Under the pieces are notes generated by a model. It was given only the letters and a program-made list of their open reading frames with translations. It was not told the DNA's origin and ran no database searches. Positions 1 through 64,000 of a DNA stretch of 64,000 nucleotides are shown here, in pieces. This stretch comes from Verrucomicrobiota bacterium (GTDB taxonomy: Bacteria; Verrucomicrobiota; Verrucomicrobiia; Palsa-1439): NCBI GenBank assembly GCA_003152315.1, contig PLZV01000003.1:124159-188158 (forward strand). The letters are read 5' to 3'. Both the position numbers and the translations under genes were made by a program. How positions within the stretch are numbered: the stretch's first letter is position 1; every line of letters starts with the position of its first letter.

Positions 1-2768
1 AGCAGCGGTGCGGCGCCATTCGTCGGACTGGCGATGAAGCCGGCGATCGGGGCTCCTGCCATGGTCGTCACGGTAATGTAGTTCGAGAGCGTCAGCGTGT
101 TCGAGCCGAGAGGACCAAACACCAGCAAGCTGACTGAGAACGCCCCGGCGTTGGTGTAGGGATGGCTCGGGCTGGTCGAGGCGCTCGAGCCGCCGTCGCC
201 AAAGTTCCACATACGGCTGGTAATGGAGCCACTGGAAGCATCTGTAAAGCTCACGAGCAATGTCGCGCCGCCGTTGGTCGGGCTGCCCGTGAACCCGGCC
301 GACGGTGCGATCGCGGCAGAGCCCATAACGGCATTTGTTGAAATACCGCCGTTGCTGACAGTGATCATCGATCCCGTAAACGACCCGGCGAAACCGGGGC
401 TGAAGCTGACGCTTACCGCGCCGGTCTGCCCGGCGTTCACGTTGAAAGGGCTGCCGCTGGCGAGGGCAAATCCTAAACCGGACGCGGTGGTGGTGCCGCT
501 AAGTGTTTGCAGCCCGGTGTTGGCGATGGAGAACGACTGCATACTGCTTTGCCCCACGGGCAATAAACCGAAGTCGAGACTGCCCGGCACGATGGTCAAC
601 TGCGGGAGGCTGTTGGTGACGACGATATAATTAATTCGCTCATTGGTACTCACACCCGCCGGGCCGCTGACAATCAGCGTGACACTGTTCGTGCCTGGCG
701 AGTTGTAGTTGTACCCCACGATCGTGTTCATCGTATTGGTTGTCCCACCGTCTCCGAAGGTCCAGGATCGGTTCGTGATCGCGCCGGTAGAACCATCGGT
801 GAACGTCACTGCCAGTGGAGTCGGCCCGGTTGTCGGCGACCCTGTGAAGTCCGCGGTCGGCGGCTGTACCAAAATGATCGTGAAACTGGCGCTGGCAGTG
901 GCAATCCCCGTCAGACCTCCCAGAAATGCCTTGGCGCCAACCATAGCGGAGATTGTCAGGGAAAATGGTCCTGCGTAGAGGGTCGAGTTTGTCGTCGGAA
1001 CGGTGTTATCCAGCGTGTAATAAATAGCAGCGCCCGGTGTGGTATCGGCCAGCGTCACCAAGACCGAGTTGGTGAATGTGCCGCCGTTGGGCGCGATGGT
1101 GGGCGCCGCGACGATGTTGCCAAACACCGACAGTCCCGTTTCCGTTCCGACATAGACCTTGCCGTTGGCGACAGTCGGCACAGTGAACTTGACTGCCCCT
1201 CCGAGAATGTCCCGCGCGCCGGCCAGCGTGCTGTTGTAAAGTTCCTGGGAGACATGCGCGGCATTGTAGGCATGTAGAATAGACGGCCCACTGGAATCGA
1301 AAGCGTCCGATTGGATCGCCCAGACGATGGCGTCATTCGTGCCATTGGCCGAAATGCTGGGTGTTGCACCGGGGAAACCAAAAACCGTGGAACCCTGCGA
1401 TGACGGAGTTGATACGATGGAACCGTCGGTGATGGTGAACGCCTTGATCACGTCATTGGCACCAACGAAATACAGCGTGCCATTGAAATACGCAGGCGTG
1501 TCGAAACACTGCCCAATGGCGCCCAGAAGCGATTGCACGATCTGTGTGTCACCCGCCGCATTGAATTTCCCCATATTGTCCCGGTCGACCAGGTAGAGCG
1601 TGCCCTCTTTGCCGGCGCAAACCACCAAATGCGGATGTGCCCCACTGCCCGCCTCGTCCGGCAGCAAGACGACGCCGCCCGAAGCGAGGTCATTGTCGTT
1701 AGTTTCCAAGCTTTGTTCGTTATAGGGCGTGAAGTAATCGGTCACCACCAGTGAATTACTGATGGACAATTTGAGGAGGGTGTCGCCGTAGTTGCTGTTA
1801 ACCGGATCAAATGTGCCGTTGCCAGTGGACACATACAAATTGCCGTTGGCGTCGCAAGCGGGGCCGCAGCCGCTCGCCCAAATGCCGGCCCGTTCGCCAT
1901 TCGGAGTTGCATTGAAAATCCCATTTGTCGCGAGCGTCTGGGCATTGAATCCAAACAACCAGCCGTGGTATGGGTTGATGTCGCAATGTGACCCGCAGCC
2001 AAAATACACAACCCCGTTGTTCAACAGCAGTGCCATGCGGTTGAGCTGCAGAAATGGGCCAAAAGACACATGGCCCGAACCGTCCGTGTCGATGCCGGTT
2101 CCCAAAACGCTCCCTTGAACCACCACGGGCCCGCCGAGTTTTTCCGCACCCGTCGTTAGATCCAACGCATGCAGCCGCTGTATGTAATTCGTCACACCAC
2201 CCACAACCTCGGCTGTTTTCGCCACGACGTAAATGGCGCCGCCGACGGGGTCAATGACGGGAGTGCTGGTGATGCCGATTTCGGCGACGAGATCATCGCA
2301 TTGGATGTTGCCGTTTGGAACCGACGTAATACCCCCGGATGGATTGATAAAACTGACCTGCCAAAGCGGCGTTGCGTTCGAGCCTGCGTTGCTGTCAGCG
2401 TCGAACGCGTAGACACTATCGTGCTCGGTGGCGACATACAATACGTTATGCACACCCTTGCCGGGAATCGTGACATTCGCCAGGACCAGCGGTTGAGCAT
2501 ACACATACCCATCGACAGCGTAGCTAAAGAGCATCCCGAAGTTGTTGGAATTGACGTTGGCCAACGTCAGGACGGTCTCGTTCGTGTTCCGGCCGGTGCG
2601 GGCAATGTCGTTATGGTAGGTCAGGACACTGACGGAGGCCGCCGAGGTGACGTTTACCATCGCCGCAAATAAAAATAGGACAGCGTACCGTCTCAAATGA
2701 AGATCCCAAAGGGTCGAGAATGCGCGGGAGGCCGCGCCCGGCTTGATTCTATATACCTTCCAAGACAT
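1..2768 (-). CDS. Secreted PQQ-like beta-propeller protein with chitobiase-like and PKD domains (C-terminus beyond window)
   Basis: Reading the minus strand from an ATG at 2768 gives an open frame of 922 codons that runs off the left edge, so the gene is partial. The start has AAGGAG just upstream. A charged leader and a hydrophobic stretch (residues about 25-45) suggest export. Residues about 50-540 look like a PQQ-type beta-propeller, with blades such as LYVATEHDSVYAFDAD and NLYVSTGNGTFDPV. A chitobiase C-terminal-like domain follows (about 555-625, TPGAAIYYTLDNTVPTTNST). Next come a PKD domain (about 633-706, WTFGDGGT), an ASH/HYDIN-like segment (LDFGLLPVGQSSMQSFSIAN), a second PKD (WNFGDGGS) and the beginning of a third. 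Such proteins are usually extracellular or surface carbohydrate-associated; the propeller fold does not prove that PQQ is bound. It is divergent from pqqB. Confidence 0.85.
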   Translation of the reverse strand, partial: MSWKVYRIKPGAASRAFSTLWDLHLRRYAVLFLFAAMVNVTSAASVSVLTYHNDIARTGRNTNETVLTLANVNSNNFGMLFSYAVDGYVYAQPLVLANVTIPGKGVHNVLYVATEHDSVYAFDADSNAGSNATPLWQVSFINPSGGITSVPNGNIQCDDLVAEIGITSTPVIDPVGGAIYVVAKTAEVVGGVTNYIQRLHALDLTTGAEKLGGPVVVQGSVLGTGIDTDGSGHVSFGPFLQLNRMALLLNNGVVYFGCGSHCDINPYHGWLFGFNAQTLATNGIFNATPNGERAGIWASGCGPACDANGNLYVSTGNGTFDPVNSNYGDTLLKLSISNSLVVTDYFTPYNEQSLETNDNDLASGGVVLLPDEAGSGAHPHLVVCAGKEGTLYLVDRDNMGKFNAAGDTQIVQSLLGAIGQCFDTPAYFNGTLYFVGANDVIKAFTITDGSIVSTPSSQGSTVFGFPGATPSISANGTNDAIVWAIQSDAFDSSGPSILHAYNAAHVSQELYNSTLAGARDILGGAVKFTVPTVANGKVYVGTETGLSVFGNIVAAPTIAPNGGTFTNSVLVTLADTTPGAAIYYTLDNTVPTTNSTLYAGPFSLTISAMVGAKAFLGGLTGIATASASFTIILVQPPTADFTGSPTTGPTPLAVTFTDGSTGAITNRSWTFGDGGTTNTMNTIVGYNYNSPGTNSVTLIVSGPAGVSTNERINYIVVTNSLPQLTIVPGSLDFGLLPVGQSSMQSFSIANTGLQTLSGTTTASGLGFALASGSPFNVNAGQTGAVSVSFSPGFAGSFTGSMITVSNGGISTNAVMGSAAIAPSAGFTGSPTNGGATLLVSFTDASSGSITSRMWNFGDGGSSASTSPSHPYTNAGAFSVSLLVFGPLGSNTLTLSNYITVTTMAGAPIAGFIASPTNGAAPL

Positions 2769-2882
2769 AAGCTCCTTACTATACTCATGAATCCTGGCGG
2801 ATGCCAGAGGTCGCTTCAAGTCCGATCGCCACCACATAATTTTGGTGTCCTCGTTTCGTGGAAGCAGCTAAGCTTGGGTGTC
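2769..2882. promoter_or_regulatory. Divergent intergenic region between the propeller gene and pqqB
   Basis: These 114 bases separate the start codons of two divergent genes and must hold the promoter of the propeller gene and probably that of pqqBCDE. I see the AAGGAG ribosome site of the minus-strand gene at its left end but no convincing -35/-10 pair. No PqqA-like peptide is encoded here: the short reading frames lack an ExxxY motif. Confidence 0.4.
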
Positions 2883-3803
2883 ATGCGGATCATTCTTTTG
2901 GGCACGGCAGCCGGCGGCGGGCTTCCCCAGTGGAACTGCAACTGTTCGAACTGCCGAGGGGCGCGGACCGGTTCCGCGCGGATTGCGCCGCGCACACAAT
3001 CGTCGGCAGCCGTCAGCGCGGATGGGCGGGCGTGGTTTCTGTTGAATGCCTCACCGGATCTACGGGTGCAACTCGAGAGTGTTCCTCGCTCGCGCCTGCG
3101 CACGAAAGCGGTGCGCAGCACGAGGATCGAGGCGGTGCTTTTGACAAATGCGGACCTGGACCACACGCTCGGGTTGCTGTTGATGCGAGAAGGCGGGAAG
3201 ATCCACGTTCACGCCACGCCTCAGGTTCGCACGGCGTTGACCCGGGGTATTTCACTCGCGCCCACTCTCCAATCCTTCGGCGGTATCCTCTGGACGAAAC
3301 CGCCGGGTAAACTTTCACCATTGCTTCGTCGGGATGGCTCAAAGAGTGGATTGCAGTACCAGGCGGTTAACGTGATCGGCAAGCCGCCACGGTTTCTGAA
3401 AGGTCGTCAGTCGAATGGGTTTGGGCATAGCATCGGTTACCGCATTGTGGATGAGAAAAACGGAGGACGATTGCTTTTTCTGCCGGATATCGCTGTCTTG
3501 GACGGACGGACCATCGATGAGTTGTCGGATTGCGACATTCTGCTGTTTGATGGAACTTTCTGGTCTGAAGATGAAATGCGGAAACTGGGGGTCGGCAGCC
3601 TGTCCGCGAAGCAAATGGGCCATGTCCCTATTAGCGGTCCTCAGGGCAGTTTGAAACAACTTGCCCCATTCCAGGTCACTCGTAAGATCTATACGCACAT
3701 TAATAATACGAATCCGATACTTCGGGAGGGATCTCCGGAAAGTACCGCCGTCCGTGTCGCGGGCATGGAAATCGGGCGCGACGGAATGGAGATTGTGATT
3801 TGA
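2883..3803 (+). CDS. pqqB: PqqB, PQQ biosynthesis metallo-beta-lactamase-fold protein
   Basis: This 306-residue protein has the usual PqqB length. The start at 2883 (MRIILLGTAAGGGLPQWNC) matches the family; the frame is open further upstream but that part has no PqqB character. Visible hallmarks are the N-terminal zinc site C19-x-C21-x2-C24 (WNCNCSNC), the segment NADLDHTLGLL corresponding to the metallo-beta-lactamase metal site, and LLFDGTFWSEDE. Family knowledge: PqqB takes part in late PQQ formation, with hydroxylase activity reported on a tyrosine-derived intermediate. It heads a tight plus-strand operon; pqqC begins 2 bases after its stop. Confidence 0.95.
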   Translation: MRIILLGTAAGGGLPQWNCNCSNCRGARTGSARIAPRTQSSAAVSADGRAWFLLNASPDLRVQLESVPRSRLRTKAVRSTRIEAVLLTNADLDHTLGLLLMREGGKIHVHATPQVRTALTRGISLAPTLQSFGGILWTKPPGKLSPLLRRDGSKSGLQYQAVNVIGKPPRFLKGRQSNGFGHSIGYRIVDEKNGGRLLFLPDIAVLDGRTIDELSDCDILLFDGTFWSEDEMRKLGVGSLSAKQMGHVPISGPQGSLKQLAPFQVTRKIYTHINNTNPILREGSPESTAVRVAGMEIGRDGMEIVI

Positions 3804-3805
3804 GC

Positions 3806-4504
3806 ATGGAAATCAAATTGTGGGACAAAGAAACGTTCCTCGCGCGGCTGCGGGACGTAGGAACCAAACAGTATCACCATCAGCATCCGTTCCACATCCG
3901 GATGAACGCGGGCCAACTTGCGCCGAACGCCATTCGCGCCTGGGTTGCCAATCGGTTCTACTATCAACGCAATCTTCCCATGAAAGACGCGGCGATCATT
4001 TCCAATTGTCCAATTCGCGAAGTGCGGCGGACCTGGCTTCATCGAATTAGTGACCACGATGGTTCCACTCCGGGGACCGGCGGTATCGAAACCTGGTTGA
4101 AGCTCGCGGAGGCGTGCGGAATGTCGCGGGAGGAGATCCTGGATGAGCGTCATGTCGCGCCGTCTGTCCGTTTTGCCGTGGACGCGTACGTGAACTTCGC
4201 GCGCAGCAAGCCGTGGCCCATCGCCGTGGCGTCATCGCTGACCGAGTTATTCGCACCCGACCTGATGGCGGAGAGGTTGGCAGCCTTTCAAAAATACTAC
4301 ACGTGGGTCAAGCCGGAGGGCTTTGATTACTTCCGGGGCCGCGTGGTTCAGGCACGCGTCGATTCCGACGAAGGTCTGCAATTAACTCTCCAGTATTGCG
4401 ATACCCCGGCGCTGCAGGAAGAAGCGGTGCGGGCATTATCTTTCAAGTGCGATGTGCTCTGGACCATTCTCGACGGCATCCAGGCGGCCTGCACGACTTC
4501 CTAA
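3806..4504 (+). CDS. pqqC: PqqC, pyrroloquinoline-quinone synthase
   Basis: This 232-residue all-helical protein catalyses the final cofactor-free, O2-dependent eight-electron oxidation and ring closure to PQQ. Family signatures are clear: YHHQHPFHIRMNAGQL near the N-terminus, the RFYYQRNLPMKDAAIISNC segment, and RRTWLHRISDHDG. I chose the ATG at 3806; a TTG at 3800 overlapping the pqqB stop would add two residues. Translational coupling with pqqB is likely. Confidence 0.95.
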   Translation: MEIKLWDKETFLARLRDVGTKQYHHQHPFHIRMNAGQLAPNAIRAWVANRFYYQRNLPMKDAAIISNCPIREVRRTWLHRISDHDGSTPGTGGIETWLKLAEACGMSREEILDERHVAPSVRFAVDAYVNFARSKPWPIAVASSLTELFAPDLMAERLAAFQKYYTWVKPEGFDYFRGRVVQARVDSDEGLQLTLQYCDTPALQEEAVRALSFKCDVLWTILDGIQAACTTS

Positions 4505-4575
4505 TACTGGGGCGTGGCCCGACACCCCTTGGTTGATTTGGACAGAAACACGGCTTACACTTCCCGCGCGTGGTT

Positions 4576-4860
4576 ATGTCGCCGATATTACCAGGGGAGC
4601 GCCCCAAGTTGTCATCGCGAGCTCGCCTTCAAAAGGACAAGGTGACGGGCAAACCCATCCTGCTCTATCCCGAAGGAATCCTGATTCTGAATCCGACAGC
4701 ACACGCGATTGTGACCCATTGTACGGGTGCAGAGACGTTCGAGGATATTGTCGCCAAACTGGCGGCGCAATATGGAGCTTCTCCTGAAGACCTGCGCGCG
4801 GATGTCACCACATGCCTGGACCGTTTCCGATCACTGAACCTTTTGGAAATGTTGGCATGA
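4576..4860 (+). CDS. pqqD: PqqD, PqqA peptide chaperone
   Basis: This 94-residue protein has the PqqD fold signature: KLSSRARLQKDKVTGKPILLYPEG, then LNPTAHAIVTHCTG and a C-terminal helix pair (TCLDRFRSLNLLEML). PqqD binds the precursor peptide PqqA and presents it to the radical-SAM enzyme PqqE. The ATG at 4576 is preferred, with GTG at 4570 as an alternative. It lies 71 bases after pqqC, the only sizeable gap in the operon, and its stop overlaps the pqqE start (ATGA). Confidence 0.93.
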   Translation: MSPILPGERPKLSSRARLQKDKVTGKPILLYPEGILILNPTAHAIVTHCTGAETFEDIVAKLAAQYGASPEDLRADVTTCLDRFRSLNLLEMLA

Positions 4861-5966
4861 GTCGACCAATTCCAAGGCCGTACAGCTTGCTCGCTGAGGT
4901 GACCTATCGCTGCCCGCTGCACTGCCCCTACTGCTCGAATCCCACGCAATTCTCCCGTACCGCAGCGGAACTCACGCGGGACGAATGGAAACGGGTGTTG
5001 GATGAAGCGGCCGAATTGGGAGCGCTCCATGTCGGTTTTTCGGGTGGCGAACCGCTCCAGCGTCCCGATCTCGCAGAACTCGTTGCGGCTTCATGCGCGG
5101 CGGGCCTGTATTCCAACTTGATTACCAGCGCGATCGGCTTGAGCCGTCCGCGCGCCGAGGAATTGAAGGCGGCGGGTTTGGACAGTGTGCAGATCAGTTT
5201 TCAATCGGATGAGGAGCCACTGGCCGACAGGATCGCCGGGACCAAGTCCCATGCGAGCAAACTGGAAGCGGCGCGACTGGTCCGTGAAATCGGTTTTCCG
5301 CTGACGATCAATATTGTGCTGCATCGGGGAAACATTGCCCGCGTCGCGCGGATCGTCGCGCTCGCCGAGACCCTCGGGGCGGAACGGCTTGAGTTGGCCA
5401 ATACGCAATTCTACGGCTGGGCCTTCCAAAACCGTTCGGCATTGCTCCCGACCCGCGACCAAATTGAAGACGCGACTGCGGTGGCGTTGGCCGCAAAGAA
5501 CCGACTCTTGGGGAAAATGGAAATCCTGTTCGTTGCCCCTGATTATTACGGGACACGACCCAAGCCCTGCATGAATGGGTGGGGCAATCGACACTTGACG
5601 GTCAACCCCGTGGGTGATGTCCTCCCTTGTCCAACGGCCGGCGGAATAAAATCGTTACGCTTTGAGAACATTCGCGAGAAACCGCTCCGCTGGATTTGGA
5701 CCGAGTCGGAATCCTTCAATCGCTTTCGCGGGACGGAATGGATGCCGGAGCCTTGCCAAAGCTGCGAATTTCGGGAAATCGACTTCGGGGGCTGTCGTTG
5801 TCAGGCTGCGTTGCTGACGGGAGACGCCGCAACCACTGACCCGGCGTGCTCGCTCTCGCCATTTCGCGAACAACTCACGAGATTTGTGGAGTCAATACAG
5901 GGTGCGACCGAGAAAGGTTTTGAAGCGGACACAAGCAGTGTCGCTTACCGCGAGAACCCGGCGTGA
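4857..5966 (+). CDS. pqqE: PqqE, radical SAM enzyme crosslinking Glu and Tyr of PqqA
   Basis: This 369-residue radical SAM protein starts at the ATG that overlaps the pqqD stop. The CxxxCxxC cluster motif is CPLHCPYC near residue 20, followed by GFSGGEPLQRPDL. The C-terminal SPASM-type cysteines are present (CMNGWGNRHL, DVLPCPTAGG, EPCQSCEFREIDFGGCRC, DPACSLSP). PqqE forms the carbon-carbon bond between the glutamate and tyrosine of PqqA, the first committed PQQ step. Its stop codon is only 6 bases from the stop codon of the convergent pqqA gene. Confidence 0.95.
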   Translation: MSRPIPRPYSLLAEVTYRCPLHCPYCSNPTQFSRTAAELTRDEWKRVLDEAAELGALHVGFSGGEPLQRPDLAELVAASCAAGLYSNLITSAIGLSRPRAEELKAAGLDSVQISFQSDEEPLADRIAGTKSHASKLEAARLVREIGFPLTINIVLHRGNIARVARIVALAETLGAERLELANTQFYGWAFQNRSALLPTRDQIEDATAVALAAKNRLLGKMEILFVAPDYYGTRPKPCMNGWGNRHLTVNPVGDVLPCPTAGGIKSLRFENIREKPLRWIWTESESFNRFRGTEWMPEPCQSCEFREIDFGGCRCQAALLTGDAATTDPACSLSPFREQLTRFVESIQGATEKGFEADTSSVAYRENPA

Positions 5967-5972
5967 GTGAAC

Positions 5973-6071
5973 TTACTCGAGCTCGGCGCAATAAGCTGTG
6001 CATTCCATGCTGACAGGCACAACTTCAAAGTCCGGCTTGACCCAACGCTCAACGATTTCACTCTTCATCAT
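5973..6071 (-). CDS. pqqA: PqqA, PQQ precursor peptide (small gene on the opposite strand)
   Basis: This is a 32-residue peptide read on the minus strand. It contains the PqqA arrangement W10-x-K12-P13-x-F15, then M22-E23-C24-T25-A26-Y27, and ends with CAELE. The E23-x3-Y27 pair is the Glu and Tyr that PqqE joins and from which PQQ is built. Two adjacent ATG codons (6071 and 6068) are possible starts; only a weak GGGA precedes them. It lies convergent to pqqE and 30 bases after the stop of the upstream cupin gene, so it may be transcribed from the cupin side. pqqA normally precedes pqqB on the same strand, so this placement is unusual. No other PqqA-like peptide was found near the operon. Confidence 0.9.
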   Translation of the reverse strand: MMKSEIVERWVKPDFEVVPVSMECTAYCAELE

Positions 6072-6101
6072 TCCCAACTATAAATCGCCACGAAGCAAAT
6101 G

Positions 6102-6542
6102 TCAATTCGAGATCGGCTTGACGATAAAATACAGGAACGGGTTGCTGGTCTCGGTAAACTGATGGGGCGTGCCGTTGGGCACAATAATCACATCGCCCTT
6201 CTTGAGATGGTGTGTCTCGCCCCCCGTAATCGACGTGCCGCGCATCTGGCCAGGTGAGACCACCTTGCCGTCGACCATCGTGCCGCCGGTCACGAAAGTT
6301 GCGGTACCATCCACCACGTAGAACACGTCGGTTTCTTGCGTGTGCAACTCGACCAGTCCCGGTCGCTCGCGTCGGCCAGCATGGACTTTGTAGCCGGGAG
6401 TCTCGATCAGCGGCGCACCTTTGGCGAACGCTGCGGAGACCTTTTCGCTATCGATATAAGTGACCGGGGCAACCGCCTTCGGTTCGGCGAGCGTTACGGA
6501 AGCGAACATTGCTGCCACAGTAATCGCAATAAAGTTCTTCAT
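6102..6542 (-). CDS. Secreted cupin-domain protein
   Basis: A 146-residue protein with a signal peptide (MKNFIAITVAAMFASVTLAE). The mature part is a single cupin barrel: motif 1 includes HTQETDVFYVVDGTATFVTGG, and motif 2 is HHLKKGDVIIVPNGTPHQF. The histidines and glutamate suit a bound metal. The substrate is unknown; such proteins are common near polysaccharide lyase and hydrolase genes, and it is divergent from the esterase below. It sits just upstream of pqqA on the same strand, which could couple their transcription. Confidence 0.85.
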   Translation of the reverse strand: MKNFIAITVAAMFASVTLAEPKAVAPVTYIDSEKVSAAFAKGAPLIETPGYKVHAGRRERPGLVELHTQETDVFYVVDGTATFVTGGTMVDGKVVSPGQMRGTSITGGETHHLKKGDVIIVPNGTPHQFTETSNPFLYFIVKPISN

Positions 6543-6679
6543 ATGATGGCTCCTTCAGTTCCAGATTACCCGGGACCGGGTCGCTTCACAAGAAGCGCCG
6601 AAAGCGCAATTGACGTTTCAATCTGATCGAGATTAGGGTTGGACCATGACGTAAGCTTCTTTCGGGAGGGCTATCGGCG

Positions 6680-7972
6680 ATGATCACTTACTCAAGAAAG
6701 TTCGGCATTGTTGGCGTTGCGGTCTTTTGCCTGGCGATCACCTCGTGCCGGACACCGTCCACGTCCGAACAGGGCCACGAGTATCTGGATTCCCTGGTCC
6801 AGATTTTGCCGGAGGCGCCGACGAATGGGCCGGCCTTGTGTCAGGCCAACTATCTCAAACCGGAGCAGGGCAAGGCCGTGCTCGACGCAACTCTGGCGCA
6901 GTTTCCCAATCGTGAGTCTTGGGATGCCTACGCCCGTCATGTGCGCGAACGCATCCAACAAGGCGCGGGTCTCGCGCCGTGGCCGCGGCGCACCCCCCTG
7001 AATCCCATCATTCGCGGGCGGCGCGTCTATGACGGTTATACGGTTGAGAATGTCGCATTCGAGTCGGTGCCGGGGTATTTCGTCACAGGGAATCTTTTCC
7101 GCCCCCTGAATGCGAAGCCGCCATATGCGGCCGTTCTTGCGACCCACGGTCACGCCGGGAAAATCAAAAAACCGGAGGACTACGACCACTACGCCCGTTT
7201 TGCACCGTCCATGCAGGCGCGTTGCGCCGCACTCGCGCGCATGGGCGCTGTTGTCTTGTCGGTCGATATGTTCGGCATGGGCGACTCCATCCTTGAGGTC
7301 GGCGAGGAGGCGCATCGCCATCCGTTCTCGATGACCATCCAGGCGTGGGACAATATGCGGGCGATCGATTTTCTGCTCTCGCTGGAAGGCGTCGACCCGC
7401 GCCGCGTCGCGGTCACCGGCGAATCCGGCGGTGGCACGCAGGCCTTCCTGCTAACCGCGCTCGATTCGCGCGTGGCGGTCAGTGTGCCGGTGGTCATGGT
7501 GTCGGCGCATTTTTTTGGAGGTTGCCCGTGTGAGAGCGGGCTGCCGATTCATCGGAGCGCCGATCATTTTGCCAATAATGCCATGATCGCCGCGCTCGCT
7601 GCGCCCCGGCCGATGCTGGTCCTTTCCGATGGCAAGGACTGGACCGCCAACGTCCCGAAGGTGGAGTATCCGTTCCTACAAAAAATCTATGCGTACTATG
7701 GCGCAGAGGAAAATGTAATGAACATCCACCTGCCGACAGAAGGGCACGACTACGGACCTTCGAAGCGCGCCGCGATGTACCGCTTCATGGCCGAGCGATT
7801 CGGGTTGAATCTCGCCGCCATCCAGGACGCCGACGGGAGAATCGATGAATCACGCGTCACCATCGAGCATGCCGGGCCCAGGCACGTTTTCAACGATGAC
7901 TTCCCTCTGCCCGCGCACGCCTTACGCGACGCAGCCGAGGTCGAACGAGCGCTGCGGAAACTCCAGCAGTGA
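6680..7972 (+). CDS. Lipoprotein alpha/beta hydrolase, acetyl-xylan-esterase-like
   Basis: 430 residues. The leader ends in a lipobox (LAITSC, Cys23), so it is probably a membrane-anchored lipoprotein. The alpha/beta-hydrolase core includes LATHGHAGK (oxyanion region), the nucleophile elbow GESGGGTQ with Ser249, VLSDGKDWTANVP and LPTEGHDYG with His356. Overall it resembles the acetyl-xylan esterase/dienelactone-hydrolase-like group often encoded beside polysaccharide-degrading enzymes. Removing acetyl groups from pectin is a reasonable inference from the adjacent DUF4861, GH105 and GH28 genes, but the substrate is not visible from sequence. Confidence 0.8.
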   Translation: MITYSRKFGIVGVAVFCLAITSCRTPSTSEQGHEYLDSLVQILPEAPTNGPALCQANYLKPEQGKAVLDATLAQFPNRESWDAYARHVRERIQQGAGLAPWPRRTPLNPIIRGRRVYDGYTVENVAFESVPGYFVTGNLFRPLNAKPPYAAVLATHGHAGKIKKPEDYDHYARFAPSMQARCAALARMGAVVLSVDMFGMGDSILEVGEEAHRHPFSMTIQAWDNMRAIDFLLSLEGVDPRRVAVTGESGGGTQAFLLTALDSRVAVSVPVVMVSAHFFGGCPCESGLPIHRSADHFANNAMIAALAAPRPMLVLSDGKDWTANVPKVEYPFLQKIYAYYGAEENVMNIHLPTEGHDYGPSKRAAMYRFMAERFGLNLAAIQDADGRIDESRVTIEHAGPRHVFNDDFPLPAHALRDAAEVERALRKLQQ

Positions 7973-8057
7973 GCGCCAGATTTCTTGCGTTTGCGCTTCC
8001 TTTTGTTTTACGCTCGCAACATCCGTGGCTTACCCGATGAAGGAAAGAGGATTTGGC

Positions 8058-9227
8058 ATGAATAGAATCGAAACAATCCTGACCATCGCGCTGCTCACCG
8101 CAGTGCCGGCATTCTGCCAGGCTGCGACCGGCGAACTGAAGGTCAAAGCGGTCAATAAATTGGAAATCGCCCGGTCCAGCCAGACGATTGAGTTATCGGC
8201 TGATCAACTCGCGCCACTGGGTGAAAAGGATCTGCGCAAAATCCACGTCAAGGACGCCAGCGGCAAAGAGTTGCTTTGCCAGGCAGTGGATACGGATGGC
8301 GATTATCATCCCGATGAAGTGATATTCCAGGCTGACTTCGCTGCAGGAGCAACCAACAGTTTCACGGTCACGGTCGGCAAGAAATGGGATTACACGAAGG
8401 ACCAGTTCAAGGCGTATGGGCGCTTTGTACGCGAGCGCTTCGATGATTTCGCCTGGGAAAATGACCGTATCGCCCATCGGACCTACGGCAACGCCCTGGA
8501 AACATGGAAGGAAGAGCCATTGACCAGCAGCGCCATCGATGTCTGGGTCAAACGCGTTCCCTCCCTGGTGATCAACGGCTGGTACATGCTCGAGAATTAC
8601 CATCTCGACCACGGCGAAGGCGCCGACTTCTATTCGGCCGGAGCAACCCGCGGCAACGGTGGCGACGGTCTTTGGGCCGCCGACAAACTGTGGGTTTCCA
8701 AAAACTTTGTCGACTCCCGCGTGCTTGCTTGCGGCCCAATCCGCGTGATGTTCGAGTTAACCTATGAGCCGTTTGATGTCAACGGGACGAAAGTTTCCGA
8801 GGTCAGGCGGATCAGCCTCGATGCCGGTCAAAACCTGGACCACTACCAGGTTACCTACAAACCGGAACGACCGACCGCGCTGACCGTGGGCATCGGCATC
8901 AAGAAAAAAGACGTGACGCAGACCGATGCGAAGATCAGCCGCGGTTCGTTCTCCACCTGGGAGCAATTGAGGGATGACAAGCTGGAGGAAAGCCACCTCG
9001 GCCAGGTAATTGTCCTCGATCCGAAATTGTTGGTGAAGACAACTGACGACAAGCTGAACTACCTCGTCCTCGGCCAGGCGTCGAAGAATAACACCATCTC
9101 CTACTGGGCCGGGTTTGGTTGGGACAAGGGCGGCCAATTTGCCGACTACGATGCCTGGAAGGGGTACGCGGATGAATTTGCGCGGGGAGCGCTCTCGCCG
9201 ATCGAAGTCAGTGTGTCCGCTGACTGA
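8058..9227 (+). CDS. Secreted DUF4861 protein, polysaccharide-locus associated
   Basis: 389 residues from the ATG at 8058, which has AGGAAAGAGG about 7 bases upstream; the longer open frame reaching back into the esterase gene is not needed. A signal peptide (MNRIETILTIALLTAVPAFCQA) precedes a DUF4861-type sequence with many aromatic residues (YGRFVRERFDDFAWENDRIA, NGWYMLENYHLDHGEGADFY, GATRGNGGDGLWAADKLWVS). DUF4861 genes recur in pectin- and uronate-polymer loci; the biochemical role is not settled. It is 7 bases upstream of the GH105 gene, so the two are very likely cotranscribed. Confidence 0.85.
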   Translation: MNRIETILTIALLTAVPAFCQAATGELKVKAVNKLEIARSSQTIELSADQLAPLGEKDLRKIHVKDASGKELLCQAVDTDGDYHPDEVIFQADFAAGATNSFTVTVGKKWDYTKDQFKAYGRFVRERFDDFAWENDRIAHRTYGNALETWKEEPLTSSAIDVWVKRVPSLVINGWYMLENYHLDHGEGADFYSAGATRGNGGDGLWAADKLWVSKNFVDSRVLACGPIRVMFELTYEPFDVNGTKVSEVRRISLDAGQNLDHYQVTYKPERPTALTVGIGIKKKDVTQTDAKISRGSFSTWEQLRDDKLEESHLGQVIVLDPKLLVKTTDDKLNYLVLGQASKNNTISYWAGFGWDKGGQFADYDAWKGYADEFARGALSPIEVSVSAD

Positions 9228-9234
9228 GGCCAAC

Positions 9235-10872
9235 ATGACGCGCATCTCCCTACTGGTACTCTGGGTGATTTTTTTCACGACGCCGATCCTGCTTGCGACG
9301 GACGCTCCGCTAACCAATGGGTTTGCGGGAAGCACCCCGTTCCAGTGGTCGGTTCGCATGGCGGATTCGGAGATGGCCCGCCGCGGTGACAGCCTGGCTT
9401 GGAAGGAGGGCGGCACCGCCAAATGGGATTACACAACCGGCCTCTTCACGCTCTCCCTCCTCAAACTCCATGAGCGGGTAGACGATCCGCGCTACGTCGC
9501 CTTCGCGGAAAACGCCATCGGCTCGTTCATTTCGACGAACGGCGCGATTCATGGTTACAAGTTTGAGGATTACAGCCTCGACAACATTGATCCGGGACGG
9601 ACGGCGCTCGATTTGTACCAATTAACCAAGGACGAACGGTACAAGAAAGCCGCCGATATATTGCGCAAACAGCTAGACCTGCAGCCCCGTACCGCCGACG
9701 GCGGGTTCTGGCACAAGCAGCGATACCCGCACCAGATGTGGCTCGATGGCCTTTACATGGGTTCGCCGTTCTACGCCGAGTACGCAAAACTTTTCAACGA
9801 GCCGACGGCTTCGTTTGACGAAGTGGCGAAACAGATCCGACTCGTGGCCGCGCACACGCATGAACCCAAGAGCGGTTTGTTCTATCATGGTTGGGATGAG
9901 ACGAAGGAACAGACTTGGGCCGACAAAACCACCGGCGCTTCCTCGAATTTCTGGGGCCGGGCCATCGGGTGGTATGCCATGGCGTTGGTGGATGTACTCG
10001 ATTATTTCCCAAAAGATCATCCCGCCCGCCCGGAGATCATCGCCACGTTGAAGAAACTTTGCGACGGCGTTGTAAAACATCAGGATCCGGCGAGCGGACT
10101 ATGGTGGCAGGTCATGGATCAGGGTGGCCGGCCGGGTAATTACCTCGAAGCCAGCGCATCGAGCATGTTCGTGTACGCAATGGCCAAGGGCGTCAACCAG
10201 GGCTACCTCTCGTGCGATTACGTGCCGGCAATCGTCAAGGGCTACAAGGGCATCATCGACAAACTCATCAAGACCAACGCCGATGGCAGTGTCTCATTGA
10301 CGCAATGCTGTTCCGTGGCGGGCCTCGGCGGAAGTCGCGATGGATCGTTCGCGTATTACATCAAGGAGCCCATCGTGGACAACGACCTCAAAGGTGTCGG
10401 CCCTTTCATCCTCGCCGGTATCGAGGCGCAACCAATGCTCTTCAGGTTTGTGATGGAAAAGCAACTCTCACCCAAGCTTGTCGAAAAAATGATGCGCGAA
10501 AGTCCTATCCTCCGGTTACTTGCGGAGGGACCCGATTACAAAACAGAAACGCGGGCTTTTTTGGAAAGAATCAAGGCAAAGCACACGGCTAAAGAAATTC
10601 AGGATTGGGCACAGAAGCTTCTCGACGTCCACAAGGACGATAAGCGACCTTTTCAAATGCCTCGTGGGGAAACACCCGCCTTTATTGTGGAGTTGGATCC
10701 ACCGTCTAGGCCGTTTGTAACTGTATTCCCAAAATCGTCTGTCAGCATTGATTGGGGTGGTGGATTCGGTCATTGGGGCTTGATGGTCGGCGCGAGTAAC
10801 CCCCCGTCGAATTCCACTTTGTACACTATTGAATGGGTACCGGGGATATACGCGTACCAAACTACTCAATAG
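9235..10872 (+). CDS. GH105-type unsaturated rhamnogalacturonyl hydrolase with an unusual C-terminal extension
   Basis: 545 residues from the ATG at 9235. After the signal peptide, residues about 20-395 are a complete (alpha/alpha)6 GH105/GH88-like domain: KWDYTTGLFTLSLLKLHERV, HKQRYPHQMWLDGLYMG (candidate catalytic Asp171), FWGRAIGWYAMALVDVLDYF, ETSASSMF-like EASASSMFVYAMAKGV, and the usual end VGPFILAGIE. These enzymes hydrolyse the unsaturated uronic acid left by pectate or rhamnogalacturonan lyases. Family members usually stop here; this one continues for about 150 residues with a helical part and a final WGGGFGHWGLMVG segment, with visibly lower GC. That extension looks like a fusion to an unrelated sequence. 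Confidence 0.88.
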   Translation: MTRISLLVLWVIFFTTPILLATDAPLTNGFAGSTPFQWSVRMADSEMARRGDSLAWKEGGTAKWDYTTGLFTLSLLKLHERVDDPRYVAFAENAIGSFISTNGAIHGYKFEDYSLDNIDPGRTALDLYQLTKDERYKKAADILRKQLDLQPRTADGGFWHKQRYPHQMWLDGLYMGSPFYAEYAKLFNEPTASFDEVAKQIRLVAAHTHEPKSGLFYHGWDETKEQTWADKTTGASSNFWGRAIGWYAMALVDVLDYFPKDHPARPEIIATLKKLCDGVVKHQDPASGLWWQVMDQGGRPGNYLEASASSMFVYAMAKGVNQGYLSCDYVPAIVKGYKGIIDKLIKTNADGSVSLTQCCSVAGLGGSRDGSFAYYIKEPIVDNDLKGVGPFILAGIEAQPMLFRFVMEKQLSPKLVEKMMRESPILRLLAEGPDYKTETRAFLERIKAKHTAKEIQDWAQKLLDVHKDDKRPFQMPRGETPAFIVELDPPSRPFVTVFPKSSVSIDWGGGFGHWGLMVGASNPPSNSTLYTIEWVPGIYAYQTTQ

Positions 10873-10884
10873 AATTCGCTTCGA

Positions 10885-11757
10885 TTACTGAGCAGCCACC
10901 GCGAGTCTGGTCACTATGTCGGAAAAGCTGTTCACGACGGCTGCGAGATTCTTGATCAATTCCTGCCCGCTACCCGTGGAAGTTTGGACGCAGAACGCGC
11001 CTTTAAATTCCTGTTGCGCGAGTTCTTTTAGGACCTCGGCAACCGCGGCGGTTTCCTGCGGACTGCTGCTGCCCTTCAAATGAACTTCAAAAATGCGGCC
11101 CTTCAGTTTGCGGACACAGTCCACGGGGTCCTGGCCGGCGCTACGCCACGCGATAACGTCGGCACAAATACCAATGCGCGTGGAGCGCTCATGGATGGCT
11201 TGAAATAGCGCGTTACCATCAGCGTACGGCGGCGAACCGGGCTGGTTGAGGATGGCAATGTTGATCTGATATTCGTTGGCGAGTTTATCCAGCATTTCCA
11301 ATGAATCCGGGGAAGGTGTGCCAATGATGTTCTTCACCTTGAGGCCTTTGGCGAATTCGAAAACTTTGCGTGCCTCGGCTTCGGTGTGGCCAAATTCCGT
11401 GACGCCGTAGCTTACGATGTCCAGATGGTCGTCCCTCAATCTAGTGTTGAGAATCTCGAGATCCGACGGCGTCATGTCCGAGTTGATCTTAACGCTCTTG
11501 CGGTCCGGCGACAGCGACTGGCCGGGAGACAACTCAATGTGATGAAAGCCATTTGTATGCAAAACGTCGAGCATCTCCGTAACCGTGAGTTCATGGAACG
11601 TCGACGCCTGACATAACAACTGCCACGAGAGTTTCTTCAGGCCCGCGTGGTCGATGTGGATTGCTGGCGGAATTGTTCCGCCGTCATCTGCGGCGTACGC
11701 GGTAGAGGATAGGGTTAGCGCCAATGCGGCGATAGTGGAAAGTCGCATGGGAAGCAT
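10885..11757 (-). CDS. Secreted sugar-phosphate isomerase/epimerase-like TIM-barrel protein
   Basis: 290 residues with a signal peptide (RLSTIAALALTLSSTAYA). The rest resembles the xylose-isomerase-like TIM barrel: FHHIELSPGQ, LDIVSYGVTEFGHTEAEARKVFEFAKGLKVKNIIGTP, IGICADVIAWRSAGQDPVDCVRKLKGRIFEVHLKGS. The metal-binding glutamate expected at the ILNQPG strand is not obvious, so catalytic activity is uncertain. ATG at 11748 is an alternative start. It is convergent with the GH105 gene and divergent from the GH28 gene. Confidence 0.75.
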   Translation of the reverse strand: MLPMRLSTIAALALTLSSTAYAADDGGTIPPAIHIDHAGLKKLSWQLLCQASTFHELTVTEMLDVLHTNGFHHIELSPGQSLSPDRKSVKINSDMTPSDLEILNTRLRDDHLDIVSYGVTEFGHTEAEARKVFEFAKGLKVKNIIGTPSPDSLEMLDKLANEYQINIAILNQPGSPPYADGNALFQAIHERSTRIGICADVIAWRSAGQDPVDCVRKLKGRIFEVHLKGSSSPQETAAVAEVLKELAQQEFKGAFCVQTSTGSGQELIKNLAAVVNSFSDIVTRLAVAAQ

Positions 11758-11879
11758 GGTTGAAGCAAGGGGACAGCGGAGTCAAGAGCCAAAGCCCTTC
11801 CATGCTACTGGTTTCTGCTCTAATATGTTTGCGTCGGCACAAGCCTTCACGTTAGGAAACAGGCGGGAGTCGATCCATC

Positions 11880-13505
11880 ATGAAACGCATACTCGCAGTT
11901 TGCCTGGGCTTCGTCCTGACCGGAGGGTTCATCGCGATACCGCTTCGCGCCGCACCTTTCGATGTTAAAACGTTCGGCGCCATTGGCGACGGCAAAACGG
12001 TTGATACCGCCGCCATCAACAAGGCCATCGATGCCGCGCACGCGGCCGGTGGGGGAACGGTGCAATTCCCGCCGGGCACGTACCTAAGTTTTTCAATTCA
12101 TCTCCAAAGCAACATCGCCTTGTACCTCGAACATGGGGCGACGATCCTCGCCGCGGATCCGCCGGCGAACGGTGGCGCTGCTTACGATCCGCCCGAGACA
12201 AATCAGTGGGACAGGTATCAGGATTTTGGCCACAGCCACTGGCACAACAGCCTGATCTGGGGGGAAGACCTGGAGAATGTTTCCATCCTTGGTCCGGGTT
12301 TGATCCATGGCAAGGGACTCAGCCGGGGCAGCAGCGCACGTACCCGGGCGGCGACCAACGCCCCACCCTCGGAAGCTCACCGCGATGGAGACAGGCCTCA
12401 GTATCCCAACCCGCGCGACACGCTTGAGGCCGGCATCGGCAACAAATCGATTGCCCTCAAGAACTGCCACAACGTAATCCTCCGCGACTTTTCGATCCTG
12501 CACGGCGGCCACTTCGCAATCCTGGCTACGGGTGTAGACAACTTCACTCTCGATAATCTCAAGATCGACACCAACCGCGATGGCATGGACATCGATTGCT
12601 GCCGCAACGTGCGCGTTTCGAATTGCAGCGTGAATTCGCCCTGGGATGACGCCATTTGTCCGAAGAGTTCTTATGCATTGGGTTATCTCCGACCGACCGA
12701 GAATCTGACCATCGTGAATTGCTTTGTCACCGGTGGCTACGAGGAAGGCACGTTGCTCGATGGCACCTACAAGCGTTTCACCGGCACCGAAACCAACCGG
12801 ATCGGCCACACAGGTCGCATCAAGTGTGGAACCGAATCCAACGGCGGCTTCAAGAACATCACGATTGCCAATTGCGTCTTCGATTATTGCGGTGGGCTGG
12901 CGCTGGAGAGTGTCGATGGCGCCATCATGGAGGACGTGACCATTGACAACATCGCCATGCGCGACATTGTGAACTCACCGATCTTCATCCGGCTTGGCAA
13001 TCGCGCACGCGGCCCGAACAATCCGCCCGTCAGCGTTATTCGCCGCGTCAACATCAGCAATATTGTTTGTTCGAATTCCAGTTGGCGTTTGGGCTCGGTC
13101 ATTAGCGGTATTCCCGGTCATCCTATTGAGGACCTTCACATCAGCAACGTCCACTTCGTCTATCAGGGCGGCGGCGTCAAAACGAATGCGACCATTGATC
13201 CTCCCGAGAGCGAAAAGATGTATCCGGAGCCTGGTATGTTCGGCACGATGCCGGCCTACGGCTTTTTTATTCGTCACGTGAAGGGCCTCGAGATGGACCA
13301 TGTGGATGTGAGTTACGTGAAGGAGGAGATGCGTCCCCCAATCGTGCTCAACGATGTGGGCGGTGCGGACTTCGACCACGTGAAAGCGCGGCGCACACCC
13401 GACGTACCTTTCTTCGTCTTGCACAACGTCAGTGAATTCACGTTGCACAACTGTCCGGGGTTGGCCGACACAAACCGGGCGACAGTCGAACGCGACTCAT
13501 TTTGA
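11880..13505 (+). CDS. Secreted GH28-family polygalacturonase-like enzyme
   Basis: 541 residues with a signal peptide (MKRILAVCLGFVLTGGFIAIPLRA). The N-terminal start of the right-handed beta-helix is typical of pectate-lyase-like and GH28 proteins (DVKTFGAIGDGKTVDTAAINKAIDAA). Catalytic-region motifs are DTNRDGMDIDCCRNV, SPWDDAICPKSS and RIKCGTES, the last corresponding to the GH28 RIK motif. The first two differ from the canonical NTD and G-DD forms, suggesting the distinct GH28 subfamily seen in Verrucomicrobiota and Bacteroidota rather than a classical endo-polygalacturonase. It would act on galacturonan or rhamnogalacturonan outside the cytoplasm. Confidence 0.85.
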   Translation: MKRILAVCLGFVLTGGFIAIPLRAAPFDVKTFGAIGDGKTVDTAAINKAIDAAHAAGGGTVQFPPGTYLSFSIHLQSNIALYLEHGATILAADPPANGGAAYDPPETNQWDRYQDFGHSHWHNSLIWGEDLENVSILGPGLIHGKGLSRGSSARTRAATNAPPSEAHRDGDRPQYPNPRDTLEAGIGNKSIALKNCHNVILRDFSILHGGHFAILATGVDNFTLDNLKIDTNRDGMDIDCCRNVRVSNCSVNSPWDDAICPKSSYALGYLRPTENLTIVNCFVTGGYEEGTLLDGTYKRFTGTETNRIGHTGRIKCGTESNGGFKNITIANCVFDYCGGLALESVDGAIMEDVTIDNIAMRDIVNSPIFIRLGNRARGPNNPPVSVIRRVNISNIVCSNSSWRLGSVISGIPGHPIEDLHISNVHFVYQGGGVKTNATIDPPESEKMYPEPGMFGTMPAYGFFIRHVKGLEMDHVDVSYVKEEMRPPIVLNDVGGADFDHVKARRTPDVPFFVLHNVSEFTLHNCPGLADTNRATVERDSF

Positions 13506-13512
13506 CCGTTCG

Positions 13513-14553
13513 TTACGGTCGCGCGTGGCCGCTACGCAAAGCGGCTTCGAGTTGCTGCATGTCTTTGGGTAAAGCCGCCGTCCACGTCATTCGCGTGTCG
13601 GCTTTCACTGGATGGTCCAGGGTCAGGATTTCGGCGTGTAACGCCTGGCGCGGGAAATCGATGCGGGATGTTTTGGGGGCGTCGCCGTGATACTTTGGGT
13701 GATACGTCCGGTCGCCAAGCAACGGCAGGCCGGCGTGGGCGGCCTGGGCGCGGATCTGATGTTTGCGACCCGTCTCGAGCCGTAGCCGCAGCTTGGTGAC
13801 GACTTCTCTGCTGCCCGTAAGCTTGAATTCCTTGATCACCTCGTAATGCGTGATGGCTTCGATGGCCTCCTCACCGGCGTTTTTAGCTTCCGCGTCGGAA
13901 ATGACGAACTGACGAAGCTCGTCGTCGCGCAGCCGCAACCAGTTGCGCCAGGTGCCCTTCGCCTGTGGCGCGCGGCCTTCCACGTAAGCCACGTACTCGC
14001 GTTTCATCGTGTGGGTCTGTAATTGATTAATGAGGTGCTGCCGCGCGGACGGATTCATCGCCATGCAAAAAACGCCGCTCGTGTACTGGTCGAGCCGGTG
14101 GACCGGCAGTGGTACAAGGCGGCGGTAAGCGGGTGGCAACGAGTACCCGCGCCCATCGAGGCCTCGGTCGTACGCGCGCAGTTTGCCGTCGAGAAAGTCG
14201 GCGAGGATGCTGAGCGCCGACAGATCGCCGTGCTGCGCCGGTACGGAAAGCAGGCCCGGCCCCTTGTTGACGACAGCGAGGGCCGCATCCAGGTAAAGCA
14301 CCGCGACGCGCGGATGAATCTGCCACCCATTGACTCCACAATCCAACGCCGTGGCGCGCCGGTCGAGGAGTTCCAGCGCATTTTGCGGATCGGGAATCGA
14401 CTGGTTCGGTAGGCGCACGATCACCCCGTTCACGCTCACGCGACCGGCTGTGATCCATTGCTTGGCCCGTTTCTTCGGCGTGTCTGGATATTTCCGCAGC
14501 AACCACTCCAACAGTGGCCGTTTCAACTGTTCCGTGGAATCTTCCGTCGTCAT
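13513..14553 (-). CDS. RluA-family RNA pseudouridine synthase
   Basis: 346 residues from the ATG at 14553, which overlaps the stop of the upstream YhbY gene (ATGA). An N-terminal S4-like region (LLRKYPDTPKKRAKQWITAGRVSVNG) is followed by the RluA catalytic motif VHRLDQYTSGV with its aspartate, and then the KHQIRAQAAHAGLPLLGDRTY segment. It isomerises uridine in rRNA or tRNA; which site cannot be told. A longer reading frame extends to 14628 but lacks conserved sequence. Confidence 0.92.
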   Translation of the reverse strand: MTTEDSTEQLKRPLLEWLLRKYPDTPKKRAKQWITAGRVSVNGVIVRLPNQSIPDPQNALELLDRRATALDCGVNGWQIHPRVAVLYLDAALAVVNKGPGLLSVPAQHGDLSALSILADFLDGKLRAYDRGLDGRGYSLPPAYRRLVPLPVHRLDQYTSGVFCMAMNPSARQHLINQLQTHTMKREYVAYVEGRAPQAKGTWRNWLRLRDDELRQFVISDAEAKNAGEEAIEAITHYEVIKEFKLTGSREVVTKLRLRLETGRKHQIRAQAAHAGLPLLGDRTYHPKYHGDAPKTSRIDFPRQALHAEILTLDHPVKADTRMTWTAALPKDMQQLEAALRSGHARP

Positions 14554-14849
14554 TTGTCCAACAATACGCGCCGACGCGCGGGATCGGCCTGTTCGCGATA
14601 CAGCACCGTCACGTGGCCGACAATCCACACCAGTTCACTGTGGGTGCGGGCGGCCATCTCCGCGGCAAGTGATTTTCTTTCCTCTTTGAACGCGGCGAAC
14701 TTGATCTTGATGAGTTCGTGGTCATTCAGCGCCTGCTCGACGCCGGCCATGAACGCGTCGGTCAATCCCGCCTTGCCGAGATGCAGGACGGGATCGAGCC
14801 GCTGCGCCAGCATTTTCAATTTGCGAAGTTGTGGATTGGACAGACTCAT
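14550..14849 (-). CDS. YhbY-like CRM-domain RNA-binding protein
   Basis: A 99-residue protein consisting of one CRM domain: NPQLRKLKMLAQRLDPVLHLGKAGLTDAF, ALNDHELIKIKF, VWIVGHVTVLYRE. These proteins associate with pre-50S ribosomal particles and contact rRNA. It overlaps by 4 bases with the downstream pseudouridine synthase, so both form a small ribosome-maturation operon. Confidence 0.93.
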   Translation of the reverse strand: MSLSNPQLRKLKMLAQRLDPVLHLGKAGLTDAFMAGVEQALNDHELIKIKFAAFKEERKSLAAEMAARTHSELVWIVGHVTVLYREQADPARRRVLLDK

Positions 14850-14896
14850 GTGCGGACTACTGTAGATTGTTTCCGTACCGAAAGGTACAATGAATT

Positions 14897-15952
14897 ATGA
14901 GCGACAACCCGGCGCCCGAGCAGGTTCCTGCCCCGCAACACAAACGGCGGGTACGCTATTCCGGAAACAACCCGCGGCGCTTCGAGGACAAATACAAGGA
15001 GCACAATCCCGAGCTTTACCCCGAGGCCACCGCCAAAGTCCTCGCTTCCGGCAAAACGCCCGCCGGCACGCACCGGCCGATCATGGTTGCGGAGATTCTC
15101 GAGGTGCTGGATCCGCAACCGGGCGAAGTCGCCGTGGACGGCACACTGGGCTACGGTGGCCACGCGCGTGAACTGTTGCCAAAGCTGCAGCCCGGGGGAC
15201 GTCTCATCGGTTTGGATGTTGACCCCATCGAGTTGTCGAAGGCGGAGGCGCGGTTGCGCGCGCTTGGGTTTGGACCTGAAACCTTTGTGGTGCACCGCAG
15301 CAATTTTGCCGGACTTCCCAAGGTCCTCGCCACTGAGCAACTCGCCGGAGTCGATATGGTTCTCGCCGACCTCGGCGTTTCGTCGATGCAGCTCGACGAT
15401 CCGGGGCGTGGCTTCTCGGCCAAGTTTGCGGGGCCGCTCGATATGCGGATGAACCCGCAGCGCGGTCAGCCCGTCTCCGTGATGCTGCAACGGAACAGTG
15501 CCGAGGACCTGGCCATCCTCCTGGAGGAAAATGCGGATGAACCGCATGCCGCTGTTCTGGCCGGAGTTCTCGCGGGACAGGTATTTCCAACCACGACCGC
15601 GCTGGCCAAGGCCATCCGTAGCGCTCTTCTGCGCAAAGTCATGGATGACGAGATCGATAATTCCATCCGTCGCGTCTTCCAGGCGCTGCGCATCGCGGTG
15701 AATGATGAATTCTCCGCGCTCGATAGTTTTCTCCGAAATCTTCCCGGCTGTTTGAACCCGAATGGTCGCGTCGCCATCGTGACGTTCCATTCCGGCGAAG
15801 ACCGCCGTGTAAAGAAGGCCTTTGAAGCCGGTTTACGCGACGGTTTGTACGCCGATATCGCCCAGGAAGTCATCCGCCCCATGCCCGCCGAACGCCGTGA
15901 CAACCCGCGTTCCAGTTCTGGCAAACTTCGCTGGGCACGCAAAGCGGGATGA
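14897..15952 (+). CDS. rsmH: RsmH-like 16S rRNA (cytosine-N4)-methyltransferase
   Basis: 351 residues. The RsmH core is clear: HRPIMVAEILEVLDPQPGEVAVDGTLGYGGH, the SAM region LIGLDVDPIEL, DMVLADLGVSSMQLDDPGRGFS, and RVAIVTFHSGEDRRVKKAF. Classical RsmH methylates N4 of C1402 in 16S rRNA. About 60 charged residues precede the usual RsmH start (PQHKRRVRYSGNNPRRFEDK), and the gene is not in a division (dcw) cluster with mraZ, ftsL or ftsI. It may therefore be a paralog. It is divergent from the YhbY operon. Confidence 0.9.
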   Translation: MSDNPAPEQVPAPQHKRRVRYSGNNPRRFEDKYKEHNPELYPEATAKVLASGKTPAGTHRPIMVAEILEVLDPQPGEVAVDGTLGYGGHARELLPKLQPGGRLIGLDVDPIELSKAEARLRALGFGPETFVVHRSNFAGLPKVLATEQLAGVDMVLADLGVSSMQLDDPGRGFSAKFAGPLDMRMNPQRGQPVSVMLQRNSAEDLAILLEENADEPHAAVLAGVLAGQVFPTTTALAKAIRSALLRKVMDDEIDNSIRRVFQALRIAVNDEFSALDSFLRNLPGCLNPNGRVAIVTFHSGEDRRVKKAFEAGLRDGLYADIAQEVIRPMPAERRDNPRSSSGKLRWARKAG

Positions 15953-15963
15953 TGGGACAGAGT

Positions 15964-16509
15964 TTAGAATTTGAACGTGGTATCGATCTGGAAGCCAATG
16001 GACTGATGGCCATTGGGGAAGAGCGGAACAGGGTCGGAACCGGCATCGTCTCCGAACTTGTCTTCGACAAAGGCCGCAACGCCGAGTCGCCACCAATTAC
16101 GAACGTTGTAGTTGGCCTTGAGCACTTGCGAGCGGCGATCCGAGAGAGTCAGCCCCGAGCTGGCATCCGCGATCGCCTGCCAGGAAGTATCCATGGTCAT
16201 TAATTTGCGACGGTAAGCCAGTTGCCATTGGCCCTGCTGCTCGCCATCGCCAAACGCGACCCCTGCGATCAAGCCATCCATCTGGTCGAGTGTCAATGGC
16301 AGGTTCCACGCGCCCGAGGCTTCAAAATCCTCTTTTGGGGTATTCACATAGTCGCCACTCAATGTCAGAACGCTCGATGTGCGGAAGAACGGCCGATCCG
16401 AAAGGACGGTTTTCAAGGCAGGCGAAGTATCACTCGTTTGCGCCTTTACTGTTGCGGCGGCAACGAAACAGATGGAACTGGCCACGATTAAAAGGACCAA
16501 CTTTCTCAT
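15964..16509 (-). CDS. Hypothetical exported protein, probably outer-membrane beta-barrel
   Basis: 181 residues with a signal peptide (MRKLVLLIVASSICFVAAATVKA). The rest alternates polar and hydrophobic residues as in short beta-barrel strands (QWQLAYRRKLMTMDTSWQAI, LKANYNVRNWWRLGVAAFVEDKFG) and ends in phenylalanine (IGFQIDTTFKF), the usual outer-membrane barrel C-terminus. No family recognised. It is divergent from the tetR-RND operon and ends 11 bases from the convergent rsmH stop. Confidence 0.7.
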   Translation of the reverse strand: MRKLVLLIVASSICFVAAATVKAQTSDTSPALKTVLSDRPFFRTSSVLTLSGDYVNTPKEDFEASGAWNLPLTLDQMDGLIAGVAFGDGEQQGQWQLAYRRKLMTMDTSWQAIADASSGLTLSDRRSQVLKANYNVRNWWRLGVAAFVEDKFGDDAGSDPVPLFPNGHQSIGFQIDTTFKF

Positions 16510-16565
16510 AAATACCGATTAATCTTAGCACAGGGATGCCGCCTGTCGAGCTTGGGATGAATAGT

Positions 16566-16595
16566 AGTTGACTAGTTAGTCAACTTGAATATAAG
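16566..16595 (+). promoter_or_regulatory. tetR promoter with overlapping palindromic operator
   Basis: A 9-2-9 perfect palindrome (AGTTGACTAGTTAGTCAACT, 16566-16585) lies 56 bases before the TetR start codon. It contains a -35-like TTGACT (16568-16573), followed after 16 bases by TATAAG (16590-16595). A repressor bound here would block the promoter, the common arrangement for autoregulated TetR-type genes controlling an efflux operon. Confidence 0.75.
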
Positions 16596-16641
16596 TTCAT
16601 GTTCGTCACAGAATTGAGCTGGAAATCGAGAGGAATACCCC

Positions 16642-17250
16642 ATGGGACGCGTGAGCGATGCGAGAGAAAAGTTGATGGACGCGGTGATGGAACTGATTCA
16701 CACAGGCTCTTACGGTAGCACGACCATCGATCATATCTGCGAGAAGGCCGGCGTGAAGAAGGGCAGCTTCTATTATTTCTTCCACTCAAAATCAGACCTG
16801 GCGATTGCCGCCGTGGAGGCGAGGTTTCAAGAGGATCGCAAACTTGCAGACGCGATCTTTTCCCCCGCGATCCCGCCGCTGGAACGGATTCACGGAATGT
16901 GCCACTACCTCCTCGAACGGCAGGGCGAACTACAGAAAAAGCACGGACGAGTGCTCGGCTGCCCGCTGCATTCTATTGGGTCCGAGGTAAGCACGGAAGA
17001 GCCGGAGCTCTGCGCAAAAATCCAGGAGATCATGGTTCATCATCGAAAGTATTTGGAGTCGACGATTCAGGAGGCGCACTCCCAGGGACTCATCCATGCG
17101 CCCGATCCAGCCGCCAAGGCGGAGATGGTTTTTGCGTACTATGAAGGGCTGCTGACACACGCTCGGATTCAGAACGATCTTTCCGTGCTCAACGAGATGG
17201 AAGAGGGAACGATGTCGCTGTTGGGGCTCAAGGAAACAGCATCAGCCTGA
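16642..17250 (+). CDS. TetR/AcrR-family transcriptional repressor
   Basis: 202 residues with a clear N-terminal TetR helix-turn-helix: AREKLMDAVMELIHTGSYGSTTIDHICEKAGVKKGSFYYFFHSKSDL. The C-terminal helical ligand-binding part is typical in size. It is the first gene of a run with an RND adaptor and an RND pump; the next gene starts 4 bases after its stop. It probably binds the 20-base palindrome upstream and represses its own operon. Confidence 0.93.
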   Translation: MGRVSDAREKLMDAVMELIHTGSYGSTTIDHICEKAGVKKGSFYYFFHSKSDLAIAAVEARFQEDRKLADAIFSPAIPPLERIHGMCHYLLERQGELQKKHGRVLGCPLHSIGSEVSTEEPELCAKIQEIMVHHRKYLESTIQEAHSQGLIHAPDPAAKAEMVFAYYEGLLTHARIQNDLSVLNEMEEGTMSLLGLKETASA

Positions 17251-17254
17251 TGAG

Positions 17255-18526
17255 ATGCGCAATTCAGAGGTCAAACGTGTTATGAAAGATTCATTCTTAA
17301 CCAGCGACAGCACCGCGGCCCCTTCCGTGGGCACTTCCTCATCGGCTTACAGTGGCGCCCGACTGGAAGGCAAATCGCAATCAACACATGTTTCAAAATC
17401 CATGACCAAGCGAATGCTGATCATGCTGGGATTGACGCTTCTCTTCATCCTGGGGATTGCTGCCTGGAAAGTGTGGCAGATTCGGGCCGGGGCGGCGCAA
17501 GCGGCGCGATTCGCACCGCCTCCTACGGCGGTCACGACAGCCGCGGCCAAAACCGAGCGCTGGCAACCTGTTCTAAGCGCGGTGGGATCGTTGAAGGCCG
17601 TCAACGGCGTCACCGTCAGCACGGATTTGGCGGGAATCATCTCGCAGATTGCTTTCCCCTCTGGCGCCACGGTGAAAAAAGGTGACCTGCTGGTTAAGCT
17701 CGACAGTCAGCAGGAAGAGGCCCAACTGCATTCCGCGGAAGCGCGCCGCGACCTTGCGAAATTGAGTCTCGACCGCCAGCGCAATCTCCGGTCCAGTGGA
17801 GCGGTCTCACAATCGGACTACGATTCCGCCGAGAGTGAGTCTCGCCAGGCCGCCGCGGCGGTTGATGAGGCGAACGCGCTGATCGCCCGCAAGACCATTA
17901 TCGCTCCGTTTGATGGACTACTTGGAATCCGACAGGTTGACCTCGGCCAATACTTGAATGTCGGCTCGCCTATCGTCCAACTCCAATCGACCGACCCGAT
18001 CTACGTGGACTTCGCGCTTCCACAGGAGAACCTCGAGCAGATTGCCGTCGGGAAGAAGCTCCGAGTCAAGGCGACCGGGGTCGCGGGCAACCAGTTTGAG
18101 GGCGAGATCACTGCGATCGATTCCCGCCTCGATGAGTCGACACGCAGCATCATGATCCAGGGTACGGTGGGGAATGCGGAGGGCAAGTTGCGGCCCGGCA
18201 TGTTCGTCAACGTCGAAGCGCTCCTGCCGGAGCAAGACGTTATTTCCATTCCGTCATCTTCCATCAGTTATGCGCCCTATGGCGATTCAGTTTTTGTCGT
18301 CAAAAAGAAGCAGGGACCGGATGGCAAAGCGGGCGCAGAAGCGCAGCAGCAGTTTGTGAAAACCGGCCCGAGCCGTGGCGATCAAGTCTCGATTGTTTCC
18401 GGCGTCAAAGAAGGCGACGAGGTGGTGAGTTCCGGTGTCTTCAAATTGCGCAGCGGCATCGCGGTGCTGGTGAACAACAGCGTTCAGCCGGATAACGAAG
18501 CCAACCCGACCCCGCCCAATCGGTAA
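17255..18526 (+). CDS. RND efflux periplasmic adaptor (membrane fusion protein)
   Basis: 423 residues. A cytoplasmic N-terminal tail is followed by one transmembrane anchor (MLIMLGLTLLFILGIAAWKV). The adaptor domains follow: lipoyl halves (VSTDLAGIISQIAFPSGATVKKGDLLVKLD and IIAPFDGLLGIRQVDLGQYL), an intervening coiled-coil hairpin, a beta-barrel (VDFALPQENLEQIAVGKKLRV) and a membrane-proximal domain (LRPGMFVNVEALLP). It links the inner-membrane pump to an outer-membrane channel. ATG at 17282 is an alternative start with AGAGG upstream. It is transcribed together with tetR and the pump. Confidence 0.93.
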   Translation: MRNSEVKRVMKDSFLTSDSTAAPSVGTSSSAYSGARLEGKSQSTHVSKSMTKRMLIMLGLTLLFILGIAAWKVWQIRAGAAQAARFAPPPTAVTTAAAKTERWQPVLSAVGSLKAVNGVTVSTDLAGIISQIAFPSGATVKKGDLLVKLDSQQEEAQLHSAEARRDLAKLSLDRQRNLRSSGAVSQSDYDSAESESRQAAAAVDEANALIARKTIIAPFDGLLGIRQVDLGQYLNVGSPIVQLQSTDPIYVDFALPQENLEQIAVGKKLRVKATGVAGNQFEGEITAIDSRLDESTRSIMIQGTVGNAEGKLRPGMFVNVEALLPEQDVISIPSSSISYAPYGDSVFVVKKKQGPDGKAGAEAQQQFVKTGPSRGDQVSIVSGVKEGDEVVSSGVFKLRSGIAVLVNNSVQPDNEANPTPPNR

Positions 18527-18550
18527 GCCGCGCCATCGGAAAGCGAGACC

Positions 18551-21500
18551 ATGAAACTTACCGACTTCTTCATCCGCCGGCCGGTCGTTGCGACGGTCGT
18601 CAACCTGATCATCTTGCTCGCGGGCTTCCAAGCGATCCGCTCGCTGAATGTGCGGCAGTATCCGCGCAGCGACATCGCTGTGGTGACCGTGACGACAACC
18701 TATGTCGGTGCCAACGCCGATCTGGTGCGCGGGTTCATCACGACACCGCTCGAACGGGTGATCGCGAGCGCCGACGGCATTGATTACCTCGAATCGCAGA
18801 GCGCGCAGGGCGTGAGCACCATCACGGTGCACTTGAAGCTCAATTACGACAACAATGCCGCGCTGACGCAGATCCAGTCAAAGGTTGCCCAGGTGCGCAA
18901 TGATCTGCCTCCGGAAGCCGAATCGCCGATCATCGATCTTACCACCAGCGACAGTCAGTTTGCGGCGGCGTATTTGAGCTTCTATTCCAAGGACCTCGAC
19001 CAGAATCAAATTACCGACTATCTGACACGGGTTGTCCAGCCGAAGTTGACGGCCGTCAGCGGCGTCCAGCGAGCGGATATCCTTGGCGCCCGCACGTTCG
19101 CGATGCGGATTTGGCTCGAGCCGGATCGTCTGGCCGCGTTGAACATTTCGCCGTCGCAGGTTCGCGGCGCGTTGGCCGCCAACAATTATCTCTCCGCCGT
19201 CGGTGCCACCAAAGGCTCGATGATCTCGGTGAACCTGACGGCGAACACCGACCTTCGCACGCCGGAGGAATTTCGTGAACTCGTCATCCGCGAACAAAAC
19301 GGCGCCATCGTTCGCTTGAAGGACGTCGCCGATGTCGAACTTGGCGCGGAGGATTATGATGAAGACGTCCGGTTCTCCGGTGAGAAGGCCACGTTCATGG
19401 GGATCTGGGTGTTGCCAACCGCCAACTCGCTGGATGTGATCAAGGCCGTACGGGCCGAGCTTCCCCAAATCGAACGACAGTTGCCCGTCGGCATGAAAGT
19501 CGGCGTCCCCTACGATTCGACGAAATACATTAGCGACGCGCTCCACGAGGTGACCCATACGTTGCTGGAGACGCTGGTCATTGTCATCATCGTCATCTTC
19601 CTCTTTCTCGGCTCGTTTCGTTCCGTGCTTATTCCAGTGGTAGCCATCCCCATTTCACTCATCGGCGCGGCCTTCTTGATGCTGGCGTTCGGGTTCACGC
19701 TGAACCTCCTGACGCTGTTGGCGATTGTGCTCTCGGTCGGTTTGGTCGTGGATGACGCGATTGTTGTCGTCGAAAACGTCGAGCGGCATTTGCACGAAGG
19801 ATTGAAACCGTACGATGCCGCCATCCGGGGCGCGCGGGAATTGTTCAGCCCCATCATTGCCATGACGATCACGCTGGCGGCGGTGTACGCCCCGATCGGA
19901 TTTCAGGGCGGACTCACGGGGGCGCTGTTTCGCGAATTTGCCCTGACGCTTGCGGGTGCCGTGATTGTTTCCGGGTTTGTCGCCCTGACCTTGTCTCCCA
20001 TGATGTCGTCGAAACTCCTGCGTGAGGGCGATTCTCACCGTGGATTTGCCGGGATGATCAATCGGCATTTTGGCATTCTGCGGCGGAAGTACGTCCAGAT
20101 CCTCACCAACACGCTCCAATGGCGCCCGGTGATGCTGACCCTGGCATTGATCGTCATTCTCCTGATGCTGCCATTTCTCTTGTTCTCACAACACGAGTTG
20201 GCGCCGAAAGAGGACCAGGGCGTGGTGTTTGGGATTGTCCAGGCAGCGCCGAATTCCACCGTCGACCAGACGACGCGTTACACCGAAAAAGTGAACGACG
20301 TGTTCGAATCGATGCCGGAGACCGAGCACACCTTCCAGCTCACCAATCCGTCAGGCGGTTTTTCGGGCATGGTGACCAAGCCCTGGAGCGAAAGGAAACG
20401 CTCCACCGAGCAGATACTCGGCGAGGTCTTCGGAAGGGTGAGCACCATTCCCGGCGTTCGCGTGATCGCCACGACTCCCGCGCCGCTACCCGGAGGCGGA
20501 CAGTTCCCCGTCGAATTCGTCATCGCGTCCACGGCCGAGCCGCGGGAACTCATCGACTTCGCCAATCAACTGGTTTTGAAAGCCCTCCAGAGCGGTGTTT
20601 TCGTGTTTGCGGATACCGACCTGAAATTCGACCAGCCGCAAACGGAGGTCGTCTTTGACCGAGACAAGGTTGCATCGCTGGGATTGAACCTGCAGCAGGT
20701 TGGCCTCGACCTTGGCACGATGTTAGGGGGCAACTTCGTCAATCGCTTCAACATTCAAGGCCGCAGCTACAAGGTCATTCCACAGGTGGCGCGCGTACAA
20801 CGCCTGAATGCCGAGCAGTTGAAAGATTACTACGTCAGCGGCCCCAATGGAAAGCTGGTGCAACTTTCGACTTTTGCGACCCTGAAGCAAACGACGGAAC
20901 CGAGGGCGATCTATCGGTTCCAGCAATTGAATTCCGTCAAGGTCCAGGGGGCCATCCGCCCGGGCGCGACGTTGGACCAGGCGCTGAAGGTGCTCGAGCA
21001 GGAAGCCGCGAAGATTCTGCCCCGGGGCTACACCATTGATTATGCCGGGGAAGCGCGACAACTGCGTGTGGAAGGGAACAACCTGAACACGACCCTGATA
21101 CTTTCCTTCATCCTCATCTACCTGGTGCTGGCGGCGCAATTCGAGAGCTTCCGCGATCCGTTCATCATTCTGCTCGGTTCCGTGCCGCTGGCGCTCTCGG
21201 GCGCGATGCTGTTCAGCTTTCTCGGATTCACAACACTGAACATCTACAGCCAGATCGGGTTGATCACCCTGGTGGGATTGGTTTCCAAGAACGGAATCCT
21301 CATCGTGGAATTTGCCAACACGCTGCAAGAGTCGGGCAAGACCAAACTCAACGCGGTCATTGAAGCTGCCGGAACGCGTTTGCGTCCCATTCTGATGACG
21401 TCCGTGGCGACGGTTGCCGGTCACTTTCCCCTCGTGTTGGCCCGGGGACCCGGCGCCGGTTCGCGAAACAGTATCGGCATTGTGCTCGTCAGCGGGATGA

Positions 21501-21667
21501 TGATCGGGACCATGTTCACCTTGTTTGTCGTACCTTCCATCTACATGCTCTTGGCGCGCGATCGTGCGTTGCACCCGCGGGTCGCCGAGGTGGAAGAGCC
21601 GGAACTCGAGAGCGTTGCCGAGGCCGCCTCCCTTCGTCGGGACATTCTCCTTGCCGAGGGAGACTAG
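18551..21667 (+). CDS. HAE1-type RND multidrug efflux pump, inner-membrane subunit
   Basis: 1038 residues, full length for the AcrB/MexB class. Twelve membrane segments are suggested by the hydrophobic blocks, starting FFIRRPVVATVVNLIILLAG. The transmembrane-4 proton-relay motif GLVVDDAIVVVENVERH is present, as are RPILMTSVATVAGHFPLVL and the porter-domain repeats. It exports drugs or other amphiphiles using the proton gradient. No outer-membrane channel gene follows, so a TolC-like partner must be elsewhere. Confidence 0.95.
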   Translation: MKLTDFFIRRPVVATVVNLIILLAGFQAIRSLNVRQYPRSDIAVVTVTTTYVGANADLVRGFITTPLERVIASADGIDYLESQSAQGVSTITVHLKLNYDNNAALTQIQSKVAQVRNDLPPEAESPIIDLTTSDSQFAAAYLSFYSKDLDQNQITDYLTRVVQPKLTAVSGVQRADILGARTFAMRIWLEPDRLAALNISPSQVRGALAANNYLSAVGATKGSMISVNLTANTDLRTPEEFRELVIREQNGAIVRLKDVADVELGAEDYDEDVRFSGEKATFMGIWVLPTANSLDVIKAVRAELPQIERQLPVGMKVGVPYDSTKYISDALHEVTHTLLETLVIVIIVIFLFLGSFRSVLIPVVAIPISLIGAAFLMLAFGFTLNLLTLLAIVLSVGLVVDDAIVVVENVERHLHEGLKPYDAAIRGARELFSPIIAMTITLAAVYAPIGFQGGLTGALFREFALTLAGAVIVSGFVALTLSPMMSSKLLREGDSHRGFAGMINRHFGILRRKYVQILTNTLQWRPVMLTLALIVILLMLPFLLFSQHELAPKEDQGVVFGIVQAAPNSTVDQTTRYTEKVNDVFESMPETEHTFQLTNPSGGFSGMVTKPWSERKRSTEQILGEVFGRVSTIPGVRVIATTPAPLPGGGQFPVEFVIASTAEPRELIDFANQLVLKALQSGVFVFADTDLKFDQPQTEVVFDRDKVASLGLNLQQVGLDLGTMLGGNFVNRFNIQGRSYKVIPQVARVQRLNAEQLKDYYVSGPNGKLVQLSTFATLKQTTEPRAIYRFQQLNSVKVQGAIRPGATLDQALKVLEQEAAKILPRGYTIDYAGEARQLRVEGNNLNTTLILSFILIYLVLAAQFESFRDPFIILLGSVPLALSGAMLFSFLGFTTLNIYSQIGLITLVGLVSKNGILIVEFANTLQESGKTKLNAVIEAAGTRLRPILMTSVATVAGHFPLVLARGPGAGSRNSIGIVLVSGMMIGTMFTLFVVPSIYMLLARDRALHPRVAEVEEPELESVAEAASLRRDILLAEGD

Positions 21668-21793
21668 CGCGATCGGACCGGGCCGTTGTCTGGATGCCTT
21701 CACCGATTTTTTCGCGCGGAGCCCGGAATTTGGATTGACTCACGTCTCGAGTCGCGCCATTGTTGGCGCACGGTTTCTACCAAGGAGGGGGCC

Positions 21794-22366
21794 GTGATCA
21801 AGTTTCGTTGCCTGAATTGTGGCCAAAAATTGGCCGTGAATGACGATGGCGTTAATGCCGTCATCTCCTGTACGAACTGCAGGGAGTCTATCGTCGTTCC
21901 CCCTTATTCCATATCCGAATTCTTTTCCGCGGAACCGCTCCGCCACCCCGGCGCGCCCGGCGGCTCCCTGGAGCTGATTCGGCCCGACTACGAGCGCCTC
22001 GAAAGCGCCCCGGCAACCGGGCGCGCGGCATTGCTTCCGCAGCTCGCGCGGATGATGATGAACCGGCTCGTGCAGGCGCTCTACGGACAACGCGAAAGCC
22101 TGATCGCCGCACAGGCCGAAGCGACCCGGCGCATGGTCGAGTTGGAAGAGCGAATTGCCCGGGCCCAGACGAATGTGGAGCGGAAGATTATCGCTTATGA
22201 GGGCCGCATCGGGGAATTGGAAAGCCAGTTGGCCGCAAAGGAGGAGGAAAACCGCGAACTCATGCGGGCGAATTTCCAACTCGCCAAGAAGGCCCTTGAA
22301 GTCGAGAGCAGCCCGCGTCCCTCCCGCGTGAACCTACGCGATGCTGGGTTTTTGTTGCGCGCGTAG
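21794..22366 (+). CDS. Zinc-ribbon and coiled-coil protein of unknown function
   Basis: 190 residues from a GTG at 21794 preceded by AAGGAGGGG; the longer frame beginning at 21686 lacks support. An N-terminal zinc ribbon (FRCLNCGQKLAV then VISCTNCRESIVV) is followed by a long alpha-helical coiled coil (TRRMVELEERIARAQTNVERKI through LESQLAAKEEENRELMRANF). No family identified. Its last 33 bases overlap the end of the convergent TPR gene. Confidence 0.75.
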   Translation: MIKFRCLNCGQKLAVNDDGVNAVISCTNCRESIVVPPYSISEFFSAEPLRHPGAPGGSLELIRPDYERLESAPATGRAALLPQLARMMMNRLVQALYGQRESLIAAQAEATRRMVELEERIARAQTNVERKIIAYEGRIGELESQLAAKEEENRELMRANFQLAKKALEVESSPRPSRVNLRDAGFLLRA

Positions 22367-23449
22367 CGCCTGTTCGTAGCACTGCAATGCTTCGCCATAG
22401 CGTTCCAAACGGTTGAACACCCCGCCCTTGTTCAAGTAGGCCATGGTCATCGAGTTGTCCAACGCGATGGCACGGTCGTAGCAGTCGATGGCCCCGTCAA
22501 GATTCCCGAGTTTCTCCAGCGCCATGCCTTTTTTGACGAACGCCTCGGCAATGGTCGAATCCAGCGCGATCACTTCGTCGAAGCACACGAGCGCGGTGTC
22601 GGCTTGCGACAGGTTGAGTAACGCCTGTCCTTTTCCCAAGAGCAAAGCAATGCGGGCGTCGCGCTCCGCCTTTTCGGTTTTGGCGCGCGTCGTGGCCGCA
22701 TCCAGTTCGGGGGTTTCGGAATGAGGTTCGGTCGTCGCCGGTGGCGCATCGGCCGGTTTCTTCAACTCCGGCTGCTCGGCCTCGGGCAATGGGTCCGCGG
22801 TTCCTTCCAGTTCGTTGATGCGCTTCTCGAGCCGCTCGATGGTGTTGACAAAACGCGCGGTGGACTGCTCGACGCGGTTTACCGAAACCACGTGCGTGTC
22901 GCCAGAGGCGAGAGCGGCGGGCGTGAAACCGGTACCAAGCATCTGCCCCGTGAACTGTGTGATCAGGGTCTCCGTGCGGCGGTTCATCATCCGCAGTAGA
23001 AACACCACGAAGAACATCGTTCCCAGGAATCCAAGGCTCGCAAAAATGCCGACCGTGATGAGGGTGGAACGTTGCGAAAGCCGGACGGTCTCAATCTCGT
23101 GTTCCCGCTGCGCCGTGACGGATTGTTCGATGCGATTCAGTCGCGCTTCGACCTCTTCACTATTCCGTTTTGCAGAGGCTTCGGCATCCTGGCGGGCCTG
23201 TTCGACCGCGCGCGCGGCCGCAGCCGCGTCCTGCCGGGCCTGCTCAATGCCAATGAGCATTGATCGCTGCTGCTCCTGGAGTTGCTGGTAAGACTGAACG
23301 ACGTGCTGGGCCCATTCGACACCGCCTTCGGGCGGCAGGTCCTTTCCCGCAGGTGGAGAATTGGTTTCCCCCGCCACGGACAGGCAAAGCGCCACATAGA
23401 AAACGGCCACCGCCGAGAAAAACCTCGGCCCTTTACGAATTCCTCCCAT
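22334..23449 (-). CDS. Membrane-anchored TPR-repeat protein
   Basis: 371 residues. A signal peptide precedes a predicted coiled coil (residues about 45-120, EQARQDAAAAARAVEQARQD), one transmembrane segment (STLITVGIFASLGFLGTMFFVVFLL), a linker rich in Pro and Glu, and three C-terminal TPR units (ALLLGKGQALLNLSQADTAL, AFVKKGMALEKLGNLDGAID, AYLNKGGVFNRLERYGEALQ). It is probably a protein-interaction scaffold. Its 3' end overlaps the zinc-ribbon gene on the opposite strand. Confidence 0.8.
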   Translation of the reverse strand: MGGIRKGPRFFSAVAVFYVALCLSVAGETNSPPAGKDLPPEGGVEWAQHVVQSYQQLQEQQRSMLIGIEQARQDAAAAARAVEQARQDAEASAKRNSEEVEARLNRIEQSVTAQREHEIETVRLSQRSTLITVGIFASLGFLGTMFFVVFLLRMMNRRTETLITQFTGQMLGTGFTPAALASGDTHVVSVNRVEQSTARFVNTIERLEKRINELEGTADPLPEAEQPELKKPADAPPATTEPHSETPELDAATTRAKTEKAERDARIALLLGKGQALLNLSQADTALVCFDEVIALDSTIAEAFVKKGMALEKLGNLDGAIDCYDRAIALDNSMTMAYLNKGGVFNRLERYGEALQCYEQALRAQQKPSIA

Positions 23450-23585
23450 AATTCAAAACCCCCGCCGCGCAACCTAGAAGAATTGTAATAAAAATTCAAT
23501 CAAAAACCCGCTCCGAGCCTTTTTTTCGATAGCATTTTGAAATGGGACGGCTACAAAGACCAGATAGCGCGAAAGGAATCAACAC

Positions 23586-23981
23586 ATGGCCATCACTATC
23601 AAGGGTATCACTCCACTGTTTCAGGTTTACGATATGCACCGGTCAGTGGCGTTCTATCGGGACGTTCTCGGGTTTGAAGTTCTCCACAAGTATGAACCCG
23701 ACGGACATTTTTATTGGGCAATGCTCAAGCATGGCGATGCGGTGCTGATGCTCAATGCCAAATATGAGGACGAACATCGCCCGGGCAAGCCCGTGCGTGT
23801 CGCTGGTCACAACGATCTGACCCTTTATTTCGATTGTCCGGATGTCGATGGGGCGAATACAGAACTTCGCGGTAAGGGGTGTAACGTCAAAGAACCCGAG
23901 ACGACGCGTTACGGGATGAAGCAGTTGACCGTGAGCGACCCGGACGGGTTCGACTTGTGTTTCCAACAGCGCGCGAAGTAA
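23586..23981 (+). CDS. VOC-family (glyoxalase/bleomycin-resistance-like) protein
   Basis: 131 residues, one vicinal-oxygen-chelate unit pair: ITPLFQVYDMHRSVAFYRDVLGFEV, HFYWAMLKHGDAVLML, NDLTLYFDCPDVDGANTELRGKG and KQLTVSDPDGFDLCFQQ. The last segment carries the usual DPDG turn and a metal-site-like residue. Substrate unknown. A purine-rich AAAGGA precedes the start codon. Confidence 0.88.
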   Translation: MAITIKGITPLFQVYDMHRSVAFYRDVLGFEVLHKYEPDGHFYWAMLKHGDAVLMLNAKYEDEHRPGKPVRVAGHNDLTLYFDCPDVDGANTELRGKGCNVKEPETTRYGMKQLTVSDPDGFDLCFQQRAK

Positions 23982-23998
23982 GAACTGGTACGGCGCCG

Positions 23999-24027
23999 TT
24001 GACAGACGGTGGGCACAAAACTATAGT
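23999..24027 (+). promoter_or_regulatory. Sigma-70-type promoter of the D-amino acid transaminase gene
   Basis: TTGACA at 23999-24004 and TATAGT at 24022-24027 are separated by 17 bases, a near-consensus housekeeping promoter placed about 40 bases before the start codon at 24066. Confidence 0.7.
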
Positions 24028-24065
24028 CGACCCGTTGTTTTTCTCGACAAGGGGGACGACCAACC

Positions 24066-24914
24066 ATGCCGGAAATCGCATACGTCAACGGAGAATTTCT
24101 GCCCCTCGAACGCGCCACCGTGCGCGTGGAGGATCGTGGTTTTCAGTTCGCGGACGGCATCTACGAAGTCGTACGCACGTACGGCGGCAAACCCTTCGCG
24201 ACGGACGCACATCTGGCGCGACTCTTCCGAAGCCTTGAGGCCATTGAGATCAAAGTCTCGGCCACGGCGGAGCAATTGACGTCAATTATCGAAGAAGGTG
24301 TAAAGCGCTCCGGTTTCGCCGAGGCGATTGTTTACCTGCAAATCACCCGGGGCTGCGCGCCGCGCCACCGGGGAATGCCGAAAGATGCCAAACCAACGAT
24401 TGTGATGACAGTGCGCGAGCTTCCGGTGCGCGCGATGAAATTGACGGCGAATGGCATAGCCGTCATAACCCTGCCGGAATTTCGCTGGGCGCGCTGCGAC
24501 GTCAAGAGCATTGCTCTGCTGCCCAGCGTACTGGCCTATCAGGCGGCGAAGAAAGCGGGTGCGAGCGACGCGATTTTTGTGCAGGAAGATGAAACCGTGA
24601 ATGAAGCGACGGCGGGCAATGTATTCCTGGTCAGCCGAGGGCGATTACGTACGCCCCCGAAGAGCACGCATATCCTGGCTGGCGTCACGCGCGACAAGCT
24701 GCTTGAGGCGGGGCGCGCGGCGGGGATTGAAGCTGCGGAGGAGCGAATCAGCAAGTCCGATCTCTACGCGGCGGAGGAGATCTTCCTGACTAGTACAACG
24801 TCCGAGGTGGCGCCAGTTGTGACGGTCGATGGAAAGCAGATCGGGACGGGGAAACCGGGACCGGTGTCGGCCAGGATCTACGAACAGTTCGCGCGGATGT
24901 TTATTCGGGCGTGA
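24066..24914 (+). CDS. D-amino acid aminotransferase (PLP fold type IV)
   Basis: 282 residues. Diagnostic segments are YVNGEFLPLERATVRVEDRGFQFADGIYEVVR, ITRGCAPRHRG, the PLP lysine region DVKSIALLPSVLAYQAAKKAGASDAIFV, NEATAGNVFLV and ILAGVTRDKLLEAG. These fit D-alanine aminotransferase better than branched-chain transaminase or aminodeoxychorismate lyase. It would supply D-glutamate or D-alanine for peptidoglycan, or degrade D-amino acids. Confidence 0.88.
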   Translation: MPEIAYVNGEFLPLERATVRVEDRGFQFADGIYEVVRTYGGKPFATDAHLARLFRSLEAIEIKVSATAEQLTSIIEEGVKRSGFAEAIVYLQITRGCAPRHRGMPKDAKPTIVMTVRELPVRAMKLTANGIAVITLPEFRWARCDVKSIALLPSVLAYQAAKKAGASDAIFVQEDETVNEATAGNVFLVSRGRLRTPPKSTHILAGVTRDKLLEAGRAAGIEAAEERISKSDLYAAEEIFLTSTTSEVAPVVTVDGKQIGTGKPGPVSARIYEQFARMFIRA

Positions 24915-24917
24915 CGA

Positions 24918-25466
24918 CTACTCGACCGGGTCGGGCAGCTTGTCGAGCAGGTAGTTGCTCGCGGGAATTGTCTGCGTTTTCTTCTCACCAGACTTGTCAT
25001 CCGCCGCGGGCGCGATGAAGACGTAATCCATCAAGGTCTTCGCCGCATGGGTGGTGTCGATGTTGACGGGGACTTCCACACCCGCTGCGAGTTCGTCGTC
25101 ATGGCGCGTGGTGTCGTAGGTGGCGCAGAGGTTGCCAATCTGGTGGTAAAGCTTCTTCACGCGCAGGTCGCGCTCTTCATTTGCCAACACAATGACGCGG
25201 CGGCGTGTCTTGAGGTCATCGAGCGCATTGGCGGCCTTGATACGGGCTTCGTAGTCGGTTTGGATGACCCGCCCCTGGACCTGGCGGAATGCCTCAATAA
25301 GGATGGAGAAAACGGAGTCCTGATTTCGCAGTTCTGAGACGGCAGCGGCGGGGCTGTTTTGCGGTACCGGACGAGGAGCGGCCTCATCCTTGGTTTCCGC
25401 CGAGAAAGAGAACGGACAGATTAGTACCGATAGCGTTAGCCATCGCGCCAAACCCTTGTGTTTCAT
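24918..25466 (-). CDS. Hypothetical exported protein
   Basis: 182 residues with a signal peptide (MKHKGLARWLTLSVLICPFSFSAE). The mature part is mostly helical and charged (EAFRQVQGRVIQTDYEARIKAANALDDL), followed by a C-terminal part with VEVPVNIDTTHAAKTLMDYVF. I recognise no family. Its stop is 3 bases from the stop of the convergent transaminase gene. Confidence 0.65.
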   Translation of the reverse strand: MKHKGLARWLTLSVLICPFSFSAETKDEAAPRPVPQNSPAAAVSELRNQDSVFSILIEAFRQVQGRVIQTDYEARIKAANALDDLKTRRRVIVLANEERDLRVKKLYHQIGNLCATYDTTRHDDELAAGVEVPVNIDTTHAAKTLMDYVFIAPAADDKSGEKKTQTIPASNYLLDKLPDPVE

Positions 25467-25583
25467 AGCATCCAGGCTAATAGCGCATTGTGTGCCAGTC
25501 CCAGCCGGCCGGCCCCAAGGAGGGTCGGCTTCAGGGCATGCGCGGTCTTGAAATGCTTCGCTTCCAGCCGCTTTGCTCGGTGG

Positions 25584-25611
25584 TTGACAATCGAGTCGTG
25601 CCTGCTATGAT
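25584..25611 (+). promoter_or_regulatory. Sigma-70-type promoter of rpmH
   Basis: TTGACA at 25584-25589 and TATGAT at 25606-25611, with a 16-base spacer, lie 28 bases before the rpmH start. This probably drives the whole rpmH-rnpA-yidD-yidC run. Confidence 0.7.
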
Positions 25612-25639
25612 GCGCGTTCCCCAAAACAGGGACTGACAC

Positions 25640-25774
25640 ATGAAACGGACATATCAGCCGTCCAAGATTCGGCGGCAACGAAGATTCGGGTTTTTGAAGC
25701 GGACACGCACGAAACGTGGCCGCGCGACATTAAGTCGTCGTCGTCGCAAAGGGCGCAAGCGCCTTTCTGTGTAG
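25640..25774 (+). CDS. rpmH: 50S ribosomal protein L34
   Basis: 44 residues, the normal L34 length, beginning [18 protein letters not shown] and ending in a strongly basic tail ([12 protein letters not shown]). It is the first gene of the conserved rpmH-rnpA-yidD-yidC order and has its own near-consensus promoter 28 bases upstream. Confidence 0.97.
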
Positions 25775-25809
25775 GTCGAGACTGTTGTGGTGGCGAGGCG
25801 GAGGCCGTT

Positions 25810-26169
25810 TTGCAGGGAAGCCGTACATTGCCCAAACGCGAGCGACTCCAGCGCGGCTACCAGTTTCGGGGCGCGTATGAACACGGTCGCAAGTTCGTTG
25901 GCCGGTTTGTCGTGCTCTACGCGGTGGACGATCCACCGGCGGGTCGCGCGCTGGGGGTCGTCACGAGCCGCAAGATCGGCGGTGCGGTCATCCGCAATCG
26001 CGCGCGGCGGCTTCTGCGCGAGGCGTATCGGCTGAACAAACAGAAACTCAAAACCAATTTACAGATTGTCATGGTTGCCCGCAGCGCCATCAACGGAAAG
26101 CACCGCCAGGACGTGGAGGCGGATTTATTGCGGCTGTTTCTGGCGGCGGGCATCCTGAACGAGACGTGA
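25810..26169 (+). CDS. rnpA: Ribonuclease P protein component
   Basis: 119 residues. The RNase P protein signature [14 protein letters not shown] is present, as is the N-terminal [22 protein letters not shown]. It partners with the RNase P RNA to mature tRNA 5' ends. The only in-frame start compatible with this N-terminus is a TTG at 25810. Its stop overlaps the GTG start of yidD. Confidence 0.93.
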
Positions 26170-26402
26170 TCAAACCTTTACTTCTTTTGCTGCTGCGGCT
26201 CTATCGGTGTCTGTCGCCGCTGAAGATGCTCTTACCCGCACCCCCGGTGGGCTGCTGCCGCTTTCATCCCACCTGTTCCGGTTACGCCCACGAAGCGATT
26301 GAAAAACTTGGCCCCACCCGCGGACTGTGGCTGTCAGCCGCGCGGCTGGCGCGGTGCCATCCGTTTGCGGCTGGCGGTTACGACCCGGTGCCGAAGCGAT
26401 GA
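26166..26402 (+). CDS. yidD: Membrane protein insertion efficiency factor YidD
   Basis: 78 residues starting at a GTG that overlaps the rnpA stop. Family signature: [41 protein letters not shown], then [17 protein letters not shown]. It is a small amphipathic protein assisting YidC-dependent insertion. Its stop overlaps the yidC start (ATGA). Confidence 0.95.
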
Positions 26403-28090
26403 TGGACAGGAAGACAATGCTGGTAGTTCTCGGCTGTCTGGCTGCCCTGATCGGCTGGCAGGCGCTGATTAATCATATTTATCCGCCGAAGCCGAAAGCG
26501 GCCAAGGTGGCAAATGCGGCTGTCGTAACCAATGCGGCGCCGCAGACGACGGTGGAGGGGCCCGCGCTGAAGCCGGTCGAACAACCGAAGGACGCCGCTG
26601 TCCAACCCGAGGAACCCCGCCTGCCCGAGCAAATCGTCACGCTGAGCAATGAATTTGTCCGCATGGAATTTACAAGTTGGGGTGGCGGTGTGCGTTCTGT
26701 CGGGCTGCTCAAGCACAAGGTCAATGGCTCTGGCGATGTGGTGCTCAACGGAACGAATTTCATCCCGGCACTGGCCTTGACGGGGATCACGAACGCTGGT
26801 CCTGACTCGGTATTTGCGGTGGAGCAGCCGGCGTCAAACACCGTCGTGATGAAACGTCAAACGAGAGCGGGCTGGGCGATCACCAAGACGTTTGCACTCA
26901 ACGACGGATACTTGATCGCCGGCACAGTTGAGATCGCCCGTGTAGCCCGAGGCTCCGAACCGTTGCCCACTACCGCGGGGTTGGTGATCGGGACGGTAAC
27001 ACCGACGACGGTAAAGGAATTGCCCACGTACCTTACCGCGAGCTGGCTTCTGGGAGACAAGTACCAGTACCGCGACCTGAAGCAGATCACCAAGAACGCC
27101 GACAAAGGGATTGTCAGCGAGGAGATCAGCGCGCGCTGGGGCGCCGTGAAGAACCAGTTCTTCGCGATGATCCTCACGCCGGAGACGAACGCCACCGCAA
27201 TCGAATGCAAACAGGTGGATCTCGCACCGCCCGCCGACTGGAAGGCGAAGGAGCCGCCCCATGGCGTATTCGCCGCGCTGACCCTCCGGCCCACCGCCGC
27301 GAGCACCAACGTGAACGAGCGCTACGAGTTCACGTGGTACGCCGGGCCGAAAGCGTATGAGCGGCTGGCGGCACTTGGCAAGGGCCAGGAAGAGGTGATG
27401 CAATTTGGGTTTTGGGGCGTGATCAGCGTGGTCCTCCTGAAGGGCATGAAGTTTTTCTACGGGCTGATCCCGAGCTATGGCATCGCGATTATTCTTGTCA
27501 CCATTCTCATCAAGATCCTCTTCTGGCCGATCCAGGCGAAGAGCATCAAGTCGATGAAGGCCATGCAGAAGTTCCAGCCGCTGATCAACAAGCTCAAAGA
27601 GAAGTACAAGGACGATCCGCAGCGACTGAACGCGGAGACGATGAAGCTCTACAAGGAGCACAAGATCAACCCCGTCTCCGGGTGTTTGCCGATGGTGGTG
27701 CAGATTCCGGTGCTATTTGCCTTCTACCGCATGCTCGTCAGCGCCATCGAACTGCGCGGGCAGTCGTTTCTTTGGATCCACGACCTTTCGGCGCCGGACA
27801 CGATCTTCCAGGTGTTGGGGCTGCCGATTAATCCGCTGCCGCTGGTCATGACGGGCCTGTCAGTTTGGCAGATGAAGATTACGCCGCAGACCGGTGATCA
27901 GCAACAGCAGAAGATGATGATGTTCATGCCGCTGATGATGATGTTTATTTTTTACAAGCTGGCCGCGGGCGTGGTGCTGTATTACACCGTGCAGCAATTT
28001 CTTTCGATTGCCCAGCAATGGTGGAGCATGCGCAAGGGGGACAGCGCGACCCCGGCGACCCCGCTGGCGCCCGCTGGAAAAGCGAAATGA
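26399..28090 (+). CDS. yidC: Membrane protein insertase YidC
   Basis: 563 residues from the ATG overlapping the yidD stop. An N-terminal membrane anchor ([19 protein letters not shown]) is followed by the large periplasmic beta domain typical of Gram-negative YidC. The C-terminal five-helix insertase core comes next ([75 protein letters not shown]). It inserts and folds inner-membrane proteins. Confidence 0.97.
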
Positions 28091-28186
28091 TTTTCGGTAA
28101 AGTAGCGCGCAACTCGACATTACGAGGCGTCGTAGCCAACCCCGCAGGGAGAGGGCCGAACGCATCCAAAAAACAGGAGCCTAACC

Positions 28187-28699
28187 ATGGAAACGGAAAC
28201 CCCAACCTCATCCAGTCCATCTGTTCCCTCCGGTCCGCCGCTTGATCCCCGCGAAGTCCTGCAGAAAATGCTCGACGGTCTTGGCTTGCAGACCAAAGTC
28301 GAGGTTTTCACGATGGACGGTTCGACGTTGCTGCACATCGCCACCGCCGAACCCGGCCGCCTGATTGGCAAACACGGCCAGACCCTCAGCCAGTTGCAGT
28401 TTTTGGTGAATCGCATCCTCCAGCGCGCCAGCGCCGAGGCCCCGCGCGTGACGGTCGATTGCGAACGCTATCGCGAGCGCCAGCGCGACGACACTCTCAA
28501 GAAAGTCCTCGAAGCCGCCGACAATGTCCGCCGCTGGGGTGACGCCGTGAAGATCGGCCCGTTCAACGCTTTCGACCGCCGCGTCATCCACCTGCACATG
28601 GAGAAAGACCGGGAGTTGGAAGCCATCAGCGAAGGCGAGGGAGACGAGGCCGGCATGAAGAGGATGATCATCCGGGTGCGGGAAAAACCCACCGCATGA
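28187..28699 (+). CDS. KhpB/Jag-like RNA-binding protein with KH and R3H domains
   Basis: 170 residues. A KH-type domain with GRLIGKHGQTLSQLQFLVNR is followed by an R3H domain (FNAFDRRVIHLHMEKDRELEAISEGEG). The N-terminal Jag domain found in Firmicutes KhpB is absent, replaced by a short Ser/Pro-rich stretch. It follows yidC by 96 bases, the usual neighbourhood of this RNA chaperone. Confidence 0.92.
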   Translation: METETPTSSSPSVPSGPPLDPREVLQKMLDGLGLQTKVEVFTMDGSTLLHIATAEPGRLIGKHGQTLSQLQFLVNRILQRASAEAPRVTVDCERYRERQRDDTLKKVLEAADNVRRWGDAVKIGPFNAFDRRVIHLHMEKDRELEAISEGEGDEAGMKRMIIRVREKPTA

Positions 28700-28712
28700 C
28701 GACAGCCGATTC

Positions 28713-28958
28713 GTGTTAGGTTCAAGTGCAGCCGTGGAGATTCTGATAACCGTCTTAGGCCTTTGGATCGCTTGCGGAGCCATCGGCGTCATGATGGGGG
28801 CATGGGCTGGGGAAGGCGTGGCCGAGTTTCTACTGCGTCTTTTGTTGGGTCCGATTGGTATCGTGGTGGCGTTAGTAACACGGAAGAGATGTCCCTATTG
28901 CACTCACCGAATCCATCCGCAGGCTGCAATCTGCCTGCACTGCGAGAAGCAGCTATGA
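28713..28958 (+). CDS. Small membrane protein with C-terminal zinc ribbon
   Basis: 81 residues from a GTG start (GTG at 28734 is possible). Two hydrophobic segments (ILITVLGLWIACGAIGVMMG and LLLGPIGIVVALV) are followed by a zinc-ribbon motif CPYCTHRIHPQAAICLHC. Family unrecognised; similar small proteins sense or scaffold at the membrane, but nothing here shows a function. It is the last plus-strand gene before the convergent ATPase. Confidence 0.65.
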   Translation: MLGSSAAVEILITVLGLWIACGAIGVMMGAWAGEGVAEFLLRLLLGPIGIVVALVTRKRCPYCTHRIHPQAAICLHCEKQL

Positions 28959-29035
28959 GCCGCTCTGTCAATTTGGGCTCACACGATTAAGTGAATGATG
29001 CGCTTCGTTCGGCGCAGGTCTCCTGACCGCGCCGA

Positions 29036-31123
29036 TTACCGATATCTCAACAACCGCATCGCGTTCACGATTACGAGGACGCTGCTGAACTGGTGGGCGA
29101 TGGCGCCGCCGATCATGTGGAGGTGGCCGGTGGCGGCGGTGGTGACCATCACGACGTTATAGACGAGAGCGAAGAGTAATCCCTGCTTGATGATTTGCAA
29201 GGTGTGGCGGCTCAAGCCGACGGCGAACGCGATTTTCGAGAGGTCGTCGGCCATCAAAGCGATATCGGCTGCTTCGTGGGCCACGTCGGTGCCACCCAGG
29301 CCCATCGCGATGCCGACATCGGCCACGGACAGCGCAGGCGCGTCGTTAATGCCGTCGCCGACCATGGCGACGCCGCCGAGTCGGCCTTTTTGCCGTAACG
29401 ATTCGATGTGCGCGGCTTTCTGTTCCGGCAACACGTCGGCTTTTACTTCATCGATACCCAATTTGTCGGCGATCTGCATGGCGACCCGCTTGTTGTCACC
29501 GGTGAGCATGACGACCTTTTCGATACCCATTTTGCGCAGGTCGCTGATCGCTTCGTCGGCGCGGGCGCGCACCGTATCGGCAACGCAAATGGTGCCGCAG
29601 ATTTCGCCATCGTGGGCGACGACGATGGTCGTGTGGCCTTCGTCGTGATGTTCGTCCATGTGCGTGTGGAGCGCGTCGCTCATCACGATCGATTGATCAT
29701 CCATCAATCCCGTCTGGCCGACGACGAGCTTCTGGCCGTTGCGCTCGGCAACCACGCCGCGGCCATGATGGGCTTCGAAGGTCGCCGGGTCCTCGGTCAC
29801 GAGACCCAGCGCAGTGGCCTTGCGCATGATGGCGCGGGCGACGGGATGGGCGCTCATCTTCTCGGCGACGGCAGCCATCTGGACGAGTTCGGCTTCGCTG
29901 TGCTGGTCAAATCGGCTGACGTGCGTGACTTCCGGCTCGCCATGCGTGAGCGTGCCGGTCTTGTCGAACACGATGGTGTGCAAACGCGCCGTGGCTTCGA
30001 GGTACTGTCCACCTTTGATGAGCACGCCGGCACGGGCCGCGCGGGCGATTGCGGCCATCACGGCGGTCGGCGTCGCCAAGATCAGGGCGCAGGGGCAGGC
30101 CACGATCAAGACCGTGATTGCCCGCGCCACGTCGTGTGAGAAAACATAAACGAGCGCCGATAGCGTCAGCATGATTGGTACGAGCCAGCCCGCCGCGCGG
30201 TCGAGAGTCCGTTGGATTGGCGCTTCGCGTTGTTGCGCGGCTTCGACGAGTTGGGCGATGCGAGCGAGGGTCGTGTCTTCACCGACGCGTCGGGCCTCGA
30301 TGATCAGGGCACCGGTCTCCGCGAGCGTGCCGACGAACACTTCATCGCCCTCGCTCCGGTCGACGGGCATGCTTTCGCCCGTGACAGGCGCCTGGTTCAC
30401 GGACGCCATGCCGCTTTGCACGACGCCATCCACGGGGATGCGTTCGCCCGCGCGCACCACCACGACGTCGCCCACCTGCAATTCCGCGGCGGCAACTTCC
30501 TCTTCCTTCCCATCGCGTCTTACGTGCGCGGTCGGCGGCACCAGAGAAAGCAGGCTGCCGAGTGAACGGCGGGCACGACGGATGGTGTATTCCTCGAGTT
30601 GCGCGCCGAGCAGCATGATGAAGGCGACTTCGGCTGCCGCGACAAATTCACCGACCGACGAGGCGGCGATGACGGCGATGGTCACGAGGACATCCGCGTC
30701 GAGCCGTTTGCCGAGCAACGCCTTGATGGCGCGGAGAAAGATCGGCCAGGCGGCAAGAACCAACGCGATGATGACCAACCCGGTCGCAACGGTCGCGGGC
30801 ACAAGCTTGGTTGCGCCCAGCACCCATCCCACGACCAGCAGCGCACCAATGCCGATGACTTTGACGAATTGGCGGCGCGCAGCGCGGTTCTCCTGGGTTT
30901 CGCGATCACGAACGGGAAGATGGGCGCTATACCCGGCGCGCTTGACAGCGTCGATCAGGGGCTGCTCGTTGGCCAGTGTGTTTTGTACATTGACGGTGGC
31001 GGTCTTGGAAACGAAATTGACAGAAGCTTTATCTACGCCGGTCACTGCGGAAAGCGCCTTTTCGACCGCTTTCGCGCAACTCGCGCAGGACATGGCGTCC
31101 ACTTGTAGCTTTACCGTTTTCAT
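29036..31123 (-). CDS. Heavy-metal-translocating CPx P-type ATPase
   Basis: 695 residues from the ATG at 31123; the longer frame to 31429 is non-conserved and overlaps the next gene. An N-terminal HMA domain carries MSCASC (CxxC). The transmembrane ion path has the CPC motif (VACPCALILATP), the phosphorylation site is DKTGTLTHGEPEV, the HP locus is EKMSAHPVARAIM, and the hinge reads VAMVGDGINDAPALSVADVGIAMG. It exports or delivers Cu+, Zn2+ or a similar metal; the C-terminal HQFSSVLVIVNAMRLLR does not decide which. Confidence 0.93.
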   Translation of the reverse strand: MKTVKLQVDAMSCASCAKAVEKALSAVTGVDKASVNFVSKTATVNVQNTLANEQPLIDAVKRAGYSAHLPVRDRETQENRAARRQFVKVIGIGALLVVGWVLGATKLVPATVATGLVIIALVLAAWPIFLRAIKALLGKRLDADVLVTIAVIAASSVGEFVAAAEVAFIMLLGAQLEEYTIRRARRSLGSLLSLVPPTAHVRRDGKEEEVAAAELQVGDVVVVRAGERIPVDGVVQSGMASVNQAPVTGESMPVDRSEGDEVFVGTLAETGALIIEARRVGEDTTLARIAQLVEAAQQREAPIQRTLDRAAGWLVPIMLTLSALVYVFSHDVARAITVLIVACPCALILATPTAVMAAIARAARAGVLIKGGQYLEATARLHTIVFDKTGTLTHGEPEVTHVSRFDQHSEAELVQMAAVAEKMSAHPVARAIMRKATALGLVTEDPATFEAHHGRGVVAERNGQKLVVGQTGLMDDQSIVMSDALHTHMDEHHDEGHTTIVVAHDGEICGTICVADTVRARADEAISDLRKMGIEKVVMLTGDNKRVAMQIADKLGIDEVKADVLPEQKAAHIESLRQKGRLGGVAMVGDGINDAPALSVADVGIAMGLGGTDVAHEAADIALMADDLSKIAFAVGLSRHTLQIIKQGLLFALVYNVVMVTTAATGHLHMIGGAIAHQFSSVLVIVNAMRLLRYR

Positions 31124-31185
31124 GCCTTTCGCTGGGTAAAGGATAGCCTGCGATGAGGGGAATGTCGAGTGGGCGACGGAATGCG

Positions 31186-33453
31186 CTAGACACCGGCGCT
31201 CACGACCACCTGCGGTTGGCGCACCTTGGAACGCTCGGTGGACGACGTTTCCAATCGACGGCGGAAGCACACGTGGCGCTGGCGTGTGTATTCGACAAGC
31301 GGATGCCACACGGTGTGTTGCAGGCGGTGGCGGATGAGCAAATGCCAGAAACGGTTCGAGCGTTTGTAGAGGTACGACATGGCGAGATACGGCAGCACGG
31401 CGCTCGCGTCCACGGGACGGCGCTTCCAAATCGAACGGTGCGAAAACAATCGTTCATAACACCACGCGTAGCCGTCCGCCAACTCTTCGGGCGTCATGTG
31501 ACGCGGTTGGAAGACGACATGGGCTGTGTCATACAAGTTCCAGTTGCGATGCAACAGCCGCTTTTCCGTCTCCATCTTTTTGTAGAGCGGTGTCCCCGGA
31601 TAAGGGGTAAGGATGTGGAAGGTGGCGCATTCGAGCCGGTGGTCCTCGATCCATTGTGCGGTCTTCTCGAAAACGTTCTGACGATCAAGGTCGAAGCCGA
31701 GCACGAAGCTGCCGTTCACCTGGATGCCGTTGTCGTGGAGGATGCGAACGCGTCGCCCGTAATCCTCAGTGCGCGAGGTTCGTTTGTGGGCATCGACGAG
31801 ATTGTCGTCGCTCAATGACTCGAAGCCGATGAACACCCCCGTACAACCGGCCAGCGCCATCTCGCGCACGAGCGCCGGTTGGTCGGTGACATCGATCGTG
31901 ATGGCAGCGCTCCAGATTTTCTCGAGGGGACGCAAAGCACGGCAGAGTTTGCGCAGGTATTCAGGACGTGAGCCCAGGTTATTGTCGATGAAGACACCAT
32001 ACGGCTGGCGGTCCTTCGCGAACTCCTGGACGATTTGCTCCGGATCACGCATCAAGTACGGCATGTGCAAGCCGTCGGTTGAGAGATAGCAGAAACCACA
32101 ACGATTGTGGCAGCCGCGCGTGGCGATGAGGCTTGTCGATGTAAGGAAACCCCAACGGGGGACCAATTCACGACGCGGCGCCGGGTCTTCGCGATACGGA
32201 CGGCGATAGTCGGCGTGGTACACGCGCTGCAACGCGCCAGCTTCCACATCGCGGAGGATTTGCGGCCAGAGTTGTACGCCGTCACCGATCGCCAGCGCAT
32301 CGGCGTGGGGCGCGCACTCGTCGGGACAGGAGAGGGCATGCAGCCCGCCCAACACCACGAGGGCTCCCTGTTGCCGGTACCAGCGCGCAAGTTCGAACGC
32401 GCGTTCGGCAAACGTGAGATGCACGGTGATCCCCACAACTTGCGGGAGCGGGACGCATGGTGGCGGACCTTGCAGTAGGTTCTCATCCCAGTAGGATACG
32501 TCCCAATTCGGCGGGGTAGCCCCCGCGATGCTGGTGAGTGCGAGCGTGGGCGTCAGCACGTGTTTGCCGAAGCTGGCGTGCGGATCTTTCGGGTAGAAGG
32601 GATTGATCAGTAGCGCCTGATGGGGCCGGGGCTGTTGCCGCGGCACACTTGCGTTGAGTAGCGGCGCGACCCGCAAATCGTGTGGATGAAACAACGTCTT
32701 CGTCGGTATCGGCGACGGGCGTTTCCGCGAAATGACTTGCTCAGCGGCGCCAAGGGCAAAGGAGATTCCGTGAAGGATTGCGTCCCTGACCGCCGTGAAG
32801 TTGGCCCGCGACCCTCGCACCAGTTCCAGTCCTGAAACGTCCAAGGCGGCGAGCGTTGCCCGGTGCTCCACGGTTAACGACGGGATAACGGTGACGAAGC
32901 GCGTGAATAACAATAGCCAGAATCGTGTCCGCTTGGGTGACTGATTGAGGAGGTCGCAGCCGAAACGAATGTGGAATTTCAAATCGTGCAATAGTTGGTC
33001 GCAGACTGTTTGCAGGACACCCGTACCAGCCGCGTCGCGCAACCGGGCCAGAAAGTTGAGGACGAGTGCATCCTGAGCAAGCTGGCCTGAAATTGTCCGT
33101 AAAACTCCAGCTTCGTAAAGCCGCGGGAGCTTCGGCAGGTGGAAAGGATGGGGAATCCTCGGAGCGTGGAGGCAAGGTGCCGTCAGGAGTTGTGCGGCGT
33201 GTCTCAAGAGTCGGGCATGTTCCTGCTTCTCAGCGGCGAGGAACTCAACCATAGTGTCGAACTCGGTGTTGTCCTTCGACCGTGTTTCTACCAGGCGCTC
33301 GGCGGCATGTTCAGCTTTGTCGGCCAATCGGAGCAAGGAACAATGGACTGGTCCGCGCAGGCGCGGGCGGAGAGGAATGCCTTCATGCCAGGCGATGCCG
33401 CGGCGGTCGAGTTCGTTTTGGCGGAAGTAGGCGAGCCAGTCGGCGGTATTCAT
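31186..33453 (-). CDS. Fusion of ferritin-like domain, B12-binding domain and radical SAM domain
   Basis: 755 residues. Residues about 30-200 are helical with ferritin/rubrerythrin-like motifs (FLAAEKQEHARLL and LLHDLKFHIRF). A B12-binding-like domain follows (ALLINPFYPKD, VVGITVHLTFAERAFELARWYRQQGALVVLGGLHA). The radical SAM core starts at ATRGCHNRCGFCYLS (CxxxCxxC), with GVFIGFESLSDDNL and FVLGFDLDRQN. Radical SAM enzymes with B12 domains often do methylations or ring rearrangements; the N-terminal ferritin-like addition is uncommon, and some of its metal ligands look replaced. Substrate unknown. A palindrome lies 18 bases upstream of the start. Confidence 0.8.
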   Translation of the reverse strand: MNTADWLAYFRQNELDRRGIAWHEGIPLRPRLRGPVHCSLLRLADKAEHAAERLVETRSKDNTEFDTMVEFLAAEKQEHARLLRHAAQLLTAPCLHAPRIPHPFHLPKLPRLYEAGVLRTISGQLAQDALVLNFLARLRDAAGTGVLQTVCDQLLHDLKFHIRFGCDLLNQSPKRTRFWLLLFTRFVTVIPSLTVEHRATLAALDVSGLELVRGSRANFTAVRDAILHGISFALGAAEQVISRKRPSPIPTKTLFHPHDLRVAPLLNASVPRQQPRPHQALLINPFYPKDPHASFGKHVLTPTLALTSIAGATPPNWDVSYWDENLLQGPPPCVPLPQVVGITVHLTFAERAFELARWYRQQGALVVLGGLHALSCPDECAPHADALAIGDGVQLWPQILRDVEAGALQRVYHADYRRPYREDPAPRRELVPRWGFLTSTSLIATRGCHNRCGFCYLSTDGLHMPYLMRDPEQIVQEFAKDRQPYGVFIDNNLGSRPEYLRKLCRALRPLEKIWSAAITIDVTDQPALVREMALAGCTGVFIGFESLSDDNLVDAHKRTSRTEDYGRRVRILHDNGIQVNGSFVLGFDLDRQNVFEKTAQWIEDHRLECATFHILTPYPGTPLYKKMETEKRLLHRNWNLYDTAHVVFQPRHMTPEELADGYAWCYERLFSHRSIWKRRPVDASAVLPYLAMSYLYKRSNRFWHLLIRHRLQHTVWHPLVEYTRQRHVCFRRRLETSSTERSKVRQPQVVVSAGV

Positions 33454-33471
33454 GGGAGGGAGTGTTTCTTT

Positions 33472-33490
33472 TACTTTGTACTACAAAGTA
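33472..33490. promoter_or_regulatory. Palindromic operator upstream of the radical SAM fusion gene
   Basis: TACTTTGTACTACAAAGTA is a perfect 9-1-9 palindrome between the radical SAM gene (start 33453) and the winged-helix regulator gene (stop 33520). A closely matching palindrome lies upstream of the regulator operon at 34541-34557, so both are probably bound by the same local regulator. Confidence 0.7.
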
Positions 33491-33519
33491 TCTGGCACAA
33501 AAAAGGGAAGACCGCCGTC

Positions 33520-33864
33520 TCAGCGATGGCGGTTCACGATGTGTTCCAGGCCCTCCAGATAACGCGTGAAAGCGCTCCGACCGGTGGCGGAGAGAGACGC
33601 CGCGGTGGTCGGCTTGTTCGGGTTGCCGATTTTGCGCAGGCGGACCAGGCCCGCGTCAACGAGCGCGCGCAGGTGCGCGGCGAGATTGCCGTCGGTGAGT
33701 TCCAGCCCGTCGCGCAATTCCGTGAAGGACAACGATTCGTTGGCGGCGAGGATGGAGACGATGGCCAGGCGCGCCTTGGTGTGAATGGCCGGCTCCAGTT
33801 TGTCGAACGCCGCGCGGTCGACGGCCAGCTTTGTTGGATTCAGTTTGCCGAGTTTGTCTGCCAT
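33520..33864 (-). CDS. Winged-helix transcriptional regulator
   Basis: 114 residues from the ATG at 33864. The winged-helix fold is visible: FDKLEPAIHTKARLAIVSILAANESLSFTELRDGLELTDGNLAAHLRALVDAGLVRLRK, then a wing with LSATGRSAFTRYLEGLEHIV. It resembles the short ArsR/MarR-like regulators paired with a membrane protein. It starts 11 bases after the stop of the upstream membrane-protein gene and probably shares its promoter. Two CTTTGT-ACAAAG palindromes flank the pair. Confidence 0.88.
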   Translation of the reverse strand: MADKLGKLNPTKLAVDRAAFDKLEPAIHTKARLAIVSILAANESLSFTELRDGLELTDGNLAAHLRALVDAGLVRLRKIGNPNKPTTAASLSATGRSAFTRYLEGLEHIVNRHR

Positions 33865-33875
33865 GATGATCGTTC

Positions 33876-34520
33876 CTATTCCGTCGCGCTCAATGCGGCG
33901 AGGCGCTCCACCTGCCTCCAGAAGGCGCGCGTTCGCGCTTCGCGTCTTTCGGCGACGAGGACCCCGACGCCAAAACCGATGTGGGTGGCGCCAAAACCGA
34001 CCGCCATGGTCAGTATCGCGTGACCCGGTAGCGTCGCCAAGCTGATAGTTCCAATTACCAGACAGGTCAGGCCCAACCAGGCGATGGAACGCGGCGCGAA
34101 AAAACTGGTCGCGAGCGCCCCGCAACCATACAGCAACAGCCAGAGTGCGGGTAGTAGATCGAGCCGGTCAAGCCGCCACATCAAGACGGTGATCGCCAGG
34201 CTGACACCAAAACTCGGAAGAACGGCCAGCAGAACGGTGCGCGCCTGGCGCGACCAAACGGGTTCGCCCCGTTGGCGGGCGCGCCCAAATGTGACGAGTA
34301 GATGGCCGGCGAACGCAACGGCGAAGACAGCGCTCCAGACCACCGCGAAGTCGAGGCGCGGGCCGAAAGGCAGCAGCTTCAAGCCGAGCACGGCGCAACC
34401 GAGGAGGGTCGTGCCGCCGGCCAGTAAACCCGAATACCCCGAGAGGTGTTCGTACCGTTGGCTGCGGTCCATCAGCGTGCGAATGGTTTCGAGGGTGTGT
34501 TCGGCGTGTTCCAGTTGCAT
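33876..34520 (-). CDS. Membrane protein partner of the winged-helix regulator
   Basis: 214 residues with six or so hydrophobic segments (SGLLAGGTTLLGCAVLGLKLLPF, FAVVWSAVFAVAFAGHLLVTF, TVLLAVLPSFGVSLAITVLMW, LPALWLLLYGCGALATSFF, GLTCLVIGTISLATLPG, ILTMAVGFGATHIGFGVGVLV) and a soluble charged N-terminus. Same-strand pairing with a small winged-helix gene is recurrent in several phyla. Function unknown; it could sequester the regulator or sense membrane state. Confidence 0.75.
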   Translation of the reverse strand: MQLEHAEHTLETIRTLMDRSQRYEHLSGYSGLLAGGTTLLGCAVLGLKLLPFGPRLDFAVVWSAVFAVAFAGHLLVTFGRARQRGEPVWSRQARTVLLAVLPSFGVSLAITVLMWRLDRLDLLPALWLLLYGCGALATSFFAPRSIAWLGLTCLVIGTISLATLPGHAILTMAVGFGATHIGFGVGVLVAERREARTRAFWRQVERLAALSATE

Positions 34521-34540
34521 GGCGGCGCAATATCCTTTGT

Positions 34541-34557
34541 GCTTTGTGACACAAAGA
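34541..34557. promoter_or_regulatory. Palindromic operator upstream of the membrane protein/regulator operon
   Basis: GCTTTGTGACACAAAGA contains a 7-1-7 palindrome CTTTGTG-A-CACAAAG located 21 bases before the start of the operon's first gene. It has the same length and outer bases as the site at 33472-33490, supporting one shared regulator and autoregulation. Confidence 0.65.
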
Positions 34558-34786
34558 AAAAGCCGACGTTCAAATTCTTCCCATTCGACCAGCGGCGGGC
34601 GGCGGCTGGGTGGTTGTACAACGCTGTAAGATACTGATCATCAATGACAATGGCTGGCTTGACGTTTGGTGAGCCGGGGATGACAATCTTACGCGGCGCC
34701 GACGCGGGCAACGGGTCACGCGCGACGCAAGACGAGGGTGCGGATGGTTTTCGAAGTACAACATCAAAGTCCAATACGCCGCCTGG

Positions 34787-35140
34787 ATGGCCACGGTGAC
34801 CCTTGCGACAGTCGTGGTCATGACGGCGGCGCACCTATGGCGGGAGTTGGACGAGCAGCAAAAGATGACCCGGCATCGCGGGGAAATCGCCGCACAAACC
34901 CTGGCCAAGTCCGTCGTTTCCGCCGTGGTGAGCAACGATATTCCCGCGATGGCGCGAGCCGTGGAATTGATCAATCCGGACCAGGAAATCCTTTTTGTCC
35001 GCATTCTCGACAGCAACGATCGTGAAATCTTCCCCAAATACCGCCAGGTGAAGCCGGAATCGCTGATCATCGTGAAGGCACCCGTGGGAAATGGGTCGAA
35101 GGCGGTGGGCACTGTGGAGTTGGGATGGGACAGGCCTTGA
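34787..35140 (+). CDS. Sensor half of a split histidine kinase (membrane segment and extracytoplasmic domain)
   Basis: 117 residues. A membrane segment (MATVTLATVVVMTAAHLW) is followed by a small extracytoplasmic domain (ALAKSVVSAVVSNDIPAMARAVELINPDQEILFVRILD) like the sensor loops of histidine kinases. The frame remains open for about 110 bases upstream, and a membrane-like stretch seems to begin there, but it has no usual start codon. The reading frame stops at the point where a second membrane helix should follow; that helix is encoded in another frame at the start of the kinase gene, which overlaps by 16 bases. This is either a natural two-protein sensor or a frameshifted single gene. Confidence 0.6.
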   Translation: MATVTLATVVVMTAAHLWRELDEQQKMTRHRGEIAAQTLAKSVVSAVVSNDIPAMARAVELINPDQEILFVRILDSNDREIFPKYRQVKPESLIIVKAPVGNGSKAVGTVELGWDRP

Positions 35141-36192
35141 CAAGCGAGGTGGTGATGCACGCGGTGTTCATGGATCTAATCCTTGGTGTGGTGGTGGTGA
35201 TCGCGGCACTGGGGGCCTCATTTCTCGCGTCGGCGCCGGTGCGGGACTCATTGAAGGAGTTGCTGGGATTCGTGAAGCGCGTGGACGCCGGAGAATCGCG
35301 CGGCGAAGAACTCGAGAGCGACCTCGCCGAGGTGAACGACGTCGGCAGATTGTTGAGCGACCTCGTTAAACGCGTCGAAGAAGCACAGGTGAAACTGGCC
35401 CGCGCACAGAAACAGTTGAAGGCGACACAGAAGGAAATGGATGAGCACACCTACGTGATCAGCCATGATTTGAAGGAGCCGCTGCGGGGGATAGAAGCGT
35501 TCAGCAAGTTTTTGGTGGACGATTACCGGGACAAATTGGATGAAGAGGGACGCCATTGCGTCGATGTGATCCGCAATGCGGCGCTACGGATGCAGCGGTT
35601 GATCAGCGATCTCCTGAAGTTCTCGCGCCTGGGTCACCAGCGAAACCCGTTTGAGACGGTCGGCCTCAACACCATGCTCATCCATGTGCGCGTGAACCTG
35701 CAGTATGCGATCGACGCGAAGAAGGTGGACCTGCGCGTGGACAAGCTGCCGACGGTCCTGTGCGATGCGACAGCGATGACGGGGGTATTCCACAATCTAA
35801 TTTCCAATGCGATCAAGTACAATGAGAACCCGCATCCGGTTGTCGAGATCGGCTGCGAGGAGAAGGAGAATCCACCGACCGGTCCGGCCGAGTACGTCGT
35901 TCATGTCCGTGACAACGGCGCGGGCATCGAGCCGGAGTATTTCGAGAAGATTTTCCAGATTTTTCAACGCTTGCAGCGCGACGACGAGGGGACGGGGATT
36001 GGATTGACCATCGTCAAGCGCGTGATAGAGTGGCCCGGTGGTCGCGTTTGGGTGGAGAGTGAGTTCGGCAAGGGCACGACGTTTTACTTCACCCTGCCGA
36101 AGCGGGGACTGAAGGAAACACAAACCGCGACCGCCATGGACGCCAGCAAGACGACAGCCAATGGACGCGCCGAACTCGCACCCACCGTTTGA
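35125..36192 (+). CDS. Membrane histidine kinase (catalytic half)
   Basis: 355 residues. One transmembrane helix (FMDLILGVVVVIAALGASFL) and a linker/HAMP-like region lead into a coiled coil, then a HisKA domain with the phosphoacceptor HDLKEPLRG (VISHDLKEPLRGIEAFSKFL). The HATPase domain has the N box (NLISNAIKYNE), DNGAGI and GTGIGLTIVKRV. It lacks its own complete sensor, which is encoded by the preceding overlapping frame. It overlaps the response regulator gene by 32 bases. Confidence 0.92.
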   Translation: MGQALTSEVVMHAVFMDLILGVVVVIAALGASFLASAPVRDSLKELLGFVKRVDAGESRGEELESDLAEVNDVGRLLSDLVKRVEEAQVKLARAQKQLKATQKEMDEHTYVISHDLKEPLRGIEAFSKFLVDDYRDKLDEEGRHCVDVIRNAALRMQRLISDLLKFSRLGHQRNPFETVGLNTMLIHVRVNLQYAIDAKKVDLRVDKLPTVLCDATAMTGVFHNLISNAIKYNENPHPVVEIGCEEKENPPTGPAEYVVHVRDNGAGIEPEYFEKIFQIFQRLQRDDEGTGIGLTIVKRVIEWPGGRVWVESEFGKGTTFYFTLPKRGLKETQTATAMDASKTTANGRAELAPTV

Positions 36193-36631
36193 TATTCTCC
36201 TGGTGGAGGACAACCCGGCCGACGTGGAGATCACGATTGAGGCCTTTCGGCGCAGTCGCAAGGGCAATCACGTCTTCGTTTGCCACGATGGCGAGGAGGC
36301 TCTGGACTTCCTCTTTCAGCGCGGGCAGTACTCCAAACCCGGCACGGCGCCGCGTCCCGACCTCATTTTACTCGACCTGAACCTGCCCAAGAAAAACGGC
36401 GTGGAAGTGCTCGAACAGGTCAAGACCGATCTGCGGATGAAAGGAATCCCCGTGGTGGTGCTCACAACCTCCGACCGCGAGGAAGACGTCGCCCGCTGCT
36501 ACAAGGTTGGCGCGAACAGTTATCTCACCAAGCCCGTACAGTTCGACGACTGCCTGAAGTTGGTCGAGGACATCCAGCAGTACTGGCTGCAGATCTCCAA
36601 GCTTCCGCCGAAGAACAATACGGCCCCATGA
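36161..36631 (+). CDS. Single-domain response regulator, Rcp1-like
   Basis: 156 residues with only a receiver domain: ILLVEDNPADVEITIEAF, the phosphoacceptor in LILLDLNLPKKNG, VVVLTTSDREEDV and YLTKPV. No output domain. It overlaps the kinase at its start and the next gene at its stop (ATGA), so it is translationally coupled to both. It is likely an intermediate in the kinase-to-phosphatase pathway encoded here. Confidence 0.92.
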   Translation: MDAPNSHPPFDILLVEDNPADVEITIEAFRRSRKGNHVFVCHDGEEALDFLFQRGQYSKPGTAPRPDLILLDLNLPKKNGVEVLEQVKTDLRMKGIPVVVLTTSDREEDVARCYKVGANSYLTKPVQFDDCLKLVEDIQQYWLQISKLPPKNNTAP

Positions 36632-37866
36632 GCGCCGCGCCCGTACCCCTGCTGGTTGTTGAGGACAGTCCGGTCTATGCGGAGATCCTGCAACGGTTGC
36701 TCCCGACGCTGGGTGCGGACCTGCAGTTCGCGTCGAAGTGGGTGGATACCGCCGAAAAGGCCATAACAGAAATCTCCCTGGCCAACTACACCCTCGTGCT
36801 TCTCGACTATAAGTTGCCTGGCGCCGACGGCATGACCGTGCTCGCCCACATTCGCAGCCTGCCGTCGGCGCGCCAGCCGGCGGTGATCATGCTAACCGGC
36901 ATGGGCAGCGAGGCTGTCGCCGTCGAAGCGATGAAGCGCGGGGCGAAAGATTACCTCCCGAAGGACTCCCTCGACGTGCCCTCGTTGTTGCGCGCGATCA
37001 CCAGCGCGCTCGAACGCAAACGGTTGGAGGAACAGATCGCCCGTTACACGAGCGAATTGCGGGAAAAGAACGCGCAGATGGAAGGCGACCTCACCATGGC
37101 GCGCGAAATCCAACAGGCCTTTCTCCCGCAACGCTACCCGACGTTTCCGCGCGACGCCATTGCGCCGGAGAGTGCGCTGCATTTCCATCACCGCTATCAC
37201 CCGACGGGCGCGGTGGGTGGAGATTTCTTCGATGTGATCCCGATTTCCGACACGGAAGCCGGCGTGCTTATTTGCGACGTCATGGGCCACGGCGTCCGCG
37301 CCGCGCTGGCGACCGCGATGGTGCGCGCGCTGGCTGACGACCTGCTGCCGGTGGCGGCGGAACCGGCCACGTTTCTGACGGAGATCAACCTCCGCTTGAT
37401 CGCCATTCTGACACAAACACGCAGCCCGATGTTTGCGTCGGCGTTCTATCTGGTGATTGATCTCGCGCGCGGCGAACTGCGTTACTCAAGCGCAGGCCAC
37501 CCCAGCCCCTTGTTGGTGCGACGCAGCGCGGGCGTGGTCGAGCCCTTGCGGTTCCCGAATAGCCGGCCCGGGCCGGCGCTCGGGGTTTTTGAGGAATCGG
37601 AGTACCCGCTTTGCCGGAGCGCGCTGGCGCGGCATGACCTGATCGTGCTCTACACGGATGGCCTCTATGAGGTGGAGGGCACCGCTGGCGAAGAGTATGG
37701 CCCGGATCGATTGCTGGCCGCGGTGCGTCAGCGGGTTGATTTGCCGGTCGAACAGCTATTCGACGAACTGCTGGCGGATATCCGACAGTACGCCGGCAAG
37801 CAGGGTTTCGTGGACGATGTCTGCATCGTCGGCGCGGAGGTCGTCCGCGTGGGATCGGCTGAATGA
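36628..37866 (+). CDS. Response regulator with PP2C/SpoIIE-type phosphatase domain (RsbU-like)
   Basis: 412 residues from the ATG that overlaps the preceding stop. The N-terminal receiver domain has LLVVEDSPVYAEIL, LVLLDYKLPGADG and MLTGMGS, with the lysine in DYLPKDS. A coiled-coil linker (MEGDLTMAREIQQAFLPQ) leads to a PP2C-like phosphatase: GAVGGDFFDVIPI, ICDVMGHGVRAALAT, YSSAGHPSPLLV, VLYTDGLYEV and FVDDVCIV. Such proteins dephosphorylate anti-sigma-factor antagonists in partner-switching systems. No such partner genes are visible nearby. Confidence 0.92.
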   Translation: MSAAPVPLLVVEDSPVYAEILQRLLPTLGADLQFASKWVDTAEKAITEISLANYTLVLLDYKLPGADGMTVLAHIRSLPSARQPAVIMLTGMGSEAVAVEAMKRGAKDYLPKDSLDVPSLLRAITSALERKRLEEQIARYTSELREKNAQMEGDLTMAREIQQAFLPQRYPTFPRDAIAPESALHFHHRYHPTGAVGGDFFDVIPISDTEAGVLICDVMGHGVRAALATAMVRALADDLLPVAAEPATFLTEINLRLIAILTQTRSPMFASAFYLVIDLARGELRYSSAGHPSPLLVRRSAGVVEPLRFPNSRPGPALGVFEESEYPLCRSALARHDLIVLYTDGLYEVEGTAGEEYGPDRLLAAVRQRVDLPVEQLFDELLADIRQYAGKQGFVDDVCIVGAEVVRVGSAE

Positions 37867-37914
37867 AGTGGCGTCCACCCGATCCAGCGCAAGGTGCCGT
37901 GAGGTTTTCTTCGG

Positions 37915-39333
37915 TCAGTTCGTTTTCGGGACTCCGCTCAATATCGGTCCCGTCACCGTGATGGAAAGAGTGGATGGATCGACAAGCCTGGCTTCGAGTT
38001 GAAGTCCCAGGCGTTCGCTGAACGCCTTTACCAGCGACAGTCCCAACCCGCTGTGGTTCGGATCGGAACGCGCGCTATCTTTGCGCCAGAACCGCTCCGA
38101 GAAGTGTGATAGATCGTTCACGGTGAGATCGTCGCAGGTATTGGTCACTTGCAGCGTGAATTGGGTGGTCCGGACTTCCGTTTCGACGCGCACCGATCCG
38201 CCATGGGGAGTGTATTCCATGGCATTGTCCACCAGGTTGGTGAGGATGGAGCGCAACAACACGGGGTCGGTTTCGACTTCGGCTCCGTCCGGCACGGCCC
38301 GGGTGACATTCAATTGCTTCGCGGCCGCCCTCTCGGCGAAAGGCCGCCAGACGCTTTCAATCAGCGGCGCGAGCTGGATGCGCTCGGTCAGCACCGGCAG
38401 TTGGGCATGCTCGTTTCGCAGCAGGGCCAGAAGCCGGGTAACGACGCCCTCCATCTGCATAGCGATCGCCAGAGCCTCGCGGTCCGTGGCCGCCTCGCGG
38501 GTTTCCGGCCATTTCAGCGCGACTTCAGCCAAAGCGCGCAACTCCGCGATGGGTGTGCGCAGTTCATGCGCCAGGTCCGCGCTGAACCGCCGTTCACGCT
38601 CGAAGGATTGTTCCAGCCGCGCCAGCAGATCGTTCAACCGGCTGCTGATGGGCGATAATTCGCCTGGCAGCGAGTTGGTGGGGAAGCGTGTGGCCAGCGA
38701 GTCAGCGTTGATGCGCGTGGCACGCTCGGCGAGGGCGTCCAATGGAGCCAGTTCACGGCGCAAGAGGCGTGGGACGATGACGAAGGTGATCACCAGCAAC
38801 CCCGCGCCGCAGCCGAGCAGAGCGAATGCGAGCGCGGTGAGAGCTTCGTTCAATTCGCCACGGTCGGAGGCCACGACGAGGATGACTTCGTTTGGCGCGG
38901 ACGGTGTTTGTTCCTCTTTGGATGTTTGCGGGGTGAACTTGAGTCCGATGGCGCGACCGGCGGACCCGGAGGGCAAAGTCAAATTCCAGAACTTCGGCCT
39001 GTCGAGCGTGCCGAAACGGGACGGCAAGCCAGAGGCAGGGGCCGAGGCCGAGTGTTTTAGCGTTGTGCCGTCCGTGCGCCACATCGAGAAAAAGCCCGGG
39101 GTATCTTCCTCGTCAGATTCACGCATGAATGAATCGGTGACCTCTGCGTCAACCTGCCCGCCTTTCTGCCTGGTGACCGTCATGATGGCCAGTGCCCTGG
39201 TGCGGAGCGTGGTGTCGAATTCCTCGAGTAAGGCGGCACGAGTAGAAAGAAAGACGGCAATTCCCCCGAAGACGAGCGGCAGAGCAAAAGCCAGCAACAG
39301 TTTCCAAGTGAGTTGGCGGCGGATCGTCCTCAT
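37915..39333 (-). CDS. Two-component sensor histidine kinase
   Basis: 472 residues. Two membrane helices (LLLAFALPLVFGGIAVFLST and ALTALAFALLGCGAGLLVITFVIV) flank an extracytoplasmic sensor of about 140 residues. A HAMP-like linker leads to the HisKA motif DLAHELRTPIAELRALAEVAL and an HATPase domain (LVDNAMEYTPHGGSVRV, LGLSLVKAFSERLG). Its start overlaps the end of the response regulator gene by 4 bases, so the pair is coexpressed. Confidence 0.93.
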   Translation of the reverse strand: MRTIRRQLTWKLLLAFALPLVFGGIAVFLSTRAALLEEFDTTLRTRALAIMTVTRQKGGQVDAEVTDSFMRESDEEDTPGFFSMWRTDGTTLKHSASAPASGLPSRFGTLDRPKFWNLTLPSGSAGRAIGLKFTPQTSKEEQTPSAPNEVILVVASDRGELNEALTALAFALLGCGAGLLVITFVIVPRLLRRELAPLDALAERATRINADSLATRFPTNSLPGELSPISSRLNDLLARLEQSFERERRFSADLAHELRTPIAELRALAEVALKWPETREAATDREALAIAMQMEGVVTRLLALLRNEHAQLPVLTERIQLAPLIESVWRPFAERAAAKQLNVTRAVPDGAEVETDPVLLRSILTNLVDNAMEYTPHGGSVRVETEVRTTQFTLQVTNTCDDLTVNDLSHFSERFWRKDSARSDPNHSGLGLSLVKAFSERLGLQLEARLVDPSTLSITVTGPILSGVPKTN

Positions 39334-40007
39334 TCCGACTCGACCTTCAGGACGTACCCCAATCCGTGCCGCGTGTGAATGAGCGGGGCCGGGTTGGGTG
39401 CGCTGATTTTTTTTCGCAGCGAGCAGACGGCGGACTCGACGACGTTGCTCATCGGATCCACGCTGTCGTCGTAGATGTGCGCTTCGATCTCACCGCGCGT
39501 GACCACCTGACCGGATCGTCGGGCGAGATATTCCAGCAGCAGATACTCGCGGGGCTTCAACCGGACCAGGTGGCCGGCGCGGAAAACTTCCTTGGCCACC
39601 GTGTCAATTTCCAGGTCAGCGATGATGAGACGGGTTTGCTTGCTGCCGTAGGCGCGTCGGCAAAGCGCCTCGACGCGGGCGAGCAACTCCTCCAACGCGA
39701 ACGGCTTGACGAGGTAATCGTCGGCTCCCAGTTGAAGCCCCTGTACGCGGTCTTCCACAGTGTCCCTCGCCGTGAGGAGGAGGACATGGGTGCCCTTGCC
39801 CTTCTGCCGAAGTTGTCGCAGCAGCGAGAGGCCATCGAGCTTCGGAAGCATGATATCGAGCACGATCACGTCGTAGTCGTTGGCTACTGCCTGCCAGAGT
39901 CCCTCTTCGCCGTTGTCAGTGACATCGAGGGCGTAGCCGGCCTTGCGCAGGGCCCGGCCCACGGACATCTGAAGACGCGCGGAATCTTCAACGAGAAGCA
40001 CCTTCAT
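39330..40007 (-). CDS. OmpR/PhoB-family response regulator
   Basis: 225 residues. Receiver domain: VLLVEDSARLQMSVGRALR, phosphoacceptor in VIVLDIMLPKLDGL, LLTARDTVEDRV, YLVKPFALEEL. C-terminal winged helix: LRPREYLL-like LKPREYLLLEYLARRSGQVVTRGEIEAHIYD. It is the partner of the histidine kinase just downstream. A PepSY-like protein is encoded upstream on the same strand, a neighbourhood often seen with such regulators. Confidence 0.94.
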   Translation of the reverse strand: MKVLLVEDSARLQMSVGRALRKAGYALDVTDNGEEGLWQAVANDYDVIVLDIMLPKLDGLSLLRQLRQKGKGTHVLLLTARDTVEDRVQGLQLGADDYLVKPFALEELLARVEALCRRAYGSKQTRLIIADLEIDTVAKEVFRAGHLVRLKPREYLLLEYLARRSGQVVTRGEIEAHIYDDSVDPMSNVVESAVCSLRKKISAPNPAPLIHTRHGLGYVLKVESE

Positions 40008-40093
40008 GGTGACATGTTACCAAAAGGACGAGGTTCTGAGGCGCCCATCCCGCCTCAGAACCCATCCGGAATCCGCGGAGTATTCAGCGAGGT

Positions 40094-40615
40094 TTAATCC
40101 TTGTCGCCATCCCCGTGGCCTTTGTGCTCGTCCTTCTCCCCAGCTTGAATTGTCCCGTCGGGAGCGATGTCGGCTTCCTTCTTTTTGCCGTCGATCGTCA
40201 CGGCGACCTCGTAATTCTTCTTGCCGCCGGCATTCTCCTCGACGATTTCGTCAACCGTGCCCGCGCTGGCCAGTTTCTTGATGGCGGCCTGGACCGGGCC
40301 CGGCGTGTCTTTCAGTGCGACTGATTTCTCGGTCTGTAACACCGTTCCGTCGGCAAGTACTTCGATGGCTTGCTTGGTGCCGCCGACTTTGACCGAGGCC
40401 TCATAGATGACCTTGTTATCTTCCGAGTCTTTCGTGATTTTCTCGATGGCATTGCTGCCCGCGAACTGCTTGATCGCCGCCTGTACGGGGGCCGGGACAT
40501 CCGCGATGGTCAATTCCTTCTCCGATTTTGCCTTTTCATCGGCCGACGCGCCGACGGCGAGTCCCGCGACGATGGCAAGCGCGGCGATTCCTGAAACGAT
40601 GTACCTGATCTGCAT
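40094..40615 (-). CDS. Exported PepSY-like repeat protein
   Basis: 173 residues from the ATG at 40615. A signal peptide (IVSGIAALAIVAGLAVGASA) precedes two similar repeats of about 55 residues, VPAPVQAAIKQFAGSNAIEKITK and TPGPVQAAIKKLASAGTVDEIVE, each followed by YEASVKVGG or YEVAVTIDG. These are PepSY-like (SmlA/YpeB type) domains. The C-terminus is histidine- and aspartate-rich (EHKGHGDGDKD). It is encoded 86 bases upstream of the two-component pair, and a sensing or periplasmic role is plausible. Confidence 0.82.
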   Translation of the reverse strand: MQIRYIVSGIAALAIVAGLAVGASADEKAKSEKELTIADVPAPVQAAIKQFAGSNAIEKITKDSEDNKVIYEASVKVGGTKQAIEVLADGTVLQTEKSVALKDTPGPVQAAIKKLASAGTVDEIVEENAGGKKNYEVAVTIDGKKKEADIAPDGTIQAGEKDEHKGHGDGDKD

Positions 40616-40864
40616 GCTTAGATGACCTCCAGTTGGCATAGCTGAGTTTCGCGGCCGAATTTCTTCGGGAGCTGCGAGTTGGCACCCCGGCCAACCGCGG
40701 CATATCCTGCCACAGGTGAGATTACCGGAATGTTACAGAAGAAAGGATCTTTGCGGGTACGAGTCGGAATAATTGGGTGTGGGCGAAGGTCGAAGGCGGA
40801 AAATGATCGCCAAAGTCAGGGAGTGCTTCATTTCTGTTACGCCGTAGGGTATCACCTTCAGCAG

Positions 40865-41350
40865 ATGAGTCCAGATTGGATACTGGTGGATGGGTATAGC
40901 GTGCTGCATGCGTGGCCGAGGTTTGCGACGCGGAAGGCGCGGCAGTTGTCGCTGCAGCAACGGCGGGAGGTGCTGGTGGGATTATTGCGGCAATACGCGG
41001 ACCACAGCCGGCGGCGCGTGACGGTGGTGTTTGACGGTTATGCGGCGAAACACAAGCCCGAGGGGAAGGAACCGACGCACGGGGTGGAGGTCTTGTTTTC
41101 CGAGCGCGGGAAGACCGCGGATGACGTGATTGAGCGGCTGGTGGCGGACAAAGGGGACAAGGGGAAGATCCTGGTGGTGACCTCGGATAACGCGGAGCGG
41201 CAGACGGTGGAGGCGATGGGCGCGCAGACAACGTCGGCGGAAGTGTTTGAGGCGGACGTGGAGGCGGTTTTGCGGGAGTTGGCGGGGATGGTTCGCCTGC
41301 ACAGTCGGCGTCGGTCGATCGGCCCGAGGCACGATGATTGGGAGCCATAA
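40865..41350 (+). CDS. NYN-domain protein, YacP/Rae1-like nuclease
   Basis: 161 residues from the ATG at 40865; the in-frame stretch upstream (from 40679) is not conserved. Motifs of the NYN ribonuclease domain are ILVDGYSVLHAWP, VTVVFDGYAA, GKTADDVIERLV and ILVVTSDNAERQTVEAMGA. Members include the ribosome-associated endoribonuclease Rae1. The acidic residues of the presumed metal site are present. Confidence 0.87.
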   Translation: MSPDWILVDGYSVLHAWPRFATRKARQLSLQQRREVLVGLLRQYADHSRRRVTVVFDGYAAKHKPEGKEPTHGVEVLFSERGKTADDVIERLVADKGDKGKILVVTSDNAERQTVEAMGAQTTSAEVFEADVEAVLRELAGMVRLHSRRRSIGPRHDDWEP

Positions 41351-41372
41351 GTAATTCAGACTGAAGGCGTGG

Positions 41373-41402
41373 TTGACACGGAAGCCGAAATTTGGCTAGG
41401 AT
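41373..41402 (+). promoter_or_regulatory. Sigma-70-type promoter of the coiled-coil protein gene
   Basis: TTGACA at 41373-41378 and TAGGAT at 41397-41402 are separated by 18 bases and lie 46 bases before the start codon at 41448. Confidence 0.6.
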
Positions 41403-41447
41403 GGCTGGTGCTTTTCTGGAGGAGTCCCAGACGGAGGAAGCCGCGTT

Positions 41448-42221
41448 ATGAATAAACTTGGAAAAATCGCCCCTATCATCGTCATTGTCGCCTGTCTCGG
41501 ATCGCTCTTTTTTGCGTACGAGCTTCAAGTGATGAAGAAAACCCACCTGACCAAGATCGCGGATCTCACGGATTCGTACAACACGACGACCGCCGAACTC
41601 ACGAAGACGAAGTCGACGCTCAAGAAGACCGAGGGCGACCTGGCGCAAAACAAGAATGATTTAGCGAAAACCTCCGCTGATCTCCAGGCCACAAAGGTTG
41701 CGCTCGACCAGAAGACGCAGGAAGCTGACGGCCTGAAAACGCAAGTGGCGGACAAGGACAAGGAGTTGCAGTCAGTGAAAACGGATTTGGCGTCCACAAC
41801 GGACACCATCAAGAAGATTCAGGATGGCCTAGCTTCCGTCGGCATTACGAACATTACCAGCGTTGGGGAACTTCGCGACAAGATCGTCAGCTTTGGAGAC
41901 GAAAACAAGGTCCTCGGCGAACAGCTCTCTGCCTTGCATGCTGAAAACGTGCAACTGAAGGAGAAGCTGGAATACCTGACCACCACACCCGTCGGATTGC
42001 GCGGCCACGTGACGCACGTGGAGGAGAAATGGGGCTTTCTCGTGCTGGATGTCGGCCAGACGCAGCGGGTCCAGCCGAACGCGGAATTTCTCGTATACCG
42101 CGACACCAAGCTCATCGGCAAAGTGCAGATCGTTTCCGTCGCGGCCAACAATTGCATCGCTCAGATTATGCCGGAATACCTGCGCAGCACACCCCTGGTG
42201 GGCGATCTCATCATCCACTAA
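41448..42221 (+). CDS. Membrane-anchored coiled-coil protein
   Basis: 257 residues. One N-terminal membrane segment (IAPIIVIVACLGSLFFAYEL) is followed by a long coiled coil rich in Lys, Thr and Asp with repeating pattern (LTKTKSTLKKTEGDLAQNKN). The C-terminus is a small beta-rich domain (VTHVEEKWGFLVLDVGQTQ, FLVYRDTKLIGKVQIVSV, STPLVGDLIIH). Family not recognised. The next small lipoprotein gene starts 18 bases downstream and may be cotranscribed. Confidence 0.75.
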   Translation: MNKLGKIAPIIVIVACLGSLFFAYELQVMKKTHLTKIADLTDSYNTTTAELTKTKSTLKKTEGDLAQNKNDLAKTSADLQATKVALDQKTQEADGLKTQVADKDKELQSVKTDLASTTDTIKKIQDGLASVGITNITSVGELRDKIVSFGDENKVLGEQLSALHAENVQLKEKLEYLTTTPVGLRGHVTHVEEKWGFLVLDVGQTQRVQPNAEFLVYRDTKLIGKVQIVSVAANNCIAQIMPEYLRSTPLVGDLIIH

Positions 42222-42239
42222 TTGAGGCTGACAAATTCG

Positions 42240-42422
42240 GTGAACACGATCCGCATCGTTTTTCTCGGGGCACTGTTGGCGGGCGGCACTGTGTTCCTGA
42301 GCGGATGCGCCACCACGAAACAGGACAACGATGTTAGCTCGATTCCCTGGAACCGCCCGCAGGACTGGGAAGGTACGGGCGCCATGGGTGGGTTCCGACC
42401 GCCGGGTTCTCCCGGTTATTGA
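42240..42422 (+). CDS. Small lipoprotein
   Basis: 60 residues from GTG at 42240 (TTG at 42222 is an in-frame alternative), with TGAGG upstream. The signal peptide ends in a lipobox (FLSGC), so a short lipid-anchored peptide of about 40 residues remains, ending in NRPQDWEGTGAMGGFRPPGSPGY. No family recognised. It follows the coiled-coil protein gene on the same strand. Confidence 0.65.
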   Translation: MNTIRIVFLGALLAGGTVFLSGCATTKQDNDVSSIPWNRPQDWEGTGAMGGFRPPGSPGY

Positions 42423-42458
42423 AACGCCAGGCGGCGACCGCGCTTTTCCGAAGCGCAA

Positions 42459-43469
42459 CTACACCAGCAGTTCGGCTATTTGCACCGCGTTGAGCGCGGC
42501 ACCCTTCAAGAGTTGATCGCCGCTGACGAACAGTTCGATTCCCCTGCCGTCATCGCGCGACACGTCTTGCCGAATGCGTCCCACGAGACAGTCGTACATT
42601 CCCGAGGCATCGATCGGCATGGGGTATTTTTTGTTGGCTGGATCGTCCACGACCTTGAGGCCCGGCGCTTTTGACAGGATGGCCCGCGCCTCGGCGGGTG
42701 TCATGGGCCGCTCGAACTCGATGTTCACCGACTCGCTGTGGGCGCGATAGACCGGGACGCGCACGCAGGTGGCGCTGATCTTCAGGGTCGGATGATGCAT
42801 GATCTTGCGGGACTCGTTGACGAATTTCATTTCCTCTTTGGTGTAGCCGTTGTCGAGGAATACGTCCACTTGCGGGAAAATATTGAACGCGATGCGCTGC
42901 GGTAGCGCTTCGATTTTGATGTTCTTCTGGCCGTGCAGGAGCATGTGGGTTTGCTCTTCCAGCTCAGTCATGGCCTTGGCGCCCGCGCCGCTGGCGGCCT
43001 GATAGGTGGAAACGACGACGCGTTTCACGGGATTGGCTTTGTGAAGTGGGTAGAGGGCGACCAAGAGGATCGCGGTTGAGCAATTGGGATTGGCAATGAT
43101 TCCCTTGTGCAGCTTCGCGTCCTCGGGGTTTACTTCCGGCACGACCAGCGGCACATCGGGTTCCATACGAAACGCTGATGAATTGTCGATGACGATCGCG
43201 CCCTGTTTGGCGGCGCCGTGCGCGAATTCCTTGGAACGCGACGCGCCGGCGCTAAACAGCGCAAAGTCGATGCCTTCGAAAATGCCGACCTTGAGCAATT
43301 CGACGGCGACATCCGTGCCCTTGAACTTCAGTTTCTTGCCGACACTGCGCTCGGACGCGAACAAGCGCAGAGTTTTTACGGGAAACCCGCGTTTCTCCAA
43401 AGTCTCAATCATCTCGACGCCGACCGCCCCGGTCGCGCCGACTACGGCTACGTTGTATCCTTTGCTCAT
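42459..43469 (-). CDS. asd: Aspartate-semialdehyde dehydrogenase
   Basis: 336 residues. Core motifs: VAVVGATGAVGVEMIETL (NADP loop), LFSAGASRSKEFA, the catalytic cysteine region ANPNCSTAILLVAL, and STYQAASGAGAKAM. It reduces aspartyl phosphate to aspartate semialdehyde in the lysine, methionine and threonine pathway. It follows leuB and a DUF2442 gene on the same strand. Confidence 0.95.
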   Translation of the reverse strand: MSKGYNVAVVGATGAVGVEMIETLEKRGFPVKTLRLFASERSVGKKLKFKGTDVAVELLKVGIFEGIDFALFSAGASRSKEFAHGAAKQGAIVIDNSSAFRMEPDVPLVVPEVNPEDAKLHKGIIANPNCSTAILLVALYPLHKANPVKRVVVSTYQAASGAGAKAMTELEEQTHMLLHGQKNIKIEALPQRIAFNIFPQVDVFLDNGYTKEEMKFVNESRKIMHHPTLKISATCVRVPVYRAHSESVNIEFERPMTPAEARAILSKAPGLKVVDDPANKKYPMPIDASGMYDCLVGRIRQDVSRDDGRGIELFVSGDQLLKGAALNAVQIAELLV

Positions 43470-43559
43470 GTTGTGTCCTTAGGCCTTCTGCTGATGAAGG
43501 GAGAGAGAAAATACCCTCGCGAGGCGTCCGCGTCAATAGTTGTAGGACGGCCGCTGTCC

Positions 43560-43790
43560 TTAATTGAACAGGTGCTCGACTTCGATTCCGTCGTCGAGGT
43601 CGTCCCAATAGATGGCGAAGCCCCGCGGTTCGATGTGCCAATGGCGGCGTTGGGTGGCCGTGGCGCGTGCCAGCCAGGGGAACTGCGCGAGAGGAACCCC
43701 GATCTCCCGTCCGTCGGTAAGCTCCACGTACAACTTCCCATCAGCAAAGCGAACGGATTTCGCCGCTCGGGTTGGTGCCGCTGTTTTCAT
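43560..43790 (-). CDS. DUF2442-family protein
   Basis: 76 residues with the DUF2442 pattern: VRFADGKLYVELTDGREIGVPLAQFPWL, then RHWHIEPRGFAIYWDDLDDGIEVEHLF. It has no membrane segment. Homologs are often found beside small DUF4160 proteins or in toxin-antitoxin-like contexts; here it lies between leuB and asd, starting 5 bases after leuB. Role unknown. Confidence 0.85.
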   Translation of the reverse strand: MKTAAPTRAAKSVRFADGKLYVELTDGREIGVPLAQFPWLARATATQRRHWHIEPRGFAIYWDDLDDGIEVEHLFN

Positions 43791-43795
43791 ATGAA

Positions 43796-44875
43796 CTACA
43801 CCGCTGCGGCAACCAGGTCGCCGACTTCCTTCGTGCCGTAACCCATTTTGCCGGCGGCGAGGGTCTTCAACTTTTCACGGACGGTCTTGATGACGGCGGT
43901 TTCGATGGCGGCGGCGGCTTTCTTTGGCGCCTCCGCGGATTCGCGGTCGCCGAGGAAATCAAGCATCAGGCCGCCGGCGCAGATGGCGGCGAGCGGGTTG
44001 ATGACGTTTTTGCCCGTGTACTTCGGGGCGCTGCCGCCGATGGGCTCGAACATGCTGGTGCCCTGTGGATTGATGTTGCCGCCGGCGGCGATGCCCATGC
44101 CGCCCTGGATCATCGCGCCAAGGTCGGTGATGATGTCGCCGAACATGTTATCGGTGACGATCACGTCGAACCACTCGGGATTTTTCACGAACCACATCGT
44201 CGTGGCGTCCACGTGGGCGTACTCGCGCTTGATATCGGGATAATCTTTCTGGCCGATCTCGTGGAAGGCGCGTTCCCAGAGGTCGAAGGCGTAAGTGAGC
44301 ACGTTGGTCTTGCCGCAGAGCATCAGTTTCTTGTCTTTGTTGCGTTTGCGGGTGTAGTCGAAGGCGTACCTCAGGCAGCGCTCGACGCCGCGACGAGTGT
44401 TGACGCTTTCCTGGATGGCGATTTCGTTCGGAGTGCCCTTGAACACGAAGCCGCCGCTGCCGGTGTAGAGACCTTCGTTGTTCTCGCGGACGACGACGAA
44501 ATCGATTTCCTTCGGGCCCTTGTCCTTCAACGGGCAGAAGCGCTCGTCATAGAGCTTCACGGGGCGCAGGTTGATGTACTGTTCCAGCTCGAAGCGCAGG
44601 CGCAAGAGGATGCCCTTTTCCAGGATGCCGGGCTTGACGTCGGGATGGCCGATGGCGCCGAGGAGGACGACGGGGAATTTGCGCAAGTCGTCCACGGCGC
44701 TGTCCGGCAGGACTTCCTTGGTGCGCAGGTAGCGGTCGCCGCCGAAGTCAAAATGGGTGTAGTTCAGCTTCAGGTCGAATTTTTTCGACGCCACATCGAG
44801 GACCTTGATCGCCTCGCGGACGACTTCCGGCCCGGTGCCGTCGCCGCCAATGACCGCAACATCATAAGATTTCAT
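43796..44875 (-). CDS. leuB: 3-isopropylmalate dehydrogenase
   Basis: 359 residues. Family pattern: [83 protein letters not shown] and [19 protein letters not shown]. It oxidatively decarboxylates 3-isopropylmalate in leucine synthesis; a related tartrate- or homoisocitrate-specific enzyme cannot be excluded from sequence alone. No other leu genes are in the window. Confidence 0.88.
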
Positions 44876-44980
44876 CGGTAACCTTTCGCGAAAAACCCGA
44901 CCGTATGGACGGGGAGGGAGATTCTAGTACGTGGCGGGAGAGTTGCAACCGAATTTTGGTGGTGACCGGGTCAACCTGCG

Positions 44981-45207
44981 GCCAACTAACTTGGTAGTGT
45001 CTTAATTTGAAATTACTGGCCATTCCGTAAAGTGGACGGCAATGGCGGCGAGAGCGGCACAGATCAGCAAAAGAATCACCGCCTGTATCCGTTGTTTTGG
45101 GGTCGCTTTTCTGATGCTTGTGACCATGATGTCCACCAATAAATTAGCCCAAAACCGCCCTTACCACAAAACAATTTCATGCTCGTTTGACGCCGCCAAC
45201 TAACTTG
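44981..45207. repeat. 13-base direct repeats flanking a 201-base segment
   Basis: The sequence GCCAACTAACTTG occurs at 44981-44993 and again at 45195-45207 in the same orientation. The enclosed 201 bases include a possible 41-codon reading frame. The flanking bases differ, so the repeats are exactly 13 long. This could be a footprint of an inserted small element, or a chance duplication. Confidence 0.5.
45002..45127 (-). CDS. Possible small membrane peptide
   Basis: A 41-residue reading frame with a basic N-terminus (MVTSIRKATPKQR) and one membrane-like stretch (AVILLLICAALAAIAV). It lies in a 652-base gap that otherwise holds no gene, between the leuB start and the PEP-CTERM gene. No clear ribosome-binding site. 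It may not be expressed. Confidence 0.3.
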   Translation of the reverse strand: MVTSIRKATPKQRIQAVILLLICAALAAIAVHFTEWPVISN

Positions 45208-45493
45208 CTTGACTCGCCCTGCAGGTGTGTGTTTTCCTAGCTTCGGAGACATTGTTTGCGAGTCGCGGTTGCAGAAGCGGAGAGGTGAGGAGTTCGGATG
45301 GAGCGAGGCGAGCATTGGTATCCCCCTTGTCGTGGGAAGTTTGGCCGGTATGACATTCCGGCCGTGTACTATTCGCGCCCACCCTTCCTGGCATTTCCAC
45401 CCGCAATTCGCTGACAAAGAGAATTTCCGACTGTCGGCGTTGTTCCTGCGAGGACAAGGCCAGCTATGAAACAGACACAAACACCAACCAACT

Positions 45494-45509
45494 GCCTGCG
45501 GAAGCAGGC
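45494..45509 (+). promoter_or_regulatory. Hairpin directly upstream of the PEP-CTERM gene ribosome site
   Basis: GCCTGC-GGAA-GCAGGC forms a six-base-pair stem closed by a GNRA-type tetraloop. It ends five bases before the AAGGAG ribosome-binding site of the gene starting at 45528. A short leader structure of this sort could affect translation or mRNA stability. Confidence 0.5.
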
Positions 45510-45527
45510 TGAAAAAGGAGTCTTGCC

Positions 45528-46247
45528 ATGAGAACATCAAAAAGGTCCGCCCGGATCGTAGCCTTCACCGCCTTGCTCGGCCTCGCCGTGGTCGCCATGC
45601 CCGGTGCGGCGTCAGCTTATGACGTCGCTGGGGATTTTTCGCTGGGCAGTAATCCCAATGGCGCCTGGAGCTATGGCTGGTCGACCACCATCGGATCGGC
45701 GTTCAATCTGGATCCCACCAATACGACGTCCGCTTACGGACAAAACGGCCTGCTCGCCTGGTTTGACGTTCCGGAAGATTTCGGCAGCGAGTCGGTTGTT
45801 TATAACAGTACGGCGAGCCCACTTTTTATCGGAGGCCATACAACCTTTCAACCGGGGCAGTTGGCTTTAAATCCTGGTCTCACCGGCCACGATGCCATTG
45901 CCCGCTGGACAGCGCCTTCGTCCGGGGTGTTTAACGTTGCGGCCACATTTTCCGGCCTCAGTACGATCGGCGATACAGCGGATGTGCACGTTCTGAAGAA
46001 TGGAACCTCGATCTTCGATTCCGCCGTGAATGGCACCCCCAGCCCGACGTCCTATTCAGGGACTCTGAACCTCACGCTGGGTGACACGATCGATTTCATT
46101 GCCGGCTTCGGAAATAACGGAAATAACCATGACGACACCACCGTCCTCTCCGCAACAGTCGTCGCCGTCCCCGAGCCGGGCACATTGGGCCTGGTGGCAA
46201 TGAGTCTCGGTTGCCTGCTCTCGGTTCGCTTCTTGAAGAGGAAATAG
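45528..46247 (+). CDS. PEP-CTERM sorting-domain protein
   Basis: 239 residues. A signal peptide (AFTALLGLAVVAMPGAASA) precedes a beta-rich domain (GAWSYGWSTTIGSAFN and similar). The C-terminal sorting signal reads VPEPGTLGLVAMSLGCLLSVRFLKRK: the PEP motif, a membrane stretch and a basic tail. Exosortase recognises this signal, so the protein is probably surface or matrix associated. No exosortase gene lies in the window. Confidence 0.9.
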   Translation: MRTSKRSARIVAFTALLGLAVVAMPGAASAYDVAGDFSLGSNPNGAWSYGWSTTIGSAFNLDPTNTTSAYGQNGLLAWFDVPEDFGSESVVYNSTASPLFIGGHTTFQPGQLALNPGLTGHDAIARWTAPSSGVFNVAATFSGLSTIGDTADVHVLKNGTSIFDSAVNGTPSPTSYSGTLNLTLGDTIDFIAGFGNNGNNHDDTTVLSATVVAVPEPGTLGLVAMSLGCLLSVRFLKRK

Positions 46248-46578
46248 TCAGAGGCCCGCCTGTGTATCGTAAAATAATAATTTTGCTGGACTTGCCGTCC
46301 GGAATGGGTATAGTCTGCTCGGTTCTTTGACAATTTGGCCCCCTCCTTTGTGGGGCCGCGTCCTCGTTCGCCAAGGTGTTTTTTTACAGGGGGAGGGGTA
46401 GTCAAAAACATGCGTTTCTGCGAAACGAAGCCAAATTGTTTTCGCTAAAATGCCGACGGAAGAGTCAGCGTATTAATGTGTTAAGTCACATTACCGAATT
46501 ATTACAAATGGCTTCGTTTTTTCTGTTGTGACGGGGGAATGAACGACGGAAACGACGCACGACAGAGATCCCTCGACA

Positions 46579-46618
46579 AGTCCCGCAATCCTGCGGGATC
46601 CCGTCGTATGACGGGACT
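46579..46618. repeat. Cloverleaf-like nested inverted repeats
   Basis: Two adjacent small hairpins, CCCGC-aatcct-GCGGG and CCCGTC-gtat-GACGGG, are bracketed by an outer pair AGTCCCG (46579) and CGGGACT (ending 46618). Outer and inner arms share bases and could compete. No T-tract follows, so this is not a standard terminator. Confidence 0.55.
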
Positions 46619-46680
46619 CGGGGTGACAGCTATGGACGAAGGGGACCGCGCCCGACGTGCGCGGCTACAACGGATCGGAA

Positions 46681-46699
46681 AACAGGCGAGACGCCTGTT
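46681..46699. repeat. 8-3-8 hairpin
   Basis: AACAGGCG-AGA-CGCCTGTT is a perfect inverted repeat in the intergenic region, about 60 bases before the stop codon of the convergent GH28 gene. No T-run follows, so its role as terminator is doubtful. Confidence 0.55.
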
Positions 46700-46759
46700 C
46701 AACGGGAAACGGGCGGGAGCCTACTTCGCGAGGACGCTACGAAGGCCAGGCTGCCCGTT

Positions 46760-48076
46760 CTACTTCGGAGGGAGTTCGGTCCAGTTCAGGCGGCGGATGT
46801 TTTCGGAGTGGTCTTCTACGAAGAGATTGGTTTGGGCGGTTAGCTTGACGTTTTTGAAGGTGATGTTTTTGGCGTAGGTGCAGGTGACGCCGTTGGTGCC
46901 GGAGAGGTCGAGGTCGGTGAGGGTGACGTTTTGGATGGGGCATTCCTCGAGGCCTTCGATGACGCAGCAGTTGCGGGAGTCGCGGGCGGTGACGTGGTCG
47001 ACGTGAATGTCGCGGAAGAGGGGAGTGCGGTCGGAGAGTGGTTCGACCGGAGTTTTGGTGTAGCGCAGAGAGAAGATGATGGCGTTGCGAACATTATGAA
47101 GGCGGAAGTGAGAGGCGACGATGTCCTCGACGATGCCGCCGCGGCCGCGGGTGCTTTTGATGCGGATGCCGTTGTCAGTGCCGTCGCCGTCGCAGTCGAG
47201 GAAGCGGACGTGGCGGACGCTGCCGGATTCTTCGCTGCCGATGGCGCAGACGCTGTGGGCGTGGGCGACGTGGCAGCGGAGATAGGTGACGTACTCGGTG
47301 GGGCGATTCATTTTGCGGCCTTCTTCGTCGCGGCCGGATTTGATGCCGAAAGCGTCATCGCCAACGTCGGCGTAGCAGTCGTGGACGAGGACGTGGCGGC
47401 AGGAATCGGTGTTGAGGGCGTCGGTGTTGGGAGAATCGGGCGGATTGATGATGCGGCAGTCGCCGACGTCGATGTGCTCGCTGTAGAGGAGGTGGACGGC
47501 CCAGAAGGGGGAGTTGATGAAGGTGGGACCGTCGATGCGGACGTCGGTGCAGTCTTTGATTTGCAGGAGCATGGGGCGGCGGCGAATGGGGCGGTTGGGG
47601 CGGGCGTTGCCGTGCTCGGCCATGTCCATGGTGGCCCACCAGGCGGCGCCCTGGCCGTCGAAGGTGCCGGGGCCGGTGATGGCGATGTGATGGAGGCCGT
47701 TGGCGAAGATGAGGGGATGCGGGCCGTTTTCGGTGAGGCCTTCCCAGCGCGAGGTGATGTCGGGGTATTTCGCGCGGTCGGTTTCGAAGAGGACGACGGC
47801 GTTGCTGTCGACCTGGAGAGTCATGTTATCGACCATGTCGATGGGGCCGGTGAGGAATTTACCCGCAGGAACGCGGACGGTGCCGCCGCCGGCTTGATGG
47901 CAAGCGGCGATGGCCTGGCGGAAAGCGTCGGCGCTGGAGATTTGCGGATTGTCGACCGCGCCATAGGCGGTGATGTCGAAGACGGGGACGGAAGAAGCGG
48001 TGCGTGTGCTTTTATCAGTGGCGCAACTGATGAGGAGAGAGCCGAGGAACAGAAGTGAGATGATGCGTTTTAGCAT
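46760..48076 (-). CDS. Lipoprotein GH28-family polygalacturonase-like enzyme
   Basis: 438 residues with a lipobox signal peptide (LLFLGSLLISC). The GH28 beta-helix begins at FDITAYGAVDNPQISSADAF. Catalytic-region motifs: NTDALNTDSC (NTD), ADVGDDAFGIKSG (DD), and GIRIKS (RIK). The canonical histidine motif GHG is replaced by HAHSVCAIGSE. The gene has higher GC and stronger third-position bias than the GH28 genes at 11.9 and 55 kb. It follows a Gfo/Idh/MocA oxidoreductase by 25 bases, so they form one unit. Confidence 0.87.
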   Translation of the reverse strand: MLKRIISLLFLGSLLISCATDKSTRTASSVPVFDITAYGAVDNPQISSADAFRQAIAACHQAGGGTVRVPAGKFLTGPIDMVDNMTLQVDSNAVVLFETDRAKYPDITSRWEGLTENGPHPLIFANGLHHIAITGPGTFDGQGAAWWATMDMAEHGNARPNRPIRRRPMLLQIKDCTDVRIDGPTFINSPFWAVHLLYSEHIDVGDCRIINPPDSPNTDALNTDSCRHVLVHDCYADVGDDAFGIKSGRDEEGRKMNRPTEYVTYLRCHVAHAHSVCAIGSEESGSVRHVRFLDCDGDGTDNGIRIKSTRGRGGIVEDIVASHFRLHNVRNAIIFSLRYTKTPVEPLSDRTPLFRDIHVDHVTARDSRNCCVIEGLEECPIQNVTLTDLDLSGTNGVTCTYAKNITFKNVKLTAQTNLFVEDHSENIRRLNWTELPPK

Positions 48077-48101
48077 GGTTGGCTCCTTATATATGAGGCG
48101 G

Positions 48102-49298
48102 TCAGTCGAACAGAACGCGAGTGCCTGTTTCGGCGGAGAGATAGGCCGCGTAAATCACGTTGACGCATTCGACAGCGAGGTCGATGCCGGAGCGCGGTTC
48201 GCGGCCTTCGTGGATCGCGCTGACGAAATCCGCGATCTCCTGGGAGAATCCACGGAACCAATCTTCGTCGCAGCTCGGGCGATTCCAGCCGGCTTTCGTC
48301 TCGAGTTTTTCCGTGAAGTATTCGTCGTGAAAGACGGAGGGATCGGGCGCGTAGGTTTCGATGGCGTCGTTGGAGGTCATATTCGCTTTGATCACGCCAT
48401 CGGTCATGAAGGCGGTGACGCGCGTGTTCAAGCCGCCGAGGCCGACGTCGCTGACGATCACGGTGGCGCGCGAACCATCCTCAAAAGCGATGATGAGGTT
48501 GGCCCAATTCTCCACGTCGACGGGATTGGCGCTAATCCATTGGTTCGCGCCGGCGTCGCGGGCACGGGTGGAAGCGCTGCTATGAATCAAGTTGGCGGTG
48601 TCCGCGAGCACAAAGACGGGTCGAATGCCTTTGCCGAGCCGCAACTGACCCTCCCATTGTTTCAGGTGCAGACAAGCACCGACGGAATGCACACCCATGC
48701 GCAGCAACGCGCCGCCGCCAGTGGACTTCCACTCACGCGAGAAGACCGAGTTGGAACCGGAGTGGTTTTCCTCGGCGCGCAGTTCGAGGATCGAGCCTTT
48801 GGAGGCGGCGATCAGGCGACGCATTTTTTCGATCGGCGGCGCGTAAATCCAGTTTTCCGCATAGCAGAATTTTACGCCATTGCGGCGCACGGCTTCGCGC
48901 ACCGCGGCGGCATTGCTTCGCGCGCCTTCGCGCATGCGGGCCCGCGGCACGCGTGTTCCGATTGGCTCGGGATCACCGGCGACCCCGAAATAGCCGGTGA
49001 GCGGCTTCTCCATGATGATGTGCTTGCCGGCGTTGGCCGCGCGGATGGCGAACTCATGGTGCAAGGCAGGTGGGGTGCAGATGTCTATTACGTCGATGTC
49101 CTTCCGGGCGAGCAGCGAATCGTAGTTGTCGGTGACGAAGGCAATTTGCGCTTCTTGTGCGAACGCGGCAGCGCTTTCTGTGGTGCGAGAGCAGACGCCA
49201 CGCAGTTCCACGAGTTCGCGGAGCAGTTTGGCGTAATTGGCGAGATGCATCCGCGCCCCGTAGCGCGCGCCGACGATGCCGATACCGAGAGTCTTCAT
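48102..49298 (-). CDS. Gfo/Idh/MocA-family oxidoreductase
   Basis: 398 residues. N-terminal Rossmann fold (IGIVGARYGARMHLANYAKLL) and the family motif EKPLTGYFG (K for catalysis) after IDVIDICTPPALHHEFAIRAANAGKHIIMEKPL. The C-terminal alpha/beta domain includes GGALLRMGVHSVGACLHL. It is longer than the similar enzyme at 56.3 kb. Cotranscribed with the downstream GH28 gene; probably oxidises or reduces a sugar or sugar acid. Confidence 0.9.
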   Translation of the reverse strand: MKTLGIGIVGARYGARMHLANYAKLLRELVELRGVCSRTTESAAAFAQEAQIAFVTDNYDSLLARKDIDVIDICTPPALHHEFAIRAANAGKHIIMEKPLTGYFGVAGDPEPIGTRVPRARMREGARSNAAAVREAVRRNGVKFCYAENWIYAPPIEKMRRLIAASKGSILELRAEENHSGSNSVFSREWKSTGGGALLRMGVHSVGACLHLKQWEGQLRLGKGIRPVFVLADTANLIHSSASTRARDAGANQWISANPVDVENWANLIIAFEDGSRATVIVSDVGLGGLNTRVTAFMTDGVIKANMTSNDAIETYAPDPSVFHDEYFTEKLETKAGWNRPSCDEDWFRGFSQEIADFVSAIHEGREPRSGIDLAVECVNVIYAAYLSAETGTRVLFD

Positions 49299-49361
49299 CT
49301 AGTATTTCTCATGGGATGTGGCGGCCATTGTATCCCGTCTCACATCGACGACAAGCCGATA

Positions 49362-51710
49362 TCAGGCAAGGCGGCTCTTTCGCGCGTAGCAGCCGGTTCC
49401 GAGCGCGAAGGCGAGCAGCGACACGAGGGTGATCCATTTCCCTTTTTGATAAGCGGCGGGCAGGTATTCGAGTTGGATGCGGTGATGACCGGCGGAGAGC
49501 GGGACGGCTTGCAGCGTGTAATTTGCCGGCAAGACCTGGTAGGCGCGTTGCGCGCTGCCTTCCAGCGGTTGGGCGCGCCAGCCATTGCTGTACGCGTCCG
49601 TGATCAAGAGGATGGCGGGGTGAGGCAGATCGGCTTCCACGGTCAATTGACCGGCGGAAGAATCAACGATGCTGGCGGTTCCTTTCTCGGCGAAGGGGGT
49701 TGGCGCGGGAGTGGGTTCGGTTTCGAGGATGACTTGCTGTTGCGGGTCGAAGGTCGGGGAGGTCATCGCCTGAAAGATCGCGTCGCGTCCATGGATGACG
49801 CGGCATTCCTGAAGCAACTGGAGCCGGGGCATGAACGACTTCGCCGTGAGAATGCGATCACCGTCCTTGTCGGAGATGAAGGCGTAACGCCAGCGCAACA
49901 TTGCATGCAGCGGATGGAACTGCGACATGTCGACGTAGAGCGTCACGCCGTCGGGAGATTGCCCCTGGGTGAAGGCCATGAACTCGGCATAGCGTTTGAG
50001 CGTGGAAGGCGAATAGCCCCAGACATCTTCTTTGCCCAGCCACATGGCCATGTTCGGGGTGCGCTGGTAGAAGATTCGATAATCACCCGGATGTTTATCG
50101 AGGAAGGCATGCAGATTGGGAGATTGGGTGTCGGGCAATTCGAAAGTTGTTCGTGTCGTTCGAGCAAAGGCGAAGATCTCCGCGATGGCCATGAAGGCGA
50201 GGGCGTAAGTCGCCCTGCGGGAGGTCCCGGCCAGAAAGAACAAGCCGCTCACGACGAGGAATTCGGCCGCAGCCACGAACAGGCAATGCGAGGCAAGTGC
50301 CCCGGCTTTCTTGACGGACGCGGCATCCGAGTAGACTGCAGCCGGCGGATAGGCTTCTTGCGTGGCGTAGATCGACTGCATCGCATGCGTCCACCAGGTG
50401 GCAGGTTCAGAAGAACGCGCGGCCGAGCGGATTTCCCGCGCCGCACTTCCGACAATGACGCTGGTGACCAAGAGACCCAGCGCCCACCATCTATTCTCTC
50501 GTGGACTTTTCAGCAGATGATCCAGGCCGGTTCCCGCGAGCATCGCCATGAGCAGAGAGGCGTGGATGATGAATTTGGCGTTGCCCCGCAAGTGGTCGAA
50601 GCCCGGCAGCCACCGATAGAGAATGCGGAACAGGGGGGTATTCGAGCCGAAAGCCAGCACCAGGAGGATAATCGTGAGGGGAACCAGCGCACGTCGAAAT
50701 TCGCGCTGGCCGCATATGGCGCCATAGACCGCCAGCGACAAGCCACTGATGCCGATGAACAGGCACATCTCCCACAGGTACCAACGTCCCCAGTAGGGGA
50801 GGGTGACCATGTCGCCGAAGAATCCTGGCGCCAGAAGCGTGAGCAGGTTTTCCGGTGCGAAGGAGACCATCGAGGCGAACTCATAGCTGACGCCGCCGCC
50901 ACGGACACTTTCGGAGCCGGCTTGAAGGCTTATCAGCAATTGGATGGCACCGAGGGCAACCGCCCCGACATACATAGCGAGCAAGCCCAGGAGGATTTTT
51001 GAGCGCTGCGGGGTTTTCAGCAACTGAAATGCGGTTAAAAGTCCCGCAACGAGGGCGGTGTAAAACCACCCTTGCAAATCCCCGACGAATAGCTGCATGG
51101 CGACGGCGGCCATTCCCAGGAGAATCCAGCCGAGCTTTCGCGTGCGAATCCATTCGTCAACCGACGCGAGCACCAGTGGCATCCAGGCGAGTCCGTAGAG
51201 CAGCATCAGGTGGCCGGCATACACATGAAAAAAGTAGGCGCCCGAGAACATGAACAACGCGGCCGAAGTAATTCCCGCCAGGGGATGCAGTCCGCGACGC
51301 AACGCCCACACGTATGTGAACAAGCCCGCGAGGAATACGTGAAACGCGATGCCGAGGTTGATCGAGCGCGGCAAGGCCAGCACGAGATCCAGCCAGTTCG
51401 GCGGATACAATACGCCGCCCACGCCCCAACCCAGGAACGGCTGACCGCAAAACACATACGGATTCCATAGGGGCACATGACCCTGACGGAGTTGCTCTGC
51501 GGCGAAGGGGCACCAGTAGGCATAGATGTTGGCGATATCGGTCGTTGCGCTCGAAAGCATGATGGGCTTGGTCGTAAACAGCACATCGCCAAACATGCCG
51601 AGGGTCAAGAGCAGCAAGGAGGCTGCTCCGATCCAGAAGTGGATCGTGCGATCTGACTTTTCTGACGAGGAGGGACTCAAAACGGTTCCACCAGTTGTTC
51701 TCCTCTCCAT
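49362..51710 (-). CDS. YfhO-family multi-pass membrane protein
   Basis: 782 residues from the ATG at 51710; the longer frame upstream is not convincing. About a dozen transmembrane segments begin with FWIGAASLLLLTLGMFGDVL. The loop YAYWCPFAAEQLRQGHVPLWNPYVFCGQP and GWGVGGVLYPPNWL are typical of YfhO-like proteins with a GT-C glycosyltransferase-type fold. A C-terminal beta-rich soluble domain ends with DAYSNGWRAQPLEGS and HHRIQLEYLPAAYQKG. Role unknown here; related proteins are linked to lipid-sugar transfer. It begins upstream of the oxidoreductase-GH28 pair and is divergent from the MFS gene. Confidence 0.82.
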   Translation of the reverse strand: MERRTTGGTVLSPSSSEKSDRTIHFWIGAASLLLLTLGMFGDVLFTTKPIMLSSATTDIANIYAYWCPFAAEQLRQGHVPLWNPYVFCGQPFLGWGVGGVLYPPNWLDLVLALPRSINLGIAFHVFLAGLFTYVWALRRGLHPLAGITSAALFMFSGAYFFHVYAGHLMLLYGLAWMPLVLASVDEWIRTRKLGWILLGMAAVAMQLFVGDLQGWFYTALVAGLLTAFQLLKTPQRSKILLGLLAMYVGAVALGAIQLLISLQAGSESVRGGGVSYEFASMVSFAPENLLTLLAPGFFGDMVTLPYWGRWYLWEMCLFIGISGLSLAVYGAICGQREFRRALVPLTIILLVLAFGSNTPLFRILYRWLPGFDHLRGNAKFIIHASLLMAMLAGTGLDHLLKSPRENRWWALGLLVTSVIVGSAAREIRSAARSSEPATWWTHAMQSIYATQEAYPPAAVYSDAASVKKAGALASHCLFVAAAEFLVVSGLFFLAGTSRRATYALAFMAIAEIFAFARTTRTTFELPDTQSPNLHAFLDKHPGDYRIFYQRTPNMAMWLGKEDVWGYSPSTLKRYAEFMAFTQGQSPDGVTLYVDMSQFHPLHAMLRWRYAFISDKDGDRILTAKSFMPRLQLLQECRVIHGRDAIFQAMTSPTFDPQQQVILETEPTPAPTPFAEKGTASIVDSSAGQLTVEADLPHPAILLITDAYSNGWRAQPLEGSAQRAYQVLPANYTLQAVPLSAGHHRIQLEYLPAAYQKGKWITLVSLLAFALGTGCYARKSRLA

Positions 51711-51821
51711 AACTGAACTGTCCGATAATTGCCAACTCTTGTTGCCTGCGTCGCGCCCAGCATGTGCACGGCAGCGCATGAATGACTTGCGGTTGCGCTG
51801 CGGGAGTCTTAAACAAACACC

Positions 51822-53063
51822 ATGACTTCCCTCCAAGAACCAGCGAATTCGCGTCGCGCGCGTCTGGTCGGGTTTCTCGGTTTGCGGCGCAGCCTGGTGG
51901 GATTGCTGAGCATGGTGGTGCTTGTGGGGATGGGCGAGCACATGGCCGAACAGTTCCTGCCGCTCTATTTGCTCACACTTGGCGGCGGTTTCATTTCGGT
52001 GGGATTCCTCAACGGCATGGACAACTTGCTCGGTGCGCTTTACTCGTTTCCGGGCGGTTATCTCTCCGACCGATTCGGCACGAAGCGCGCGCTGCTGGTG
52101 TTCAACATTGCGTCGATGATCGGCTTCGTCATCGTGATCCTGGTCCCCACGTGGCCGGCGGTATTGGGTGGCGCGGCGCTATTCCTTTCGTGGACTGCGA
52201 TATCCTTGCCGGCGACGATGAGTCTCATGGCCCGGGTGTTGCCGAAGAACAAGCGAACGATGGGCGTGTCGTTGCACTCGCTCGTGAGGCGATTCCCGAT
52301 GGCGATTGGGCCGATTGTCGGCGGAGCTTTTATCAACGCTTGGGGAGTCGAGCGGGGAGTGCGACTGGCTTTCATCGGGGCGCTGGCGATGGCGATGATT
52401 GCGGTGGTGTTGCAGCAGACGTTGATTGAGGATGACTCGACGACTAATAAAAAGGAGGCCGAACCCAATCCGGTGCGCATGTGGCAATACGTGAGCGCCG
52501 ACCTGAAGCAATTGTTGGTCGCCGACATCCTCGTGCGCTTTTGTGAGCAAATCCCTTATGCCTTTGTTGTCGTGTGGGCCGTGGGCACGGTGAAAGAACC
52601 TGGACCCGTCACCGCACTGCAATTCGGTGTGTTGCGTGCGGTCGAAATGGCGACGGCGGTGGCCATCTATTTACCCGTCGCTTACTTTGCTGATCGCAGC
52701 CAGAAGAAACCGTTTGTGGTGATGACCTTCGTATTTTTTACACTTTTCCCCCTGCTGCTGTTGTACTCCAAATCTTTCGAGATGCTGCTGGTGGCGTTTG
52801 TCCTGCGCGGGCTGAAGGAATTTGGCGAGCCGACGCGCAAGGCACTAATCATGGATCTCGCGCCTGAAAACCGGAAGGCGGGCGTGTTTGGCCTCTACTA
52901 CCTGATTCGCGACGTGATCGTGTCCATCGCTGCGTTCGGTGGCGCATTTCTATGGCAGATCAATCCACGCGTGAATCTGCTCGTAGCGTTTACATTTGGC
53001 GCACTCGGCACTATTTGGTTTGCTCTACGCGGACGCGATCTCGGGCGATCCAATCTTAAGTGA
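51822..53063 (+). CDS. MFS-family transporter
   Basis: 413 residues with about 12 hydrophobic segments. The cytoplasmic loop motif between helices 2 and 3 is GGYLSDRFGTKRALLV, the classical MFS signature. Further segments include LGGGFISVGFLNGMDNL and IRDVIVSIAAFGGAFLW. Substrate unknown. It is divergent from the YfhO gene. Confidence 0.88.
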   Translation: MTSLQEPANSRRARLVGFLGLRRSLVGLLSMVVLVGMGEHMAEQFLPLYLLTLGGGFISVGFLNGMDNLLGALYSFPGGYLSDRFGTKRALLVFNIASMIGFVIVILVPTWPAVLGGAALFLSWTAISLPATMSLMARVLPKNKRTMGVSLHSLVRRFPMAIGPIVGGAFINAWGVERGVRLAFIGALAMAMIAVVLQQTLIEDDSTTNKKEAEPNPVRMWQYVSADLKQLLVADILVRFCEQIPYAFVVVWAVGTVKEPGPVTALQFGVLRAVEMATAVAIYLPVAYFADRSQKKPFVVMTFVFFTLFPLLLLYSKSFEMLLVAFVLRGLKEFGEPTRKALIMDLAPENRKAGVFGLYYLIRDVIVSIAAFGGAFLWQINPRVNLLVAFTFGALGTIWFALRGRDLGRSNLK

Positions 53064-53136
53064 CGCGCCCATGTAGCCACTAGGCGCGGTTCAGATTTTT
53101 CTTTCACCGCGTTCGCGATTGCGGGAATACTTCATT

Positions 53137-54942
53137 ATGGAATCAGCTTCTGGATTGAATCGGCACGTCGAGTTACCGGCCAGCCATGCGGTGAATTTCC
53201 GGTTAGGATGGATTTCGTTGCTGGCGAGTGGCATCGGCATCGCCGCGGGATTGATCGCCTATCTACTGCTCAAATTGATCGGCTTGTTCACCAATCTATT
53301 CTTCTTCCACCGGCTTTCGGCGGAGTTCACCAGTCCGATGACGCACCATCTCGGTGCGTGGGTGATCCTGTTGCCGGCGGCGGGCGGAATTGTGATTGGG
53401 TTTATGGCCAAGTACGGCACATCGAAGATCAAGGGTCACGGCATTCCCGAGGCAATGGAGGCCGTGCTGACAAGCCGCAGTCGGATCCACCCGAAGGTCG
53501 CCATTCTCAAGCCACTTTCGGTAGCGGTAGCCATCGGCACCGGCGGACCTTTCGGAGCAGAGGGCCCGATCATTCAGACCGGGGGAGCGGTTGGGTCGTT
53601 GGTGGGGCAGTTGCTCCACATGACCGCCGCCGAACGCAAAGTCTTACTGGCTTGTGGCGCGGGAGCCGGGATGTCGGCGACATTCAACACGCCGATTGCG
53701 GGAGTGATCCTAGCGATTGAGCTGCTCCTGTTCGAGTTTCGATCGCGTTCTTTCATTCCGCTGGTGGTCGCGAGTACGCTGGCGACCGCCACGCGATTTG
53801 TAGTGATGGGACGGAGCGCGATGTTCGAGATCGGCAACGTGGATTTTGGTGTCCCTTCCAATTTGCTCTACTACCTTTTACTCGGGGTAATTTGTGGTTT
53901 TGCGGCGGTGGGATTCAGCCGGGCGTTGTATTGGGTCGAGGATCGATTCGAGCAACTGCCCATCGCTGAATTCTGGTGGCCCGCCATCGGCGGTCTCGCG
54001 CTGGGCACCATTGGCTTTTTCATGCCGCGCGTGCTGGGTGTCGGCTACGACACGATCTCGGGGATTTTGAATGACAAGTTCACGCTGGGATTGCTGTTGG
54101 GCATCATGGTCTTTAAGGCGCTGGCATTGCTCGTGTCGCTTGGGTCCGGGACCTCTGGTGGATTGCTGGCGCCCATGTTCATGACCAGTGCGGCGATGGG
54201 CGCCGCTTTTGCCATGGGGTTGAATTATTTGATTCCGGGGGCGCATCTGGCTCCCGGCGCGTTTGCTCTCGTGGCCATGGGGGCCGTGTTCGGGGCGGCG
54301 GCAAACGCGACGTTTGCCTTCATTATCTTTGCCTTTGAGATCACCCGCGACTACAACTCCGTATTGCCACTAATGCTGGTCAGCGTCATCGCGAGCGGCA
54401 TCGCGCGGCGGTTCATGAAGCACTCGATTATGACGGAAAAGTTGGCGCGGCGCGGCCTGCACGTCCATCAAGATTATGAGATCGACGTGTTTCAGCAGGT
54501 GCTGGTCGGCGATGTGATGATCAAGGATCCGCCCACTGTCTCCTCTGAAATGAAGTTGGCGGAATTGGCCGACCGGATCGCGCGAAGCGAGCCACAATTT
54601 CACCAGCATCAAGCGGCCCTGGTTCTCGACAAGGCGGATCGACTGGTAGGTATTATCACGCGAGGTGATATGATCGAGTTGTTGAAGGAGAATCCGGCTG
54701 GCGATGTCATGATCGGGGACGTCTGCAGTGCGAACTTGGTGGTGACATACCCTGACGAGAACGTGTCTGATGCCATGACGAAGCTGCTCACCAACGCTGT
54801 CGGCCGCCTGCCCGTGGTTCGCCGTGAGACGCCGCACGCGCTGGTTGGCTACCTCGGTCGCGCCGAAGTGATGGCCGCACGCTCGCGCCGCCATGAAGAA
54901 GAGCACGTACGTGAACCCGGATGGCTGAGCCGGACTGCCTAA
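53137..54942 (+). CDS. ClC-family chloride channel/antiporter with C-terminal CBS domains
   Basis: 601 residues from the ATG at 53137. ClC selectivity segments: KGHGIPEAM-like IKGHGIPEAMEAVLT, GTGGPFGAEGPIIQTGG (the GxEGP motif) and GSGTSGGLLAPMFM. The membrane part ends near residue 430 and a CBS domain pair follows (VGDVMIKDPPTVSSEMKLAELAD, VLDKADRLVGIITRGDMIELL, MTKLLTNAVGRLPVVRR). A glutamate in the GxEGP position suggests exchange rather than a simple channel. Confidence 0.92.
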   Translation: MESASGLNRHVELPASHAVNFRLGWISLLASGIGIAAGLIAYLLLKLIGLFTNLFFFHRLSAEFTSPMTHHLGAWVILLPAAGGIVIGFMAKYGTSKIKGHGIPEAMEAVLTSRSRIHPKVAILKPLSVAVAIGTGGPFGAEGPIIQTGGAVGSLVGQLLHMTAAERKVLLACGAGAGMSATFNTPIAGVILAIELLLFEFRSRSFIPLVVASTLATATRFVVMGRSAMFEIGNVDFGVPSNLLYYLLLGVICGFAAVGFSRALYWVEDRFEQLPIAEFWWPAIGGLALGTIGFFMPRVLGVGYDTISGILNDKFTLGLLLGIMVFKALALLVSLGSGTSGGLLAPMFMTSAAMGAAFAMGLNYLIPGAHLAPGAFALVAMGAVFGAAANATFAFIIFAFEITRDYNSVLPLMLVSVIASGIARRFMKHSIMTEKLARRGLHVHQDYEIDVFQQVLVGDVMIKDPPTVSSEMKLAELADRIARSEPQFHQHQAALVLDKADRLVGIITRGDMIELLKENPAGDVMIGDVCSANLVVTYPDENVSDAMTKLLTNAVGRLPVVRRETPHALVGYLGRAEVMAARSRRHEEEHVREPGWLSRTA

Positions 54943-54972
54943 GGCCGTTTAACCGGCGAAACACGGCTGAAA

Positions 54973-56238
54973 TCATTCGAGATCTGCAACTTCTGCATCA
55001 AAGAGGGTTAATCGTTTTCCACTCTCAACCTCAATCTTCGAGTCCGCGAACCGAATTCCGTGGGCGTGGTAGATCTTCAGGCCGGTTTTTGCCGAGATGG
55101 TTACATTCGAGAGTGTCACGTCGGAAACTGGCGCTTCCGGCAAACCACGGATCGTTCCGGCGGTTGAGCAGTTAGTCGCGGTCACATTGCGGATGATGAT
55201 ATTCTTGTTGATGGGCGTGTGGTCCGTGACTGGCTCGGCCTTCTCGGTTGCTGGATCTTTGGGCGCGTACCGCTCCGGATACCAGTCGATGATATAGATC
55301 GGATTCTTCACCGCCGTCATCGTGAGATTCTCATACGTAAGATTTTGCAACAAACCACCTCGCTCGCGGGCCGTCTTGATGCGAATGCCGGAGTCCGTCC
55401 CGTCAAAAGAGCAATTACTAACTCGCAGATCCTCAATCCCGCCGGAAGTTCCCGAGCCAATCGACATTCCGTGGCCATGCAAGAACCGGCAGTTCGTGAT
55501 CGTATAATTCTTGTCACCGGGAATGCGACCGCTGCCGGGCTTCACCGCGATATTGTCATCCCCAGCGTCAATCGTGCAGTCGGTGATGAGATAATTCCAT
55601 CCCGAAGGATCGATCCCGTCCGTGTTGTGCGCATTGCTCGGTGACTTGATGGTGATTCTTTGAATCGTCACATCCGTGCAATTCTGTGGTACCAGGTGAA
55701 ACATCGGTGAGTTGCTCAGGGTGACACCATGGACCCGCACTCGATTGCAGTTGGATAGCTTGATCATGTAGGGTCGGTGCGTCATTGAATGGTTCGCCTC
55801 AAAGGCCGCCCACCAGGCCTTGCCCTGGCCGTCGATTGTCCCTTCTCCACTGATTTCGATGTCCTGCGCGTCAGTAATGGAAATGCAATCCTGATATCTC
55901 TCCCTGGTGACGGGATACTTCGCCATATCGTCGCTAATCAAGATGACCGCATTGCTGGCCAGATGTAAATTAATGCGGCTGGCCAGCAAGAACGGACCGG
56001 TAAGAAACCTGCCTTCTGGGACCAAAACAATTCCACCTCCAGCTTTGGAAGCCACATCGATCGTCTTCTGGATGGCGGCGGTATTCATCGTTTGGCCATC
56101 CCCGACGGCCCCATATGAGGTCACAGGGAATGTATTCGTCGGAATTACGGGAAGCGCCGGGTTTTGGGCGGAGACGCTCCACGCAAACGCGAAATAACAA
56201 GCTGTTAGCGCGAGGACAAACGACTGGAAACGATGCAT
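54973..56238 (-). CDS. Secreted GH28-family polygalacturonase
   Basis: 421 residues from the ATG at 56238 with a signal peptide (FVLALTACYFAFAWSVSAQ). All four classical GH28 motifs are present: NTDGIDPSG, GDDNIAVKPG, GHGMSIGSGTSGG and RIKTARE, so this is a convincing exo- or endo-polygalacturonase. It lies 40 bases after the oxidoreductase gene on the same strand, repeating the oxidoreductase-GH28 order seen at 46.8-49.3 kb. Confidence 0.93.
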   Translation of the reverse strand: MHRFQSFVLALTACYFAFAWSVSAQNPALPVIPTNTFPVTSYGAVGDGQTMNTAAIQKTIDVASKAGGGIVLVPEGRFLTGPFLLASRINLHLASNAVILISDDMAKYPVTRERYQDCISITDAQDIEISGEGTIDGQGKAWWAAFEANHSMTHRPYMIKLSNCNRVRVHGVTLSNSPMFHLVPQNCTDVTIQRITIKSPSNAHNTDGIDPSGWNYLITDCTIDAGDDNIAVKPGSGRIPGDKNYTITNCRFLHGHGMSIGSGTSGGIEDLRVSNCSFDGTDSGIRIKTARERGGLLQNLTYENLTMTAVKNPIYIIDWYPERYAPKDPATEKAEPVTDHTPINKNIIIRNVTATNCSTAGTIRGLPEAPVSDVTLSNVTISAKTGLKIYHAHGIRFADSKIEVESGKRLTLFDAEVADLE

Positions 56239-56278
56239 GGCGGCTACTCCTCTTGACATATTCTGGCTCGGTCAGTTG

Positions 56279-57313
56279 CTACAATACTATTCCCGCCGCC
56301 TTCTCCGACTCGTAAATGAGTCCAATCGATTTGCGCCAGCGGTCGAGCGTCTGCATGTTGCCAAGCGAATCATCCCAACTCATCGCGGGTGCCTGGCGAT
56401 GTTCAATATACGCAGCAACGTGGTCCGCCTCGATTGCGTAGGCGGGTTGCGCCAATTCCACGACGATCTCCTGTTGCGCTTCACCTCTCCGCTCGACAAA
56501 CAACCTGGTCGTCGTCCCGTCGTGGACCTGCGCCCACGGGGCGGGCACAAAAATGCTGCCGTTCGAGCCGTGGATGCGCAATGTGTTGTGTTGTTGCACT
56601 TCGATGCTGGTGGCCAGGGCCGCAAGGATATCGCCGGGGAATTTCAACGAGGCAGTGGCCCACGTATCGACGCCACTAGGTGCGAAATGCCCACAGCCCT
56701 TCACCTCGACCGGTTCAGCAAACGGTTTGCCGGTGGCGATGCCGGCGACGAGACGTGACATCGACGTCGTGTAACAACCGACATCGAGGATGCCACCGCC
56801 GGCGAGCGCGTTCTTGAACAGGCGGGCTTCGGGATTGAAGTCCCTGTGAAAGCCGAAAGATGCATGGATGACCCGCACCTCGCCGATGACTTTCTCGCGG
56901 AGGAGTTCGATGAGCTTCGCGGTTTGCGGGTGGCAGCGATACATGAACGCTTCCATGAGGAAGATATCGTGCCTTCGTGCCGCATCGACAACCGCCAGCG
57001 CTTCGGCGTGATTCAGCGTCAGCGGTTTTTCGCAGAGGATGTGCTTGCCCGCTGCTGCGGCCTTGAGGCACCACTCGGCGTGCAGTGAGTGCGGTGTTGC
57101 GATGTAGACCGCCTGCACCTGGGAATCGGCGAGCAACGCTTCGTAGTTGCCGTGGCTCCGTGCTACGCGGTACTCCGCGGTGAATCTGTCAGCGCTCGCC
57201 TGCGAGCGACTTCCAACGGCGACGAGTTTACCGGTTTTGGATTGGGAAAGTTGTTTGGCGAAGATGCCGGCGATTCGGCCGGTTCCCAGAATACCCCATG
57301 AAAGTGAGTTCAT
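56279..57313 (-). CDS. Gfo/Idh/MocA-family oxidoreductase
   Basis: 344 residues. Rossmann motif WGILGTGRIAGIFAKQL and the catalytic-lysine segment KHILCEKPLTLNHAEAL. The C-terminal part has GGILDVGCYTTSMSRLVAG, typical of D-xylose dehydrogenase/dihydrodiol-dehydrogenase-like members. Encoded with the downstream GH28 gene, so it may act on a galacturonan-derived sugar. Confidence 0.92.
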   Translation of the reverse strand: MNSLSWGILGTGRIAGIFAKQLSQSKTGKLVAVGSRSQASADRFTAEYRVARSHGNYEALLADSQVQAVYIATPHSLHAEWCLKAAAAGKHILCEKPLTLNHAEALAVVDAARRHDIFLMEAFMYRCHPQTAKLIELLREKVIGEVRVIHASFGFHRDFNPEARLFKNALAGGGILDVGCYTTSMSRLVAGIATGKPFAEPVEVKGCGHFAPSGVDTWATASLKFPGDILAALATSIEVQQHNTLRIHGSNGSIFVPAPWAQVHDGTTTRLFVERRGEAQQEIVVELAQPAYAIEADHVAAYIEHRQAPAMSWDDSLGNMQTLDRWRKSIGLIYESEKAAGIVL

Positions 57314-57396
57314 GCCGGGAGAGTCCTAGGGTGGTTTAGGGTGCTCGACAAGGAAAAAGTGGCGGCGCTACGTTCGGCGTGATTCGCCGCCGCTCA

Positions 57397-57786
57397 TCAA
57401 TGGCCCGTCTTCACGGTAGGACGAAGGGCGCGCTGAATCGTATTGGCGAATTCCTGGAAATCCAACGGCTTGGTGAGGTAGGCAAATGCCCCGAGACGCA
57501 AGGCCTCATCGATTGTGCACTGCTCCGTGTGACCGGTCATGATGATGACCGGAACGTCGGGAAAAGTTTTCTTCGCCAGCGTCAGGAATTCCATGCCATT
57601 GATGCCGGGCATGGCGAGATCTGTGATGATCACGTCAAAGCGATTTCGAGCGCCGGCCACGTAGTCCATGGCCGCCTGGGAATTGGCAGCTCCGGCCACC
57701 ACGTACCCGAAGTGGTTCAGCAAGTTGGAGAGCGACGCCAAAACCGCGACATCGTCGTCAACCAGCAGGATCGTTGGACTTGCCAT
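57397..57786 (-). CDS. Stand-alone response regulator receiver protein
   Basis: 129 residues from the ATG at 57786. Only a receiver domain is visible: ILLVDDDVAVLASLSNLLNH, phosphoacceptor in VIITDLAMPGINGMEFL, VIIMTGHTEQCTIDEAL and AYLTKPLDFQEF. No kinase gene adjacent. Confidence 0.92.
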   Translation of the reverse strand: MASPTILLVDDDVAVLASLSNLLNHFGYVVAGAANSQAAMDYVAGARNRFDVIITDLAMPGINGMEFLTLAKKTFPDVPVIIMTGHTEQCTIDEALRLGAFAYLTKPLDFQEFANTIQRALRPTVKTGH

Positions 57787-57933
57787 GGGTACACTAGTCT
57801 CGGATCGCTGGTGAATTGACAGCACCAGACGTGCCGGGCTCAAATCCGCAAGTATCTCGCTACCAAAGAGGCTACGAGGGCGCCGCCACGTTGTCAATCC
57901 GAAGTGGGCACTTTGCCATCGCAACGCGCAGTT

Positions 57934-58200
57934 CTATTTTGCTTTCACTTCGTACCAGAGCGTTTTGTGTTGTGGGCCGAGGACGAGAATAGCGTGGCCA
58001 CTGGCACTCGGTTCGAGGAGGATTTGCTCCTTGCGTTCTCCGTGCTCATCGAGCCAGCCACTCAGGTTGGTCACACTCGGTATGGCGTCGCTCCATGGCA
58101 GTACGAACGGGAACACGGAGGTATCGTCCTGCACTTATCTGATCGGCATCGAGACGAACCCCAAAAAGAATGTGACGCCAAGGAGCCGGGCTCGTCTCAT
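57934..58200 (-). pseudogene. Broken small secreted-protein gene (in-frame stop after the leader)
   Basis: A signal-peptide-like leader (MRRARLLGVTFFLGFVSMPIR) begins at 58200, 11 bases beyond the stop of the preceding gene. It is interrupted by an in-frame TAA at 58135-58137. The same frame then continues for 66 residues (from a GTG) with DDTSVFPFVLPWSDAIPSVTNLSGWLDEHG and a tail ending LWYEVKAK. That motif resembles the beginning of large secreted glycosidase-type proteins of Verrucomicrobiota. Either it is a decayed fragment or the second part is an independent short gene. Confidence 0.45.
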
Positions 58201-58210
58201 GGCGTCGGAC

Positions 58211-59584
58211 TCAATGTTCCATAAGAAATGCCAAATCATCCTGCCGGCTTCCGGTTCCGTCACCCTTCTCGCCGACACTGTACACGACGTATCCTTGCGC
58301 GAGTTTTTTGTAACGCAAGGGCTGGCCGTCGAAAGGATCGATCGGCACCCCGCTACTGCCGAACGGTGTAAGTTCTGCGAGGGTCTGGGGCAATTCATGG
58401 TCATGGGAAATGCGGAAACGCTCGATCGCGATGACTATCCGTGCGGACCGGAGGCGGGCGGTGACGGTCGCGTCTTTCAGGATAACGCGGGAGCCGTTCA
58501 TGCCGCGCAACCACCCACGGGAAAATGCGTGCAGCCCATCCTGTTGTTCCAGGAATTTTCGCAATACCTGTGCGGCGGCGATTCGCTCGGGAAAATCTGT
58601 CTGGGCGGTTTGGATATAGCGATCCATCAGTTGCAAATAATGGAGTTCGTCCCACTGGAGCAGCCCGCAAAAGTCGTACAAATACTGGGGTGAACTAAGA
58701 AAAACGGCCGCATTTATAAGAAGTCTTTGATTTAGTGAACGCGTCCGGCCAGCCGGTAGCGCTATCAGGTCTGATGTATCCCGCAGCCTATTGAAACCAT
58801 AAATACCAATGCACCGCTGGCCGATGAACGCGCGCGCGAGCCCGCGTTGATCGTCGGCCTTCTCCAGGGCGGCACCTAGGCTGCCCAGTTGCTCATCGGT
58901 CAGGCCGGTCCTATTTAACATGTGCTGCAGGCTGCTGACGGTGATTCCCTGGCTCTCGATGCGCGCCAGATGGGAACGCATCAGTGGTTCCTTTGCGAGT
59001 GACCGCGACAGGGCGAATGACGAATTGACAGAGAGGACAGCTAACTCCGGATTGGCGTCTTCGGCGTGGTTGGCGGCATCAGTCTGCAACAAGTACGCGC
59101 TACGAACGACCTTCGCCAGATGGGGGTAGGGCATGATCGAGAGTTTGCCCAGATTGATCGGGAACCGGCTCCGCGGAATCTCGGATGCCTGGTGCAACAA
59201 GGTGAGGGCTTCACCATTTCCGCCGAGGTAACCCGTAACCGGTTGTTCGCAGGGATCTACTCCTGACTCATCTGGCGATGTGAGGTCTCCGTGTTTTTCG
59301 TCCAACACGGGTGACGGATTGAACCGGCAGGCCAGCCGAGCGAACGCTTTGCCAAACACAAGGGCGCTATTTTCTTTCACGGGAACCCGTGGATACCATC
59401 GATCTAGTTCCGCCAGCGTGACGGGATAATTCCTCTCGTGGATAGCAGCCATCTCGGAGGCAAGAAGATGGTTGAGGGTCAACCGCCAGGCAATGAACAA
59501 CATGGTGAAAACCACTGCGGTGAGGTAGATGCGCCGCCGCCGGTGCTTCCATCGCGAATCAGGTTGCCGAACGCCTGCGCTCAC
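58211..59584 (-). CDS. Hypothetical membrane-anchored protein
   Basis: 457 residues with one N-terminal membrane segment (YLTAVVFTMLFIAWRLTLN). The rest is mostly helical. The C-terminal part (RIVIAIERFRISHDHELPQTLAELTPFG, PIDPFDGQPLRYKKLAQGYVVYSVGEKG) recalls the pseudopilin-like ends of a large verrucomicrobial paralog group. Function unknown. Confidence 0.7.
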   Translation of the reverse strand: MSAGVRQPDSRWKHRRRRIYLTAVVFTMLFIAWRLTLNHLLASEMAAIHERNYPVTLAELDRWYPRVPVKENSALVFGKAFARLACRFNPSPVLDEKHGDLTSPDESGVDPCEQPVTGYLGGNGEALTLLHQASEIPRSRFPINLGKLSIMPYPHLAKVVRSAYLLQTDAANHAEDANPELAVLSVNSSFALSRSLAKEPLMRSHLARIESQGITVSSLQHMLNRTGLTDEQLGSLGAALEKADDQRGLARAFIGQRCIGIYGFNRLRDTSDLIALPAGRTRSLNQRLLINAAVFLSSPQYLYDFCGLLQWDELHYLQLMDRYIQTAQTDFPERIAAAQVLRKFLEQQDGLHAFSRGWLRGMNGSRVILKDATVTARLRSARIVIAIERFRISHDHELPQTLAELTPFGSSGVPIDPFDGQPLRYKKLAQGYVVYSVGEKGDGTGSRQDDLAFLMEH

Positions 59585-59603
59585 CAGCGAATTATAGCAT
59601 CAA

Positions 59604-59996
59604 CTAGAGCCAAACAAAAGCCTCATCATCGGTGGCCTGCGCAGGAGCGTTTAGGTCAGGGGCGACGGTTGCCGCCCTTGGTGCCGGGGCCGTCAATTCA
59701 GTGGGATTCTCATCAAGGCCTTTTTTGGCCAGCGGATCCTTCGGTTTGGAGGGGCGGACTGGCAATTTCGGTTGGGACGGGCTGGCGCCCAGTATCTGCA
59801 CAGCTGCCACACCATCAAAACTGAGCTGGTGTGCCAATATGCCGAGCAACCGCCGGGTCGGCCCACTGGGATTACGGCGCTGGTGCTCGAGGTATTTCAC
59901 CTGCTTGATTGAGACACCAAGCCACAGGGCAAATTGGGCCTGGGTCATACTGGCATGCTTACGCAAAGCCAGAATACGGCTCGCTCCCCATTCCAT
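59604..59996 (-). CDS. XRE-type helix-turn-helix regulator
   Basis: 130 residues from the ATG at 59996. The helix-turn-helix is in RILALRKHASMTQAQFALWLGVSIKQVKYLEHQRRNPSGPTRRLLGIL. The C-terminal half is proline- and alanine-rich and probably disordered. A perfect palindrome lies 12 bases upstream of the start, consistent with autoregulation. No toxin partner is visible. Confidence 0.85.
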   Translation of the reverse strand: MEWGASRILALRKHASMTQAQFALWLGVSIKQVKYLEHQRRNPSGPTRRLLGILAHQLSFDGVAAVQILGASPSQPKLPVRPSKPKDPLAKKGLDENPTELTAPAPRAATVAPDLNAPAQATDDEAFVWL

Positions 59997-60008
59997 CGTT
60001 CCGTATGA

Positions 60009-60023
60009 GGGAACTGCGTTCCC
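60009..60023. promoter_or_regulatory. Palindrome upstream of the XRE-type regulator
   Basis: GGGAAC-TGC-GTTCCC is a perfect 6-3-6 inverted repeat, placed 12 bases before the regulator's start codon. Autoregulatory operators of small XRE-type proteins commonly have this form; no other copy was found by eye. Confidence 0.55.
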
Positions 60024-60098
60024 CCACCTCCTTGTGACAAATGGGTAACAAAGTTCGTGCTCCGATGCAACTCCCAAATGCAGAATGGCGATTATTTT

Positions 60099-61598
60099 TT
60101 ACGCGCATAGCCCCGCCATCAAACGCATCAACGTTTCCTGACTGGCGTTTGCGCGCGAAACTTCGCCGGTGATCTGCCCGTTGCGCAGGACCAAAATGCG
60201 CGTGGAAAGGTTGATCACTTCCGGAAGCTCGCTGGAAATAAGCAGCACGCCGTTGCCTTTGTTCGCGAGTTCGTCAATGAGGCCGTGGATTTCCGCCTTG
60301 GCGCCGACGTCCACGCCGCGGGTGGGCTCATCGACGATCAACACGCGGCAATCCGCCGCCAGCCACTTTCCGAGGACAACTTTTTGCTGGTTGCCGCCCG
60401 ACATTCCCGCCGCCACCGACTCGATGCTGGGCGCTTTGACGTGAAGCAGATCGAAATATTTCTTGGCGACCCGCCGCTCAGCCGCGGGGTGCACCCATCC
60501 CAGGCCCGCGAACCTCTCCAGCGTGGGCAGGGATGTGTTTTCTCTCCCATTCATCATTAGCACCAAACCATGCCGCTTGCGGTCTTCGGGGACCATCCCG
60601 ACGTGATGACGCATGGCAATCGACGGATGGCGCAGCGGCATGGGCTTGCCGTTCACGTAAACCCGGCCCGTCGCCAAACGGTCGAGTCCGAACAACGCCT
60701 CGGCAATTTCCGTGCGCCCGGCCCCCACCAATCCCGCGAACCCAAGTACTTCGCCGGCGCGCAATTGGAACGAGATGTTCTCGAACTTGCCGGGACTTGA
60801 GAGATTCTCAACCCGCAGCAACTCCTCACCGGGTTTCGCCTGTAGATGACCAGGGAAATACGCCTCCAGTGCGCGACCGATCATCATTTGCACCAGACCG
60901 CCCTGGTCGAGTTCTGTTACGGGCTTCGTTCCCACGTGCTGGCCGTCGCGCAATACGGTGATTGTGTCGCAGAGTCGGTAAATCTCCTCCAGTCGATGCG
61001 ACACGTAGATTGCGGTCACGCCTTGTGTCTGCAGTTGCTTGATCAGTTCAAAGAGATGCTCGCTTTCGATCTGCGACAGGCTGCTCGTTGGCTCGTCGAA
61101 AATCAGGATGCGGGCGCCATGCGAGACCGCCGCGGCGATCTGGACCAGTTGCTGTTGGCTGACGGGCAACGCGCCCACAAGTCTTGTCGGATCGATCTTC
61201 GACTGGATGGCGGCCAGATATTCCCGCGCTCGCCGCAACAGTTCGCGGCGGGAAACGAAGGTTGCCCGAGCGGGAAGCCGGCCGAGACAGAGATTTTCCG
61301 CGACCGTGAGATTCTCGCAGAAGGCGAGTTCCTGATGCACGATGCCAATGCCGGCGGCCATCGCGTCGCTGGGGCTTCCGAACCGCACGGCTTTGCCGTC
61401 GACGATCAGTTCGCCTTCGTCAGGTGTGTAGATGCCTGCCAGGATTTTGCCGAGCGTGCTCTTCCCGGCGCCGTTCTCGCCGCAGAGCGCGTGACAAGAG
61501 CCTCGCGCAACGTCAAAGCTCACGTCCCGCAACGCCTGCACGCCGGGAAAACGCTTGCCGATGCCTTGGAACCGAATGATCGGATTGTCAGCCATCAA
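60099..61598 (-). CDS. Sugar ABC transporter ATP-binding protein (two ABC domains)
   Basis: 499 residues with two nucleotide-binding domains, as in RbsA/MglA. First domain: Walker A GENGAGKSTLGKI and VSQQQLVQIAAAVSHGARILIFDEPTS. Second: AGLVGAGRTEIAEALFG and MSGGNQQKVVLGKWLAADCRVLIVDEPTRGVD. It energises uptake by the permease and binding protein encoded upstream on the same strand, with 7 bases to the binding-protein gene. Substrate not determinable, though it is likely a pentose, deoxy sugar or similar monosaccharide. Confidence 0.95.
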   Translation of the reverse strand: MMADNPIIRFQGIGKRFPGVQALRDVSFDVARGSCHALCGENGAGKSTLGKILAGIYTPDEGELIVDGKAVRFGSPSDAMAAGIGIVHQELAFCENLTVAENLCLGRLPARATFVSRRELLRRAREYLAAIQSKIDPTRLVGALPVSQQQLVQIAAAVSHGARILIFDEPTSSLSQIESEHLFELIKQLQTQGVTAIYVSHRLEEIYRLCDTITVLRDGQHVGTKPVTELDQGGLVQMMIGRALEAYFPGHLQAKPGEELLRVENLSSPGKFENISFQLRAGEVLGFAGLVGAGRTEIAEALFGLDRLATGRVYVNGKPMPLRHPSIAMRHHVGMVPEDRKRHGLVLMMNGRENTSLPTLERFAGLGWVHPAAERRVAKKYFDLLHVKAPSIESVAAGMSGGNQQKVVLGKWLAADCRVLIVDEPTRGVDVGAKAEIHGLIDELANKGNGVLLISSELPEVINLSTRILVLRNGQITGEVSRANASQETLMRLMAGLCA

Positions 61599-61605
61599 AT
61601 TATCA

Positions 61606-62604
61606 TTAGGGCAGCTTCAGATATTCCTCGGGCACATCCGTAAAGCCCCACGCCTTGAGCTGGCGCGCCCACGTCCCGAGGTTTTCCTTGGAGACGCGCA
61701 CGAGGTCCATGCGGGTGATTTCCGGCACGTCCTTCTTGAGCACAAGCTTGTCGATGATTTTCTCAACGGAGACATAGCCCCACAGGTACGTGGACTGAGC
61801 CAGCAGCACCGGCGCGATGCCTTTCTCGACGTACGGCAACTCGGCCGACAGGGCGTCGACGGATACAACCTTCACCTTGTTGGGATCCAGGTCCGTGAGC
61901 AGCGTTTTGGTGAACAGCGGCCAGCCGCCAATAAATCCCCAACCGTTGATGTCGGGGTAGGCATTCATCACGCGCAACACTTCCGCGGCGGCGTCCTGCG
62001 GCGTCTCGATATGATTAAACACGCCGACAATCTGGATGCCGGGATATTTCGCCGCCTCCTTCTTCAGGCCGTCCACGCGCCTACGCAGGTTCGGCGCATT
62101 CTGGTTGCCCGCGAGGATGGCAATCTTGCCCTTGCCGCCAAGCTGCTTGGCCAATTCCGACATCACCTGCTCGCCCGTCCGGAGGTCGTCCACGCCATAA
62201 AACGCAAAGCGCTTCGACTGCGGCGCGTCGCTGTCGAAAGTCATCACCGGCACGCCCCGCGCCACGGCGTCGTTGATCGCGCCCGTGACTTTCCCGGCCT
62301 CGGAACAGGAAACCAGGATCGCGTCATCGCCTTCGTTGACCGCCTGCGCGATCCGTTGGGCTTGTACCTGCGCGTCTTCCGTCGGCGGTGTGCGCCAGTC
62401 GATCACGATGTCAATGCCGTGCTTGGCGGACAGCTCCTTGGCGGCCGCCTCCGCACCCGTGCGGGCGGCGAGGAAGACCGGGTTGGTCGAATTTTTCGCG
62501 ATGAGCGCTATCTTGATGGTTTTCTTTGCCTGCGCGAAGCTGCTGGCAACCGCCAGCACAGCCACGCAGCCCAATACAATGAATGCTTTACCGAGTCTGT
62601 TCAT
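61606..62604 (-). CDS. Periplasmic sugar-binding protein (RbsB-like)
   Basis: 332 residues with a signal peptide (AFIVLGCVAVLAVASSFAQA). It is a type I periplasmic-binding fold of the ribose family: KIALIAKNSTNPVFLAARTGAEAAAKEL, DAILVSCSEAGKVTGAINDAVARGVPVMTFDSD, GKIAILAGNQNAPNLRRRVDGLK. It delivers sugar to the permease. Gene order permease, binding protein, ATPase on the minus strand with short gaps. Confidence 0.93.
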   Translation of the reverse strand: MNRLGKAFIVLGCVAVLAVASSFAQAKKTIKIALIAKNSTNPVFLAARTGAEAAAKELSAKHGIDIVIDWRTPPTEDAQVQAQRIAQAVNEGDDAILVSCSEAGKVTGAINDAVARGVPVMTFDSDAPQSKRFAFYGVDDLRTGEQVMSELAKQLGGKGKIAILAGNQNAPNLRRRVDGLKKEAAKYPGIQIVGVFNHIETPQDAAAEVLRVMNAYPDINGWGFIGGWPLFTKTLLTDLDPNKVKVVSVDALSAELPYVEKGIAPVLLAQSTYLWGYVSVEKIIDKLVLKKDVPEITRMDLVRVSKENLGTWARQLKAWGFTDVPEEYLKLP

Positions 62605-62619
62605 GATTTCCTCCGATTC

Positions 62620-63648
62620 CTATCCTTTCGCTAGCCGTTTCGCCGTCAGCCGCGTATTGAGTTGATCGAGCACGACCGCGATTACGATTGCGCTGCCGAT
62701 AATGATCCATTCGTAGTTCTGGTCGAAATGCAATTGGCGGATCGCCTGCCGAATCAGCACGATGAGCACCGCCCCGAGCATGGCGTTGATCGCGCTGCCT
62801 TTGCCGCCGCTCAGGCTCGCGCCACCGACCACCGCCGACGCGATCACATATAGTTCGTAACCCGTCGCATCCCCGCATGTCGCGGAGCCATAATAACTGA
62901 TGCCCACAAACGCCGCGATGCCGGCGGTCAGGCCCGACAGCGCGTACACGCCGATCAGGATTCTTCCCAACCGCAGCCCCGAGTAGCGGCTGGCTTCCGA
63001 GTTGCCGCCAATCGCGTAGATGTGACGGCCCATCACGGTTCGCGACAGATAAATCGCGCCGAGCGCCGTGACCGCGATCATCACCAGCATCGGCAAGGGA
63101 TACAGGGCCGAGCTTGAGCCGAAGGTCGTCTTGACCACGCTGGTCAGCGCGTCGGGCACGAGGATGCTTTCCGCCTTGCTCATGACAAACGCGATCCCGC
63201 GAAACACCCACATCATCCCCAGCGTGATGATGAACGGATGCACCCGTAGTCCGACGACCATCACGCCGTTGGCCAGTCCGCAGAGCAGACCGATCCCCAG
63301 GCACAACATCAAAGCTACCAACACGGTCACAAACGGGTTGGAGAATTGCCACGACCGCAACGCCATCGCCATCGTCGTCCCCGCCAGCGCATAGATGGAA
63401 CCCACGGACAGGTCGATGCCGCCCGAGATGATTACCATCGTCGCCCCGACCGCCATGATCGCGAAGAAACTCGCATCCGTCGCCGTCTGCGTGAGCGTGT
63501 GGAAGTTGAGGAAATTGTTGACCGACCGTCCCGTCATGCGGTCCACGTGCGAACCGGCAAAAACAGTGAGAATGGCCCCCAACAGCAGGATCACCAATAT
63601 CAAACCAGACTGCTGAGCATTGAAAACGCGGCGAATCGTCGGGTGCAT
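62620..63648 (-). CDS. Sugar ABC transporter permease (RbsC-like)
   Basis: 342 residues with about eight to ten membrane segments typical of RbsC (LILVILLLGAILTVFAG, MVIISGGIDLSVGSIYALAG). The loop NSEASRYSGLRLGRILIGVYALSGLTAGIAAFVG is characteristic. First gene of the three-gene transporter operon. Confidence 0.93.
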   Translation of the reverse strand: MHPTIRRVFNAQQSGLILVILLLGAILTVFAGSHVDRMTGRSVNNFLNFHTLTQTATDASFFAIMAVGATMVIISGGIDLSVGSIYALAGTTMAMALRSWQFSNPFVTVLVALMLCLGIGLLCGLANGVMVVGLRVHPFIITLGMMWVFRGIAFVMSKAESILVPDALTSVVKTTFGSSSALYPLPMLVMIAVTALGAIYLSRTVMGRHIYAIGGNSEASRYSGLRLGRILIGVYALSGLTAGIAAFVGISYYGSATCGDATGYELYVIASAVVGGASLSGGKGSAINAMLGAVLIVLIRQAIRQLHFDQNYEWIIIGSAIVIAVVLDQLNTRLTAKRLAKG

Positions 63649-63728
63649 GAAAATCCGCCGTCAGATTAGCGGCCCGACCGCAAATTGCAAGCATTCGGCT
63701 CATCCGCCATTCTCCTGATTTGCCGAAT

Positions 63729-63788
63729 GGAGGGACGCGCTCCGTCGCGTCCGTTTGCCAATGCGGCCACGACGGAGCGTGGCCCTCC
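63729..63788. repeat. Imperfect 24-base inverted repeat of the GGAGGG-GCTCCGTCG type
   Basis: The arm at 63729-63752 and the reverse complement of 63765-63788 share GGAGGG, GCTCCGTCG and a final CC but differ in the three or four bases between these blocks. Each arm still carries short palindromic parts, so the unit resembles an intergenic REP-like element rather than a terminator. Confidence 0.6.
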
Positions 63789-63884
63789 AAATTAGGATGC
63801 TGCCGCGTATTCACGTCCTCCTCCATTGGTCTGTCGTGCTGCTCCCGGTCCGCCACCGCATACCCCATAGCGTCAGCGTCCGGT

Positions 63885-63910
63885 GGCTTCGTTTCCCCGG
63901 AAACGAGGCC
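63885..63910. repeat. 12-base-pair hairpin of the GGCTTCGTTTCC type
   Basis: GGCTTCGTTTCC and GGAAACGAGGCC pair over 12 positions (one G-U) with a two-base loop. The GAAACGARGCCAA part recurs in the gap after the PEP-CTERM gene (46413-46436), so this is a repeat family with at least two copies in the window. Confidence 0.6.
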
Positions 63911-63955
63911 AATTTCGTGGCAAAGGCCGCCGTCAGCCCTCAAATTACCCCTCCC

Positions 63956-63985
63956 GGTGGGTTCGTTTTCCAAAACGAACCCACC
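63956..63985. repeat. Perfect 14-2-14 palindrome
   Basis: The left arm begins GGTGGGTTCGTTTT and the right arm is its exact reverse complement, separated by two bases. It lies at the window's right end close to the previous hairpin and shares the TTCGTTTT core with it. No poly-T tail follows. Confidence 0.65.
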
Positions 63986-64000
63986 GAATTCTTCGCGCAT

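Follow-up and report, generated by a model that had tools for sequence, protein, structure and literature searches.

This locus raises the question of whether a very short frame that lies behind pqqE on the opposite strand is a genuine precursor gene of PQQ biosynthesis and, if so, how it came to stand outside its operon. The frame is located in the window, which is the whole 64,000-nucleotide stretch of DNA analysed here, from a Verrucomicrobiota genome (G000) of 4.89 Mb in 62 contigs that is 95.8% complete. The initial annotation described a PqqA-like peptide from its W-x-K-P and E-x3-Y pattern, and this frame is confirmed. The 32-residue translation, MMKSEIVERWVKPDFEVVPVSMECTAYCAELE, passes the curated cut-offs of both the Pfam PqqA model PF08042 (21.8 bits against 21.1) and the NCBIfam model TIGR02107 (21.8 bits against 20). 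An alignment of 15 sequences revealed that W10, P13, E23 and Y27 of PqqA are invariant, and the Glu-x3-Tyr pair destined for PQQ is formed by E23 and Y27 in the window peptide. The window holds one frame with the W-x-[KR]-P...E-x3-Y pattern and a nearby stop; sequence simulated with a first-order Markov model yields ~0.017 per 64 kb. Run against the whole genome, a 29-position profile of relatives, which includes the window peptide, detects the window pqqA with an E value of 3e-14 and gives no second hit. Judged by its sequence, the frame is an ordinary PqqA substrate of the PQQ pathway. A stretch of 14 bases, TGGGTCAAGCCGGA, which encodes WVKP in pqqA (6031-6044), is repeated exactly in pqqC (4304-4317), where it also encodes WVKP; the sharing is probably a coincidence.

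The enzyme genes pqqB, pqqC, pqqD and pqqE are all present on one strand with equivalog-level matches (Table 1). PqqE aligns with the solved structure 6c8v over nearly its whole length and keeps the radical-SAM CxxxCxxC motif. Since the peptide and the enzymes show nothing unusual, standard chemistry is expected, in which PqqE, assisted by PqqD, would cross-link Glu23 to Tyr27 before PqqB and PqqC process the product, as in the established pathway. In a canonical pqqABCDE operon pqqA comes first and on the same strand, whereas the window pqqA is on the opposite strand behind pqqE; it is nevertheless encoded beside pqqB-E, at a distance of 6 bases from pqqE. The coordinates bear out both the convergent arrangement with 6 bases between the stop codons and the 30-base spacing between the end of the cupin frame at 6102 and the pqqA ATG, two features that had been reported for this locus. 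Elsewhere in the window, a 755-residue frame (31186-33453, minus strand) combines a long N-terminal part with a radical SAM-like motif of the CxxxCxxC type (CHNRCGFC).

Table 1. Positions of the pqq genes and adjoining features in the window, and of candidate PQQ users elsewhere in G000
Feature	Position	Strand	Basis
pqqB, start set by alignment (MRIILLGTAAGG), frame open further 5'	2883..3803	+	TIGR02108, 357 bits
pqqC, overlapping the pqqB stop	3800..4504	+	TIGR02111, 303 bits; alignment to solved PqqC 3hml
pqqD, peptide chaperone	4570..4860	+	TIGR03859, 59.5 bits (cut-off 46)
pqqE, radical SAM/SPASM enzyme	4857..5966	+	TIGR02109, 516 bits; alignment to solved PqqE 6c8v
Spacer of 6 bases between the stops of convergent pqqE and pqqA	5967..5972	.	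last base of the pqqE stop at 5966, pqqA stop from 5973
pqqA, PQQ precursor peptide, core E23-C-T-A-Y27	5973..6071	-	PF08042 and TIGR02107 over cut-offs
Promoter-like site TTGACA-N17-TATAGT, 11/12 consensus	6077..6105	-	sigma-70-like consensus match
Small cupin gene, neighbour of pqqA	6102..6542	-	PF07883, 41.7 bits
Candidate PQQ user, 2116-residue open frame with DUF11, GSDH, Fn3-associated and NHL repeats	L075 2798-9145 (G000:C25)		
Candidate PQQ user, 462-residue GSDH-NHL frame	L076 1445-2830 (G000:C11)		

The initial annotation had named a canonical pqqA elsewhere in the genome as the observation that would count against this gene. Three search routes, using the Pfam model, a generic PqqA peptide and the profile of relatives, found no second pqqA above noise in the 95.8% complete genome, and a second copy could be hidden in the missing ~4%. 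The genome therefore differs from those with orphan extra copies of pqqA beside an operon copy, as 1 copy was found in G000. From its genes, the organism can apparently make PQQ. Searches of the genome for users of the cofactor found no quinoprotein of the methanol or alcohol type and none of the XoxF type. Matches over the cut-offs of the PQQ_2 and PQQ models were rejected as quinoproteins, because they come from a beta-propeller protein kinase. Two proteins with a glucose/sorbosone dehydrogenase (GSDH) domain, on contigs C25 and C11, are the only candidate users that these searches found. One of the two is closer to hedgehog-interacting protein than to known PQQ enzymes, and the other shows a weak resemblance to a putative oxidoreductase (2ism) and to extracellular PQQ sugar dehydrogenases.

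The placement of pqqA was surveyed in other clusters. In 18 other Verrucomicrobiota clusters and in ~25 from other phyla, a convenience sample with near-copies, chiefly from Nostoc, the gene is upstream of the cluster and shares its strand; the exceptions are two genomes, G740 and G649. The loci from outside Verrucomicrobiota comprise nine from Nostoc, two each from Acetobacter and Paracoccus, one actinobacterial contig, and ten plasmids from Streptomyces, Methylovirgula, Thioclava, Azospirillum, Phaeobacter, Sinorhizobium, Neorhizobium, Rahnella and Acinetobacter. A Paraburkholderia plasmid locus (L094), in which the profile found no pqqA within 13 kb, was excluded from the counts. Two loci that encode close relatives of PqqE (L004 and L019) both begin inside pqqE and have no pqqA on the downstream side that they cover. 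The pqq cluster is patchy, since pqqE is absent from both other genomes of the same genus that were examined (G009 and G010). Transfer of the cluster between lineages is likely, as judged from this distribution. No relative was found among viral contigs. The Methylovirgula plasmid (L090) carries pqqA-pqqD-pqqE at 2155-7104 without a nearby pqqB or pqqC, beside a cbpA/cbpB modified-peptide pair; this extra PqqD-PqqE may act on the cbpA/cbpB peptide, with no PQQ made at the locus.

A search of relatives for the displaced frame, as the initial annotation had suggested, found the same convergent placement in G740, and the E-x3-Y pair, whose loss would have spoken against the gene, is kept in the relatives. 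G740 belongs to a different family and its PqqE is 73% identical to that of the window; its pqqA, MTDQDLTWVKPDFENIPTNMECTAYSE, is on the opposite strand behind pqqE with a stop-to-stop gap of 115 bases, and nothing pqqA-like was found in the 5.6 kb before pqqB. In G649, from a third family and with a PqqE that is 71% identical to the window's, pqqA (MNTSKEEKWVKPDFEEVPSSMECTAYSETLD) lies upstream of pqqB but is divergent from it, with 108 bases between the two starts. The profile of relatives detects likewise one pqqA each in G649 and G740. A displaced pqqA was seen in these three genomes only; its recurrence in independently assembled genomes shows that it is no artefact of assembly. Several local features are specific to the relatives. 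In G740 (L070), the interval that separates pqqE from the convergent pqqA contains a short repeat, TTCGTGTCAATTCGTGAAATTCGTGT (9040-9090), which neither the window nor the loci of the other genomes have, and past pqqA there is a long inverted repeat (9300-9440). In G649 (L069), a gene for a TonB-dependent receptor (11230-13392, minus strand) is directly beyond pqqA and convergent with it.

PqqB, PqqC and PqqE of 25 clusters were concatenated for a tree with 200 bootstrap trees, which places the window, G740 and G649 together on one side of a branch (bootstrap 96, SH-aLRT 96), and the label 'displaced' needs a single change in 96% of the bootstrap trees. The three also have in common the peptide type WVKPDFExxPxxMECTAY; that of the colinear sisters, G493 and G703, is W-x-K-P-x-V-K-V-V...CCECTAY. 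Because the three clusters form one clade with one peptide type, pqqA would have left the operon in their common lineage, and because this clade spans three families the displacement would be old. Inside the clade the grouping of G740 with G649 is weak (support 82/68), and the best tree does not pair the two convergent members, the window and G740. A tree constrained to unite them is mildly rejected (p-AU 0.035), which calls for at least two rearrangements; the order of events within the clade is weakly resolved.

The displaced gene appears to have a promoter of its own. The promoter-like site of the window overlaps the cupin stop codon and sits between cupin and pqqA, and its -10 element ends 5 nt before the first pqqA ATG, so that the predicted transcript start (6071-6068, minus strand) would give a leaderless mRNA. 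G740 features TTGACA-N16-TAGAAT (11/12) upstream of pqqA, and G649 has TATAAT together with AGGA. Among 4000 random 120-nt segments taken from the same loci, 8 scored 11/12, and some of these 8 possibly contain these very sites; the 64-kb window has one other equally good match, with ~0.7 expected at two or fewer mismatches. TTGACA-like sites are also found before pqqA in the colinear relatives G703 (10/12) and G493 (9/12), and for this reason pqqA probably had its own promoter before its move. The initial annotation proposed that precursor supply in the window may be uncoupled from the enzymes, which is plausible given a sigma-70-like promoter between cupin and pqqA.

The anatomy of the locus and the promoter-like site together make it quite likely that an ordinary PqqA substrate is produced here from its own transcription unit. 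In one Verrucomicrobiota pqq lineage, pqqA would have parted from pqqBCDE and become a separate unit. Starting from the ancestral order A>B>C>D>E>, a single inversion of pqqBCDE, with pqqA and its promoter staying in place, would yield A> <E<D<C<B. Read on the other strand, this is the window order; a further event would give the divergent order of G649. Inverted repeats flanking pqqBCDE, as a mark of such an inversion, were sought and only weak, chance-like pairs were found. The promoter of pqqA, and not its position in an operon, would then set the precursor dose. Gene identity, the sole copy found, the arrangement, the clade and the promoter-like sequence are observed; that transcription begins at this site, that an inversion took place and that dosing is independent are inferences. 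PqqA protein has been reported at ~20-fold above PqqC or PqqE (PMC2294125), and a report on pqqA copies cites PqqA supply as rate-determining in Methylovorus (PMC11317620). A separate pqqA unit would meet a known need in light of this excess and of the limiting supply in Methylovorus.

What the separate unit means for regulation can be read in two ways. Neutral rearrangement, in which pqqA took its promoter along when it was relocated and the new order is of no consequence for regulation, has an even chance of being the full account. Two different orders among three members are what would be expected if only closeness is kept, and the promoter is perhaps older than the move, as the sites in colinear G703 and G493 indicate; against this, the displacement is old and held in one clade across three families, and pqqA adjoins the cluster in all three members. 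The neutral and the regulatory version are about equally likely, as they have the same anatomy and differ only on whether regulation changed. A fully specified regulatory scheme, in which a separately regulated single-gene pqqA lets peptide supply control cofactor output, with the enzymes expressed independently, and in which the tail-to-tail arrangement of the window and G740 adds mutual transcriptional interference, is rather unlikely.

That transcripts of the two sides could be antisense to each other was also proposed for this locus. In such antisense coupling, read-through from pqqBCDE and from pqqA would give messages that overlap at their tails and restrict one another. The 6 bases between the window stops invite this idea, and a crude scan found no intrinsic terminator between or just past them, so an overlap of the 3' ends in the window is possible. 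The proposal is weakened, however, by the 115-nt gap in G740 and the divergent genes in G649, and the overlap region folds like shuffled sequence (z 0.12). Close convergence is thus no conserved trait, which leaves the antisense idea weak, and we regard it as improbable. Co-transcription of cupin and pqqA, with the cupin acting in PQQ chemistry or its control, is slightly less probable again; the two genes are on the same strand and closely spaced, but a consensus-like promoter occupies the spacer, and no cupin homologue was found in the pqq flanks of the relatives examined, among which the G740 contig ends ~270 bases upstream of pqqA. A link of the cupin to pqqA is unsupported. That the peptide is no gene and the true pqqA lies elsewhere has a negligible chance, for although the frame is very short and its family scores are barely over the cut-offs, the whole-genome profile hit without a second match, the low expectation for the motif and the same placement in G740 all speak against it.

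The locus shows that a sole pqqA need not lead its operon, and that this departure is common to a clade. Surveys that seek pqqA only before pqqB would call these species PQQ-incomplete. Setting colinear G493 and G703 against the displaced window, G740 and G649 would also make a natural test of PqqA dose as the limit on PQQ synthesis. PQQ biosynthesis in Verrucomicrobiota outside the methanotrophs is little described, as indicated by a report that PQQ biosynthesis genes are absent from its few PqqU-bearing Verrucomicrobia (PMC12124388). No description of a convergent or divergent sole pqqA was found in the literature searched, a scope that leaves most subscription journals outside.

Canonical pqqABCDE operons have been described from Methylacidiphilum infernorum (Minf_1233-1237; PMC2474590), and operons of this type are also found on the Rahnella, Acinetobacter and Thioclava plasmids. 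The window has the same five gene families, the pqqBCDE order and an E-x3-Y peptide, but instead of preceding pqqB on the same strand its pqqA lies reversed after pqqE and has a promoter-like site to itself. Orphan extra copies, pqqA2 and pqqA3, are reported from Methylorubrum extorquens AM1 (PMC11317620), and Methylophilaceae have 3-12 pqqA copies (PMC4109929). In those genomes pqqA likewise lies outside the operon and is separately expressed; they have several copies, however, whereas the sole copy found in the window genome is the displaced one and still adjoins the cluster. The actinobacterial order pqqA-C-D-E-B, seen on the Streptomyces griseofuscus plasmid (L099) and in L016, similarly demonstrates that pqq order is not fixed, but there it is pqqB that has moved, all genes are on one strand and pqqA comes first. 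Set beside these systems, the locus represents a well-known pathway in an uncommon gene order, one that is kept across one clade.

Follow-up and report, generated by a model that had tools for sequence, protein, structure and literature searches.

A sensor histidine kinase gene of a Verrucomicrobiota draft genome interrupted by two opposite one-base frame changes, probably a very young pseudogene

The histidine kinase gene described here, located in a stretch of 64,000 nucleotides from a Verrucomicrobiota bacterium (in the following the window), is an ordinary sensor kinase that is broken in this sequence. DNA alignment with its closest relative, in the genome G002, revealed two one-base run-length differences of opposite sign, and the sensor reading frame is cut off from its own start as well as from the kinase. 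From the sequence comparisons given below we consider it probable that a single gene really lost its frame at these two places, and very recently, leaving a young pseudogene of a dispensable kinase. The host assembly (G000, with the window on contig C57) is a draft genome of 62 contigs and 4.89 Mb that is 95.8% complete. The closest named records to the gene, L038 and L039, are from Verrucomicrobia.

On the plus strand, a sensor ORF of 117 aa (34787..35140), which encodes the first membrane helix and an extracytoplasmic loop, is followed by a kinase ORF of 355 aa (35125..36192) with the second helix, a linker, HisKA and HATPase_c. ORF and domain search further identified a single-domain response regulator (36161..36631, +) and a response regulator fused to a SpoIIE-type PP2C phosphatase (36628..37866, +), the latter being the probable output of the operon. 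As the initial annotation had stated, the sensor and kinase ORFs lie in different frames and have 16 bases in common (35125-35140). Its second observation, that helix 1 begins upstream of the first possible start codon, was borne out, too: the first ATG of the sensor ORF (34787) falls inside helix 1, and the sensor frame, which extended in 5' direction reads ...WFSKYNIKVQYAAWMATVTLATVVVMTAAHLW, contains no ATG, GTG or TTG upstream of this position.

The kinase half matched the Pfam families HisKA (E 5.6e-14, 52.4 bits, cut-off 26.9) and HATPase_c (E 3.6e-24, 85.8 bits, cut-off 26.4), both above the cut-off. The phospho-accepting histidine is present in the window as well as in 75 of 76 wider kinases, the remaining one not being aligned at this site. 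The gene hence carries both marks of a sensor histidine kinase, HisKA with the phospho-accepting histidine and HATPase_c. For the sensor half the best family match was CHASE8 (PF17152; E 0.0013), which with 19.4 bits stays under the cut-off of 27. The corresponding value in G006 is 18.4 bits, likewise under the cut-off, and in G002 CHASE8 was absent from the matches at E up to 0.1. A structure model of the intact relative L038 was poor (mean pLDDT 57.9, about 70-85 in the sensor part); the 50 PDB matches listed for it were by title kinases and related signalling proteins, and no sensor fold was named among them.

A search with the kinase half in 57 genomes (own genome included, E <= 1e-50) detected a full-length orthologous kinase in 8 of the 10 other genomes of the family, namely G002, G003, G004 and G006 to G010, with a kinase identity of 58-88%. 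All eight are encoded in one open frame of 454-536 codons from stop to stop. The orthologues, whose Pfam domains were checked in G002 and G006, belong to the same kinase type (HisKA, PF00512; HATPase_c, PF02518), but they consist of one open frame whereas the window gene is interrupted twice. The single reading frame for sensor and kinase of the membrane-bound orthologues is therefore not found in the window. G005, a genome of 53% completeness, yielded no orthologue at E <= 1e-50. The sensor half was matched in seven of the eight orthologues. The exception, G010 (L018, contig C143), has a kinase with two predicted membrane helices from which the extracytoplasmic loop is gone, the sensor having been lost in frame; no separate receiver was matched between this kinase and the receiver-PP2C gene. 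The downstream order receiver, receiver-PP2C is the same in seven of the eight genomes, and in G010 only the receiver-PP2C gene was matched.

These orthologues bear directly on the readings that had been offered for the split. One was a natural two-protein sensor, in which a separate membrane sensor and a kinase would be linked by coupled translation through the 16-base overlap. The stop-start overlap and an SD-like GGAG (35116-35119) five bases before ATG 35125 are in line with it. However, relatives carrying the two genes separately were sought in the family and found in none of the eight genomes with a full-length orthologue. Moreover, the first usual start in the sensor ORF comes only in the middle of helix 1, and the start inferred below opens a different frame, which stops at 35025. 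Nor is the GGAG evidence of an evolved start, because its letters code for Val-Glu and occur likewise in G002, in front of the corresponding ATG, which there lies inside the gene. With a split that is not conserved in relatives and a sensor that has no good start, the natural two-gene sensor is largely refuted; we rejected it as very improbable. The one-frame orthologues instead support the other readings offered, sequence error or pseudogene.

The alignment with G002 (88% identity of the kinase, 87% DNA identity over 6.5 kb) locates the two differences. The first is found at 34748..34751 (+), just after ATG 34744, where the window has four T and G002 three. The second, three G compared to four in G002, lies at 35122..35124 (+), about 370 bases further on, just before ATG 35125 where the sensor meets helix 2. 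The initial annotation had proposed that a single -1 shift would restore the gene. This proposal is incomplete, as it leaves out the opposite change at the gene start. The two oddities noted there, the frame break and the missing start, thus go back to two separate changes of opposite sign, and the sensor has no start codon because of the change at the start of the gene.

ATG 34744 is probably the start codon of the gene, since it is aligned with the frame start of G002, is preceded by an SD-like GAGGG (34734..34746 including the ATG, +) and has a promoter-like site upstream. This site, TTGACG-17-GACAAT (34659..34687, +), has both hexamers identical in G002; the promoter scan as such was weak, with 2 such sites compared to 0.7 on average in shuffles. 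ATG 34680, situated at the second promoter hexamer, is unlikely to be the start codon. The frame opened by the inferred start (GTG 34738 or ATG 34744) extends over 34738..35025 (+), out of the sensor frame, and ends with TGA at 35023-35025. Within helix 1, 73 bases of the window (34764-34836) are identical with G002, which is the longest such run in the 6.5 kb and was equalled in 69 of 2000 three-base-block shuffles. Over helix 1 there is one synonymous change only in 32 codons.

Programmed frameshifting had also been suggested; it could be ribosomal or transcriptional and would join the frames. The frames do overlap, and the RNA at the junction can be folded into a hairpin, but this fold does not stand out from shuffled sequence (z -0.49; 63 of 200 shuffles did as well), and two shifts of opposite sign would be needed. 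By eye, no slippery site of the type X-XXY-YYZ was seen at the junction, and slippage is not known to occur on runs as short as these (4 T, 3 G). The compared relatives need no shift at all, with all eight full-length orthologues in one frame. Having found neither a conserved slippery site nor a stimulatory structure, we rejected this mechanism, and among the readings considered it appears the least credible.

Alternatively, the gene might be intact in the organism and the draft might miscount two short runs. We regard such a sequence or assembly error as less probable than a real frame loss, but as a serious rival to it. The two differences each alter a run by one base, with opposite sign, and lie some 370 bases apart; the coding content of the sensor is intact and under ordinary constraint, and the genome is a draft in 62 contigs. 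Against this, runs of three to four bases are easy to count, and another kinase of G000 has a two-base insertion, which is untypical of run errors.

We suspected a generally error-ridden assembly, but the compared part turned out to be mostly clean. Contigs C57 and C10 of G000 were compared with C31 and C35 of G002, and C53 and C32 with parts of C28, C22 and C24, one further gene being matched on C4; the contigs were sampled in part and do not represent whole genomes. Among the 255 matched genes, 10 were on pieces chosen for a split-looking kinase, leaving 245 untargeted. Genes were flagged where the protein match had 65% identity or more, dN/dS stayed under 0.45 and another frame contributed 15 or more extra residues; such a filter misses fast-evolving genes and short splits. 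It flagged 7 of the 255 G002 genes. Two of these, on contigs C18 and C61, are kinases that had been targeted, and three were set aside as 5'-end artefacts with a second match at or before the probable start of the stop-to-stop ORF (judged from the coordinates). Of the 245 untargeted G002 genes, 2 therefore look internally frame-split in G000, the window gene and a fast-evolving protein on C10. The C-terminal third of the latter lies in another frame in G000 (C10, about 1003-2716, compared to C35:30006-31895 of G002). With the two genomes exchanged, 6 of 258 G000 genes carried a flag; each flag lay 5' of the main match, and none was counted.

A plain ORF comparison flagged 19 ORFs out of 356 in G002 and 8 out of 355 in G000, the majority being shadow ORFs by eye. 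A flagged G002 ORF of 1398 codons was dropped, as it lies opposite plausible minus-strand genes. Counting DNA gaps not divisible by three gave a noisier picture, with 20 affected genes among 72 in G002 and 16 among 71 in G000. By eye, the majority of these gaps are paired within a few bases, close to a gene end or in a poorly aligned region, and the window gene is the clearest case of isolated gaps in this count. With 2 of 245 compared genes frame-split, errors of this kind are rare and two of them in one gene are not expected randomly. That the compared part of the assembly is mostly clean speaks against random errors hitting one gene twice.

As regards selection, the gene resembles a pseudogene in one respect, the frame interrupted relative to intact orthologues, but not in the other, relaxed selection after the interruption, as dN/dS and relative rates of the sensor are ordinary. 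The dN/dS of the sensor between window and G002 is 0.31 (124 codons); four pairs of relatives with intact sensors gave 0.18-0.43 at a dS above 1. For the kinase the value is 0.134 (receiver 0.123, receiver-PP2C 0.132), and four pairs of relatives gave 0.135-0.179, again at a dS above 1. Relative-rate counts for the sensor were 2-4 for the window and 2-7 for G002 with six outgroups and are thus not raised in the window; excluded from them are two residues in front of the frame, the Trp that follows the second change, and three residues at the tail that align wrongly with the kinase. For the kinase they were about even (10-13 for the window, 6-14 for G002, seven outgroups).

A difference emerged only at single kinase sites. 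At 116-117 sites that are invariant in the seven other orthologues, the window departs alone four times (Y to H, L to I, E to G and H to P) and G002 never. The H, G and P are found at the respective sites in none of the 76 wider kinases (at one of these sites, 72 of the 76 were aligned), while the I is common among these kinases at the fourth. This asymmetry may point to relaxation, but it is suggestive only, as four to none is not significant by itself (two-sided sign test, 0.125). Lone departures elsewhere numbered none in the window and one in G002 for the sensor (14 sites identical in the outgroups), one in each for the receiver (72 invariant sites), and one in the window and none in G002 for the receiver-PP2C protein (49 invariant sites).

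Two indels that are not accompanied by an excess of substitutions look odd for decay and suit a sequence error, which remains a serious rival because the sensor shows no relaxed selection. The frame loss, if real, would have to be very recent, since the rates are not raised in the sensor and about even in the kinase.

That the kinase can be lost is indicated by G001, a genome of the same genus, which has only a decayed remnant of it. A sensor piece (residues 21-45 in one search, 13-49 in another) is joined there to residues 229-355 of the kinase, and the frame changes once more in this remnant. Of the receiver 19 residues remain, while the receiver-PP2C gene matches over the full 412 aa at 75%. 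At this locus (L076, PLTX01000103.1) remnants of kinase and receiver thus stand next to a full-length receiver-PP2C gene, so that the output protein has outlived its kinase. From the neighbouring kinase a stretch of 346 aa is present in the G001 locus; in the 2.9 kb that precede the remnant, neither of the two genes upstream of the window kinase was matched. Since the remnant lies beside a full-length receiver-PP2C gene, the kinase is dispensable in the genus and its loss has already happened there. The histidine-kinase pseudogene of G001 and the window gene are alike in that the frame of the orthologous kinase is lost beside the same receiver-PP2C gene. They differ in the damage, which in G001 includes a large internal deletion and in the window amounts to two one-base changes that leave the coding content intact.

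G000 contains two further histidine kinases that are split between frames. One (L162, C18:62001-68000, at about 3375) has two extra bases compared to both G002 and G001, which lie within the ATPase part before the GTGLGL motif. The other (L163, C61:20001-26000, at about 2478) has one base fewer than G002, and its downstream part is still 93% identical. Altogether, 3 of about 42 kinase loci in G000 are frame-broken (44 matches, merged by eye). Inspection by eye showed no such kinase in G002 (34 matches) or G007 (33 matches), and one among about 27 loci in G001 (28 matches, two of them belonging to the remnant). Compared with 1 of about 235 other genes, for which the kinase share of the 245 was estimated and not counted, the 3 of 42 kinases give p = 0.012 in Fisher's test, a post hoc comparison of groups that were scored differently. 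One might suppose that this lineage preferentially disconnects or loses kinases by small recent frame changes, and that in the present case a sensor-less kinase is left with constitutive signalling to the PP2C output. We consider this unlikely.

Kinases whose function is distributed over two proteins, as it would be by a split in the window, are on record. As far as the accessible parts of the sources go, CheA3/CheA4 of Rhodobacter sphaeroides divides ATP binding from phosphotransfer (PMC3591291), and Hik36-Hik43 of Synechocystis is a split kinase of two Hik proteins (PMC7656254). In contrast to the Rhodobacter split, the break in the window lies between sensor and kinase and is not shared by the compared relatives. 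Neither system, as described in these parts, is a sensor/kinase split by overlapping frames. Since no split is conserved in its relatives, the window gene is not a split histidine kinase. Within the limited topics searched, no title in the literature was found to report this locus.

We take the locus as one gene, for a membrane sensor histidine kinase at the head of an operon of kinase, receiver and receiver-PP2C. If both run-length changes are real mutations, as we favour, ribosomes starting at ATG 34744 would now read 93 codons, nearly all of them out of frame, and stop at 35023-35025, so that synthesis of the sensor part from its own start would have ceased. The most that could be produced is a sensor-less kinase of 355 aa with one membrane helix, begun at ATG 35125, by internal initiation or coupling; judged from the bases around this codon, it could be translated by itself. 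Signal input would be lost, which would make the gene a young pseudogene.

The locus cautions that an apparent split sensor kinase in a draft genome can prove to be an ordinary one-piece gene with two small frame differences once relatives are compared. If the changes are real, signal input would have been lost here very recently, and another genome of the genus has already lost this kinase and the receiver but kept the output phosphatase.
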